NCBI GenBank assembly: GCA_963681505.1
Contig: OY811981.1
Span: 3,436,675-3,500,674, forward strand
Length of the DNA stretch: 64,000 nucleotides
From: Eunapius fragilis
Lineage: Eukaryota; Porifera; Demospongiae; Spongillida; Spongillidae
Direction: 5' to 3'
Positions 1 to 64,000 of this stretch are shown here, one piece after another. The notes under the pieces were generated by a model that was not told the DNA's origin, did not search any database, and saw only the letters and a list, made by a program, of their open reading frames with translations. The translations under genes were made by a program, and so were the position numbers. Every line of letters begins with the position of its first letter. Position 1 is the stretch's first letter.

Positions 1-330
1 TGAGTCATAAATGAGTGATAAATTTATCGACAGCTTTTGATCATCGATCGACATCAATCGACAGCTTTTGATCATCGATCGACAGCTTTTGATCATCGAC
101 GACAGCTTTTGACCATCGATCGACAGCTTTTGACCATCGATGATAGGTGGATCGATGATCGATGCATCGACTATCGATGCATCGACTATCGATGCATCGA
201 CTATCGATGCATCGACTATCGATGCATCGACTATCGATGCATCGAGTATCGATGGCTGATTGATCGATGGCGATCGATCAATCACACATCCATCGACAGC
301 TTTTGACAATCGACAGCTTTTCATCATCGA
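1..330. repeat. ATCGAT-rich satellite
   Basis: Two nested tandem patterns are visible. One is a run of about 20-bp units of the type TTTTGATCATCGATCGACAG (about 30-140, echoed near 300-325). The other is a 15-bp unit ATCGATGCATCGACT repeated about six times (about 155-250). Almost every word is built from the palindrome ATCGAT. A long open frame through it is a by-product of the repeat period and is not called as a gene. Confidence 0.85.
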
Positions 331-772
331 TCGATCATTATGGGATGTGATTTGTATCCTAATTCAACGCAAGAATTACATATAGCGTGGGCGAAGAACA
401 GCATAGGCGTATTCCGATTATTCTCTATACGTGTGTACTGTAGGCTGCCGTACTTTAAAGGTTTGGCTGAAACGGGGTGCACTTGCCACATTTGGAGACG
501 TCGATGTCGATGGCTGGTATGCTGCAATATATGGTCCGAATAATGAAAATGAAACAGCTGGTTGGTCAACAATTTACATCATTCAAAGCCTTTATGGTTC
601 AACAACCCGTACACCACTTTTTAATGGTGGTGGTATGCATATAGAGTGTCAGTATGTAGGGGCCAACCTTTTTGTGTTAATTAATTCATTTGCATAGCAA
701 TTACGGCAATCGTATAGCGACAGGTTTTCTAAAAGCATCGACAGATCTCGTTTATCGAATTGAAGGTACTTT
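331..772. other. Unassigned stretch with a short open frame
   Basis: Non-repetitive DNA. A plus-strand frame from 431 to 697 is open for 88 codons and contains GWYAAIYGPNN and NGGGMHIECQYVGANLFV, which read like protein, but I recognise no family and see no convincing splice sites. It could be the last exon of a gene starting outside the window, or chance. Confidence 0.25.
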
Positions 773-2080
773 CACAGCGAAACCGTTACATGGACACGGT
801 AACGTCTCATCACGTGACCTTACCCGTCTCTTTGATGTAGGCGGATACCGTTGAAATCAATTTCAACGGGCCGTCTGTGGACTGAGAGTGGACGGTAACG
901 TCTCTTTCCCCGTCACTCTTTCACGTCATTTATACGTTATAATCCGTCACTTCGGTAAATCGACGGTTAAAGTGGTTCGCTTTTTACCGTGTCGTACCGT
1001 CGGTACGTAAGTTGGGTTTTAAGCAACCGCGCCGCTTCTATCCAAGCAGCACCACACCATCACATGCAACTTTCTCAGATTCTGAAGCAGTTTTGAAAAT
1101 ACAAATACATAGGATGTGCGAAAGGGAAACGCAAGTATTTTGCTTGGCTCTGTACGTATCGATGTACAAAACAACTGTACTAGTAGGATTCTGTCCTGCA
1201 TGTTGAAAGATATGATTATAGGATGAGAACCACACGAAGTACTTGCTTAAACACAATTGCGGTATTGATGACACGGGCGTGAAACCTGTACGACAGTCAC
1301 ACAACTCTCTCGTCATCAAACCTTCATCTGATAAAAAAGTCGCAGGTGAGAAAAAGAGATTCTTTTGCACATACCTCATTGCGCTCCAATGACAAAGTAA
1401 CTTCGCGGAAAGGCACTGTAAGCGAGGAAACAAAAATCATAAGCCCAACAATAATAAAACAACTTACAGATTGGAAAGAGTATACCGTAATGCGAAAGGC
1501 ATAACTCTCTTGCCAGCAAACGTTCATCTGTTACAAAAAAATTACATACTTGTGACACATTGGCATACCTCGTAGCGCTCCAGAGTACGACGTGGAAATG
1601 GTAAGCGAGAGGAAAAACAAGTATCAGACATCAACTTACATAACGAAAAGCATGTACTTTCGCGTTACAACCAATTCCTGTAAACGAAAGAAGGGGGTTC
1701 GAAACAACAAAAATGGCGCCTACCGACACAGTTACCTGATGAAGCTACGCTCATGAAGGTCCACACCTCCCTGGAGACCAGTATGTGTGTTACATCTGCT
1801 GATTTTGAAGCACTCAGGACATGTAGACCTACGCTCGTATTCCCCACAGTGGTGACAGTAAGGTCGCTTGCCGCTCATTTTGAAAGGAGGTGACTTATAT
1901 CACGTGACCATGACGTCAATAACTATGTGGACGGTACCGTGCTGTGGCGTTCGTCGATTACCATTGCACATACACGGGCACCGTCACAAAACGTTTCCGT
2001 GACATTTACGTAGAAGTCCGTCATGTTCGATAGAGACGGAGTACCGTTGCAACCCGTCTCCGGATAGCGGTTTCGCTGTG
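773..2080. mobile_element. TIR-bounded DNA transposon-like element
   Basis: The left end reads CACAGCGAAACCGTTA (773-788). The right end, reverse-complemented, reads CACAGCGAAACCGCTA (2065-2080): 15 of 16 match as terminal inverted repeats. Both flanks carry TTT outside the TIR, a possible 3-bp target duplication. Next to the TIRs both ends hold related, unevenly diverged blocks with CACGTGACC and ACGGTA/CCGTCTC words. A CAC terminus with a 3-bp duplication fits the CACTA/Chapaev group, but no transposase is visible, so the class is a guess. The interior holds a minus-strand cysteine-rich exon and a repeated exon pair (see separate entry). Confidence 0.5.
1736..1878 (-). CDS. Possible first exon of a small CxxC zinc-ribbon protein inside the TIR element
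   Basis: The minus strand from an ATG at 1876-1878 stays open for 47 codons to a good donor (CAG|GTAACTG at 1736/1735). The peptide carries YCHHCGEYERRSTCPECFKI, two CxxC pairs 9 residues apart, the spacing of a zinc ribbon. Further along the minus strand there are exon-like pieces in two similar copies: an acceptor followed by ATGAACGTTTGCTGGC (about 1530) and by ATGAAGGTTTGATGAC (about 1330), and two pieces ending GGAGCGC..GAG|GTATG (about 1570 and 1377). One copy has lost its AG acceptor. I read it as a decayed small gene with duplicated exons carried by the element. No family recognised. Confidence 0.35.
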
Positions 2081-2254
2081 TTTGCATGTCTGATCTGTAC
2101 GTATACGTATGTGTCGTTGGAGAAATTATTATATGCATGGTGGCTTGAGAAGTATGTAATATATTTATGTAGATCTAGATGTTAGAAAATTTGGCGGCCG
2201 GTGCAATTAGCGTGTAAGCAAATAAGCACTGCAATAAGTAAATAAGAGTGATAT

Positions 2255-2900
2255 AATTGCTAAACATCTATGTGGAAGATGATCAATTCAGTAGCAACCC
2301 TCATGTCAGGACGCCATGCATGCATGGTCTAGCAGCCAACTGACTGCTGGAGAGGGGTGTGATGGACTTGGATATAAGAGTCCTCACACCATATCAATGA
2401 ATCCATTGGGAAGGAGGCCATGTTAGTCAATTGAGGGTTGTGAACCAATTGTGCATGATCATAAACTGTTTGAGTCAAGGTGTGTCAAATTACATGTGCA
2501 GTGTGTTCTCTGATATTGCAGATGCATTACTGATACTTCGTTCGAGTTACAAGGCCAGCTATAGCCCATGATTGATCAATGGCAGCATTTTTTTTGTAGG
2601 CGGAGGCACACACTAATAACTGCTATGCACATTTACACACAGTGTCACAGTTTGTCCGCCATAAACAGACCAGCATGACAAGGAATGAGTTGTTGTGTGT
2701 ATCTATATGTACAGATTTGCATTATTATGAAGGGGTGGCATTGTGTGTTTGTGTGTGCGTGTTAAAGTATTGTCACATAACCTCCACTCATGTCCCATGC
2801 CCTTCCTTCTCTATAAGTTCAGAGTGGGGGGAGGTGTGGTCGAGTTTAAAACCACTGCCGTGCTGATAGCAACCCTTCTTTTTAGTTGGGATTTATGTTC
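2255..2900. repeat. Dispersed block shared with copy B of the duplication (42765-43170)
   Basis: Long matching strings (for example CTATGTGGAAGATGA, GCAGATGCATTACTGATAC, ACTAATAACTGCTATGCAC) occur in the same order here and at 42765-43170, with several small deletions in the later copy. Nothing in it looks coding. It shows that material from left of copy A was also carried into copy B. Confidence 0.8.
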
Positions 2901-3015
2901 TGCACGCACAGATGTATGAACCCCCCCCCCCACACAAAAATGTAGTGGAGGCTACAATACAGTACCATGTACTGGAGGTTAAGAGACACACATGTAGGGA
3001 GCTATGGATGTTAAT

Positions 3016-3084
<69 letters not shown>

Positions 3085-3489
3085 ACCTGTAGCTGCAAGG
3101 GTGTGACATGCAGATGAAATTAAAATATAGTCCATCTGTGCTTTCAGAGAGTAAATTCCAACACAAAATAACACTTGTGGATTAACTCAACCACACCTCC
3201 CCCCACTCAGAATTTCATGGGACAGGAGCATGTAGTGGAGGCTATGTGACACAAAAATGTATGAGACAGGACCATGGAATGGAGGCTATGAGACATAAAC
3301 TTGTAATGGATGCTATAAGCAAGGACCATGTAGCAGAGATTATGTGACACCAGCAGGTAGTAGAGACTATGAAACATTGGTATGTACTGAAGGCGATGAT
3401 GATACACAAGCATGTAATAAGACACAAGCATGTTGTTGGAGACTGAGATAAAACCATGTAGTGGAGGTTATGACACACAAGCATGTATG

Positions 3490-3549
<60 letters not shown>

Positions 3550-4382
3550 AGGGGTTACATATATCTGCAAGTGGGTGTAACATGCAGAAGAAATTTAAAA
3601 AACGGAGAGATATGGTGGTTGGTTAATACATCTGTGCGTGCAGAGCTTAAACTTTTCAGCCCAGCTGTAATTTTAACTCGACCCCGCCTCCCCCATGCAT
3701 CGTTTCTCATGGATCTGTTATAGCATTGTACGTCGATAAATGGGCACGCAAGGAGTGCACTGAACCGACACGCACACGATTTCTATAAAATGATGTTATG
3801 TGCGCGCGTATTCACTACTGCTATAGGCTAGTACCAGAGATATATTATCTCTGCTAGTACATACCGTGTTGCGTAAGGCGATGGCAGCTGGCAGCTGAAT
3901 CCGGCCCACGCATTTCGATCGCTTAGCGAATTCCGTTCGCTATAGAAGTAAAAAAAAAGAACCAGACTGACGTTTGAAAAGCCGTAGAAGGAGAGCCTTG
4001 GGGGGGGGGGGGGGGTGACTTTTATTTAAAATGTATTGGCATAATTATTAAATGTATAGACATCCTATAGGTCTCGTGAGCCATTCTTAATAATTTTTTT
4101 GAATGGATTACGCAATGACAGACTTTATGAATAAATTATATGCGGTAGAAATTAATATTTTGTCTTGAATTTATTTACGGAGAGATAGTTAATTGATACT
4201 TTTGTAGGTAGGCTAGATGTTTAACTTTTTTCTTTGTGATCAGTGTATAATCATGTATTACTTGTACGGAATGGTTAATGCCATAATTTTTTGAAGTACA
4301 CATATGATAATCGGACCGAGTTATAGTACATTATAGACTTGTTTAAAACTCAATTTGAAAATAAAAGCAAGATGACCGCCTA
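2901..4382. other. Non-coding, simple-repeat rich
   Basis: Holds (GT)n at 3017-3082 and 3493-3548, each followed by a similar TACCTGTAGCTGCAAG / TACATATATCTGCAAG tail. Between them are several diverged units of the type GGAGGCTATGAGACA with ATGTA (about 3230-3480). A G-run lies at about 4000. Both (GT)n tracts sit in the same sequence context, so they are probably duplicates of one block. No gene seen. Confidence 0.75.
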
Positions 4383-4914
4383 TGTATGGGCCCTTTCTGG
4401 ATACGCTTTTGCCATCCTTTTCATCTCTTCATCCTTCTCTTTCAATGTATCTGCCATACTTCTCATCTCTTCATCCTTCTCTTTCAATGTATCTGCCATA
4501 CTTCTCATCTCTTCATCCTTCTCTTTCAATGTATCTGCCATACTTTTCATCTCCTCCTCCTTGTATTTTGCCATCCTTTTCATGTCTTCATCCTCTTTCA
4601 ATGTATCTGCTATCCTCATTTCTTCATCCTTCTCTTTCAGTGTATCTACCATCCTTCTAATCACCTCATCCTTCTCTCTCAATGTATCTGCCATCATTCT
4701 CATCTCCTCCTCCTTCTCTTCCACCATCCTTCTCATCTCTTCATCCTTTGCATCAGTGATCCTTCGTACTTCTTCATTATTCTCTCTTTTATTCTCTTCT
4801 AGTAATATCGCCATCCTTCTCATCTCTTCATCTTTCTCTTTCAATAAGGCATCCATGCTCTTTCTCACTTCATCCTCCACCCTTACGCTGTCTTCTTCGC
4901 TCCTGCTTACATTC
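4383..4914 (-). pseudogene. Coiled-coil exon, copy A, truncated at the duplication breakpoint
   Basis: Read on the minus strand from an acceptor (TTCCCAG|GAATG, exon start 4914). The peptide is a run of highly charged 14-residue units of the form DTLKEKDEEMRRMA (two heptads, 42 bp each), preceded by VRVEDEVRKSMDALLKEKDE. This predicts a long parallel alpha-helical coiled coil. The partner exon in copy B (35460-36554) has about twice as many units and ends in a good donor. Here the frame runs into unrelated sequence near 4405 and stops at once, with no splice donor, so this copy is cut off at the left edge of the duplicated block and lacks the downstream Death-domain exons. No enzyme function is implied; such coils mediate self-association. 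Confidence 0.7.
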
Positions 4915-5579
4915 CTGGGAATACCCTATATGGTTTATGCGTCTGCTTATCAAACATGTCCAAACGCACCACAGATCTAGTAAAATATTATTCTCAAACA
5001 TGCATAGCAGTAACACAAGTACTGTATCTTAACAAATTCATACCAAGTTTACTTAAATAGGGAGTTTACAAAACCGATACATGTGTAGAGTTGTCGCATT
5101 GGTTAGTCCTGTTCATTAATTTTACTTAACCTGTTATGAAGATACAGATGGGCTAAGCAATTACACATCTGCAGTCAAAACCACACCTCATTCAATGTAT
5201 GCAAAAGGTACATGCCTATTGAATGAATCTAGCAGGGAAGTGTGCATATGCTTTGCATAGCTATCTTATACAAGTAATTCTGTATATTTCGCACGCCTAA
5301 TAAATTAAACTTTGCACCACTAAGTTTAGGGGTAGCATCCATGCGTGCATTTTAAAACAAGATACAATTTTGTTGTGAACTATGCATATACAATGCAATT
5401 AATGTGACAGTTCACGCAAAAATGCATATAATAAGAAGCTCTCTGTATCGATAACTTCCAAACAACAAAAGGTACCAACGTAATATTTGGTATCACATCC
5501 TACCTCACAATTTTTCTATGGCATGTTTTATTTCTATCCCTTAGGTCCTCTCTGTACAGTACATACAAATATTCTTCTG

Positions 5580-5900
5580 CAGCAGGCTTCAAATCGTTTC
5601 AAAATGTCTATAGAAGAATCCTATCGCTATAGATTTGTCTTGTTCGATACTTTTTACTCTATCCATTGTGAAGACATAGCTTTGCAAAGCTATTACATTT
5701 TCATTTTCCTGCTTTAGGCAAGTCATGTTATGGGAGGGGCGCTTGCATAAATCATTAGTGCAAATTGAGCAGAAAAATGTGCACACACTTTGCAGAACCA
5801 AATTATCTTTGCAATATGCAGAGTACAAATTAACAAACAGGACAAATCAATAGCAACAGGTCTCTTAGCTATGCATATACTGATTATGAAGTGATTAGAA
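5580..5900. repeat. Inverted-repeat element, also in copy B and near 32.9 kb
   Basis: A left arm near 5605-5665 (TAGATTTGTCTTGTTC...TTTTTACTCT) is the imperfect reverse complement of a right arm near 5815-5870 (AGAGTACAAATTAACAAACA...). The block recurs at about 37260-37610 in copy B, and one arm recurs at about 32880-32985. This is the pattern of a short non-autonomous element or foldback repeat. No target duplication was identified. Confidence 0.5.
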
Positions 5901-5937
5901 TTCTCCTGCAGAAGGATGTTTATGTATTAATTCCATA

Positions 5938-6110
5938 CAGTGCTCCCTCGATTATACGGAAAAGTATCAACTCGATTATATGTTCATTGGGTGTTAGGAA
6001 AACTTAACAGCTTATGGCAAAGTACACCGACAGTTTTCCTAACAACCAATGAATGCTTTATTTTCCGTATAATCGAGGTGATACTTTTCAGTATAATTGA
6101 AGGAGCACTG
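5938..6110. mobile_element. Palindromic MITE with TA target duplication (Tc1/mariner-pogo type)
   Basis: Starts CAGTGCTCCCTCGATTATA and ends in the near-perfect reverse complement (...AGGAGCACTG). TA lies directly outside both ends (5936-5937, 6111-6112). The two arms pair over most of the 173 bp, including GTTAGGAAAACT and AGTTTTCCTAAC. CAGT termini with a TA duplication are known for pogo/Tigger-type elements. It has no coding capacity. Copy B has unrelated sequence at the corresponding place. Confidence 0.8.
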
Positions 6111-6386
6111 TATAGGATTTGACTTCGACAATGAATCTCATTAAAAATATGCGACCCGTCTCTAACAAGACTCTCAACGATCGGATCGTTTAGCTTGTTA
6201 TAGCAATCGAACAAAATGAGCAGTTTCGTCTTTGATTTATGTCACAGAACCGCACGGTTGTAGAAAGGGTACTGCCCGTCCTCGTGCCCAGTCCCAGAGC
6301 ATGGTCACCTTCTGCAACGCATAACACAGGATAGGAACACTTTTAAACAATGAAAATTCCACCAATAGCTTCAGAATAGGCTGGAA

Positions 6387-6419
6387 GAGCCGCTGTCATA
6401 TAAAATATGAAAGCGGCTC
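6387..6419. other. Short perfect-stem hairpin
   Basis: Arms GAGCCGCTGTCATA and TATGAAAGCGGCTC pair at 13 of 14 positions around a 5-nt TAAAA loop. It lies between the MITE and the last TAB1-like exon. Function unknown. Confidence 0.5.
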
Positions 6420-6827
6420 CTATCAAATACCAACAACTTTCTCATAGAGAAGGTTTTTATTTACTTGTTTCATTCTTCATACACATTATTCCGAAGCATA
6501 ACTGATCTGTTGTGCATGTACCCATGCAGACTAAAAAAGAACAGGAGTCGTCATTGGGGCCAAATATTATCCACAAAATAGTTGTGAGTAAGAGTCCGAT
6601 CACATGTTTAATATGCAACAAGGCACAGTAATATAAACGGTTAACACAGCACAGTACTATTAATCGTAATAATAATATACGTTAATAAAATCAGAATAAA
6701 AGTCCCCCCCCCCAACTCCCCCCTCCCCCCCTTGATATCCTGGATCTCCCCTGATGTGTGTGGATATATTGTAGATATAAACGTCAATAAATGACACAGA
6801 CCACAGATAATGTGTGTGTGGGCACAC

Positions 6828-7197
6828 CTTTGGGGGTTGGCCAAGAGCAAATGCGTACACCACTAAGGTCATGTCATCCCTCTTGCGACAGGCCATTGCC
6901 TTTGGTGATCTAACGTCGTCTTTAGCACTCCTCTGGAAGGCCTCCTCATGGAGGTGGGCCACCTGGTCCAGTGTGGTCTGTGCTATGGAGCTGAACTCCA
7001 CACCTGGTGTTTGGGCACATCTGTGTACCATGTTAGCCAGAACCAGGTTGGCACCAATGGTCTGGGCACCCTCCACTTCAGCTGCCTCAATGCTCTTGTA
7101 CACTCCATTACTAATAAGCATGAGGTAAAGGAAGGAGTCTTCTATATCCACTGTAGTGACATAAGGCTCAGCAGTACCAGGTGGACCTGAGCAATGG
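6828..7197 (-). CDS. TAB1: TAB1-like PP2C protein, exon 3, copy A
   Basis: Third exon of the gene whose exons 1-2 lie at 17192-17976. The acceptor (CTCCAG|CCATTG) is at 7198/7197 and a donor (CCAAAG|GTGTGC) at 6828/6827. It adds residues 235-358: the end of the PP2C fold, with ISNGVYKS at 263-270 (the metal-binding Asp of active PP2C enzymes is Asn265) and CRKRDDMTLVVYAF at 338-351 (the last metal-binding Asp motif, Asp present). Exon 3 ends in phase 0 at a donor, so at least one more exon should follow at lower coordinates. I could not find the TAK1-binding tail of vertebrate TAB1. About 10 kb of minisatellite and retrotransposons separate it from exon 2; the matching intron in copy B is about 1.3 kb. 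Confidence 0.85.
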
Positions 7198-7580
7198 CTG
7201 GAGATCAAGTAACGTTTAAACATGCCATAATTTAAAGTACAGATCAAATAGCTATTGTTCATGGTTCTGAAGAATATTACACAACGAGGGCAAGGGCAAG
7301 CTTCGAAATACATAAACATAACCAACCATATAAGTGCATGACACATACATAATAGATTCTTTATGTGCATAAAGATAAAATAAAAGTACAATGTTATGCT
7401 GGCTTCTCAAGGAGAGATTCTATGCCTGTGGCTAATTGATTAACACCGAGTCCGTGAAAATCGAATACTTTTAATTTTGTCAAACTCACTTACATGTATA
7501 TGGAAAATTAGTCCGAAGGGTTTTAATTGCCCCAAAAACCAATTTTGCTAGAGTACAACCCTCTATGTGATGTTTGGAGC

Positions 7581-8015
7581 TATTACTCCCTCACCTCCTC
7601 CCACTACTCCCTCACCTCCTCCCACTACTCCCTCACCTCCCACTACTCCCTCACCTTCTCCCACTACTCCTTCAACTAATCCCTCACCTCCTCCCACTAC
7701 TCCCTCACCTACTCCCTCACCTCCTCCCAGTACTCTCACTTCCTCCCACTACTCCTTCACCTCCTCCCACTACTCCCTCACCTCCTCCCACTACTCCCTC
7801 ACCTCCTCCCACTACTCCTTCACCTCCTCCCACTACTCCCTCACCTCCTCCCACTACTCCCTCACCTCCTCCCACTACTCCCTCACCTCCTTCCACTACT
7901 CCCTCACCTCCTCCCACTACTCCTTCACCTCCTCCCACTACTCCCTCACCTCCTCCCACTACTACCTCACCTCCTCCCACAACTCCCTCACCTCCTCCCA
8001 CTACTCCCTCACCTC
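7581..8015. repeat. 21-bp polypyrimidine minisatellite, part 1
   Basis: Tandem array with core CCTCCCACTACTCCCTC (period 21 bp). It lies in intron 2 of the minus-strand TAB1-like gene, whose pre-mRNA would therefore carry the purine complement with GGGAG and GGAGG blocks. Interrupted at 8016 by an LTR retrotransposon. Because the period is a multiple of three and the unit has no stop, all frames stay open; no protein is implied. Confidence 0.95.
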
Positions 8016-8131
8016 TGTGGCATAACACGTATTATTTGTGTTGTCATGGCTGTACTTGCGCATGCGCCTGATATATATTTTACGAACACTGTTACATGGT
8101 GGCAGCGGTTCTCTGAAACCCACGGTTGGAC

Positions 8132-8898
8132 ATGGCAGATATTCGGTGCAACCTCCGGAAGCGTTCGACTTCAAGAACCCCGACGACTGGACCCACTGGA
8201 AACGGCGGTTCGAACAGTTCCGTATCGCCTCGTCCCTTGACACACAGTCCGACTCTAAGCAAGTCAGTATGCTATTATATTCTATGGGCAAGGAGGCAGA
8301 AGTGGTTCTTGTGTCCACGGGTATCACGGACGAGGAGAGGAAAAGCTACAAGAAAGTAGTGGAAAAACTGGATGAGTATTTCCATGTTCGACACAATGTC
8401 ATTTTCGAGCGGGCACGCTTCAACAGATGTGACCAGCTGGAAGGTGAGTCCGGCGACCAGTACATCACGGAGCTATATTATTTGGCAGAGCGGTGTTCAT
8501 ACGGGTAGCTCACCTCTGAAATAATCCGTGACCGTCTTGTTGTCGGTATGAGGGATCTAGCCCTCTCAGAAAGACTTCAACTAAATCCGGATCTCACTTT
8601 AGAGAAAGCAAAGACCATGATCCGGCAGAGAGAGGCGATCCACACACAACAACAGGTGCTCAAGGAGGCAGAAAGCGGCTCTTCTTTCAAGGGGGAAAAC
8701 AGCTCAGTGGACTTCCTTAGGGGCCAAGGCACCAAGACAAAACCAGCAGGTGTTTCTCCTGCAAAGCCAAACAAACACCTAAGCAGTGTATCAAATGCGG
8801 GAAAGGCCAGCATCCTTGGTATACTTGCCCTGCCAAGGAATCTGTGTGTCATAAATGCAAGCAGAGAGGACACTATGGCTCATAGTGCCTATCAAAGA
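8132..8898 (+). pseudogene. gag: Retrotransposon 1 gag with zinc knuckles, broken
   Basis: Structural protein of the element. The most likely ATG is 8132 (MADIR...), but it is one base out of frame with the conserved part that begins QPPEAFDFKNPDDW. A 1-nt deletion near 8147 would explain this. An in-frame TAG at 8506-8508 splits the capsid region; the same frame then resumes with IIRDRLVVGMRDLALSER. A frameshift near 8745 moves to the zinc knuckle frame, which has CIKCGKGQHPWYTC and CHKCKQRGHYG. A second stop at 8883-8885 lies before the final Cys. So the gag cannot be made as one protein. Confidence 0.85.
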
Positions 8899-8900
8899 CA

Positions 8901-11900
8901 GTGGCGGAGTTACAACCGGATGAGAGCAACCTTGACAGTGTATTCTTAGACACACTTACACAAAACAGTCCTGAAACCTGGAGAATGAAGTTAAAGCTGG
9001 CGAATCAAACATTGGAGTTCAAAATAGACACTGGAGCTGAGGTAACAGCAATTTCGGATGTGGCTTTCAGAGCTTTTAAAGGGCTTAAACTAGACAGACC
9101 CAAGAAGATGCTGTACGGTCCTGCACGCACTCTTTTAAAGGTAATCGGTCAGTTTGAAGGGGAGCTGTTTTATCGAGGGAAAACTACCAAGCAGAATGTG
9201 TACGTAGTAAACGGACTGAGAACCAACCTGCTGGGACTACCAGCTATCCTCGCTCTGAAGTTGGTGGCAAAGCTAGAGGAAACGGTGGAAACTTCACTTC
9301 ACACTATTGTGAAAAATATCCTACACTATTCCAGGGGCTGGGGAGCATGGGTGACCCTTATGACATTCAGTTGCAACCAGAGGCACAGCCCTATGCATTG
9401 TTTACCTCCCAGAACATTCCTTTACCATTGCATCTCAAGGTCAAGCAGGAGTTGGAGCGAATGGAGTCACTAGGAATCATCTCAAAAGTAGACGAGCCAA
9501 CTCCACGGTGTGCCTGAACATTTGGTGGTTGCTCCCAAGAAGGGTGGGGCAATCCGCATATGTGTGGACTACCAACCCTTAAATCGTTACGTTTGCCGGG
9601 AGGTATACCCTCTTCCAAAAGTAGATGAAACCTTAGCACAGTTGGCAGGAGCAAAAATCTTCAGCAAACTCGATGCAAATTCCGGATTTTGGCAAATACC
9701 CTTGACTGAGAGGTCCAAACTTCTGACCACATTCATCACTCCATTTGGTCGTTACTACTTTCACAAACTTCCATTCGGGATTTGCAGTGCGCCTGAGCAC
9801 TTCCAGAAGCGAATGAGTAAAATCCTTGCAGGCCTTGAGGGGGTCCTGTGTCAGATGGACGATGTGTTAGTGTTTGGCAGGGACAAAGAGGAACATAATG
9901 CTCGCCTCATAGCGGCATTAAACAGAATCCGTGATGCTGGAGTAACTCTGAATAGGGAGAAGTGTGAGTTTGAGAAAGGGAAACTACTCTTTCTCGGGCA
10001 TGTCATTGACCAACATGGCGTCCAAGCAGACGTCTGCTATTGAAGGTCTCAGCTCACCCAGTAACATCACGGAATTGAGACGATTTCTTGGAATGGCAAA
10101 CCAAATGGGGAAGTTTTCACCTAACTTAGCACAGGTAACGCAGCCTCTTCGAGAACTCTTGAGCAAAAACCGCACCTGGCAATGGGGTTGTGCTCAAGAA
10201 GAAGCCTTTGCTCAGGTTAAAGCTGAACTTTGCAAACCAACAGTGCTTGCCTTTTATACCCCAGATGCACCAACCAAACTTTCGGCAGATGCATCATCAC
10301 ATGGGTTGGGGGCAGTATTGCTACAGAGAAGTGATGGGGAATGGAAACCTGTGGCATATGCATCCCGGTCTATTTCAGATACTGAAAAACGGTACGCACA
10401 AATCGAGAAAGAAGCACTTTCTACTGTCTGGGCGTGTGACAAGTTTGCCAGTTATGTTGTTGGACTTAAATTCCACATTGAAACTGATCACAAGCCGCTA
10501 GTTCCACTGTTAGGATCAAAGCACCTTGATACGTTACCACCACGAATTCTTCGATTTTGGTTGAGGCTAGCACGCTTCGATTTTACTATTCAGCACGTGC
10601 CTGGTAACCTATTGCGCACAGCAGATGCACTGTCTCAAGCACCAGGGCCCATCACTAAGGCTTAGAGGAAGAAGCAGAACATATCGTGGAAGTTTGCATT
10701 AAACATCTTCCAGGCAGTGAGGGGCGGTTAAAACAATATGCGGAAGCCCAGCTAGAAGATCCTGTGTGTTCAGCAGTGATGAAGCATTGTCTAGATGGAT
10801 GGCCAGAGAGACACAAGATTGAACCTGTCCTAAAGCCTTACTGGAAAGGTCAAGGAGATCTATCAGTACACAACGATTTGCTTCTTTTCCAAAAGTGTAT
10901 TGTGGTGCCAGAGTCTCTCCAGCAGGAGACACTTGCAAAACTCCACCATGGGCATCAAGGCATTGTGAGATGCAGGCTTAGAGCACAGAATTCTGTTTGG
11001 TGGCCTGACATATCCCAACGAATAAAGGATGTGATTGAACACTGCTCAGTTCCATGCCTCATCGTGAACCATTAATGCCAACAATTTTACCAGACTACCC
11101 ATGGCAGAGTGTAGCAAAGGATCTTTTTGTGCTGAATGGGGTCAATTATGTGGTCATAGTAGACTACTTTTCTAGATATCCCGAGGTTATTAAGCTCAGG
11201 TCTACTACTAGCAACACTTTGATAGACGCTGCTAAAGCGGTGTTTTCCAGGCATGGCATTCCAGAGTCAGTATGCAGTGACAATGGTCCACAGTTCTCTT
11301 TGCGTGAGTTTGCAAAATTTGCTGCGTCATATGGCTTTAAGCATACCACCAGCAGCCCCTATTTCCCCCAAAGCAACGGGCTGGCGGAGAGAACTGTTCA
11401 GACAGTGAAAAATATCCTCAAAGGGAATCAGGACCCGTACCTAGCCATTCTCACCTACCGTTCCACACAACTACCCTGGTGTGGTCTGTCAACGGCACAA
11501 CTGCTAATGGGCAGACAATTGTGCACTAACCTTCCACAAACCCTTGAACATCTGAAACCAGAATGGCCTTATTTGCTTCGATTTCAGGAGCAAGACTTGG
11601 AGTTTAATTCCCACCAAAAGTCCAATTTTGACAGGCATCACAGAGTCCACCAACTTCCAGATATTCCAGATCAGACGGAGGTGTGGATCACAACAGATAA
11701 GAGTAAGCCGACCTCTGGTATAGTGGTGGGAAAGGCAGGGGCTCCGCGGTCATATATTGTGGAAACTCAGGGTGGCTTAGCACGCCGCAATCGACACCAC
11801 CTCAACATCGTGCCTAATGTTGTTAGGCAAGGTGCAGAGGAACCACAACGACCTGACTCCTTGGAGCAGGAACCCGAACAAGTGGAGAAACCACAACAAC

Positions 11901-12043
11901 CCAATACCTACGAACAGGAGCAAGACCACCAACCACAGGAACCTCATAGAATTATTACATGGTCACAGACAGGGACAGTGGTCTGTCCCCCTGAACGATT
12001 TGGATGGAACTCAACCCTTGCAAGAAAGGGAGATGTGGCATAA
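8901..12043 (+). pseudogene. pol: Retrotransposon 1 pol (protease, RT, RNase H, integrase), broken
   Basis: Domains in order: aspartic protease with FKIDTGAEVTAISD (about 9018-9060); reverse transcriptase (9510-10043) with the catalytic QMDDVLVFG; RNase H (about 10230-10650) with LSADASSHGLGAVLL and ETDHKPLVPLL; integrase zinc region (about 10930-11060, HH then CSVPC); integrase core (11100-11480) with SDNGPQF and SNGLAERTV, giving the D, D, E triad; and a C-terminal tail. Frame changes near 9316, 9510 and 10020, a stop after RNase H (10663-10665) and a frame change near 11050 break it. The terminal TAA (12041-12043) lies inside the 3' LTR, so pol overlaps the LTR by about 10 bp. The integrase half is the best preserved piece (about 329 codons open). 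Confidence 0.9.
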
Positions 12044-12124
12044 CACATATTATTTGTGTTGTCATGGTTGTACTTGCGCATGCGCCTGATCATTATTAAT
12101 ATATATTTTATGAACACTGTTACA

Positions 12125-12353
12125 ACCTCCTCCCACTACTCCCTCACCTCCTCCCACTACTCCCTCACCTCCTCCCACTACTTCCTCACCTCCTCCCACT
12201 ACTCCCTCACCTCCTCCAACTCCCTCACCTCCTACCACTACTCCCTCATCTCCTCCCACTACTCCCTCACCCCTCCCACTACTCCCTCACCTTCTCCCAC
12301 AACTCCCTCACCTCCTCCCACTACTCCCTCACCTCCTCCCACTACTCTCTCAC
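12125..12353. repeat. 21-bp minisatellite, part 2 (between the two LTR elements)
   Basis: Same array as at 7581-8015, starting with the ACCTC target duplication of element 1 and ending with the CTCAC target duplication (12349-12353) of element 2. It contains shortened units lacking 1-3 bases. Confidence 0.95.
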
Positions 12354-14497
12354 TGTAATATATGACTGAAAAGGATGGAATTGTCCACAGAGTAATGCAT
12401 AGTGAGTGGGCCACCCCAATTGTACCAATTTTGAAACCAGATTAAAAGGTACGGATTTGTGGTGATTTCAAGGTCACAATTAACCCTGCCCTAGATGTGG
12501 ATACTGTAGGTATCCCTTTCCAAAACTTGAAGAACTGTTAGCAACAGTGTCTGGGGGAAAATGGTTTAGTAAATTGGACCTTATTTACAATTGGCGTTAG
12601 ATGAGAGTCCCAGAAACTTTGTACCCTTAGTACTCATCGAGAGTTGTACCAATACAGGCGTATGCCGTTTGGAATAGCATCTGCTCCAACCCTGTTTCAG
12701 AAAACAATGGATTCTGTACTGCAGGGGATCAAACATGTGGTGTGCTACATTGATGACATCCTAGTACAGGCAGTAATGAGAGTGAAACACTTAAGAAACC
12801 TGGAGCAAGTTTTCAATAGATTGAAAGAACATGGAATACGGTTGCGTAAGGATAAGTGTGTTTTTCTCTCCCACTCAGTGGATTTCTTAGGCCGATACAT
12901 CCATTGCCAAGTAAGGTAGAAGCCATGGTAAAGGCCCCTGCTCCTAGAAACATTACCGAATTGAAATCATTTCTAGGAATGGTAAACTATTGCGCCAAGT
13001 TCTTGCCAAATGTACCTGTTTCCTCTATATGCACTATTAAAGAAAGAACATGGTTGGAAATGAGACAAGGAGAGTCAGCATGCCTTTGTCCTAATAAAGA
13101 AAATGCTTAGTTCCACACAGGTTCTTAAACCTTATGACCCTAAACTACCACTACAACATGTATGTCTGGCAGCAGACACCTCAGCATATGGACTTGGAGC
13201 TGTCTTATCAGATGAGTGGCCTGATGGCAGTGAACGCCCCATAGCCTTGGCATCACGTACAGTACCTTGGCATCAGCAGAGCGTCACTATGCTCAACTTG
13301 AAAAAGAAGCATTGGCCTTAATATTTGGTATAAAGAAATTTCATCAATACCTATATGGGCGTAAGTTTACTCTTGTGACAGACCATAAACCTTTGACCAC
13401 CATACTAGGACCGAATAAGGGGATTCCAGGGGTAGCAGCATCCAGATTGCAACGTTGGGCTATGCTTTTGGCAGCATACATGTATACAGTATTGGTCTAC
13501 ACATGACAATGGAAATGCAGATGGGCTTTCACGTCTACCATTACAGGAGACGACCTGATGTGGAAGGTTTAGAGGCAAGTGTTTTCAGTGTAGAACAAAT
13601 TGAAGCACTCCCAGTTACTGCAGCTCACTTAAGGCAGGCAACACGTAGTGACCCAATATTAAGTAAGGTATTGCAGAATCTAAAGCAAGGTTACTGGCTT
13701 GATCAAAGAACTGAAGCTTTAAGCCCCTATGCCAATAAGCAGCATGAGTTGTCAATAGAGAATGACATCTTGTTATGGGGAATAAGGGTGGTGATACCTG
13801 CTAAACTTAGACAGGAGATATTGCAAGAGTTACATCATAACCATACCGGCATATCTAGAATGAAGTCATTAGCAAGGGGACATGTATGGTGGCCATCTAT
13901 AGATACATGTAAGGACATTGAGGATTGTGTGCATGGTTGTACTGCATGTCAAGAGGTAAAAACTACTGTACCTCTAGCTCCCCTACATCCTTGGGTTTGG
14001 CCAGGGAGAACATGGCAAAGAGTACATGTTGACTTGGCAGGACCAATAAATGGAAAGATGTTTATATTGTTAGTTGATGCCCATTCAAAGTGGCCTGAAG
14101 TGTTTGAGATGCCAAACACAACATCTCAGAAAACAATTGAAATTTTGTAACAGGTGGTTTCAGCATATGGATTGCAGACAATGGACCACAATTTGCGAAT
14201 TGTGATCCATTGTTAAGAATTTGCGGAGTTCATGGCTAAAAATGGAATAAAACATATCCGTAGTGCTCCATACCATCCTGCCACAAATGGCAAAGGTTTG
14301 TTCAAACATTTAAGCGAGCTATGAAGACAGGTACCACCAAAGTAAAGTAACACTGAATCAGTGATGAGGCAAACTGAAATAACAAGTACTGATCAGGATA
14401 TACAAGCTAGTAACCCAACTGCGAGTAATGAAAAAAGAGGAGTAAGAAGAAAGGAAGTGCAGTCCACTGAAGGAAAGGCTCCTCATGATCACCAGCC

Positions 14498-14535
<38 letters not shown>

Positions 14536-14725
14536 CTCCATCAACCACTCAACGTTACCCTGAGAGAACCCGCCGCCCCCCTGAGAGATTTTAAGGGGGA
14601 AGAAGTGTAATATATGACTCTATTATATGGACTATGCGCATGCGCAATGATGTATATATTTATATATATAAATGTATGCTTTGTTGTAATTGTAAGTCTG
14701 ATGGTTAAGTGATCCAATTATTACG
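12354..14725 (+). mobile_element. Ty3/gypsy LTR retrotransposon 2, internally deleted
   Basis: The 3' LTR is 14606-14725 (120 bp), starting TGTAATATATGACT and ending ATTACG, one base away from the expected ATTACA. At the left end only the first 14 bases of the LTR remain (12354-12367) and the sequence jumps directly into pol. A 5-bp duplication CTCAC flanks it (12349-12353, 14726-14730), so the deletion happened in the element rather than by loss of flanking DNA. A purine tract (GGGGGAAGAAG) precedes the 3' LTR. The LTR carries the palindrome TGCGCATGCGCA at 14635-14646. No gag, protease or primer-binding site remains. Confidence 0.9.
12368..14594 (+). pseudogene. pol: Retrotransposon 2 pol remnant
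   Basis: Starts inside the RT domain (KDGIVHRVMHSEWATPIVPI in spirit, with an early stop). The RT core at 12644-12919 has YRRMPFGIASAPTLFQ and the catalytic CYIDDILV. RNase H follows with AADTSAYGLGAVLSD (about 13165) and VTDHKPLTTILG (about 13375). The integrase zinc region (about 13820-13960) has LHHNHTGISRM and HGCTACQ, then the start of the core (VHVDLAGPINGKMF). Past 14150 the core is broken by stops and frame changes, though APYHPATNG is still readable near 14270. An open tail (14361-14594) has an ACA-repeat threonine run and RYPERTRRPPERF just before the purine tract. Many frameshifts; non-functional. Confidence 0.85.
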
Positions 14726-16921
14726 CTCACCTCCTCCCACTACTCCCTCACCTCCTCCCACTACTCCCTCACCTCCTCCCACTACTCCCTCACCTCCTCC
14801 CACTACTCCCTCACCTCCTCCCATTACTCCTTCACCTCCTCCCACTACTCCCTCACCTCCTCCCATTACTCCCTCGCCACCTCCCACTACTCCCTCACCT
14901 CCTCCCATTACTCCTTCACCTCCTCCCACTACTCCCTCACCTCCTCCCATTACTCCCTCACCTCCTCCCACTACTCCCTCACCTCCTCCCACTACTCCCT
15001 CACCTTCTCCCACCACTCCATCACCTCCTCCCACTACTCCCTCACCTCCTCCCACAACTCCCTCGCCACCTCCCACTACTCCCTCACATCCTCCCACTAC
15101 TCCCTCACCTCCTCCCACTACTCCCTCACCCCTCCCACTACTCCCTCACCTCCTCCCACTACTCCCTCACCTCCTCCCATTACTCCTTCACCTCCTCCCA
15201 CTACTCCCTCACCATCTCCCACCACTCCATCACCTCCTCCCACTACTCCCTCACCTCCTCCCACTACTCCTTCACCTCCTCCCACTACTCCCTCACATCC
15301 TCCCACTACTCCTTCACCTCCTTCCACTACTCCTCACCTCCTCCCACTACTCCCTCACCTCCTTCCACTACTCCCTCACCTCCTTCCACTACTCCCTCGC
15401 CTCCTCCCACTACTCCCTCACCTCCTCCCACTACTCCTTCACCTCCTCCCACTACTCCCTCACCTCTTCCCACTACTCCCTCACCTTCTCCCACCACTCC
15501 ATCACCTCCTCCCACTACTCCCTCACCTCCCACAACTCCCTCACCTCCTCCCACTACTCCCTCACATCCTCCCACTACTCCCTCACCTCCTCCCACTACT
15601 CCCTCACTTCCTCCCACTACTCCCTCACCTCCTTCCACTACTCCCTCACCTCCTCCCACTACTCCCTCACCTCCTTCCACTACTCCCTCACCTCCTCCCA
15701 CTACTCCCTCACCTCCTCCCACTACTCCCTCACCTCCTCCCACTACTCCCTCACCTCCTCCCACTACTCCTTCACCTCCTCCCACTACTCCCTCACCTCC
15801 TCCAACTCCTTCACCTCCTCCCACTACTCCCTCAATCCTCCCACTACTCCCTCACCTCCTCCCACTACTCCCTCACCTCCTCCCACAACTCCCTCGCCAC
15901 CTCCCACTACTCCCTCACATCCTCCCACTACTCCCTCACCTCCTCCCACTACTCCCTCACCCCTCCCACTACTCCCTCACCTCCTCCCACTACTCCCTCA
16001 CCTCCTCCCACTACTCCTTCACCTCCTCCCACTACTCCTCACCTCCTCCCACTACTCCCTCACCTCCTTCCACTACTCCCTCACCTCCTCCCACTACTCC
16101 CTCACCTCCTCCCACTACTCCCTCACTTCCTCCCACTACTCCTTCACCTCCTTCCACTACTCCTCACCTCCTCCCACTACTCCCTCACCACCTCCCACTA
16201 CTCCCTCACATCCTCCCACTACTCCCTCACCTCCTCCCACTACTCCCTCACCCCTCCCACTACTCCCTCACCTCCTCCCACTACTCCCTCACCTCCTCCC
16301 ACTACTCCTTCACCTCCTCCCACTACTCCTTCACCTCCTCCCACCACTCCTTCACCTCCTTCCACTACTCCTCACCTCCTCCCACTACTCCCTCACCTCC
16401 TTCCACTACTCCCTCACCTCCTCCCACTACTCCCTCACCTCCTCCCACTACTCCCTCACTTCCTCCCACTACTCCTTCACCTCCTTCCACTACTCCTCAC
16501 CTCCTCCCACTACTCCCTCACCTCCTTCCACTACTCCCTCACATCCTCCCACTACTCCCTCACCTCCTCCCACTACTCCCTCACCTCCTCCCACTACTCC
16601 CTCACTTCCTCTCACTACTCCTTCACCTCCTTCCACTACTCCCTCACCTCTTCCCACTACTCCCTCACCTCCTCCCACTACTCCCTCCTCCTCCCACTAC
16701 TCCCTCACCTCCTCCCACTACTCCCTCACCTCCTCCCACTACTCCCTCACCTCCTCCCACTACTCCCTCACCTCTTCCCACTACTCCCTCACCTTCTCCC
16801 ACCACTCCCTCACCTCCTCCCACTACTCCCTCACCTCCCACAACTCCCTCACCTCCTCCACTACTCCCACTACTCCCTCACCTCCTCCTAAAACTCCCTT
16901 ACCTCCTCCCACTATACCTTA
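14726..16921. repeat. 21-bp minisatellite, part 3 (about 2.2 kb)
   Basis: The main block of the intronic array, about 100 units of the CCTCCCACTACTCCCTC type with higher-order repeats of several units (for example blocks containing CATCCTCCCACTACTCC recur). It ends at ACTATACCTTAGC, identical to the end of the copy-B array. The 737-codon plus-strand frame across it is an artefact of the 3n period. Confidence 0.95.
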
Positions 16922-17191
16922 GCTTACCACCCCCTCAAGCAGACATCACCCCACCTCATACCCTTACCCTAACAACACCCACAACTAAGGATTTGCATGT
17001 TCAAACACACGCGCCATGATAAAATGTGTCCGCTCATTTTGTATCTCTTATCAAAATGCCAGCATTCCTGTGCCCTCCCACATCCACATATGTACATATC
17101 TGAGTAAACTTAACTTCACATATGGTACTGTTTTGTGTACTTACCCTTGAACCCACAACCCCTGCATCCCTCCTTAGCCACAACCCCTCAC

Positions 17192-17976
17192 CTCAAGATG
17201 TTCGCACTCTTGTACCCTCCCTTGATGTTGTAGTCTCCAATGGATCGGGTGTTCTCATGTGGACCAAGACGTCCAGATCTCTTCAGTACCTCTGGGTCCA
17301 GTCCTAGCCTTTCCAACCTCTTTAGTTCATCTTCATTCTTGACATCATGGTCAGTGCTCAGCTGTCGTGTCTCCAGTGTTCCAGTGGGCCCCCAATAGAC
17401 AACCACAGCTCTAGAGTCCCCAACGTTGGCCACACAGAGGCTGTTCCCACAGATCCCAGCCACTACAGCAGTACACCCTCCTGATAATAGGGGCTCCAGC
17501 TTCTCAAGTCTGGCCACTGCATCAGGAAACCGCTGGTATGCCTCGTAGGACTTCATACCCTGGAGGACACAACAGCAAACCCTCGTTAGCAATGGGCACA
17601 CCGCCAATTAGCGCTTAACCGGCTTTGCAAGCTTACGTACACGTGGTATACGTGCTTGCAGACTATCCTTCTCGCTGATGTGTGCCTGTATGCTCCTAAA
17701 AAATGTGCTCTCGACGGAATCGAAGCACTGGCTCAACGTCGCGTTGATTCCATCTTTGTTACACCCATTCAGCACGACTATTAGTCTAAGGAACTCGCGA
17801 TGTGCACAGTCGACTGCTATAGGCCCATCATGTCCATCGAACACGGCAAACGCGGCAAACTTTCCTTCGTGTGTAGAGAAGCACCGATCTTCGTTTTCGT
17901 GGTCTGGTCTGGCATGCCCACCGCGCTCGTAGCGGGCATTTCCAAGAGTGGCTTCGCTGGAACAAATTCTTTCCAT
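17192..17976 (-). CDS. TAB1: TAB1-like PP2C protein, exons 1-2, copy A
   Basis: Exon 1 runs from the ATG at 17976 to 17641 (112 codons, donor CCACGT|GTACGT). Exon 2 runs 17559-17192 (acceptor CTCCAG|GGTATG, donor TTGAG|GTGAGG, phase 2, which fits exon 3 at 7197). The 358-residue product matches TAB1, the TAK1 kinase-binding protein, over its PP2C-like domain: ...VESTFFRSIQAHISEKDSLQ..., LSGGCTAVVAG, NEDELKRLERLGLD and TRSIGDYNIKGGYKS keep TAB1-specific spacing. Unlike vertebrate TAB1, a pseudophosphatase, this protein keeps E29-D30 (NEDR), D47-G48-H49 (VFDGHDG) and GDSR (159-162), all typical of active PP2C; only the SDG motif has changed (SNG, residues 264-266). TAB1 activates TAK1 upstream of NF-kB and p38 in other animals. 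Activity here is open. Confidence 0.88.
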
Positions 17977-18094
17977 TTAACATGTAGGGGGAATTCCTCC
18001 ACCCAATCGATCTATTATGACATCAGCGGGGCTTCTCCAACTGATATAATTCGCGATTATTAAAGTTTGTTACGCTCACTTAACTCGCATAATT

Positions 18095-18690
18095 ATTATT
18101 CAACTTATCTCAAGATTATATACTGATACATATATTATTAGATACACTAAAATAAGTCCTATAACAGTCAAGTTAACCTAGAAAGGATAGCTCTACAGTT
18201 CGCCCTTACTAATGACAACCCTAGGCGGCTGTACAGGCTAAAAATGGTCTTGGACTTTAGTTCATTATTCCTGATAGAGACGACCTGCAAGCTTTGATAA
18301 TGCTGCCACTGCTTCAGCCCCCCAACACCCGTAGGTCTCAACAACAAGTGGGATACAAGCCCACCCCAATTCATCACACTTTTTTGTCGCTGCTGTTGTG
18401 TTTTTCTGTTCTCAGCCGAACCAGCCGTCACACTCGCTTCTAGCAGAATACTTGATTGTAGCGTAGACGTGACGGACAAGTCAAAGGCAGCCGGCTTGCC
18501 AAGGTCTCAGTTAGGAACAAGAACATCTGCTGGGCGGGATTGAGAATCGGATTCCGCCCCACAACCCATTTCCAGACGTGGACCCAAGCAAGCACGTTGG
18601 CAGAAGTCATAAAACACATCCCTGAGCTTATTGTGTCGCGAAACCACATCCCCTCCATGTTTGCAAGTGAGGGAGTGATAATTATGTAAT
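18095..18690 (-). mobile_element. LINE-like C-terminal fragment (zinc knuckle and restriction-like endonuclease type), absent from copy B
   Basis: On the minus strand, two frames carry HSLTCKHGGDVVSRHNKLRD and, after a break, RPADVLVPN, then LLEASVTAGSAENRK and LSLVRANCRAILSRL. The order C/H knuckle, RHN, RPADVL...D is that of the C-terminal zinc and endonuclease region of LINEs with a restriction-like endonuclease; I infer the class from pattern, not from a search. A better-preserved relative lies at 61845-62306. Copy B joins the flanking sequence without this block (near 40735-40790), so it is an insertion in A or a deletion in B. Confidence 0.55.
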
Positions 18691-19085
18691 GATACTGGAC
18701 GTCTAGGTGTATGTACAACAGGACACGCTCTCATAATATAAGGTAGGTACTTTACAATTTTTTTTCGCACCGTACCAACCAATCATTAATACAATAAATT
18801 GTGATCATTGGTCTTTCAAAAAACTTTCACGACAATCTGATTTGCAATATTGCACTAGTAGACAGGCCAGTGAGATCAAAATGCACATTATAGCACAGCA
18901 TTAGTTTCACGCGTACGCACTTCTTGTTATTTGCACTCTTCGTCCGATGTGTTATGCTGCTTTTGCTGTACCTTCTTGAGCATGAGGTGTAGGTACATGT
19001 ATTTATCATAGGCGGTGCACAAGCTTTAATTAAAAACGTCTATCAGAATACATCAGCGTTTACAGTTTTCTGTCACAACAAGTGA
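18691..19085. other. Intergenic between TAB1-like gene and tRNA, copy A
   Basis: Matches 40780-41643 of copy B except that B has about 500 bp of extra sequence here, including a (CA)n tract. No gene seen. Confidence 0.6.
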
Positions 19086-19157
19086 TCCCATGTGGTCTAG
19101 TGGTTAGGATTCAGCCCTCTCACGGCTGTGGCCGGGGTTCGATTCCCCGCATGGGAA
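19086..19157 (+). tRNA. tRNA-Glu (CTC), copy A
   Basis: Seventy-two bases fold as a cloverleaf. The acceptor TCCCATG pairs with CATGGGA, with discriminator A. The D-arm contains the A box TGGTCTAGTGG. The anticodon stem CAGCC/GGCTG closes loop CTCTCAC with anticodon CTC at 19119-19121. The T-arm GGGGTTCGATTCCCC is a perfect B box. A T-run downstream (from about 19168) can serve as the Pol III terminator. It closely resembles the standard eukaryotic tRNA-Glu, so it is likely functional. Confidence 0.96.
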
Positions 19158-21144
<1,987 letters not shown>

Positions 21145-21412
21145 CAAGCGAAGGTCAAGCTGAAGGTCAAGCTGAAGGTCAAGCTGAAGGTCTAGCTGAA
21201 GGTCTAGCTGAAGGTCAAGCAAAGGTCAAGCTGAAGGTCAAGCTGAAGGTCAAGCAAAGGTCAAGCTGAAGGTCAAGCTGAAGGTCAAGCTGAGGGTCAA
21301 GCTGAAGGTCTAGCTGAAGGTCAAGCTGAAGGTCAAGCTGAGGGTCAAGCTGAAGATCAAGCTGAAGGTCAAGCAAAGGTCAAGCTGAAGGTCAAGCTGA
21401 AGGTTGAGAAAG
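21145..21412. repeat. 12-bp tandem array containing AAGGTCA
   Basis: About 22 units of GAAGGTCAAGCT, with variants GTCTAGCT and an 11-bp form CAAAGGTCAAG. The 11-bp units break any reading frame, so an EGQA-repeat protein is unlikely. Each unit contains AGGTCA, the half-site bound by nuclear receptors. The array lies in a block absent from copy B. Confidence 0.9.
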
Positions 21413-22215
21413 GTAATAATAAACGATTTTGAGGATTCATTATGAACATGTGCAACACAAAAAGTGCCTTGTGTATTGCACCCAGATTAAGCATTATTAA
21501 GCATTATTAAGCACAATAATCCACATGGCCCAGATTACTATGAAGAGGAAGGTTCAGGTAAGGGCAGTACATTTGTAAGCTTAACTAACTTTCTTTACCT
21601 TAATTCGTTTAGTTTCTGTATCTGATTCAGTGCTGATATACCCTCACCTGGAGCAAAGACGTTTTTTTTTTTTTTTTTAAAGGCAGCAGCTATATTCCTT
21701 TCTACTGTGTCTTCGCTTGAATAAGTGACAGGAGGGCTGTGATGATGAGTGATTGCCCAGCCGCTACATCGTACCCACCACAAGGGTTGTTATTATCTGT
21801 GGATTATGGATTGAACTTATCTTTCCTTCAACATGGGGGGAGGGGGGGGGGGGGGGGGATGCCAGGGATGGGTAATAGCATATCCCCCAAGGCTTACTTT
21901 AAAAATAAAACATGATTTGTTTTAAGAGACTAACAAATTGCGTACAGTTACAAATAGCAACTAAAGGAGGATCTTTTTAAAAAAATTTTAAATGCCACGC
22001 CCCCAACCTTTTGGCCCTTCATAACCGTAGCCCCTATCTTACCATTTCCTTTCCCTCGTCCTCGGCTCTTGTGCACTAGCTTCTCCTACACATCCTTGCC
22101 TCCATGACATATTCACTTTGCTTATATACATGCAAGCACCCTCCCTCCGTTCTATTAAGTCCCATGTATCTCCCTTCCCTTATAGTGTAACATTTTACCA
22201 TACTGTCTTTGGGAC
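21413..22215. other. Intergenic, copy A only
   Basis: Includes short repeats (AAGCATTATT), a G-run near 21840 and a T-run near 21661. No gene seen; the block is absent from copy B. Confidence 0.6.
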
Positions 22216-22629
22216 CAGCCCCGGATCCAGCATAGGCTCGGGGGGGGCGGCCGCCCCCCCCATTCATACGAAATGCCGCCCTCTGGGACCAATTGCCGCC
22301 CCCCCCCGCTCCATTCCCCACGCACTATCACGCGCGCGCGCACAAACCAAGATATAAATCATCGTACGGCAAGCGCCCCCCCCCCCCCCCCCACTTTTCG
22401 TATCGGACCTGAAGCAGACTGCACCCCCCCCCCGCTTTTCATATCGGGCCTAAAACGGACAGCACCCCCCCCCCCCCCCCCCCCCCGCTTTTGGATCGGG
22501 CCTAAAACGGACAGCACCCCCCCCCCCGCTTTTCGTATCCGCCCCTGGCTTCGCATGTATTCATTGTCAATGTGCCGCCCCTCCAGTAAAACCGCCCCCC
22601 CCCTTAGCCAAATCCTGGATCCGGGGCTG
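22216..22629. mobile_element. hAT-like MITE with G/C-run internal repeats
   Basis: Left end CAGCCCCGGATCCAG, right end CTGGATCCGGGGCTG: a perfect 15-bp terminal inverted repeat. Flanks TTTGGGAC (22208-22215) and CTTGGGAC (22630-22637) match at 7 of 8, an 8-bp target duplication as made by hAT elements. The interior has about four units of roughly 40 bp of the type CGCTTTTCGTATCGG followed by a C-run of 9-22 bases. No coding capacity. Confidence 0.85.
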
Positions 22630-22637
22630 CTTGGGAC

Positions 22638-23031
22638 TGAATGCACTGTGTACAGTAACCATATCAACACTGTTTCAATGCATTCACTGGGTGCAGCACA
22701 GGACAATGGTGGAAAACAACAGTTCTGCATACACTAATTCAAGGGTCATGTCCCTGTTTATTTGACCTCTTCACAATTCAATTCACATATGTGCATGCAT
22801 TCTGCCTTTTTTCCTTTCACATATGCACTTCCACTATCCTTAATCTCGTTCCCAGACCACACTCGCAGCTGCGGATGGATTACATCACCGCTACGCTAGA
22901 AGTGGTCTGGGAAACTGGCTAACAAAATTGGTGGGCCATTTCTAACCGTACAATCAGAATGCAGGTGCTCCGTGACGTCACGATAATTAGGTAATGGTAT
23001 TTGAATTATTTATTGAGCTGTTAATAGTACG
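22638..23031. other. Upstream region of the RecQ exon
   Basis: No gene. About 22850-22960 contains an imperfect inverted repeat (TCGTTCCCAGACCAC ... GTGGTCTGGGAA), which may be another short foldback element. Confidence 0.5.
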
Positions 23032-23279
23032 ATGGCTGTGTCAAACCTGGAGCTCGACAATGCGATAATTCAGGCTTCTCAACAGCTGGGTTATGCGACG
23101 ATTCGTCCAGACCGGAACAGAGCTATTAAAAGCTTCATGGAAGGGCGTGATGTTTGTATTAGCTTGCCGACGGGGAGTGGAAAGTCGTTATGCTTCTTTG
23201 TGCTACCCTACGCGTTCAATTACCTCTACAAACGCGTTGGCAGTGTCGTGGTTGTCGTTTCACCCTTGATTGCATTAAT
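23032..23279 (+). pseudogene. RecQ-type DNA helicase, first exon only, copy A
   Basis: ATG at 23032; the exon ends TTAAT|GTAAGT (phase 2). The peptide (about 83 residues) has GYATIRPDRNRAIKSFMEGR, the Walker A motif SLPTGSGKSLCFF and motif Ia VVVVSPLIALM, the start of a RecQ-family superfamily-2 ATPase domain. An active enzyme needs several hundred more residues (DEAH box, motifs III-VI), and no such exon lies downstream before the receptor gene, so this is a fragment. Copy B (42482-42690) has the same piece without the start codon. It may be the relic of a multicopy RecQ-like family carried by mobile DNA. Confidence 0.75.
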
Positions 23280-23299
23280 GTAAGTATTGGGCTATTCCA

Positions 23300-23590
23300 T
23301 TTAATGCACAGACGATTCCATTTAATGCGCAGATGGAGGGAGATCTTTGATTTCAGGTCCTTTCTAATGCTATCCAATTTATCTTGCAGTGCCAAGTACT
23401 TCTTGATCGAGTCGAAGCACCTTGGACACAAGTACCCTGATTCATACTCTCTCCGAGATTCCTTTTTTTTAGTTGTCTCGATCGCTAAACCCATTAAAAC
23501 CGCTCTGCAGCGTTGCGATGTTGTACTAGCAAGCTGCCTCCTATTCCTGCTTTCTAAAACCGCAGCGTCACACAACTTGCATCTAATCAT
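23300..23590 (-). CDS. Possible N-terminal exon with a zf-AD-like cysteine pattern
   Basis: The minus strand from an ATG at 23588-23590 reads MIRCKLCDAAV..., then ESRNRRQLASTTSQRCRAVL and YLCPRCFDSIKKYLALQDKL. The two CxxC pairs about 55 residues apart, with ES.RR and CF..I.KY between and after, resemble the zf-AD/ZAD N-terminal module of zinc-finger and transposase-like proteins. The frame runs on to 23216, so it overlaps the RecQ exon on the opposite strand; the true 3' boundary is unknown. The block is missing in copy B. Could be a fragment. Confidence 0.45.
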
Positions 23591-24196
23591 CTTACAAACG
23601 TATTGACCAATGACACCGTTAATGAGTGTAATGAGGCATACTGTACTCACACAGATGTTCATACCCTACACACACACACAAACACACACACAGTACACAT
23701 ACACACAAACACACACACAGTACACACACATACACACAAACACACACACACACATACACACACACAAATGTCCACAGGATATCCATATACTGGCCTTCAG
23801 ATGAAGCTTGATAAACTGAGCTCAAGTTAAGGTATCTCATGTCCTGCCAAGACTCGGCTGGTTTCAGCAAGTTCTTGATCTTTTGTGTGGGAGCACATAT
23901 GCACAGTCGATATTAGCACTGTCTTGGGATGCCAAGATTATATATATGAGATTTACAGGGAAATCCAAAATTACATATATATCACACATGCGTGCACATC
24001 AGTGCACAGATGTTCCCATTTTCTTGTACGTCCATTTTCTTGTACGTCTAAGTACATGTATGGAACATGAAATAAAAATGCTTAGGTGGTATCAACTATA
24101 TATCCACTACTAGACATGCCATGCATGTACATATAATGATACAAAAGAATCTGTACTAAGTTCAAACACCTTTGAATGAATCAATGTATGCAAAGT
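23591..24196. other. Intergenic with CA-rich tract
   Basis: CA-rich microsatellite at about 23663-23768 with AAACA and GTACA interruptions. The rest is conserved at 44430-44970 of copy B. No gene. Confidence 0.7.
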
Positions 24197-24243
24197 ACAT
24201 TTCTATGGCCGCGGGCGCGCCGTTCAACCGCCCATAGAAATGT
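24197..24243. promoter_or_regulatory. Inverted repeat in the receptor upstream region
   Basis: ACATTTCTATGG (24197-24208) and CCATAGAAATGT (24232-24243) are perfect 12-bp inverted repeats around a GC-rich core with GGGCGCGCC. They end 52 bp before the receptor start codon. The whole element is kept unchanged in copy B. Role unknown: a promoter operator or a 5'UTR hairpin. Confidence 0.5.
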
Positions 24244-24295
24244 ATTTAACCGCGGGTATATCTGGCTATTACAATCTTGAGGAGAGATTTTAGGT

Positions 24296-25279
24296 ATGAC
24301 ACCGTGCAATAAAACGTCAGCAAACCTTTCATCCGAACAAAATGTTGAACTGCTTGTTACCATGGGATCTACGGGGGGTGCCGCTATCATCGTATGCACA
24401 ACAGCCGCCATTCTTGTCCTTATCAAGAAATTGTACAAGCAACTCGTTTACCGATTGGCACTGTACCAGGCCATCAGCTCGCTGCTGTACGCAATAGTAG
24501 AAGTACTTCAGATGCTATTTCTTAACTACCACAAGAACCCGGACGCGTATCATCCCTTTTGTATCATCGTCGCTTTCCTCGCTCTTACCACAATGTGGAT
24601 AAAATTGTGCTTCACAGCGTGGGTCGCGTTCCATCTCTTCTGCTATGCTGTTTGTTACAAAAACATGAAAAAATTGGAGTGTCTTTACATTGTGACGTCA
24701 CTTGTTATGCCAGTCGTAATTTCCATCATACCTTTTACCACTGATTCGTATGGACTTCTTGGGTCATGGTGTTCGGTAACAAACGAAGGTTGTAATGGAC
24801 CGGATATCATCGAGCAGTTTCTCCTGTGGTATGTCCCGGCGTTCATTTTGCTTTCGACAGAGTCTGTATTGATGATAGTAATGATAGCCATATTAGGATG
24901 CAGGGTGTACCAGAAGAATGTAACTGCCGGTACTGTAAAGGTCCTCAAGCAGATGCTACCCCTCAGTGCCTATCCCATTACGTTCTTTGTGCTCATCATA
25001 CTTCCGTTCATCAATCGTGCATATGTGGAAACCACACAACGGTCCAACTATGGCCTTCTCGTTGCTGCTGCCTTTTGTATGCCTGCATACAGCCTGGCTG
25101 CAGGGATAGCTCTCATACTGCACGTTGTAACCATCTCCCCCTGCAACTGTGGTGTTAGCCATGCCGACGCGTATAGGTACGGTACATTTGACGAGGAAGG
25201 CATGGTCACAAATAGAAAAGAGACAGAAGTATCACGGCAGAGCAGTAACACAAAGTTCATTCCCCCTGTGGAAGAATGA
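24296..25279 (+). CDS. Seven-transmembrane receptor (GPCR-like), copy A
   Basis: Single open exon of 327 residues from ATG 24296. The short N-terminus has two N-glycosylation sequons (N5KT, N10LS). About seven hydrophobic segments follow: roughly residues 20-43, 51-73, 87-112, 128-148, 174-201, 219-242 and 250-278. Then comes a polar tail with CNCG, a possible palmitoylation site, and Ser/Thr-rich SRQSSNTKF. Length and topology fit a G-protein-coupled receptor. Lack of clear DRY or NPxxY motifs argues against the standard rhodopsin family; a cAMP-receptor-like or lineage-specific class is possible. Ligand unknown. The gene is intronless here, and copy B keeps only the first about 65 codons. 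Confidence 0.8.
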   Translation: MTPCNKTSANLSSEQNVELLVTMGSTGGAAIIVCTTAAILVLIKKLYKQLVYRLALYQAISSLLYAIVEVLQMLFLNYHKNPDAYHPFCIIVAFLALTTMWIKLCFTAWVAFHLFCYAVCYKNMKKLECLYIVTSLVMPVVISIIPFTTDSYGLLGSWCSVTNEGCNGPDIIEQFLLWYVPAFILLSTESVLMIVMIAILGCRVYQKNVTAGTVKVLKQMLPLSAYPITFFVLIILPFINRAYVETTQRSNYGLLVAAAFCMPAYSLAAGIALILHVVTISPCNCGVSHADAYRYGTFDEEGMVTNRKETEVSRQSSNTKFIPPVEE

Positions 25280-28267
25280 ACTTGATAATGAAGCAAAACA
25301 CACGTGAGCATGTACTGCATGTGTACTATCGGTGTACTATTTGCATTGGAATAATTTTGAAGCATGCCTATAAATAATACGTCACAGAAAAAAGAAGCAT
25401 CTAAAAATTAACACCCTAATAGTGTGTAAAAAATATTCATACAATCATTGGTAAAACGGATAGCAGGGACATAGACACACGTATTGGTTTACTTTTCTAA
25501 TGATACTGCTTTCTCGGTTTTAGTTAACTGAAGACCTCTTCCTGCTTAATGCACAGGTGTATTATTATCTTTCAGGTAGAAACCACTTGGTGATGAGACA
25601 GGTTTCACATCTCCTTTCAATGCCTTGTATAGCAATATTTAATGTTGGGTCCATAATGAGACCAATGGAGGTGGGGGGGGGGGGGGGGGGGGGGGGGGGG
25701 AAGGCCAACAGAAGACAATGATGAGGCCAACAGAGGACAACAATTTAATGGGGTGACGGGACAAAAATGGGGTGACAGGGGACAACAATAGGGCCAACAG
25801 AGGACAATGATGGGGCCAACAGAGGACAATGATGGGCCAACAGAGGAAAATGAGGGGGCAGAGGAACAGGAGGACTTTTTCCCCTCTCCCAAATGGAGCA
25901 TAAATAAGCACATTCATATGGTAACTAACTTACTAAAAATAGGGGTGCATTTAAAAAGCAATTGAGAAGTGAAATATTATTGTATTGTGCTGTGACAATT
26001 ATTGGATGGCCTCCCAACTTTTACCTTCTGCTGCTTTGTTATAGAATGCCCATATGTGTAGTATGTCCATATGTGCATATGTGTAGTAGTGTGTCCATAT
26101 GTGTAGTGTGTCCATATGTGTAGTATGTCCATATGTGTAGTATATACCATTTCTGTCGGTTGAATGGAATGAATTAGACAGAAAATTAGCTCCTGCCGGG
26201 TGTAAGTTGCAGGATGACTGGTGATTGGTCAGATTGTGGCGCCCAAAGTTGGGCCATGTGGTAGAGGGTATAAATGATGGATGAGAGAGTTAAGGATCAG
26301 TCTAAGCGTTTGTGCACGTGGATTTTTTTCTGTATCTGGTTGTTGTGTTGTCTTTTCATTATCACAGAGTTCCACCTTAACCAAGGCTATGCAGATAGTC
26401 AGAGTGCAGTCACCGGTCAAAATGGCAGATTGTTTGGGTCTTTTCTCTGCTGCGCGATTTTTTCCTCAATGAGGTTTTTTACGCAGCCGGAGTTTTTTCC
26501 CCTGAGGAAGGTGTGGGCCCACCTCCTCTAAATCCCTGCCATGGACTATTGTGTACACATGCACATGCAGTTGTTGCGATTACGAACCAGTGTAGTTGTG
26601 ATGTATGTAAATGTTTGCAGTGTCTAGTTGTGACGTATGTTCGTGTTGTGTCGTGCACATTCAGCGAAAACCAATTTTAAAAGGTTGTCATTGTGGTCAT
26701 CTTGCACGGGCATAGAGGCAGGAGGTCCATATGTGTAGTATTCCATACGAGTAGTGTGTCCATATGTGTAGTGTGTCCATATGTCACTGTGTAGTATGTC
26801 CATATGTCACTGTGTAGTGTGTTCATATGTCACCGTGTAGTATGTCCATATCTCACTGTGTAGTAAATAAAAACATTCTAAATGACAAAGTTGGTGGCAA
26901 ATAGGATTGGAAGGCAATAGAATGCTTTATTCTTGTTTCATGAATATTCTTTCTTCATGAGGTGAGAGATGATAACGACGTGACTATTTACTATTAGTGA
27001 TGTTATCCTGTTCATCATTCTCACACCCTCCCCCCTCCTGCAAGATATAACCACCCCATTGAAGTTAGCCACACATTCATCGGCACCACATGGTATCATT
27101 AACATTGCCTTCAACCTCTATTATGAAAAGGGAGATTTCTGATTCCTGTTTTAAAAATTGTAAAACCATCATTCTGATAGACATATACCATATCAAGGCA
27201 CTTCTGTAATGCTAATTACATGCTTGGGTAGCACGATATGCATCCAGCTCAAATTTTAAAAAGGAGCATGCACGACTGGTTTCCAAAGTTGTGGAACTGA
27301 GACACGTACATTGCTCTGAACTCACCATTCATTTGCTGAAATAGTGCAATGGACCGAATTGATTGAGTGCTATAGTTGTTATGATTATTATTTGTTCTGT
27401 AATGCATGTGCATGCAGGGTGCATGTGTGCAAATCAGTTCAGCAACACAATTATCGTCACAGGAGATGGATGCTACTCATGCAAGTTCTAAAGCAGATTC
27501 AGACAATCTGGTGACAGTTCCCTGTTCCCACAGGGTATGTAGTTGTGAACAGTTTCAATAATTTCATTGGGGGGTCACTCACAAGTAAGTCTAGTGTTGG
27601 AAAACCACCCCTAGCTTTGGATCCCCATCCTCTCATGTGCACACCTAACCTGTGCCTTATCTGCCTTATATTTTCCATATAATTGGACTTCCATATAAAC
27701 TAACGGATGGGTACAGTAGCTAATACGAATACCTGTATTCATAGTCTGTGGGTGACATGGTGTGCAATAGGACTGCAACTATATATACATGCAGACACCC
27801 TCTCCCTAATGGTACTGTGGAGGTTGAATGTACAGTGGAGGCGGGGGGGGGGGGGGGGGGGGGGGCCAACATGGAAGTGTAACATCTATATATGGAAGAG
27901 GGGGTGTCCTGATGTGATGAGTGAGGGGCCTTGTAGTAAGCCATGATGCTGAGGAGCTCGTTGTCTTCTAATGGTGTGGACATTCCAACATGAAAGGGGG
28001 CTTGATAGAGCTAGCAAGGTGTGGAAGTCCAATGGATACTACAGCTTTTTTACAGAGAGGAAATGATTGCAGTCATTAATGTCTAAAACAAACAGTCCGG
28101 AGGACTGTGAGTGTGAGAGAAAAAAATTAGGGCTTAGGGCAGGGTAGGGGGGGGCCGAAGGCCTGCTACGCCCCTCAACCTTTCACCCCCTCTTCTAATC
28201 CGCCCTCAAATTGCACCCGTCCCTCCCTCCTGACACTCTTCATTGAAACTCACTAACTCCCCTCTCC
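25280..28267. other. Non-coding tail of the duplication with tandem repeats, copy A
   Basis: Holds a 28-nt G-run at about 25673-25700 and repeated GGGGTGACAGGG and GGCCAACAGAGGACAA units (25700-25850). Two arrays of about 19-bp units containing GTCCATATGTGTAGT lie at 26040-26150 and 26730-26870, around a non-repetitive stretch. A G-run is at 27842-27865. From 26870 on it matches copy B (45265 on). No gene recognised. Confidence 0.7.
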
Positions 28268-28573
28268 TTAATAAACGCCATCTTGCCTTGAACGAGGCGC
28301 CTTTGGTGCCGTACTTGGCGCCTTCGGCGCCACATTATCTTCTCTATTGCCCTGAATGTCCATCCAGGGGTACAACTCCAGGTGTGCAGCCAAAAAAGTT
28401 TTACCGTTTGGTCCCCCAGGAGATCTAGTCAAACCGAATGGTATGGGACATGTAGTACAAGTCCTTTTAGAATCAGGCTGAGATATCCAATGCAATGTAC
28501 ATACCGTGAGGTACACCAAACATGCTAGGAAACTAAAAGTACACGTTTTAGCTACACTTGTAATGACGTACAT
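28268..28573 (-). CDS. Unassigned ORF with N-terminal hydrophobic segment
   Basis: Minus-strand frame of 101 codons with ATG at 28573, a hydrophobic stretch FSFLACLVYLTVCTLHWIS at about residues 13-31 (signal-anchor-like), CTTC, and a Gly/Pro-rich part. In copy B the same sequence has a 5-nt deletion early in the frame (near 46715), so it would be shifted there. No family recognised; it may be chance. Confidence 0.2.
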   Translation of the reverse strand: MYVITSVAKTCTFSFLACLVYLTVCTLHWISQPDSKRTCTTCPIPFGLTRSPGGPNGKTFLAAHLELYPWMDIQGNREDNVAPKAPSTAPKAPRSRQDGVY

Positions 28574-33288
<4,715 letters not shown>

Positions 33289-33644
33289 TTAAATATCTGT
33301 CTCTTTCATGCCAACCACTGTCAGGACATCCATAAGGTCCTCAGTGTAAGGTGGACGCCGTCGGGAAGAAGTTGGGTTTTCCCCCAACTTACTCGCTACC
33401 TCTTTCATGCCAACCACTGTCAGGACATCAATAAGGTCCTCAGTGTAAGGCGGTCTAAATTGTGGATGCCGTTGGGAAGAAGTCAGCAGCCACCTCTTTA
33501 ACAGAATCTTGAAACATTCGGAGTCCATTTCAGTGGAACACTGCAAGCCTAAATGTTCACCAACTGTCTTCCAATGCACACTTGCAGGCTCCACCAGTGA
33601 GAACAATACATCTATATCATTTGAGCACAGTTGGTGTCTTGTAG
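33289..33644 (-). CDS. Death-like domain, last exon of the coiled-coil gene
   Basis: Acceptor CCACAG|CTACAAG at 33645/33644; stop TAA at 33289-33291. The peptide reads ...DIDVLFSLVEPASVHWKTVG, then EHLGLQ, a Cys-rich helix, LLKRWLL, and PPYTEDLIDVLTVVGMKEVA. The pattern W..VGE.LGL ... L..WL ... Y.EDLI.VL..VGM..VA is that of Death domains, which pair with other Death domains in immune and apoptotic complexes. The exon starts in phase 1, as needed after the exon ending at 33716. After the domain, the last helix is repeated (PPYTEDLMDVLTVVGMKE) before the stop, from a tandem duplication of about 100 bp. Confidence 0.7.
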
Positions 33645-33715
33645 CTGTGGAGTGTAATAACGTGTGTTACAACAGGACCAGAAACATGCATGTAGTTAGG
33701 TACAATTGACCTCAC

Positions 33716-33959
33716 CAGTTGTTACATCCATCCTCCTCTTCTCTGTGTCCTTTTCCAATAACTCTTCCACTCTTCTCTGAGCTTCATCTTTCTCTTTCAA
33801 TAGCACATCTTTTTCACGATTCTTTTCGTTTAACAACTCTTCCATTTGTCTCATTTCCTCATCTTTATTTCCCAGAAATTGCTCACTTGCTCTCTTAGCA
33901 TCCAAAAGTAACGAATACTTTTCTTGGTCTTCTTTCACATTTTCCTTCAACTTCTTCAC
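33716..33959 (-). CDS. Coiled-coil exon linking to the Death domain
   Basis: Starts after an acceptor (CTAGGAG|GTGAAG) and ends at donor AACTG|GTGAGG in phase 1. Encodes VKKLKENVKEDQEKYSLLLD, then KDEEMRQMEELLNEKNREKD and RRVEELLEKDTEKRRM, a continuing charged coiled coil. The 57-nt intron before it and the 71-nt intron after it preserve the frame. Confidence 0.7.
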
Positions 33960-34016
33960 CTCCTAGATCAGAACAGCTTTAGACACAACATACCTCAATG
34001 CAGCATAATACCTCAC

Positions 34017-34059
34017 CTCTGTCAATAAAGCTATTTGTCCTTGCATGTCATCACTATAG
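34017..34059 (-). CDS. Micro-exon of the coiled-coil/Death gene
   Basis: Forty-three bases between acceptor GATACAG|CTATAG and donor ACAGAG|GTGAGG encode YSDDMQGQIALLTE. It starts with one base that completes the AT| left by the coiled-coil exon ending at 35460 and ends in phase 0, as the next exon needs. The fit at both ends is the main support. Confidence 0.6.
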
Positions 34060-35459
34060 CTGTATCAACCATAAAAATATATTTTAGTGTACTGTTTAAT
34101 AATGCCAGAATGTTCTACTCAATTAAACACTTACACACAGTGATTTAGAATTTTAATAAAATTATATAAAGAACCCGTATACAATCTTCATTTTAATCTC
34201 TTATAACATTTTGTGAGGTTGCAAATCCATTCAAGTGCGTATGTGTATATACATGCACACATATTGGTTCCCCTGTGCACTTGCAGTTCAGTGAACAAAA
34301 TTATTTCCTTTTCCTCTACAGAAAGTATCACATCCATTCTCACACATCTGCAACGACAACTTAGAATAACAGTGCATGCTCATCCATTCAAAGCCTGTTA
34401 TGGCAATCACAAGACGCACAGCGACAGCAAAATCCAGGCTAATGTGCTAGGATTTCTCATAATGCTTGCTGCTCCACTCCTCTTCCTTTTCGCCTATTTC
34501 CATTCTTCTTTTTTTTCTGCAACCACCTTCATTTGATCCTCCTTCCCTACAACAACTATTAATGACACCAAGACCACTTTCAAGTTCCTTAGTTTTCGCT
34601 GGTGCATGCAAGATGGATTACATATTGTGCTCACAATGTAATACTTTGTGTAAACTGCTATATTAGTTGCACTTGCTCCCGGCAAGCAATGCTCAGACAA
34701 TAAGCATCCAATCATACTGTATTACTGATTGATTCTCCAAGAACCAGCATGATACTATGAATTTTTAAAATGTATGCGCTAATTAGAAATGTCAGCCATT
34801 ACAACTCCTCCATGGTGAACCTATCAATTTACAATGCATAAGAAAGAAGTTGTAGTGGACTTTTATTAATGGTTAAAACCTGTACTAATGCCATCTTGCA
34901 CATTCAACTGCCAATACACTACCACACCCATCTCATTCATCATCGTATTCCCTTGCTAATCAGTCTAACACTAAATTGTACACTGCATTCTACAGCCACT
35001 TATTTTGAATAGTATGAGCTGTGATTCGTTTTCACACTTAAATTCAAATGCCAAATAAGTAAATTGTACTATGGAGAACACTGACAATGTGAACAGAGCT
35101 TGACATGATGGATATATATGTAACGTAAAGTATCACTTATATAAGCCCCCCCCCTCCCCCCCCCCCCCACTACCACCCCCAACGAAAAAAAATGAGTCAT
35201 ATTTTAATGCCCGTAACTTCATAATCACGACCGTTTCCGTATATCCTTTGTCATTGTCATATATGGGTATCATTTTATGTCCTAACATATGGAACAAATT
35301 CATCCACAAGACATCTGCGGGTATGTAGTTGCAGAGTACGTTAAAACATGAACCATATTTGTTGGGGGGGGGGGGAGGGGGAGGGGCTCATAAGCGGTAC
35401 TTTACGGTATATGAAATTTAAATGTAACACATTCAAACTTCTTACACTGCGTAACTTAC
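34060..35459. other. Intron of the coiled-coil/Death gene
   Basis: Intron of about 1.4 kb on the minus strand with C-rich and G-rich runs at 35145-35170 and 35364-35385. No other coding sequence recognised. Confidence 0.5.
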
Positions 35460-36554
35460 ATCATCCTCTTTCTCATCTCTTCATCAGTCTCTTTCGCTAT
35501 CCTCCGCATCTCTTCATCCTTCTCTTTCACTGTATCTGCCATCCTTTTAATCTCTTCATCCTTCTCTTTCAATTTATCTGCCATCCCTTTCAAATCTTCA
35601 CCCTTCTCTTTCGCCATCCTCATCTCTTCATCCTTCTCTTTCAATGTATCTGCCATCCTCCTCATCTCTTCATCCCTCTCTTTCAATGTATCTACCATCC
35701 TTTTCATCTCTTCATCCTTCTCTTTCAATGTATCTGCCATCCTTTTCATCTCTTCATACTTCTCTTTCAATGTATCTGCCATACTTCTCATCTCTTCATC
35801 CTTCTCTTTCAATGTATCTACCATCCTTCTAATCTCTTCATCCTTCTCTTTCAATGTATCTGCCATCCTTTTCATCTCTTCATCCTTCACTTTCGCCATC
35901 CTCATCTCTTCATCCTTCTCTTTCAATGTATCTACCATCCTTCTCATCCTTTCATCCATCTGTTTCAATGTATCTGCCATACTTTTCATCTCCTCCTCCT
36001 TCTCTTTCACCATACTCCTCATCTCTTCATCCCTCTCTTTCAATCTATCTGCCATCCTCCTCATCTCTTCATCCCTCTCTTTCAATCTATCTACCATCCT
36101 TTTCATCTCTTCATCCTTCTCTTTCAATGTATCTACCATACTTTTCATCTCCTCATCCTCTTTCACTGTATCTGCCATACTTTTAATCTCCTCCTCCTTG
36201 TCTTTCACCATCCTTTTCATCCCTTCATCCTCTTTCAATGTATCTGCTATCCTTCTCATTTCTTCATCCTTCTCTTTCAGTGTATCTACCATCCTTCTAA
36301 TCACTTCATCCTTCTCTCTCAATGTATCTGCCATCATTCTCATCTCCTCCTCCTTCTCTTCCGCCATCCTTCTCATCTCTTCATCCTTTGCATCAGTGAT
36401 CCTTCGTACTTCTTCATTATTCTCTCTTTTATTCTCTTCTAGTAATATCGCCATCCTTCTCATCTCTTCATCTTTCTCTTTCAATAAGGCATCCATGCTC
36501 TTTCTCACTTCATCCTCCACCCTTACGTTGTCTTCTTCGCTCCTGCTTACTTTC
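35460..36554 (-). CDS. Long coiled-coil exon, copy B
   Basis: Acceptor TTCCCAG|GAAAG at 36555/36554, donor GGATGAT|GTAAGT at 35460/35459: 1095 nt without a stop. After VRVEDEVRKSMDALLKEKDE the exon is built from about 22 charged 14-residue units (DTLKEKDEEMRRMA and variants such as DRLKERDEEMRSM), a regular coiled coil of about 50 nm if continuous. Units are 42 bp, so copy-number change keeps the frame; copy A has about half as many. It opens in phase 2, so an upstream exon exists that I did not find. It splices in phase to the micro-exon and then to the Death domain. The TAB1-like gene is next upstream on the same strand, but exon 3 of that gene ends in phase 0, so the two cannot be joined directly. 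Confidence 0.8.
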
Positions 36555-38174
36555 CTGGGAATACCCTATATATGGTTTATGCGTCTGCTTATCAAACATG
36601 TCCAAATGCACCACAGATCTAGTAAAATATTAAAATTAATACATGCATAGCAGTAAAACAAGTACTGTATCTTAACAAATTCATACCAAGTTTACTTAAA
36701 TAAGTATTTCGGCAGGGAGTTTACAAAACCGGTACATGTGTAGAGTTGTCACATTGGTTAGTCCTGTTCATTAATTTTACTTAACCTGTTATGAAGATAC
36801 AGATGGGCTAAGCAATTACACATTTGCAGTCAAAACCACACCCCATTCAATGTATGCAAAAGGTGCATGCCTATTGAATGAATCTAGCAGGGAAGTGTGC
36901 ATATGCTTTGCATAGCTATCTTATACAAGTAATTCTGTATATTTCGCACGCCTAATAAATTAAACTTTGCACCACTAAGTTTAGGGGTAGCATCCATGCG
37001 TGTAAAGAGAGCATTTTAAAACAAGATACAATTTTGTTGTGAACTATGCATATACAATGTAATTAATGTGACAGTTCACGCAAAAATGTATATAATAAGA
37101 AGCTCTCTGTTTGTATCAATAACTTCCAAACAACAAAAGGTACCAACGTAATATTTGGTATCACATCCTTCCTCACTATTTCTCTATGGCACATTTTATT
37201 TCTGTCCCTTAGGTCCTATCCATACAGTACATACAAAACGTAAATATTCTCTGCAGCAGGCTTCAAATCGTTTAAAAATGTTAATGGAAGAGTCCTCTCC
37301 AATTGATTTGTCCTGTTCTTTACTTTTTACTCTATCCGTTGTGAAGACATAGCTTTGCAAAGTGTATGCGCATTTACATTTTCCTGCTTGATTCCCGACA
37401 ATGATTTAGGCAAGTCATGTTCCATCAAATGTATGGGAGGGCGCATGCATAAATCATTAGTGCAAATCAAGCAGCAAAATGTGCACAAACTTTGCAGAGC
37501 CAAATTATTTTTGCAATGTGCAGAGTACAAATTAACAAACAGGACAAATCAATAGCAACAGGTCCCTTAGCTATGCATATACTGATTTTGAAGTGATTTG
37601 AATTCTCGTGCAGAAGGATGTTTAACTTTTGAACCTCTAGAGGTAACACCCTATATGTTAAGTCTTTTAAAGAGATGGAACAAAATTCTAATTTTAAATA
37701 TAAACATAGAAATTCAATAATAATATATATATAACGAAACGACACTTTATCACAAACTGTCCTATATATATATCATATATCATATATATCATATATCATT
37801 ATCCTTTAGAATAACTACCTCATATGATATGATAATGTCTGTAGACACCCCATACATATATATGAACATGTGTCAATTGCAGTGCTGCAGAAGGGTACAC
37901 AGTAAGGGTATATATAGATAGTTCAATGCAACGACAAAACTGTTTATAATTGCAATTACATGTATCTAAAGAAAAAAATGTCTATTCATTGGGCTTTCAA
38001 ATACAATGTTACATATACTCCAAATTGATAGGAAGCCAAACCCCTAAGCATTTCAACAAGCACACGCTGTGATGCAATTGAAATGTGGATGTATATACAT
38101 GTGTGTGGATATAATGTAGACATCAACATCAATAAATGACACAGACCACAGATAATATGTGTGTGTGGGCACAC
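36555..38174. other. Spacer between coiled-coil exon and TAB1-like exon 3, copy B
   Basis: 36.56-37.62 kb matches 4915-5920 of copy A, including the inverted-repeat element. 37.63-38.09 kb is unrelated to the A segment that contains the palindromic MITE. Imperfect ATATATCATATATC repeats lie at about 37760-37800. No exon recognised, although one is needed to complete either neighbouring gene. Confidence 0.55.
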
Positions 38175-38544
38175 CTTTGGGGGTTGGCCATGAGCAAATG
38201 TGTACACCACTAAGGTCATGTCATCCCTCTTGCGACAGGCCACTGCCTTTGGTGATCTAACGTCTTCTTTAGCACTCCTCTGGAAGGCTTCCTCATGGAG
38301 GTGGGCCACCTGGTCCAGTGTGGTCTGTGCTATGGAGCTGAACTCCACACCTGGTGTTTGGGCACATCCGTGTACCATGTTAGCCAGAACCAGGTTGGCA
38401 CCAATGGTCTGGGCACCCTCCACTTCAGCTGCCTCAATGCTCTTGTACACTCCAACACTCATAAGCATGAGGTAAAGGAAGGAGTCTTCTATATCCACTG
38501 TAGTGACATAAGGCTCAGCAGTTCCAGGTGGACCTGAGCAATGG
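38175..38544 (-). CDS. TAB1: TAB1-like PP2C protein, exon 3, copy B
   Basis: Same length (370 nt) and splice sites as the copy-A exon. It differs at key positions: the motif that is ISNG in copy A reads MSVG here, so the metal-binding Asp of PP2C is Val; RDDMTLVVY is unchanged. It ends at a donor (CCAAAG|GTGTGC) in phase 0. Confidence 0.85.
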
Positions 38545-38918
38545 CTGGAGATCAAGTAACGTTTAAACATGCCATAATTTAAAGTACAGATCAAATAGCT
38601 ATTGTTCATGGTTCTGAAGAATTTTACACAACAAGGGCAAGCTTCAAAATACATAAACATAACCAACCATATAAGTGCATGACACATACATAATAGATTC
38701 TTTATGTGCATAAAGATAAAATAAAAGTACAATGTTATGCTGGCTTCTCAAGGAGAGATTCTCTGCCTGTAGCTAGTTGATTAACTCCGGGTCCATGAAA
38801 ATCGATTACTTTTTTCGCCCATTTGTCAAAATCACTTTTTTGAAAAATTATTAGGAAGGGTTTTAATCACCACAAATACCAATTTTGCTAGAGTACAACG
38901 CTCTATGTTATTAATCTG

Positions 38919-39573
38919 TCACCTCCTCCCACTACTCCCTCACCTCCTTCCACTACTCCCTCACCTCCTCCCACTACTCCCTCACCCCTCCCACTACTCC
39001 CTCACCTCCTCCCACTACTCCCTCACCTCCTCCCACTACTCCCTCACCCCTCCCACTACTCCCTCACCTCCTCCCACTACTCCCTCACCCATCCCACTAC
39101 TCCCTCACCCCTCCCACTACTCCCTCACCTCCTCCCACTACTCCCTCACCTCCTCCCACTACTCCCTCACCTCCTCCCACTACTCCCTCACCTCCTCCCA
39201 CTACTCCCTCACCTCCTCCCACTACTCCCTCACCTCCTCCCACTACTCCCTCACCTCCTCCCACTACTCCCTCACCTCCTCCCACTACTCCCTCACCTCC
39301 TCCCACTACTCCCTCACCTCCTCCCACTACTCCCTCACCTTCTCCCACCACTCCCTCACATCCTCCCACTACTCCTTCACCTCCTCCCACAACTCCCTCA
39401 CCTCCCACTACTCCCTCACCTCCCACAACTCCCTCACCTCCTCCCACTACTCCCTCACCTCCCACAACTCCCTCACCTCCTCCACTACTCCCACTACTCC
39501 CTCACCTCCTCCACTACTCCCACTACTCCCTCACCTCCTCCTAAAACTCCCTTACCTCCTCCCACTATACCTT
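38919..39573. repeat. 21-bp minisatellite in intron 2, copy B (uninterrupted)
   Basis: About 30 units of the CCTCCCACTACTCCCTC type with no mobile-element insertion, ending in the same ACTATACCTTAG as copy A. It is the natural empty-site counterpart of the two retrotransposon insertions in copy A. Confidence 0.95.
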
Positions 39574-39845
39574 AGCTTACCACCCCCCTCAAGCAGACAT
39601 CACCCCACCTCATACCCTTACCCTAACAACACCCACAACTAAGGATTTGCATGTTCAAACACACGCACCATGATAAAATGTGTCCGCTCAATTTGTATCT
39701 CTTATCAAAATGCCAGCATTCCTGTGCCCTCCCACATCCACATATGTACATATCTGAGTAAACTTAACTTCACATATGGTACTGTTTTGTGTACTTACCC
39801 TTGAACACACAACCCCTGCATCCCTCGTTAGCCACACACCCTCAC

Positions 39846-40630
39846 CTCAAGATGTCCACACTCTTGTACCTTCCCTTGATGTTGTAGTCTCCAATGGATC
39901 GGGTGTTCTCATGTGGACCAAGACGTCCAGATCTCTTCAGTACCTCTTGGTCCAGTCCTAGCCTCTCCAACCGCTTTAGTTCATCTTCATTCTTGACATC
40001 ATGGTCAGTGCTCAGCTGTAGTGTCTCCAATGTTCCATTGGGCCCCCGGTAGACAACCACAGCTCTAGAGTTTCCAACATTGCCCACACAGAGGCTGTTC
40101 CCACAGATCCCAGCCACTACAGCAGTACAACCTCCTGATAATAGGGGCTCCAGCTTCTCAAGTCTGGCCACTGCATCAGGAAACCGCTGGTATGCCTCGT
40201 AGGACTTCATACCCTGGAGGACACAACAGCAAACCCTCGTTAGCAATGGGCACACCACCAATTAGCGCTTAACCGGCTTTGCGAGCTTACGTACACGTGG
40301 TATACGTGCTTGCAGACTGTCGTTCTCGCTGATGTGTGCCTGTATGCTCCTAAAAAATGTGCTCTCGACGGAAGCGAAGCACTGGCTCAACGCCGCGTTG
40401 ATTCCATCTTTGGTACACCCATTCAGCACGACTATTAGCCTAAGGAACTCGCGGTGTGCACAGTCGACTGCTATAGGCCCATCATGTCCATCGAACACGG
40501 CAAACGCGGCAAACTTTCCTTCGTGTGTAGAGAAGCACCGATCTTCATTTTTGTGGACTGGTCTGGCATGCCCACCGCGCTCGTAGCGGGCATTTCCAAG
40601 AGTGGCTTCGCTGGAACAAATTCTTTCCAT
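39846..40630 (-). CDS. TAB1: TAB1-like PP2C protein, exons 1-2, copy B
   Basis: Exon 1 runs 40630-40295 (ATG at 40628-40630), exon 2 40213-39846, with splice sites and lengths identical to copy A (336 and 368 nt). All reading frames and phases are intact. Catalytic-type residues NEDR and VFDGHDG are kept in exon 1, but exon 2 reads VGNSRAV where copy A has VGDSRAV. Together with the SVG change in exon 3, this copy has moved further from an active PP2C. The preserved frames suggest the copy is or was recently expressed. Upstream sequence (40.63-40.70 kb) is almost the same as in copy A. Confidence 0.85.
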
Positions 40631-41336
40631 TTAACATGCAGGGGGAACTCCTCCACCCAATCGATCTATTATGACATCAGCGGGGCTTCTCCAACTGATA
40701 TAATTCACAAAGTTTGTTACGCTCACTTAACTCGCAACTGTAGCACATTGATAGTTATGTAATTATACTGGTTACATGTGACATCTAGGTGTATGTACAA
40801 CAGGACACGCTCTCATAAGGTAGGTACTTTACAATTTTTTTTCGCACCGTACCAACCAATCATTAATACAATAAATTCTGATCATTGGTCTTTCTTTAAA
40901 AAAAAAAAACTTTCACGACAATCTGATTTGCAGCAGTGGGTGATTTCTATTCCGCCATGTCACGGCATAATCAGTATATATTATCTCTGGCATAATGATG
41001 TAGCTACACCAGAAAAGAACAGTAACTTCTATCACATTTTCAAGTTAATAGCATTCTTTCCATTCTCCCCCCTCCTCCACGTGTATTAAACTGTTTCTGC
41101 AGCAACACATGTACAGGTATATTGTGTCATTGTGATCAGATTTAGAGAAATTTCTACAGTCATTTCTAGAATGTAAGTCATTTTGCAATGTTAATAACAC
41201 GAAGTGTTGATCAAAAATGAGTAGCTATTTATACATGCATGCGCACGTGTGTGTGCCTTGTGCCTGTGAGTATGTGAGATAACCATGCAGGAGATGACAT
41301 TTGAACACACACACCATACAAAACGCCACACATACC

Positions 41337-41378
<42 letters not shown>

Positions 41379-41386
41379 ACGCACAC

Positions 41387-41432
<46 letters not shown>

Positions 41433-41643
41433 CAATATTACACTAGTAGACAGGCCAGTGAGATCAAAATGCACATTATAGCATAGCTTTAATTTCACGC
41501 ACTTCTTGTCATTTGCACTCTTCATCCGATGTGTTATGCTGCTCTAGCTGTACCTTCTTGAGCATGAGGATGTGTGCACAAGCTTAATTAAAAGCGTCTA
41601 TCAGAATACATCAGGGTTTACAGTTTTCTTTCACAACAAGTGA
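40631..41643. other. Intergenic, copy B
   Basis: Contains (CA)n at 41339-41428 with a short CCACGCACACAGTA interruption, inside DNA absent from copy A. No gene. Confidence 0.7.
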
Positions 41644-41715
41644 TCCCATGTGGTCTAGTGGTTAGGATTCAGCCCTCTCACGGCTGTGGCCGGGGTTAGA
41701 TTCCCCGCATGGGAA
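41644..41715 (+). pseudogene. tRNA-Glu (CTC), copy B, T-loop mutated
   Basis: Identical to the copy-A tRNA except that the T-loop reads TTAGATT instead of TTCGATT. The changed base is C56, which pairs with G19 of the D-loop in nearly all tRNAs and is also a core base of the Pol III B box. Both folding and transcription should suffer, so I call it a tRNA pseudogene. A T-run follows the gene (from about 41720). Confidence 0.85.
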
Positions 41716-42481
41716 TGAGATTTTTTTTTTTTTCTTCCACTCATGTTAATGTTGTCTGAGTGCAGTTACAGTCATGTAGATAAATCCAAGCGATTTTATA
41801 GCACGGTAAGTAGTACCATTTAATGACTTGTCTCAAATGCTTTCTTAACAGGCATGCGCAGCTTATGTGTTTTGAGTTGATTGATGCTAACCAGAGCACA
41901 ACTTAACCAGGCTATATGAAACAATTACCTGATCCTTACACAGTGGTCTGCAGGGAGTGAAGATATCAAGCTCATGCAGGATTGGAACAGACTGTATCAT
42001 GAGCCATTTGCTACTGAGTATGTTCAGAGAAAAATGCATATTGTGTGCTGCACAAAAGAATACGCGCTTGCCCCATAGCAGGAATATTTGCCACATGCAC
42101 TATGAAAGAAGGGAATGGAGGGCATTAACTTTCAAAAATAGCAAGTTTGTCATTTAGCTAAGTGATTCTCTAGATAGCCCCTCAAACCATGAACCAATTA
42201 CCCTGGCCCAGGTGACCATTTCCTACCGCGACATTCACCAACAGTGAGGCTAGCTGCAGCAGTTCAGCCTGCTATACACACTCTTTGCGGTGTTGGAATG
42301 CAAACCGCGCCTAAGAGTATGCCCAGCACAGGCCGTAAGGGGTTGGGCTTCAAATGTGTTTATGATATTTTTGCCAATAATAAATCACTACAAAATGTAA
42401 TAATCTAGGGATTTCTGCAAATTGCAAATTGTAGTTAATTAAAATCAATTATTTGGCACCTGGCCAAATAGTAATTTATTA
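41716..42481. other. Intergenic, copy B
   Basis: Matches 19158-19625 and then jumps to the equivalent of 20685-20955 of copy A (junction near 42195), so the tandem-repeat block of A is missing here. No gene. Confidence 0.65.
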
Positions 42482-42690
42482 CAAACCTGGAGCTCGACAA
42501 TGCGATAATTCAGGCTTCTCAACAGCTGGGTTATGCGACGATTCGTCCAGACCAGAACAGAGGTAATAAAGGCTTAATGGAAGGGCGTGATGTTTTTATT
42601 AGCTTGCCGACGGGGAGTGGAAAGTCGCTATGCTTCTCTGTGCTACCCTACGCGTTCAATTACCTCTACAAACGCGTTGGCAGTATCATA
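42482..42690 (+). pseudogene. RecQ-type helicase fragment, copy B
   Basis: Same first-exon piece as at 23032 but fused at its left end to the equivalent of position about 20955, so the start codon and promoter are missing. Walker A (LPTGSGKS) is still readable. The right end breaks off at GGCAGTAT followed by a short local inversion-like sequence (CATAGATATTAGACTGG...CCATAGATTATT). Confidence 0.8.
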
Positions 42691-43173
42691 GATATTAGAC
42701 TGGTCTAATATCTATGGCAGTATCGTGGTGGTCGTTTCACCATAGATTATTATTATTGCTAATCATCTATGTGGAAGATGAATAATTAGCAACCGCTGGA
42801 GAGGGGTGTGCTGGACTTGGAATAGAGTCCTCACACCATATCAGTGGATCCATTGGGAAGGAGTGTTAGTCAATAGAGGGTTGTGAAACAATTGTGGCAT
42901 GGTCATAAAATGTATTGAATCAAGGCATGACAAATTACATGTGTGCAAGTGTGATATTGCAGATGCATTACTGATACCTTGTTCGAGTTACATGGCCAGC
43001 TATTGCTCATGATCAAATGGCAGCATTTTTGTTTGTAGGCGTAGGCACGCACTAATAACTGCTATGCACATTTACACACAGCGTTGCAGTTTGTTCGCAT
43101 AAACAGACAAGCATGACAAGGAATGAGTGGTTGTGTGTATGTACAGATTTGCATTTGTATTATAAAGGGATGG

Positions 43174-43231
<58 letters not shown>

Positions 43232-44483
43232 CTATGTTTATGCAAGTGTGCTCTGGAGTATTTGATATGGCTCACCTTTGGCCTGTGGCCACACCCTCTT
43301 AAGTATGTTGTTCATATTATGCTGCCAGCGTGCTTGAAAGAAATAATGGTATGAAGAAATCATCAAATAATCCGGCTATGATAAGCAGTTGGACACATAC
43401 ATGCCAATGCTTTGCAAGGCAATTTCTATGGCTGACTGACTTAAACTCAAGCAATGGAATACTTCTGCTCATCCAGGATGGATAGGTTGTTTTAATCTGA
43501 CGCTGCTGACAGTCACGTAAGTAGAAAAAAGGGGTACTGTATTGACGTATTTGGTTATTGCCTGATGGTTCACCTTTACCAGATGCCCCCCCTCCCCTCC
43601 CACTTCCCTCCCCCTTTTTATTTTTAGGTGTGCTTTCAAAGTGATATGTAATATTTAGAGTTGTGATTGGCATTGCCTAACTAACACACATCCACTTTCT
43701 CAGTCAGATCCACCAACAGAAATTCTTCCAGAGTGCTTCAAAATGGCACTGTGCACAGATAAATCGAGATTGAGCAGGCATCATTCAACCCTGTTGTGCT
43801 CTCAACAACTGGAGGCTGCATGCTATATGTACTACCTACAAACATTTTGCATAATAATCACATCGCACAATCTGACCATGGGGGGGAGGGGTGGTGGCTT
43901 TGCCACCATCTATCCTTTTTACTTATACAATTGTCCATACATGGTAACTGTGTAAAGGTAGATCATATAAAGAGAACAGTATACACCTCTCTCCCTCGAT
44001 TGAACTGATAGTCTGAGATTCGAAGATACCTCTGTCCATATGAATGCAGGACTCAGAAGAATCAAAATTGAGGAAGTTGATACAGTGCATTAATATGTGG
44101 ACCCTAGTGAGCAGAACAGAATCAGTTGATTTATACAAGGCATTACATTTACATATATGCGTAACAGACATAAACTATATACAATTGCAGACATTTCACT
44201 GAAGAGTGCAGGTGTTTTCATTGCATGTATGAGCATTCAGAGTACACTTCTGAAAGGAGAGTCCCATGACAGCAGATGCTTTAGCTGTAAACTTCCTGAG
44301 GGCTGAAGTACCTCCAGGCATTACCCAATCTCATTTGACAGAAACCACTTGCTAGAGCACTTCTGAATAAGAAAATAGTTGTTGCTGCTGATGGTAGGCA
44401 ATCAATGTAAAAGACCAGCAATGAATGAAGGTCTGTAATGAGGCATACTGTACTCAGAAGTTCATACCCTACACACACAGTAC

Positions 44484-44514
<31 letters not shown>

Positions 44515-44525
44515 GTACACCCACC

Positions 44526-44556
<31 letters not shown>

Positions 44557-45062
44557 CACAAAAATGTCCACAGATATCCATATACTGGCCTTCAGATGAA
44601 GCTTGATAAACTGAGCTCAAGTTAAGGTATCTTGACATGCATGTCCTGCTAAGACTCGGCAGATTTCAGCAAGTTCTTGATCTTTTGTGTGGGAGCACAT
44701 AATGCACAGTCGATATTGGCACTGTCTTTGGATGCTAAGATTATAGATATGTGATTTACAGGGAAATCCATATATATCACACATGCATGCACATCAGTGC
44801 ACAGATGTTCCCATTTTCTTGTACGTCTAAGTACATGTATGGAACATGAAATAAAAATGCTTAGGTGGTATCAACTATTTATCCACCAGACATGCCATGC
44901 ATGTACATATAATGATACAAAAGAATCTGTACTAAGTTCAAACACCTTTGAATAAATCAATGTATGCAAAGTACATTTCTATGGCCGCGGGCGCGCCGTT
45001 CAACCGCCCATAGAAATGTATTTAACCGCGGGTATATCTGGCTATTACAATCTTGAGGAGGT
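42691..45062. other. Rearranged block of copy B
   Basis: 42765-43170 matches 2255-2900. (GT)n is at about 43161-43230. 43.24-44.42 kb has no partner in the window and shows no recognisable gene. (CA)n tracts lie at about 44476-44563. From 44430 it matches the receptor upstream region of copy A, including the 12-bp inverted repeat (about 44979-45025). Confidence 0.7.
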
Positions 45063-45299
45063 ATGACACCGTGCAATAAAACGTCAGCAAACCTTTCATC
45101 CGAACAAAATGTTGAATTGCTTGTTACCATGGGATCTACAGGGGGTGCCGCTATCATCGTATGCACAACAGCCGCCATTCTTGTCCTTATCAAGAAATTG
45201 TACAAGCAACTCGTTTACCGATTGGCACTGTACCAGGCCATCAGCTCGCTGCAGTACGTAAATAAAACCATTCTCTATGACAAAGTTGGTGGCAAATAG
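45063..45299 (+). pseudogene. Seven-transmembrane receptor, truncated, copy B
   Basis: The first about 65 codons are nearly identical to copy A (N-terminus, TM1 and the start of TM2, up to YQAISSL). The frame then enters DNA equivalent to about 26865 of copy A and stops at 45299. A deletion of about 2.4 kb has removed TM2-TM7, so no receptor can be made. Confidence 0.9.
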
Positions 45300-48200
45300 G
45301 ATTGGAAGGCAACAGAATGCTTTATTCTTGTTTCATGAATATTCTTTCTTCATGAGGTAAGAGATAATAACGACGTGACTATTACCATTAGTGGTGTTAT
45401 TCATCATTCTCACACCCTTCCCCCTCCTGCAGGATATAACCACCCCATTGAAGTTAGCAACACATTCATCGGCACCACATGGTATCATTAACATCGCTTT
45501 CAACCTCTATTATGAAAAAGGGAGATTTCTGATTTCTGTTTTTAAAATTGTAAAACCATCATTCTGATAGACATATACCATATCAAGGCACTTCTGTAAT
45601 GCTAATTACATGCTTGGGTAGCATGATATGAATTCAGCTCAAATATTAAAAAGGAGCATGCACGACTGGTTTCCAAAGTTGTGGAACTGAGACACAAACC
45701 ATGCTCTGAACTCACCATTCATTTGCTGAAATAGTGCAATGGACTGAATTGATTGAGTGCTATAGTTGTTATGACTATCTTTTGTTCAGTAATGCATATG
45801 CATGCAGGGTGCATGTGTGCAAATCAGTTCAGCAACACAATTATCGTCACAGGAGATGGATGCTACTCATGCAAGTTCTAAATCAGATTCAGACAATCTG
45901 GTGACAGTTCCCTGTTCCCACAGGGTATAGTAGCTAATACGAACACCTGTATTCATAGTCTGTGGGTGACATGGTGTGCAATTGGACTGCAACTATATAA
46001 ACATGCAGTTTCAGCAGACACCCTCTCCCAAATGGTACTGTGGAGGTTGAATCTACAGTGGAGGCGGGGGGGGGGGGGGGGGCCCAACATGGAAGTGTAA
46101 CATCTATATATGGAAGAGGGGGTGTCCTGATGTGATGAGTGAGGGGCCTTGTAGTAAGCCATGATGCTGAGGAGCTGGTTGTCTTCTAGTGGTGTGGACA
46201 TTCCAACATGAAAGGGGGCTTGATAGAGCTAGCAAGGTGTGGAAGTTCAATGGATACTACAGCTGTTTTACAGAGAGGAAATGATTGCAGTCATTAATGT
46301 ATAAAGCAAACAGTCCAGAGGACTGTGAGTGTGAGAGAAAAAAATTAGGGCTTAGGGCAGGGTAGGGGGGGCCGAAGGCCTGCTATCCCCTCAACTTTTC
46401 ACCCCCTCTCCTAATCCGCCCTCAAATTGCACCCGTCCCTCCCTCCCTCCTGACACTCTTCATTGAAACTCACTAACTCCCCTCTCCTTAATAAACGCCA
46501 TCTTGCCTTGAACGAGGCGCCTTTGGTGCCGTACTTGGCGCCTTCGGCGCCACATTATCTTCTCTATTGCCCTGAATGTCCATCCAGGGGTACAACTCCA
46601 GGTGTGCAGCCAAAAAAGTTTTACCGTTTGGTCCCCCAGGAGATCTAGTCAAACCGAATGGTATGGGACATGTAGTACAAGTCCTTTTAGAATCAGGCTG
46701 AGATATCCAATGTACATTCCGTGAGGTACACCAAACATGCTAGGAAACTAAAAGTACACGTTTTAGCTACACTTGTAATGACGTACATATCACAATAACT
46801 AAATCAATGGCTACAAGCTTCAACTTTTACTTGTTCTCTCTCTCCTCTCTCCTCTCTCCCCTCTTCCCTCTCCCCTCCCTCTCTCCTCTTTAAAAATATT
46901 TGAATTTCCCAGTAAGATGTTATAACTTGGGTGTACTGTGTTGTTGCAACTACTACCATGCACTTCTAGTACTACCGTACTGATTGTTGTATCTCTGTGT
47001 CAAGAATCATGTATGTACAGCTTCAAATAAGATTGGATTCACAGGTTGCATTCTTGTACTGCCATGGCCTCCTTATCCCTTTCATCAGCACTCATATCCT
47101 TAATTACCAGTACCCCTATCAACCCTACCACTAAGGTTCGTCCGTTATGTTCATGATGTCTGAGGTGCATGTGCATGCACTTGTATGATTCCATATTATA
47201 AAAAGATGAGTTCTAGCTTTACTAGGGGGTGTGGTTTTTTAGGTACAGCTTTAAAGAATGTGAGGTTTGTTACTTAATATGCAACCTCAAATAGGCGTGG
47301 TCAAAAAGGTGTAGTCAAAAGGTGTGGTATGGTTTCATCTTGCAGACTTTAGCAGACCTGTGTTGGACTGAACATTGTTAGCTCCTACTAAAAGGCCTGC
47401 TGAGGCTCCAGTGAGTTAGACCACATCATGATCAGTACCCATACATGTTCTCTTGTACCTTCTGCCTCAACAGATCACCCCACTGCCTGAGCCAGTACTA
47501 CCCTCCATGTGTTGGCATGTGTGTATGTATGTATGTGTACGTGTGCATGTACATGTGTATGTGTCCTGCTGTCACATGTACCATTTTCAAAAGATGTGAA
47601 CAATCTTAATTAAGTCAAATACATGTTTAAGTATTAAAATTAATTTTTTTGATAAAGCTAGTCAACCAAATGAGCTTAATGAGCAGCAATCTGAAGACAA
47701 TTGTGTAGTGCGGTGTGATATCTATAGTTCTGAAGTGAGCTTGGCTAGATTGGTCTGTCACACAGGGTATTTCAAAGTGAGGGTGTGTGGTGTGTGCTTG
47801 TGTGACCATTCATGATAGTGTGTGCATGTGTGCTGCTGTGTATGTGTCAGTGTGTGTAGATGTGTATGACGTGTGTGTGTATCACATGTATGTGTATGAG
47901 CGCATGATAGTTCAGCAGACTACTGCACTACCGCTGCTATCACGAGCAGCTGGCCATTTCCTGTAGAAGTACAACCATCTAGTCCATCTTCCCCAGTTAC
48001 CAAGGGTGTTGAGGGGGTGTATGAAAAATAAAAATAAATGAAATAAAACTATTAAAAAGCAAAGAAAGATACACAGAATGATCTACATTTAATAGCTGAT
48101 CGAGTGATTACTTCTATCCCCCCCATCTGCCTCCGCCAATGAAAAGCAATACTTTATTCATGTACATTCACCGAATGTGACAGCAAATGAAGTACAGCAA

Positions 48201-50345
48201 GTCATGTAAAAATATCAGCACATCTAGTATAGGCGGCCAGAAAATGGATTAATGAATTCGGGGCTATATACATTAATGTTATTATCTCTGCATGATTACA
48301 CGCATTACCCTGATTTTCTGTATCAGTGCAGGGTATAGAGCTCGAGGGTATATATATATATTTACACCACAGGTATACAAATTTTTTATGCATCCATAAT
48401 TGGCTGTATCTATAACAGGACGCTTCATGTGGTCTCTTTCTTGTGGAGATAGTAAATATGTCTGGTGAAGCAAAACCACATAAAGAGTTGTAAGTTGTAT
48501 CCTTGTATAGATCAATAGTATATAGCTGGTGCCAAATTATGACCGGTCTTATGTTCTATGACGTCCATGTAGGCTGGAGAGTTTATATTTTCTCGATCCA
48601 CAGTGAGATGGATCCCGCCTTCTTCCCTCCATCGTTCGCTCTCACCCAGCTTTATGGTAATGATATCAGACATGCATGGTGATCACATGCAACTATAACC
48701 ACCAGTCTAGAATGCATGTAAATCATAGCTGCTCAGAGGAAGAATAGTTCAATGGAATGGAATGTGTTGTCTGAATACAGATACAATATGATCAGTATTG
48801 AAGGTTCACAAGGAGCACTTTGAGTAGTTCAACCAAAGAACGTTGACATAAATACTGCTGTGTCCAGATTGAGGGTAGCATGCCACCAGTGATCAGGAAA
48901 GTAGATAATCTAAGATGAAATACAACAATGGTTGATAGCAAATACATCTGGCATTATTAAATGCACTGACAGTATATATGTACAATGTCTAAACCATAAA
49001 TGATGATGCACGCCCAATGCCTAAATCATTACTGGTACATAGCACCTAACCATTCTTAGTACAAAATGCCTAACCATTGCTAAATATCCGGTCTATATGA
49101 ACCCGGTACCGTTTTTAATGATTGCTTTTAGCGTGTTTTTGAAAACGTTGTATTTCCGCGCTCATATATATGTTTCTAGCCAAATTCAATACACGTATTA
49201 CCCCATCCCTCATGTACATAATTGTGTAATTTTGATGTTATAAATCCACTCCGTTGGTTATACCTGAGGCCTGATAGGTCTCGGGGGTAAAACGTATCAT
49301 AACTCCAACACCGAAAATATTTCTAACGCCAAATTTTAGTTACTGGTAGGAAAATGGTGTCCAAACAACGCTAACTTTTCGCAATACGTTTACAGCGATG
49401 GTTAAGGCGAGGCTTAGTGTGAAACATAAGTGGCAGCGGTAGACCATTTTATAAATTTACATACATGCCACGCCTCCGTTGCTACGTGACGTCACATGGG
49501 ATAAGCATGGCGACACCTTTGAATAAAAAACATCTATTCGCTCGTGATAAACAGTCCATCGTACGCGCATTCACCTATATTCGTGATGGTTGACCTTTAG
49601 TACTGGTAATAGGGTCGCGTAATTCAACTTCGCTTAAAGCCTCATCATCCAAAACTTTCTGAACCGTACTGGAAGCACACCCAATCAGTGGCGTATTTAG
49701 GGGGGGGGGGGGGGGGGGGGGCGGGGCCTCAGGGGGCTCGGACACCCTCTAGTATGAAATTCAAGCGCTTAGTTACCTGCATATGAAGCGGGTAACTAAG
49801 CGATCTCGCCCGCATACCGCACCATGCACGTACGCATTAATCAATCTAGCCACTTAGCCTATTATTAAAATCATTGATCCAACTGCACTCGGAGATGGAC
49901 ATTAGGTTTTCTAATTAGAACCGTATTACATTTACGGTATTCTTAGTGTCCAGACGAATGAAGGAGCTCATTAAAATGTGGTTTATGTTCTTAAGCTTAT
50001 TTTTATCACAAAAAGCTTGCAATAAAATACGGATAATCTTTTAAGCATTTCTACATTCATTTCTATACTAGATGAGATATATGCGCACAGTCAAGGCGTG
50101 TTGTTTATTTACCTACTAACTCCGCGCAGATCACGGTCATATTATGAGACACTCAAACGGCAACCAATTTTTCTCGAAAAAACGCCTGATAGTTGGGCAT
50201 GAAACTTACCGTTTCGTAAAGAGGAATCATTGCACATTCTATACGTGTTTAGTTTATGTCTAGACATATTTTCTGGTGAGAGAACAAAACGGTTACTTTT
50301 CGTTTGTTTAGTCATGAATAAATCGAAGTCACGTGCTTTGATTAC
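45300..50345. other. Tail of copy B and unique spacer
   Basis: 45.3-49.06 kb is the non-coding tail shared with 26.87-30.70 kb; B has about 170 bp of extra CTCTCC-rich sequence near 46825-47000. 49.06-50.34 kb is unique. A CAGTGGCGTATTTAGG followed by a 22-nt G-run at 49686 looks like the left end of a hAT-type non-autonomous element, but no right end was found. CGCTTAGTTACC and GGTAACTAAGCG form a perfect hairpin at 49766-49802. No coding sequence recognised. Confidence 0.65.
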
Positions 50346-53300
50346 ATGTACCGTACGGCAATGGATATTCCACGATGCCAAGTACACCGTTTGTGCAGGG
50401 TCTGTGGACACAGATTGTTGAAAAAAACCTCTGCTGGTTATCAAGAGACAACATATAGCTGTGCTAGTTTCTCAGTGGAACTCAGGACATGTTTTGAAAT
50501 AGACATCAGCAATGACACAGCTGACTTTCCCTCCAATCTTGTAGACTTGCTTTGTCCAGGATTCAAGAAGCTTCTGAGAAGAAGATTCCATACAAGTGTA
50601 TGGTAAAGCCATACAATTGGTCCCTAAACTGTCCCAGTACATGCAAGGTAAATATATTCACATGACCTCATAAGTTTAATCATTGCACATTACACATGCA
50701 CACACTAATACATGTACACAATACACATATTTCAGGAAACCATACATGTACACTCATGGATGCACATAAAAGAGCCGCGGAAACCAGGGCAACAACCAGG
50801 TGTCACACCAAGTGCTCTGCTTCATCATATAAACACCATTGCACCTCAAAAGATCATGGGTGGTAACAATGACCCTGCATTAGCACCAACACAGGTCATT
50901 TCAGTCATAGACGTACTCACATGTCCTGTGTGCAAAGGAATGTTGTCACAGCCACTGAAGTTGCATTGCAATGTTGTAGTGTGTGCTAAGTGCGTTGTTG
51001 ATGCCATTACAACATCAGCCAGTACTCGGTGTCCATGCTGTGAGGATGCTGTTAACTTGTTACCAAGTTCTGTGCAACCAGCTTCAGACATAATACAACA
51101 TCTTCAATGTGATGTGATAATATTGTGTGAAACATGCAATAGGGATGTACGAGCAGGTGACTATGACTCACACGAGTGCCAAAGGTCTGGAGTTCTTGAT
51201 TAGCAAATGGCTTGTAAGGTGATTAGAAGAATCCTGTCTGAAAGTACAAGTGACAACATTTTACAAATCAAGACAGGAGGAACTGTAAGTTATAAAAACG
51301 AAGTTGGTAATATTTAATGCCTATTTCTCATCTTATACAGCCACTGACTTTAGTGCGAGTGACAAAGGCTCGTTTATCTCAAAGCGAGCAAAACTGTAGC
51401 ACGAAAACTCTTAAGCGAAGAGTCAGTGAGCTTCAGGCAGTGAGGAGCCTTCTGTCACCAGAGAGACCTGAACAAGTCCTTGTGGAGGAAATCAGAGCCT
51501 TGGGAAGTGATGAAAAAAAGAAGATACTGGTTTATGCAGGTATTACTCTAGATATAGATGCAAAAACCTGACTTGCCATGAAAGCAGCACTATGTATGCC
51601 TTGGAACCAACTTCGGACATTAAGAAGGTAATTTTTCACTTGTGTGAAAATAAAATAAAGCCCACTTTTCTATGCTCAGATGGTTGTCACATTCGGGTGT
51701 ACAAATAGAAAGTGAAACGAGGCAACGTCTCATCGCAAAAGACATCCTGGGAGAGAATTTTGAAGCAGAAGTTGCACCATTCTGCTTCTCACGTCCGTCT
51801 TGTGATGATGAGATAAGAGCAGCTGCCTATGCGTATACCCCAAGCCTCATACAGAAAGTGACCAACCTTATAGATGAAAATGAAAGGTAATGTATATTAT
51901 ATTTTTAGTAACCTGATCAGTGCAGTTTCTCTAAACAGTTCAGGTGCTCTGATGTGGCATTATGGAGTAATTCCAGAGACTGAAATATGGGTCAAACTCG
52001 GAGGTGATAAAGGCGGTGGTGCATTTAAAATGAACTTTCAAATTGTAAATACCAACTCACCAAACTCAATCCACAGTACATGTGTGTTTGCATGCTTTGA
52101 GGCACAGGACACCATAGCAAACTTTCACATAGTCCTTGATAGATACAAGGATGAAGTGACAAATTTAGGCATGTCTCAATGGAAGTGAGTCATACGAAGT
52201 ATAAAATATTGTTCACTCCAATATTGCCAATTGCTACTGTCACAGAGGTTACAATATCAGAGTCTTTCTATCAGGGGATTACGAGTTTTTATGTGCATTA
52301 TATGGCCATTCAGGTGCAAGTGGTAAGCAAGCTGAATTTTACAAATATGGGAAATACACAACATGTACCGTAACATAGGGAAACAGCCATGTTTATGGTG
52401 TTTGGTGACACTTGATGTAGAAAGAAGTTGCAGTTTGAGAGTCCCATTTCCCAAGCAAACCCTTCAGTCAATTTTTGATGACTACAAACGCTTTGTAGCA
52501 TCTGAAAGGGATATAAGGAAGGTGAAAATTTTTAATACCTGCAAGGGAGAAACCTTGTTTGCCATTCCATTGACCCAGGTAAATATTCACATATGTTATG
52601 ATTAGTCACTTCATTTCCATATCTTTTTAAAGGTCTGCCTTCCAGGACTACATATATCCATGGCATATTCTACAAACTGTACTCCTTACTGAGGAGGAAT
52701 GCCACTTCTTGGATTTAAGGCTCGCCTTGCAGTTATCTACAAATACAGGGCTAACACCTGCATCCTATGAAGAGTATGTAACTGCACTGAGGGAGCTGAC
52801 TGTACTCAAGGAGCAACTGGAAGTGTTACATCATGAACACAGCAGTCTGAAGGATCTCTTCAACTACTCTGCAATGATTGTGGGAGAAATCAGTCCTTTT
52901 CTCTCTAGTCTAGCAGAGGAAGACATAAGCTACAGCAGTAAAATAGCAGAATTGGTTAGTTACTGGATATTAGGCAACACATGTTATCCTCATGTCAATG
53001 GATGTAGGAAAAAAAGATCAGGTATGTGAATCTGAAGTTGGAAAAGACGCTTGCAGTGTCTGAGGGACCATTTGTGAAGGGGGTAGAAGCTGTACTCCAA
53101 TCTCTCAATGTACAACGCCAGCAGTACCATGGTGGAGCATTTATTGGTAATCATGTACACAAGGTATTGCAGGTAAGTATTTTTAAAAGGTAGCACTTTT
53201 GGCTTAATGCAACTTTATATTTTCTCACATAGGCTCAACACACACATGCACTATGCACATCGCTTGTATGTACAGCACAAAAGTACTCACCGCAACTGAT

Positions 53301-53778
53301 TGGAAAAGCAAATGCCCTTTGTGATAAATACAAGCGGGCATTTGCACTTTTTTCTCAGTGCCACATACTCTATAATAAGAATTTGGTATCTAAAGAAGAA
53401 AAGACAGCACTCAGTACGTGAACTGTACTTCAAACCTTCTTTTTGACATATTTCATTGCATGTAATGCTGTAAAAGAATTCTTTAGCTATTTCGACAGTG
53501 CTTTCCCTGGAACAAATTGGACAATTAAAATGCATATACTGGAAATACACATCATTGAGTGGATGAGTACATCCAACGCTGGATTTGGGCTAATGGGAGA
53601 ACAAGGCACTGAAGCAATACATGCCCATTTCAACAAGCTGTATAGGACCTACGGCTGTATGGCAAACAAAGTGCAGAGGCTGAAATGAATTATGCAAGAA
53701 CATCATTTGAGTGTGCGTCCAACTCTCAATGCCCTGAAGCCTGAAATAAGAACGAGAAAAAGAAAACGCAAAGACTAG
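50346..53778 (+). pseudogene. RAG1-N-terminus-like zinc modules plus RING, fused to a transposase-like body (decayed, about 11 exons)
   Basis: Exons by phase: 50346-50647, 50736-51284, 51341-51627, 51680-51886, about 51939-52184, 52246-52322, 52379-52578, 52633-52955, 53008-53172, 53233-53413, 53477-53778, all GT-AG. The N-terminus has LCRVCGHRLL ... CFEIDISND ... CPSTCK, ordered like the RAG1 amino-terminal zinc region. Exon 2 has a RING-like CPVCKGML ... CAKCVVDAI ... CPCC and then LCETCNRDVRAGDYDSHEC, like the RAG1 RING plus adjacent finger. The body has HYGVIPETEIWVKLGGDKGG, FLSGDYEFLCALYGHSGASG, KQPCLWC, VCLPGLHIS, YHGGAFIGNHVHK and GLMGEQGTEAIHAHFNKLYR, the last resembling the Glu-bearing end of an RNase H-fold transposase. 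Breaks: frameshifts near 50580 and 52670, stops TAG 51201, TGA 51569, TGA 53686. No TIRs found. Confidence 0.6.
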
Positions 53779-53780
53779 CC

Positions 53781-54020
53781 TTAAATTGTTAAGATACTCA
53801 TAGCATTGATTTCATTTAACAACATCGGATGCTTACGATACGGATAGTACATGCACTGAATATTCATCCGTGAATCAACAAGACCACGCTCCACCATGTT
53901 AAAATAACTGCCATATTCAGAGCCTTGGTACGTCTCACAGAAAATATGTCTAGTAACAGAGATAGCCAGAATACGTAGAGACAGCACTCTTGTATACACT
54001 GATATCATTTTATAGACCAC
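53781..54020 (-). other. Unassigned minus-strand open frame
   Basis: An open frame of about 79 codons on the minus strand (for example RHIFCETYQGSEYGSYFNM) between two transposase relics. Protein-like composition, no family recognised; it could be an exon of an unrelated gene or chance. Confidence 0.2.
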
Positions 54021-54143
54021 TTGTCAGGCAAAAAAAAGAAAAAGTTATTTCGAAGATGATGACTCCAAATGGAGCACTGCTCAATATCATGGCGTACGTT
54101 AACATAAACAACATAACGTTGGTATGTATGTAGTCCTCCAAGG

Positions 54144-56170
54144 ATGCCTAATCCATATGTTCAACTGTATTTACCTTTCCTTGAACGGATTGCACAAGAT
54201 AACCCACATTCCACAGGTGCTATAATGAGGCCCCACTTAATCGCTCTACCGCCAAATATGGGGCGAGACCTAATGTCCACTTTTTTCAATGAAAAGAAAC
54301 CCCCCTTGGCGAAGCGGACAAGTTCATCCATCCTTTCTTTTTTCACACAAACTCGCGATCGAGCAACAACATCGGATCAGCTAAATGAGTTACATCAACC
54401 ACAGGTACAGGCATGCACAATTGACTAAAATACGGTGTCTCTTTACCTTTTCAGACTATAACAATTTCATTTTAAAAATACTATACTAGTTGGGCTCTGC
54501 AGTTGAGGCGAACCAGGGTCCAAGTCATGCAACTAGCCTCGAATCCCTCGATGACAGCATTGGTCCTCCATTAGAAAAGCAATTTCAGTGTCTACTCCAC
54601 ATTCGATGATGTAGCAAGTCTTGAGGGGTCTAGAAATATCAGCGACGAAGGCAAATATCACTTGCTTGTCAACCACTTCAAGCCAGATGCTGATTACACT
54701 TTTCCAAGTGTTCTAATGGACGTTCCTTTCATCATAAGTGGCTCCAAAAATATCCTATCATGGGTATGATCCAGGAGTTCTCGTCAATCATCCTATAACC
54801 AATTTTTAAAAAGCATTGGAGGTATTCAGAAATCATGCAAACATGGGTCATCACAAAGACGCTGTAGTTAGAGCTGAGGGGTTCCTTAACACGATGATGT
54901 ACAAACAGCCAGACATTCGTCACACTCTGAATGAGGCAATGGATGAGAGAATCAAGAAGAATCGACTGAAGCTAACTTCAATCTTTGAAACGGTACTGTT
55001 TTGTGGCAGAAACAACATTGCTCTGCATGGCCACAGGGACAACGCTACTGACGTAGAAAAGGATACCTACACTTCTGAAAACCCATCCCATGGGAATTTC
55101 AGAGCTCTATTGCAGTTTAGAGTGCAAGCTGGAGACACCATCCTTGCTGATCACATAGCCACAGCTGCTCGGAATGCTACATACACATCACCTGGCATTC
55201 AAAATAAGATTATAGAAGTCCTTGGGGACCAGATCAGGCTACAGATAATCACTGAAGTAAAATTTGCTCAGTGGTATTCTGTAATAGCAGATGAAGTAAC
55301 TGATGCTGCGAACAAGGAACAACTGAGCCTGGTCTTGAGATATGTAGATCCTGAAAGTGATTATGTTAGGGAAGACCTAGTACGTTTCTTTGAGTGTGAC
55401 ACTGGGATCACTGGTTGTGATCTGGCTGGCAAAATCACAAGCTCCCTTGTAGCCTATGGTTTGGATCCTACCAACATCAGAGGTCAGGCTTATGATGGAG
55501 CAGGTAACATGGCAGGCTCAGTTAATGGTGCAGCAGCTCTGATTACAGCACAGTACCCACTTGCACTATATCTTCACTGCACCTCACACTGTCTTAACTT
55601 AGCTGTGGTGAATTCTGTGCAGGTAACCAGTGTTCGAAATATGATGGGTGTTGTGGGCAGAGTGTATCAATTCTTTGATGCTCACCCTAAGCGACAACGT
55701 GCTTTAGAAGAAGCAATAATGACGACCCAACCAGATTCAGCTGTACTTAACGTGAAAGATCTTTGTCGTACTAGATGGGTTCAGCAAATTGATTCATTAC
55801 AAGTATTTACGTATCTCCACCCATCAACTGTAACTTGCACGGAAAGAATCTGTGATGATGGTGCAAGGTTATGGTCAACCGACTCACTCACTGATGCTAG
55901 GGGTCTTCAGTTAGCCATCACAACTACAGATTTTATCAGTGGTTTAGTGATAACGAACTCATGCCTAAAGTACTTGCAAGCCTGACATAAAATTTGCAAG
56001 CTGAGACCAAAGATATCGTTGCTGCAGTAAAGGAGATAGATAGCATAATATCTACACTCCAAGATGTCAGAGTTAATATCAGTACCTACCATGCAAGCTG
56101 GTACAGTGTAGTAGAAAAAATGTGTTCAGATGTGAGCACAGAACCATCTACACCGAGAAGGTGTGGATGA
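54144..56170 (+). pseudogene. hAT-superfamily transposase, decayed
   Basis: First exon 54144-54404 (MPNPYVQLYLPFLERIAQ..., SILSFFTQTRDR, donor CCACAG|GTACAG). The body has KYHLLVNHFKPDADYTFP (about 54650-54700). A 389-codon open stretch (54816-55985) follows with VIADEVTDAANKEQLSLVLR, CRG-like IRGQAYDGAGNMAGSVNGAA, LHCTSHCLNLAVV and LCRTRWVQQID, all hallmarks of hAT transposases of the THAP12/ZMYM-like group. The first two catalytic Asp positions are present. The segment that normally holds the TTF-type zinc finger, between the Pro-rich motif and EVFRNHANMGHH, is missing. After 55985 the frame breaks (DIVAAVKEIDSIISTLQDVR is still readable) and the C-terminal dimerisation region with the third catalytic residue is absent. 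Non-functional. Confidence 0.8.
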
Positions 56171-56279
56171 CGACAGATCCAGGTGTTGCAGCTACCCAAA
56201 TACATGTATCTCTGATTATCTCAAACCCTTTAAAACGGAGACTCAGAGCATTATCCTGAGCCAAGACCTCGACATATAA

Positions 56280-57153
56280 GATCTACTTTTGAGGGATGAA
56301 GACTATTTTTGTAAACTTGGCATTACATCTGGCGAGGCAAGACGACTTGTCGTAGAGGCAAACCAATCTCCAATTTTCGAGCGTCTAAGCAAGTTTCTCC
56401 AACATGAGGACAAACGACTCTTCATAGTTGTCAACGAATTTCAAGATGTTTAAAATAAAGAGTTTAAGGAAGTCGGGTGTACTATCATCCGCGACGTGCA
56501 CGCGATTGGCGAAAATGCAATTGGCCGAATCCACTGCATCATCAGCGGCAGTAGTACTCACTTGCGTCAACTGGCCTTTGCCAAGCTGCCAATGCAATTT
56601 AGCTCAGTATCCTAACTATCATGGTATTGACCTCAACAGCACTAAGTATCAAGCTTGCTGGATCTACCCTTTTCTTGATGTGGACTCATTTAAAAGTCTG
56701 TACAAGCGTTTGAAGAATTTGAAAATAATTATGAACTTACAGAGGAGGAAACAGCTACTCTTTATGATCTGTTCAATAAAACAGGTGGCTCTCCTGGATG
56801 CCTCTTCGAGTCAGTGATGGGCAGGAATGTCTCAACTTATCACATTTCAGCCAAATCTGTGGTATTCAACCCACTTGATGAGAGCAAAAGTGCTTCTAGC
56901 TATTTACAAGGCACTTCCGCGGATTGCAGACACCTCCAATAATCTGGCCATTGCTGCCAGTACAACATTCTTGATTCCAATACATATCTCACAAGAACTC
57001 ATCTCTCAAGTAGAGAATATTTTGTATGACATGTCTGATGCAGGGCTCATTCGATATATCACCTCTGATCCAGGTGTGAAAATGATTGGGTTTGGTGGTC
57101 CACTGGTGTTTTATGCAACAGCAATACAGGGTAGGCAGACTATAACCACCTAA
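56280..57153 (+). pseudogene. P-loop NTPase-like protein, decayed
   Basis: Readable in pieces: ITSGEARRLVVEANQSPIFE and KRLFIVVNEFQDV (56280-56452), then after an in-frame TAA, KEVGCTIIRDVHAIGENAIG and IHCIISGSSTHLRQLAF, then YELTEEETATLYDLFNKTGG in another frame, and LISQVENILYDMSDAGLIRY (56827-57153). A hydrophobic strand ending FIVVNEFQ followed about 30 residues later by IISGSS is the Walker B/sensor-1 layout of archaeal-ATPase/STAND-type NTPases (usually DE; here NE). No Walker A piece remains, as the left end abuts the hAT relic. Several frameshifts. Family not certain. Confidence 0.45.
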
Positions 57154-57189
57154 GAGGCAGCTGCTCTGTGTTCTCCATGTGGCCAAGTA

Positions 57190-57747
57190 ATGGCACCCCT
57201 TGCTGAGAATGTAGCATGCAGACTCTTAGCTCATGCCTTCCAAAAAATCAATAAATTAGACCATCTAGTGACGTACTCAAGCATACCACTAAATCTGTAC
57301 AAGGAAAGTGTTGAAGCTCCTGTATCTTTTGCAAATTATGTGATGTACAAAGAACTTATGAATGGAAAAGATACGTTTGGTGCAGATTCCACTGTCCTTG
57401 TGCTCAGTAATGAAGAGGGTAAGAATATAGCTTATCGTATTCAAGTGATGCTTGGATCCAGTAATATTATGACTGAAGCTGAAAAGAAAAAGGCTACTGG
57501 AAAAAAAGTCATGACACTGCAGAGAGCATTGCAAATAAATTCATCAATCGACTGGACTCAGCAGTGGATGCTTATGAACATAGTAAGATTCCCTTATCAG
57601 GTTGCAACCATTTTTTTGCCACCACAAGGGACATTACACCTGATGCACTGAGCCACCTTAATATACGCATTTTGGACAAGAAATATCTTTGTGAGCACAT
57701 GTGGCCTCCAGAAGTTCAGGAGCTAGGGCCTCCCTATTCCAAATCCT
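57190..57747 (+). pseudogene. C-terminal part of the NTPase-like protein (possible nuclease-like domain)
   Basis: Open from 57190 (ATG at 57190-57192) with SFANYVMYKELMNGKDTFGA, DSTVLVLSNEEGKNIAYRIQ and KVMTLQRALQINSSID. It then continues after a frame change near 57560 with DAYEHSKIPLSGCNHFFATT and LDKKYLCEHMWPPEVQELGP to a stop at 57747-57749. The D...(15-17)...IQV pattern hints at a PD-(D/E)xK nuclease core in which the Lys is replaced, but this is weak. Follows the NTPase piece directly, so probably one former gene. Confidence 0.35.
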
Positions 57748-58476
57748 AGATCATCTCTGTCATCGTGCATGCATGAGTGTTTTGAATGATTCTCATAATT
57801 ATACATGTACATGCTGATGTATATATGTACACATACTGTTTATCTTTGGTTTAGATATGATTGCCTTGCTAGCAATAAACATATAAATCATTTCATTGTG
57901 ATGTTGGGGAGGGTCCACTACACAAGAAAAGGGGGTATGTATGTGTACATGCGTACGTAATAGGCGTATGTATTGATGACACACACGCACACATTAATAT
58001 CAGTTTTTCTAAATCAATCAAGCCTCATGTGCGGGGGGGGAGGGGGCATCAAGATGTAATAGCCTCCTGGTCAGGTGTCTTCTTGAGGCCAGCACGTATT
58101 CTTTTTAAAAAATCATTTTGATGCGGACTATGCCCTATTTCTTCAAAGTTAGAACTATGTTAGGTTACAGTTCACACTTACAGTAACTATAAATTTTAAC
58201 CACTAATGTTGAATACTATGCCATAGCTCTACACCTTGTCCTTGTTCATTCACATGAGCTGCTTTATTTCCTAGGACCAGAAGTACTTATAAGTAGCCAT
58301 GATATGTGCATGTGGTAGCCAATCTTTATGGCTTCACATAACCAGTCTCTAATCTCTAAAAATGATAAGTTTAAAAGAAGCCCACATAGCACGTGACATA
58401 ATAAATTCACACTCTTTCATGCCACACACACACACACACACAACACACACATAAACAAAATACACATGCATATATG
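57748..58476. other. Intergenic
   Basis: AT-rich spacer with a G-run near 58032 and a short CA tract at 58423-58450. Ends with the ATATG target duplication of retrotransposon 3 (58472-58476). No gene. Confidence 0.7.
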
Positions 58477-58624
58477 TGTGATAACTGATATATAATATAT
58501 ACTGTACTTTGCAATGCGCATGCGCATGCCTTTTATTTTAGTGTATGTTCGTTGAGAATTGAAATTAAATTTTGGGTATTCGAGATACCACATAACTGGC
58601 GACAAGGGTATTCTGGTTCAAAAG

Positions 58625-58858
58625 ATGGCACTCTTTGGTGCGGTTGGTGAATTTATGGAAGGGGAGGAAGATTGGGCACAATACGTCGAAAGAATAGGGC
58701 ACTTCTTCGGAGCTAATGGTATGAGTGACACGAGTAAGAAGCGCTCAGTTCTTCTCTCCTCCATAGGGTCTAAAGCGTACCAGACGCTGGCTAATCTTGT
58801 TGCACCAGAAACACCGGGAGCAAAGTCGTACGAAGAACTGGTAAAAATTTCATCTTAA
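58625..58858 (+). pseudogene. gag: Retrotransposon 3 gag, N-terminal remnant
   Basis: ATG at 58625 opens 77 codons with MALFGAVGEFMEGEEDWAQY, VERIGHFFGANG and YQTLANLVAPETPG, the start of a gypsy-type capsid. It stops at TAA 58856-58858; the rest of capsid and any zinc knuckle are missing up to the protease at about 58970. Confidence 0.75.
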
Positions 58859-58970
58859 AATGATTATTAAAATAAGATGTCGCGGCGAGGAGTACAGGTT
58901 GTGCAAGAGGAGTTGGCATACCTAGAGGAGGAACGAAACAGTACTAACACACTCCAACAATTGCGTATTA

Positions 58971-61181
58971 TTGTGCAAAATCAATAATGAACCCATTCAA
59001 TTGCAGGTGTATATCGATGGAGTACTGGTCACAATGGAGCTAGACACAGGAGCTGCTGTATCTATTGTTTCAGAAGCAACTTTTCGGCGCCTCTGGTCAG
59101 GAAGGGTCTTAGAGAGGTCAGGGATTCGATTGTGCACTTATTCTGGTGAGTCTTTATGAGTGATTGGGACATGGGAAGCAGAAGTGAGGTACAAGGGCCA
59201 AATAGATAAGCTGCCAGTAATTGTGTTTGAGGGAGCAGGACCGTCACTTTTGTGTAGAGATTGGCTACAGCGCTTTAGGATTGATTGGAAGTCTGTGTTG
59301 GTTATACAGAATGATGCTTCATTACAAAAGGTATTGAAGAAGTATGAAATGGTGTTTAATGAAGGGCTAGGTACAATGTAAGGCAATGAAGCAAAATTAA
59401 AGAAAATGCAGTACCTAAATTTTGCAAAGCACGACCGGTACCATATGCCATTAAAGAAAAGATTGAGGAAGAACTAAATAAACAAGTTCAAGAGGGTATA
59501 TTACAACCAGTTGAACTGACTGAATGGGCAGCACCAATAGTCCCTGTGGTTAAGCCTGATCAATCTATTAGAATATGTGGTGACTTCCGGCTAACTGTAA
59601 ACCAGGCTTTAGAGACTGATAGGTATCCACTGCCAAAAATTGAAGATATATTAGCTTCATTGGCATGGGGGGAAAAGTTTACCAAGTTAGATTTGAGTAA
59701 AGCATATCTGCAGATTCCAATTGATGAGGCATCCAGAAAATGTGTGGTAATTAATACACATAAAGAGTTATACCAATATACCAGGATGCCATTTGGAGTA
59801 TCGTCAGCTCTTAGTATATTTCAGAGGATTATGGAGAGTCTATTGCAGGGGATCCCAAAGGTGATCGTGTATATCGATGACATCTTAATAACTGGCGGTA
59901 CTGACAAAGAACATCAGGAGATACAGGAAAAAGTTCTGCCTAAATTAAAAGAAGCTGGAATTCACCTCAAAAGAGATAAATGCTTCTTTTTGCAGGAGTC
60001 AGTTGTGTATTTGGGATACAAAATTGATAAAAATGGTATTCATCCTTTGACAGAAAAGGTTGAGGCAGTAAAGAATGCACCAGAGCCTACAGAATATGAC
60101 AGAGTTAAAATCTTATTTGGGCCTCCTGACATACTACTCTCGGTTTCTTCCACGTATGGCAACTGTGCTGGCACCGTTATACAGGCTGTTGCAGTCAAAG
60201 ATCCCATGAAAATGGACACAGAAGGAGAAAATGTCCTTTGAGAACTCAAAGAATTTGTTATTGTCTTCCAAGGTACTTTGTACATTATGACCCAATAAGG
60301 AATTGATTTTGGCATGTGATGCTTCATCTTATGGTGCTGGGGCTGTACTGTCCCATAAAATGTCAGATGGTACAGAACGATCCATTGCATTTGCTTCTCG
60401 TACACTATCTAATGCAGAAAAAAACTATTCACAACTTGAAAAGGAGGGGCTTGCCTGCATATTTGGGGTAAAGCAGTTTCATCTTTATTTATATGGAAGA
60501 GATTTTACACTTGTAACTGATCACAAACCATTGTTGCAGCTATTTTACCCCCAAAGGGGTATCCCCATGCAGGTGTCAGGGAGAATTCTAAGGTGGATTA
60601 TGACCCTAGCAGTGTACAAGTACAAGTTGTTTTTCAGAAAATCTGAAGAGCATAGTAATGCAGATGCATTGAGCCGGTTACCAGTGGACGGGAAGCAAAT
60701 TGAAGAGGAAGAAGAGACATCCTCAGAATTGGTCCTACTTGTTGAAAGTCTGAAGGACTCTCCTGTAGACTGTTCACAAGTGAAACATTGGACTAAGAGA
60801 GATCCAATCTTGTCTCAAGTGTTGCAGTATGTATTGGCAGGGTGGCCACAACATCTGCCCTCAGATGCACCACAGACGCTGTTTCCATTTTGGCAGCGCC
60901 AATTGGAGCTATCTACTCATGACGGTTGTATCCTTTGGGGAAATTGGGTGGTTGTTCCAGAAAAGGGAAGAAACTATGTATTGCAGGAGTTGCATGGGGG
61001 TCATCCGGGAATATCCCGAATGAAAACCTTGAATGAAGATGTGGGTGACAGGCTTGAGATCGAGGAAGAAATAGAACAAGAAGCACGCCCAACAGTGATA
61101 GTACAACTTGCAGTGGACCAAAGACGATATCCCAGCAGGGACAGAGGGCAGACCGAGCACTACCAAGCCGGGTTTTCTTAA
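58971..61181 (+). pseudogene. pol: Retrotransposon 3 pol (protease, RT, RNase H; integrase core deleted)
   Basis: Protease with MELDTGAAVSIVSEATF (about 59034-59085). RT (about 59400-60110) with YTRMPFGVSSA and VYIDDILITGG, open for 231 codons from 59546. RNase H with ILACDASSYGAGAVLSHK (60303 on), VTDHKPLLQLF and HSNADALSRLP. Integrase zinc region start LHGGHPGISRMKTLN (about 60990-61035), after which the sequence jumps to the element's acidic C-terminal tail with RRYPSRDRG. The DDE core is absent. Breaks: stop after the protease (59157-59159), stop near 59380 and a frame change near 60100. RT and RNase H are the best preserved in the window. Confidence 0.88.
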
Positions 61182-61298
61182 GGAAGAAGAAGTGTGTATA
61201 ATATATACTGTACTTTGCAATGCGCATGCGCATGCCTTTTATTTAAGTGTATGTTCGTTGAGAATTGACATTAAATTTTGGGTATTCGAGATACCACA

Positions 61299-61854
61299 AT
61301 ATGTATATGTCCTGGCATCGCACAAACCTTTGTTTTTCATGTGCCTTCCAGGCTCACTCAATCTCTCATCTGCATGTAGTGCCAGCTTTGATTCTGCCAT
61401 GTTCTGCTGGCAGCAAAGGGTTCAGCACATGATAAATCTATTGTTTAAACATTTAAATGGTTGTCCATATTCTGTTATGTAGTGTATATCATACAGACAC
61501 ACAGATATGCATATTAATATGAACTACTTTACAAGCATGCTTCTTGTACATGTAGATTGCACAGACTCACTCACTGTGATGAAGGTAGTTTCCTTGAAGG
61601 AATGCAGGTACATGTACATTGTATGTCACAACTGCATGGCTTCCAAGCATAACATCAGTTCTGCTTCTTGGACAAGGGTGTAACTCCTGCATGGTCCTCA
61701 GTTCCTTGAGCAAAGACCAGACACCCACTGACATCACTAGGCCTAAGCACACCTGCACAAACACAAACAATATTTATAATACTTTATTATTTTTAAATAA
61801 CATGAATATACAGAAACAACACTGATTAAATACAAAGTACAGCTCTACAGTACA
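61299..61854. other. Intergenic
   Basis: Begins with the ATATG target duplication of retrotransposon 3. No gene recognised. Confidence 0.6.
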
Positions 61855-62306
61855 CGAGCTATCCTAGAGAGGATAGCTGTAGCATTAGCCCTGACCAGGT
61901 GGAGATTCAGTCGGCCATTGATCTCATTAAGTACGCTGGACTTTGGCCAACACATGGAGGTGGCAAGTCTAGAGGCTCCAGAGGAGATAATGGCAGTGGC
62001 TTCTTTTCCCCAAGCTCCATATGTTTCAACTACCATAGGGACACATACCCATCCTAGATCTGAGCATTTGGGGTCATTGGCGTGGTGTTTCCTAGACTCA
62101 GTGGCCTGGGCAGCAGCTGTGGCCGACACTCCCGCTTCCAACAAATTAACAGGGTTTAGCAGTGAGGTGATGGACACATCTAATGTTGCTGTTCTGCCCA
62201 AAAACCAGTTAGGAAGAAGTATGTCAGCTGGACGGGTCTTACTGTGGTCTCTACTTAGGTTGTTGCCGACTTCCACCTTAACCCCTATGTGAGCCCGACG
62301 ACATGA
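61845..62306 (-). pseudogene. LINE-type C-terminal domain (restriction-like endonuclease type), exon-like fragment
   Basis: The minus strand is open for about 150 codons of recognisable sequence: RRAHIGVKVEVGNNLSRDHS, KTRPADILLPNWFLGRTATL, DVSITSLLNPVNLLEAGVSA, GWVCVPMVVETYGAWGKEAT, SRLATSMCW and RLNLHLVRANATAILSRI. RPADIL...D.S(I/V)TS is the same pattern as in the fragment at 18.1-18.7 kb and matches the putative endonuclease core. The preceding zinc/RHN part is missing and replaced by AT-rich DNA. The intact frame is unusual for a relic, so co-option as an exon cannot be ruled out. Confidence 0.55.
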
Positions 62307-63877
62307 AAAAAACAATATCATACAAACAAAACACAAAAGGAATGATATATATTTTAAGTCTAAGTCACCTGGAAGCCCAGCTCCATGCATCACTAGAGCC
62401 ACAAAGACAAAGATTAGTTGCCCTAAGGCAAAAGACATCTTGGCTCTAATACTGCCTGTGACATTGCTGCGGGACTTCTTCCACAGGTCAGCAAAACACC
62501 ATCAACAGTCACTACAAATGGTCACTGCCTTCACTTATTTTCCTCATGTGTTATGGTGAAAAAAGAATAGCTTCAATATTAAGGTGTACATTCAATTTGA
62601 CATCTTTGCCAACGACAGGTACATGTATATCTTAAAGTGGGTCTATCACCAAGATCAGCAATGAGAGCTGGGACATTATTCTTGCCATTTGCTTCTCTTA
62701 CAATTGGTTATCAAATAGTTGAGGTCAGGTCTCCAGATTCCATAATGCTGCAATTGCTGTTGGATAACCATACCTCCTGTTCTATCAGTATACAGTTTCA
62801 CTTGACTGGGAACCAAAAACCAGGTATATTTAACAAAATACCATGTGCTAATGCTTCCCAAAATTTAACTGGAGAAAGGTCAAAATGATATAGGCAAAAA
62901 CCATCACTGTCAGCCGAATAGTCTAAGAGGTTTTACCATCAACTGCTTTGTGAATAGCTTGCCTCCTGTTGTCATAAAATTTAAACTTGGTTAATCTCTG
63001 AACGCACCCCAGATAAATCAAAATTAAACACATATGGCCTACAAAGCTACTTGTGTGCCTGAAGGAATAGAAATTCAATGTGTGAATGAACTACAGCAGT
63101 TATAGCAGCACGGCTTACCCACATTACCCCCTGTATTTCATACACTATCACATAGGATAATCAACTAAGGATAGCAGGGGAAGGGAGGGAGATAGAGATA
63201 GATGGACTGCTGGAACAGGGAGAGAGTGTGATGGACAATGATAATTCATCACCACACACACCTCACACTAATACAATTCACATAACACATAAACAAACCA
63301 CACAAAACACGTGTGCTTTGTGTGGTGTGTTTATGTACGCAGTCATGCCTTATAAATCCAACCCCTTCTACTAGTACAAACTACTTAGTACAAACTCAAG
63401 TTCATTTTGAGATGGGAAGCAGGTATTCTTTTTCATACGCTATGCTGCACAGGTGGTTAACAATGAATATGGCTCTACATGGAGACACACACACACATGC
63501 ACACATACACGTACATTCATACATACATACACACACATACACAATGTAGTATGGCCAATCAGTACAGTCAGAGCCTATAAAGTATTGGTTATCATTGAGC
63601 AATATATTTACATGACATACACATCTCAGTTGTTTTTATTACCTGTTGCAGGTTTTGCTTGTTGATGGAGGTGGCAATTCATTGCAGACAATTTGGTGTC
63701 ACGTGTACCTATAACGCTGTGGGAACAAATGTGACCAAAATGGGTCAACTCATGTACAGCAAAACGCGACAGAACAATTACCCTATTCCCCGCCCCCTCC
63801 GTGTGCATTGATTAGAACAAGCTTTAAAACACACACTGCTATATGATTTATGACACATTTCTCAAGGGCGTAGACAA

Positions 63878-63928
<51 letters not shown>

Positions 63929-64000
63929 CTTTAGCTCCCCCAGATTTTTGCACTTGAGTTATGAAAATTTCTGAAGTCGTTATTTAATAATCAATTGTAA
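62307..64000. other. Non-coding right end of window
   Basis: Contains CA-rich patches (63240-63320, 63480-63545) and a G-run of about 50 bases at 63879-63928 preceded by GGGCGTAGACAAG. The latter resembles the end of a G-run-bearing hAT-like repeat cut by the window edge. No gene recognised. Confidence 0.6.

Follow-up and report, generated by a model that had tools for sequence, protein, structure and literature searches.

The 64,000-nucleotide stretch of Eunapius fragilis DNA analysed here (the window) very probably carries a defunct copy of a sponge cut-and-paste transposon of the Chapaev type, in which a single gene encodes a RAG1-like transposase. The gene consists of 11 exons on the plus strand between window positions 50361 and 53778, with the start codon at 50361 and the stop codon at 53776-53778, and its intron borders read GT..AG, with the exception of the acceptor AG lost before exon 11. 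Its modules follow each other in RAG1 order, namely N-terminal zinc region, RING, C-C-H-C finger and long body. The zinc modules, their order and the quoted motifs were all found in one gene where a preliminary description of this DNA had placed them. That description counted five lesions; our recount gave about seven, including one frameshift in exon 1, internal stops in exons 2, 3 and 11, and two single-base frameshifts in exon 8. The features of the element are as follows.

49892..54303 (about), plus strand: transposon copy, extent common to other copies (blastn of 12 kb of the window against the fetched copies)
49895..49906, plus strand: ATGGACATTAGG, part of the left inverted repeat (sequence; the 12-mer recurs in inverted orientation in copy L012)
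50260..50275, plus strand: left arm of the perfect 16-bp subterminal inverted repeat
50361..50647, plus strand: exon 1, RAG1 N-terminal-type (Chapa) zinc domain, CRVCG..FEID..C, with internal frameshift (sequence; family profile against RAG1)
50736..51284, plus strand: exon 2, RING, C-C-H-C finger and linker, one stop
50922..51041, plus strand: RING finger (Pfam RING matches, all under the curated cut-off; RAG1 alignment)
51126..51179, plus strand: C-C-H-C finger, matched to the RAG1 finger after the RING (HMMER alignment to RAG1)
51341..51627, plus strand: exon 3, linker (TGGTP) and core start, one stop
51680..51886, plus strand: exon 4, core
51939..52184, plus strand: exon 5, D at 52006-52008 as candidate for RAG1 D600 (motif order only); DUF1280 match
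52246..52322, plus strand: exon 6, GDYEF, D at 52277-52279 (RAG1 D708)
52379..52578, plus strand: exon 7, CLWC at 52390-52401 (RAG1 C727/C730)
52633..52954, plus strand: exon 8, LH motif at 52648-52653 (RAG1 H795), two frameshifts
53008..53172, plus strand: exon 9, YHGGAFIGNHVHK, family-conserved block
53233..53413, plus strand: exon 10, core
53463..53778, plus strand: exon 11, H(4)H at 53533-53550 (RAG1 H937/H942), E at 53611-53613 (RAG1 E962), basic tail and stop codon; acceptor lost, one internal stop
53938..53953, minus strand: right arm of the subterminal 16-bp inverted repeat
54269..54280, minus strand: matching part of the right inverted repeat, with one mismatch in the window

Fifteen stretches were fetched and compared with the window, L023 being the window itself. 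Many of them match the window over 49892 to about 54303, while the rest are truncated or interrupted. The outermost bases are unrecognisable in the window copy and read CAC..GTG in other copies. Where both ends could be located, the element is 4453-4858 bp long, begins with CACGGCTGTTT and finishes with AAACACCCGTG; all five distinct copies of this kind showed CAC..GTG termini and perfect 4-bp target duplications (5/5 for each). The exact left terminus occurs at 20 genomic sites and the reversed control at 0. The perfect 16-bp subterminal repeat sits about 350-390 bp from each end. Of 15 loci checked for its arms, 11, including that of the window, have both without a mismatch. The preliminary description had proposed a genome search for intact copies with terminal inverted repeats. 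Copies with such repeats are present, but none of those examined from the subfamily of the window was fully intact. A single difference in 4453 sites separates L011 from L013, and L012 shows 9 and 10 differences from these two. As L012 and L013 carry frame lesions, their transposase was probably made elsewhere, and near-identical sister copies with broken frames were probably moved by a transposase supplied from another copy.

When the genome (219 Mb, 24 contigs) was searched, the window gene gave at least 68 DNA matches, and at least eight of them span the whole query at 92-100% identity, with the window itself counted. Among database proteins, the nearest belongs to Ephydatia muelleri, a freshwater sponge, and is 66% identical at 99% coverage, and a further relative, P0027, comes from Sycon ciliatum; a scan of viral contigs found no relatives. 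Matched pieces were grouped into 42 clusters by using 133 of the 153 matches (17 weaker rows and 3 unlisted matches were left out). N-terminus, RING and core occur together in 24 clusters, RING and core in 10, the core only in seven, and N-terminus and RING in one. The pieces are colinear on one strand in all 38 clusters that hold two or more of them, the four single-piece clusters being trivially so. This colinearity rules out modules that belong to separate genes, a situation in paralogues which the preliminary description had named as speaking against a fused gene and which did not occur.

The Pfam domain RAG1_imp_bd was detected at 50 genomic places, all over the cut-off, and eight of these loci were extracted. 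An N-terminus with core frames behind it is present in L039 and its sister L040, in L041, and in both members of the identical pair L044/L045. The loci L042, L043 and L046 have undergone truncation or rearrangement (L043 is known only via its match to L046). A separate second gene upstream in L039 was dropped as a candidate, because homology with L040 begins only past it. The start motif CACGG.TGTTT is common to other subfamilies, namely L036-L038, whose protein is about 42% identical to that of the window's closest relative P0001, as well as L040, L041, L042 and L044/L045. L044 (G000:C1:16133846-16137133) and L045 (16178430-16181717) are 100% identical over 3288 bp with flanks included, and lie inverted relative to each other about 45 kb apart, so the pair reflects either host DNA that was recently duplicated in inverted orientation or an artefact of the assembly. 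A derivative subfamily (L019, L020, L022 and others) was also observed, in which query position 1070 is joined directly to 1714 by an internal deletion in many copies. Its pieces are 83-90% identical in most rows, and it is probably a non-autonomous lineage.

The likeness of the N-terminal half to RAG1 was evaluated with a family profile built from 32 relatives. This profile matches mouse RAG1 over residues 102-379 with an E value of 1.1e-29, colinear across zinc domain, RING and finger, and it also matches the isolated RAG1 N-terminal chain 21wb (E 2.8e-13), to which a single frame of L039 matches as well (E 6.5e-7). RAG1_imp_bd scored over the cut-off in 8 of the 19 relatives scanned (P0011, P0015, P0016, P0020, P0022, P0025, P0026 and P0028) and under it in P0003, P0004, P0013 and P0014. 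It gave no match in P0001, P0002, P0005-P0007, P0009 and P0010, several of which have no N-terminus, nor on the broken exon 1 of the window. In searches of the PDB with the window protein alone, zebrafish RAG1 came top (5.6e-6, over RING, finger and linker), and TRIM5 was not far below it (1.9e-5). Against a RAG1-specific likeness, however, single searches with P0001 and P0011 placed TRIM5 (1.6e-6) and TRAF6 (5.6e-6) over RAG1, whose best values were 0.0036 and 1.2e-4, respectively. Similarity to no more than a generic RING, the other finding which the preliminary description had set against its own reading, is ruled out by the profile matches to RAG1 and 21wb together with the L039 frame. The cysteine regions are of RAG1 type and stand in RAG1 order in a single gene, within a transposon with terminal repeats. 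It was also observed that residues 32-69 of P0026, its Chapa domain, match zf-AD weakly and under the cut-off (E 0.0022), which hints at a possible relationship of the ZAD domain to the zinc domain of the RAG1 N-terminus.

As for the rest of the protein, the structure predicted for P0026, which is 27% identical to P0001, shows a body with the RAG1/Transib core fold, and RAG1 is its best fold match. Seven catalytic or zinc residues of RAG1 (D708, C727, C730, H795, H937, H942 and E962) are in register with P0026, while D600 was left unaligned by MAFFT in both runs and its counterpart was assigned by motif order only. In the alignment of 32 proteins this first candidate aspartate (window 52006-52008; D524) is kept in 30 of the 30 proteins having the column. 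Where present, the other columns are similarly constant: D594 in 27/28, C613 and C616 in 25/25, L and H of the LH motif in 28/29 each, and H932, H937, E954 and E958 in 30/30 each. Long coiled-coil helices occupy residues ~716-798 of the P0026 model. Pfam DUF1280 (PF06918) matches around the first catalytic aspartate, at window 51874-52188 and among P0003-P0032, and is probably a piece of Chapaev-type transposases.

The preliminary description took this body for a non-RAG transposase, and a front end joined to an unrelated body, with the RAG1 likeness there being a generic RNase H fold, is an alternative that has to be weighed. Taken by itself, the similarity between the body and RAG1 at sequence level is indeed not significant: hhalign of the family against one RAG1 core was weak (probability 3.4%, E 0.013), and the second HMMER stretch, covering the core, reached 4.5 bits with an E value of 68. 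Part of the region also bears the Pfam label DUF1280. The core fold and the residue register of the P0026 model nevertheless largely refute an unrelated body, which we regard as extremely unlikely. Domestication, in which the sponge would have turned such a transposon into a host gene, could be read from the relatives that the annotations of Ephydatia muelleri and Sycon ciliatum list as predicted proteins. For the window copy it is refuted by the lesions, and multiple copies with flanking duplications and near-identical recent insertions speak against it, so that it keeps next to no probability.

A true RAGL/ProtoRAG or Transib element from which RAG2 has disappeared would account for the best fold match and for a RAG1 architecture that is complete with N-terminus and RING, like that of the RAG1L of amphioxus and molluscs (available text of PMC7204232). 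The order Chapa-RING-finger-core, the core fold and the seven residues in register are shared with vertebrate RAG1 and with the RAGL proteins of these animals. The duplications are, however, 4 bp in 5/5 copies, as opposed to the 5 bp reported for Transib and RAG in the accessible part of PMC8355894, and the sponge core differs by its low identity to RAG1 (15-22%) and by the coiled-coil helices of the P0026 model. Inspection of reading frames in the 4453-bp element revealed neither a second gene nor a convergent RAG2-like partner; the transposase gene takes up most of the element, with about 460 bp to spare at one end and 520 bp at the other. Given the 4-bp duplication and the lack of a visible second gene, the element is therefore not a RAGL element, and we consider such an origin very unlikely. 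Transib as represented by HzTransib is different in having no N-terminal domains (PMC4411706 section 6; PMC7204232 in its available text). The PF12940 (RAG1) profile had zero genome matches, and its control likewise gave none.

The Chapaev reading agrees with the published hallmarks, which are CAC..GTG ends, 3-4 bp duplications and the C(2)C, LH and H(4)H motifs according to the available portion of PMC4079192; C(2)C and H(3-4)H are common to RAG1, Transib and Chapaev in that of PMC12730594. In a motif test on the window, CLWC, LH, HILEIH (the H(4)H motif) and D/D/E were all present. Hence the element was filed as Chapaev by hallmarks and not by a tree, the named Chapaev proteins being known here by description. 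Two Chapaev subgroups have a Chapa domain, part of the RAG1 N-terminus, followed by a RING, and the fusion of a RAG1-type N-terminus and RING to a Transib-type core has been published for Chapaev (PMC4411706 section 6). The architecture is thus already known, and the sponge member is what is new. Chapaev (CMC megafamily; Kapitonov & Koonin 2015, PMC4411706) shares with the present element the ends, the duplication length, the three motifs, the Chapa domain with the RING after it and a core distant from RAG1; its hosts named there, compared by description only, are lancelet and sea anemone, as against a sponge here. The titles and abstract openings surveyed contain no sponge Chapaev with a RAG1-like N-terminus. 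"Sponge" in the accessible text of PMC4298943 belongs to the transposon name Spongebob. A literature search for Ephydatia together with RAG1 found no paper.

The preliminary description had also mentioned N-RAG-TP of a sea slug (Aplysia), for which the original paper is reportedly that of Panchin and Moroz, and in this it looked in the right direction. Possibly N-RAG-TP is a Chapaev too, whose core has escaped recognition. It is likewise a transposon with RAG1 N-terminal-like sequence, but consists entirely of such sequence in the available description (PMC8355894), whereas the sponge element has a full core after it.

By analogy with RAG1 and Transib, the transposase would act as a dimer that binds the two inverted repeats together and cuts beside CAC using the D-D-E triad. 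The ends would then be joined to target DNA with a 4-bp stagger, and the RING part may act as a regulatory ubiquitin ligase.

Other sequences were observed around the element. A 391 aa open frame at window 54810-55985 with a DUF4371 domain (E 1.8e-19) adjoins it and is presumably part of a hAT-like transposase. Frames resembling Ty3/gypsy-type reverse transcriptase, RNase H and integrase were recognised by eye at window 8026-12043, 13419-14150 and 59390-61181. Two tRNA-Glu (CTC) genes at 19086-19157 and 41644-41715, together with neighbouring reading frames that are repeated near 4.3-8 kb and 35-39 kb, suggest that a segment of the window has been duplicated inside it.

Two ideas exist for the RING-bearing front end of RAG1: it came from an ancient fused transposase, as Kapitonov & Koonin explain the shared architecture (PMC4411706), or from another transposon, as in the N-RAG-TP idea. 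The sponge genome holds several subfamilies of RAG1-shaped transposases, some with near-identical copies, and both halves stand in one gene. Therefore, the halves can be compared within the same proteins. In the 16 relatives that have both halves, conservation is slightly lower in the Chapa region than in the core. Distances were then compared for RAG1, 14 relatives and two Ephydatia proteins by using FastTree with 30 bootstraps. The mean distance of RAG1 to the 14, divided by that of the Ephydatia proteins to the 14, was 0.87 (0.61-1.31) for Chapa and 1.12 (0.70-1.61) for RING-finger, where the comparison covers 96-98 short, cysteine-rich columns near saturation, and 2.04 (1.61-2.34) for the core. 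Relative to the distances among the 14, the values were 1.67 (1.27-2.34), 2.06 (1.32-3.04) and 3.37 (2.67-3.79), respectively, and the bootstrap ranges of RING-finger touch or overlap those of the core. RAG1 is 28.9% identical to the 14 in Chapa and 24.8% in RING-finger, where zinc ligands set an identity floor and unrelated RINGs attain 19-27% in structural rows, and 19.0% in the core, where the alignment is uncertain at 15-22% identity.

Measured against the family's own divergence, RAG1 stands about as far out as the most divergent members in the N-terminus and about twice as far in the core. On these alignments RAG1 is relatively closer in the N-terminus than in the core, clearly for Chapa and marginally for RING-finger. 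The roughly twofold mismatch between the halves therefore favours separate histories of the two halves of RAG1, which it suggests without proving or deciding; alternatively, the mismatch may reflect faster evolution of the RAG1 core. It is conceivable, if somewhat doubtful, that a Chapaev-type transposon and the RAG-like lineage exchanged the N-terminal module (Chapa and RING) in one direction or the other once their cores had split, in which case the sponge Chapaevs would keep relatives of the donor.
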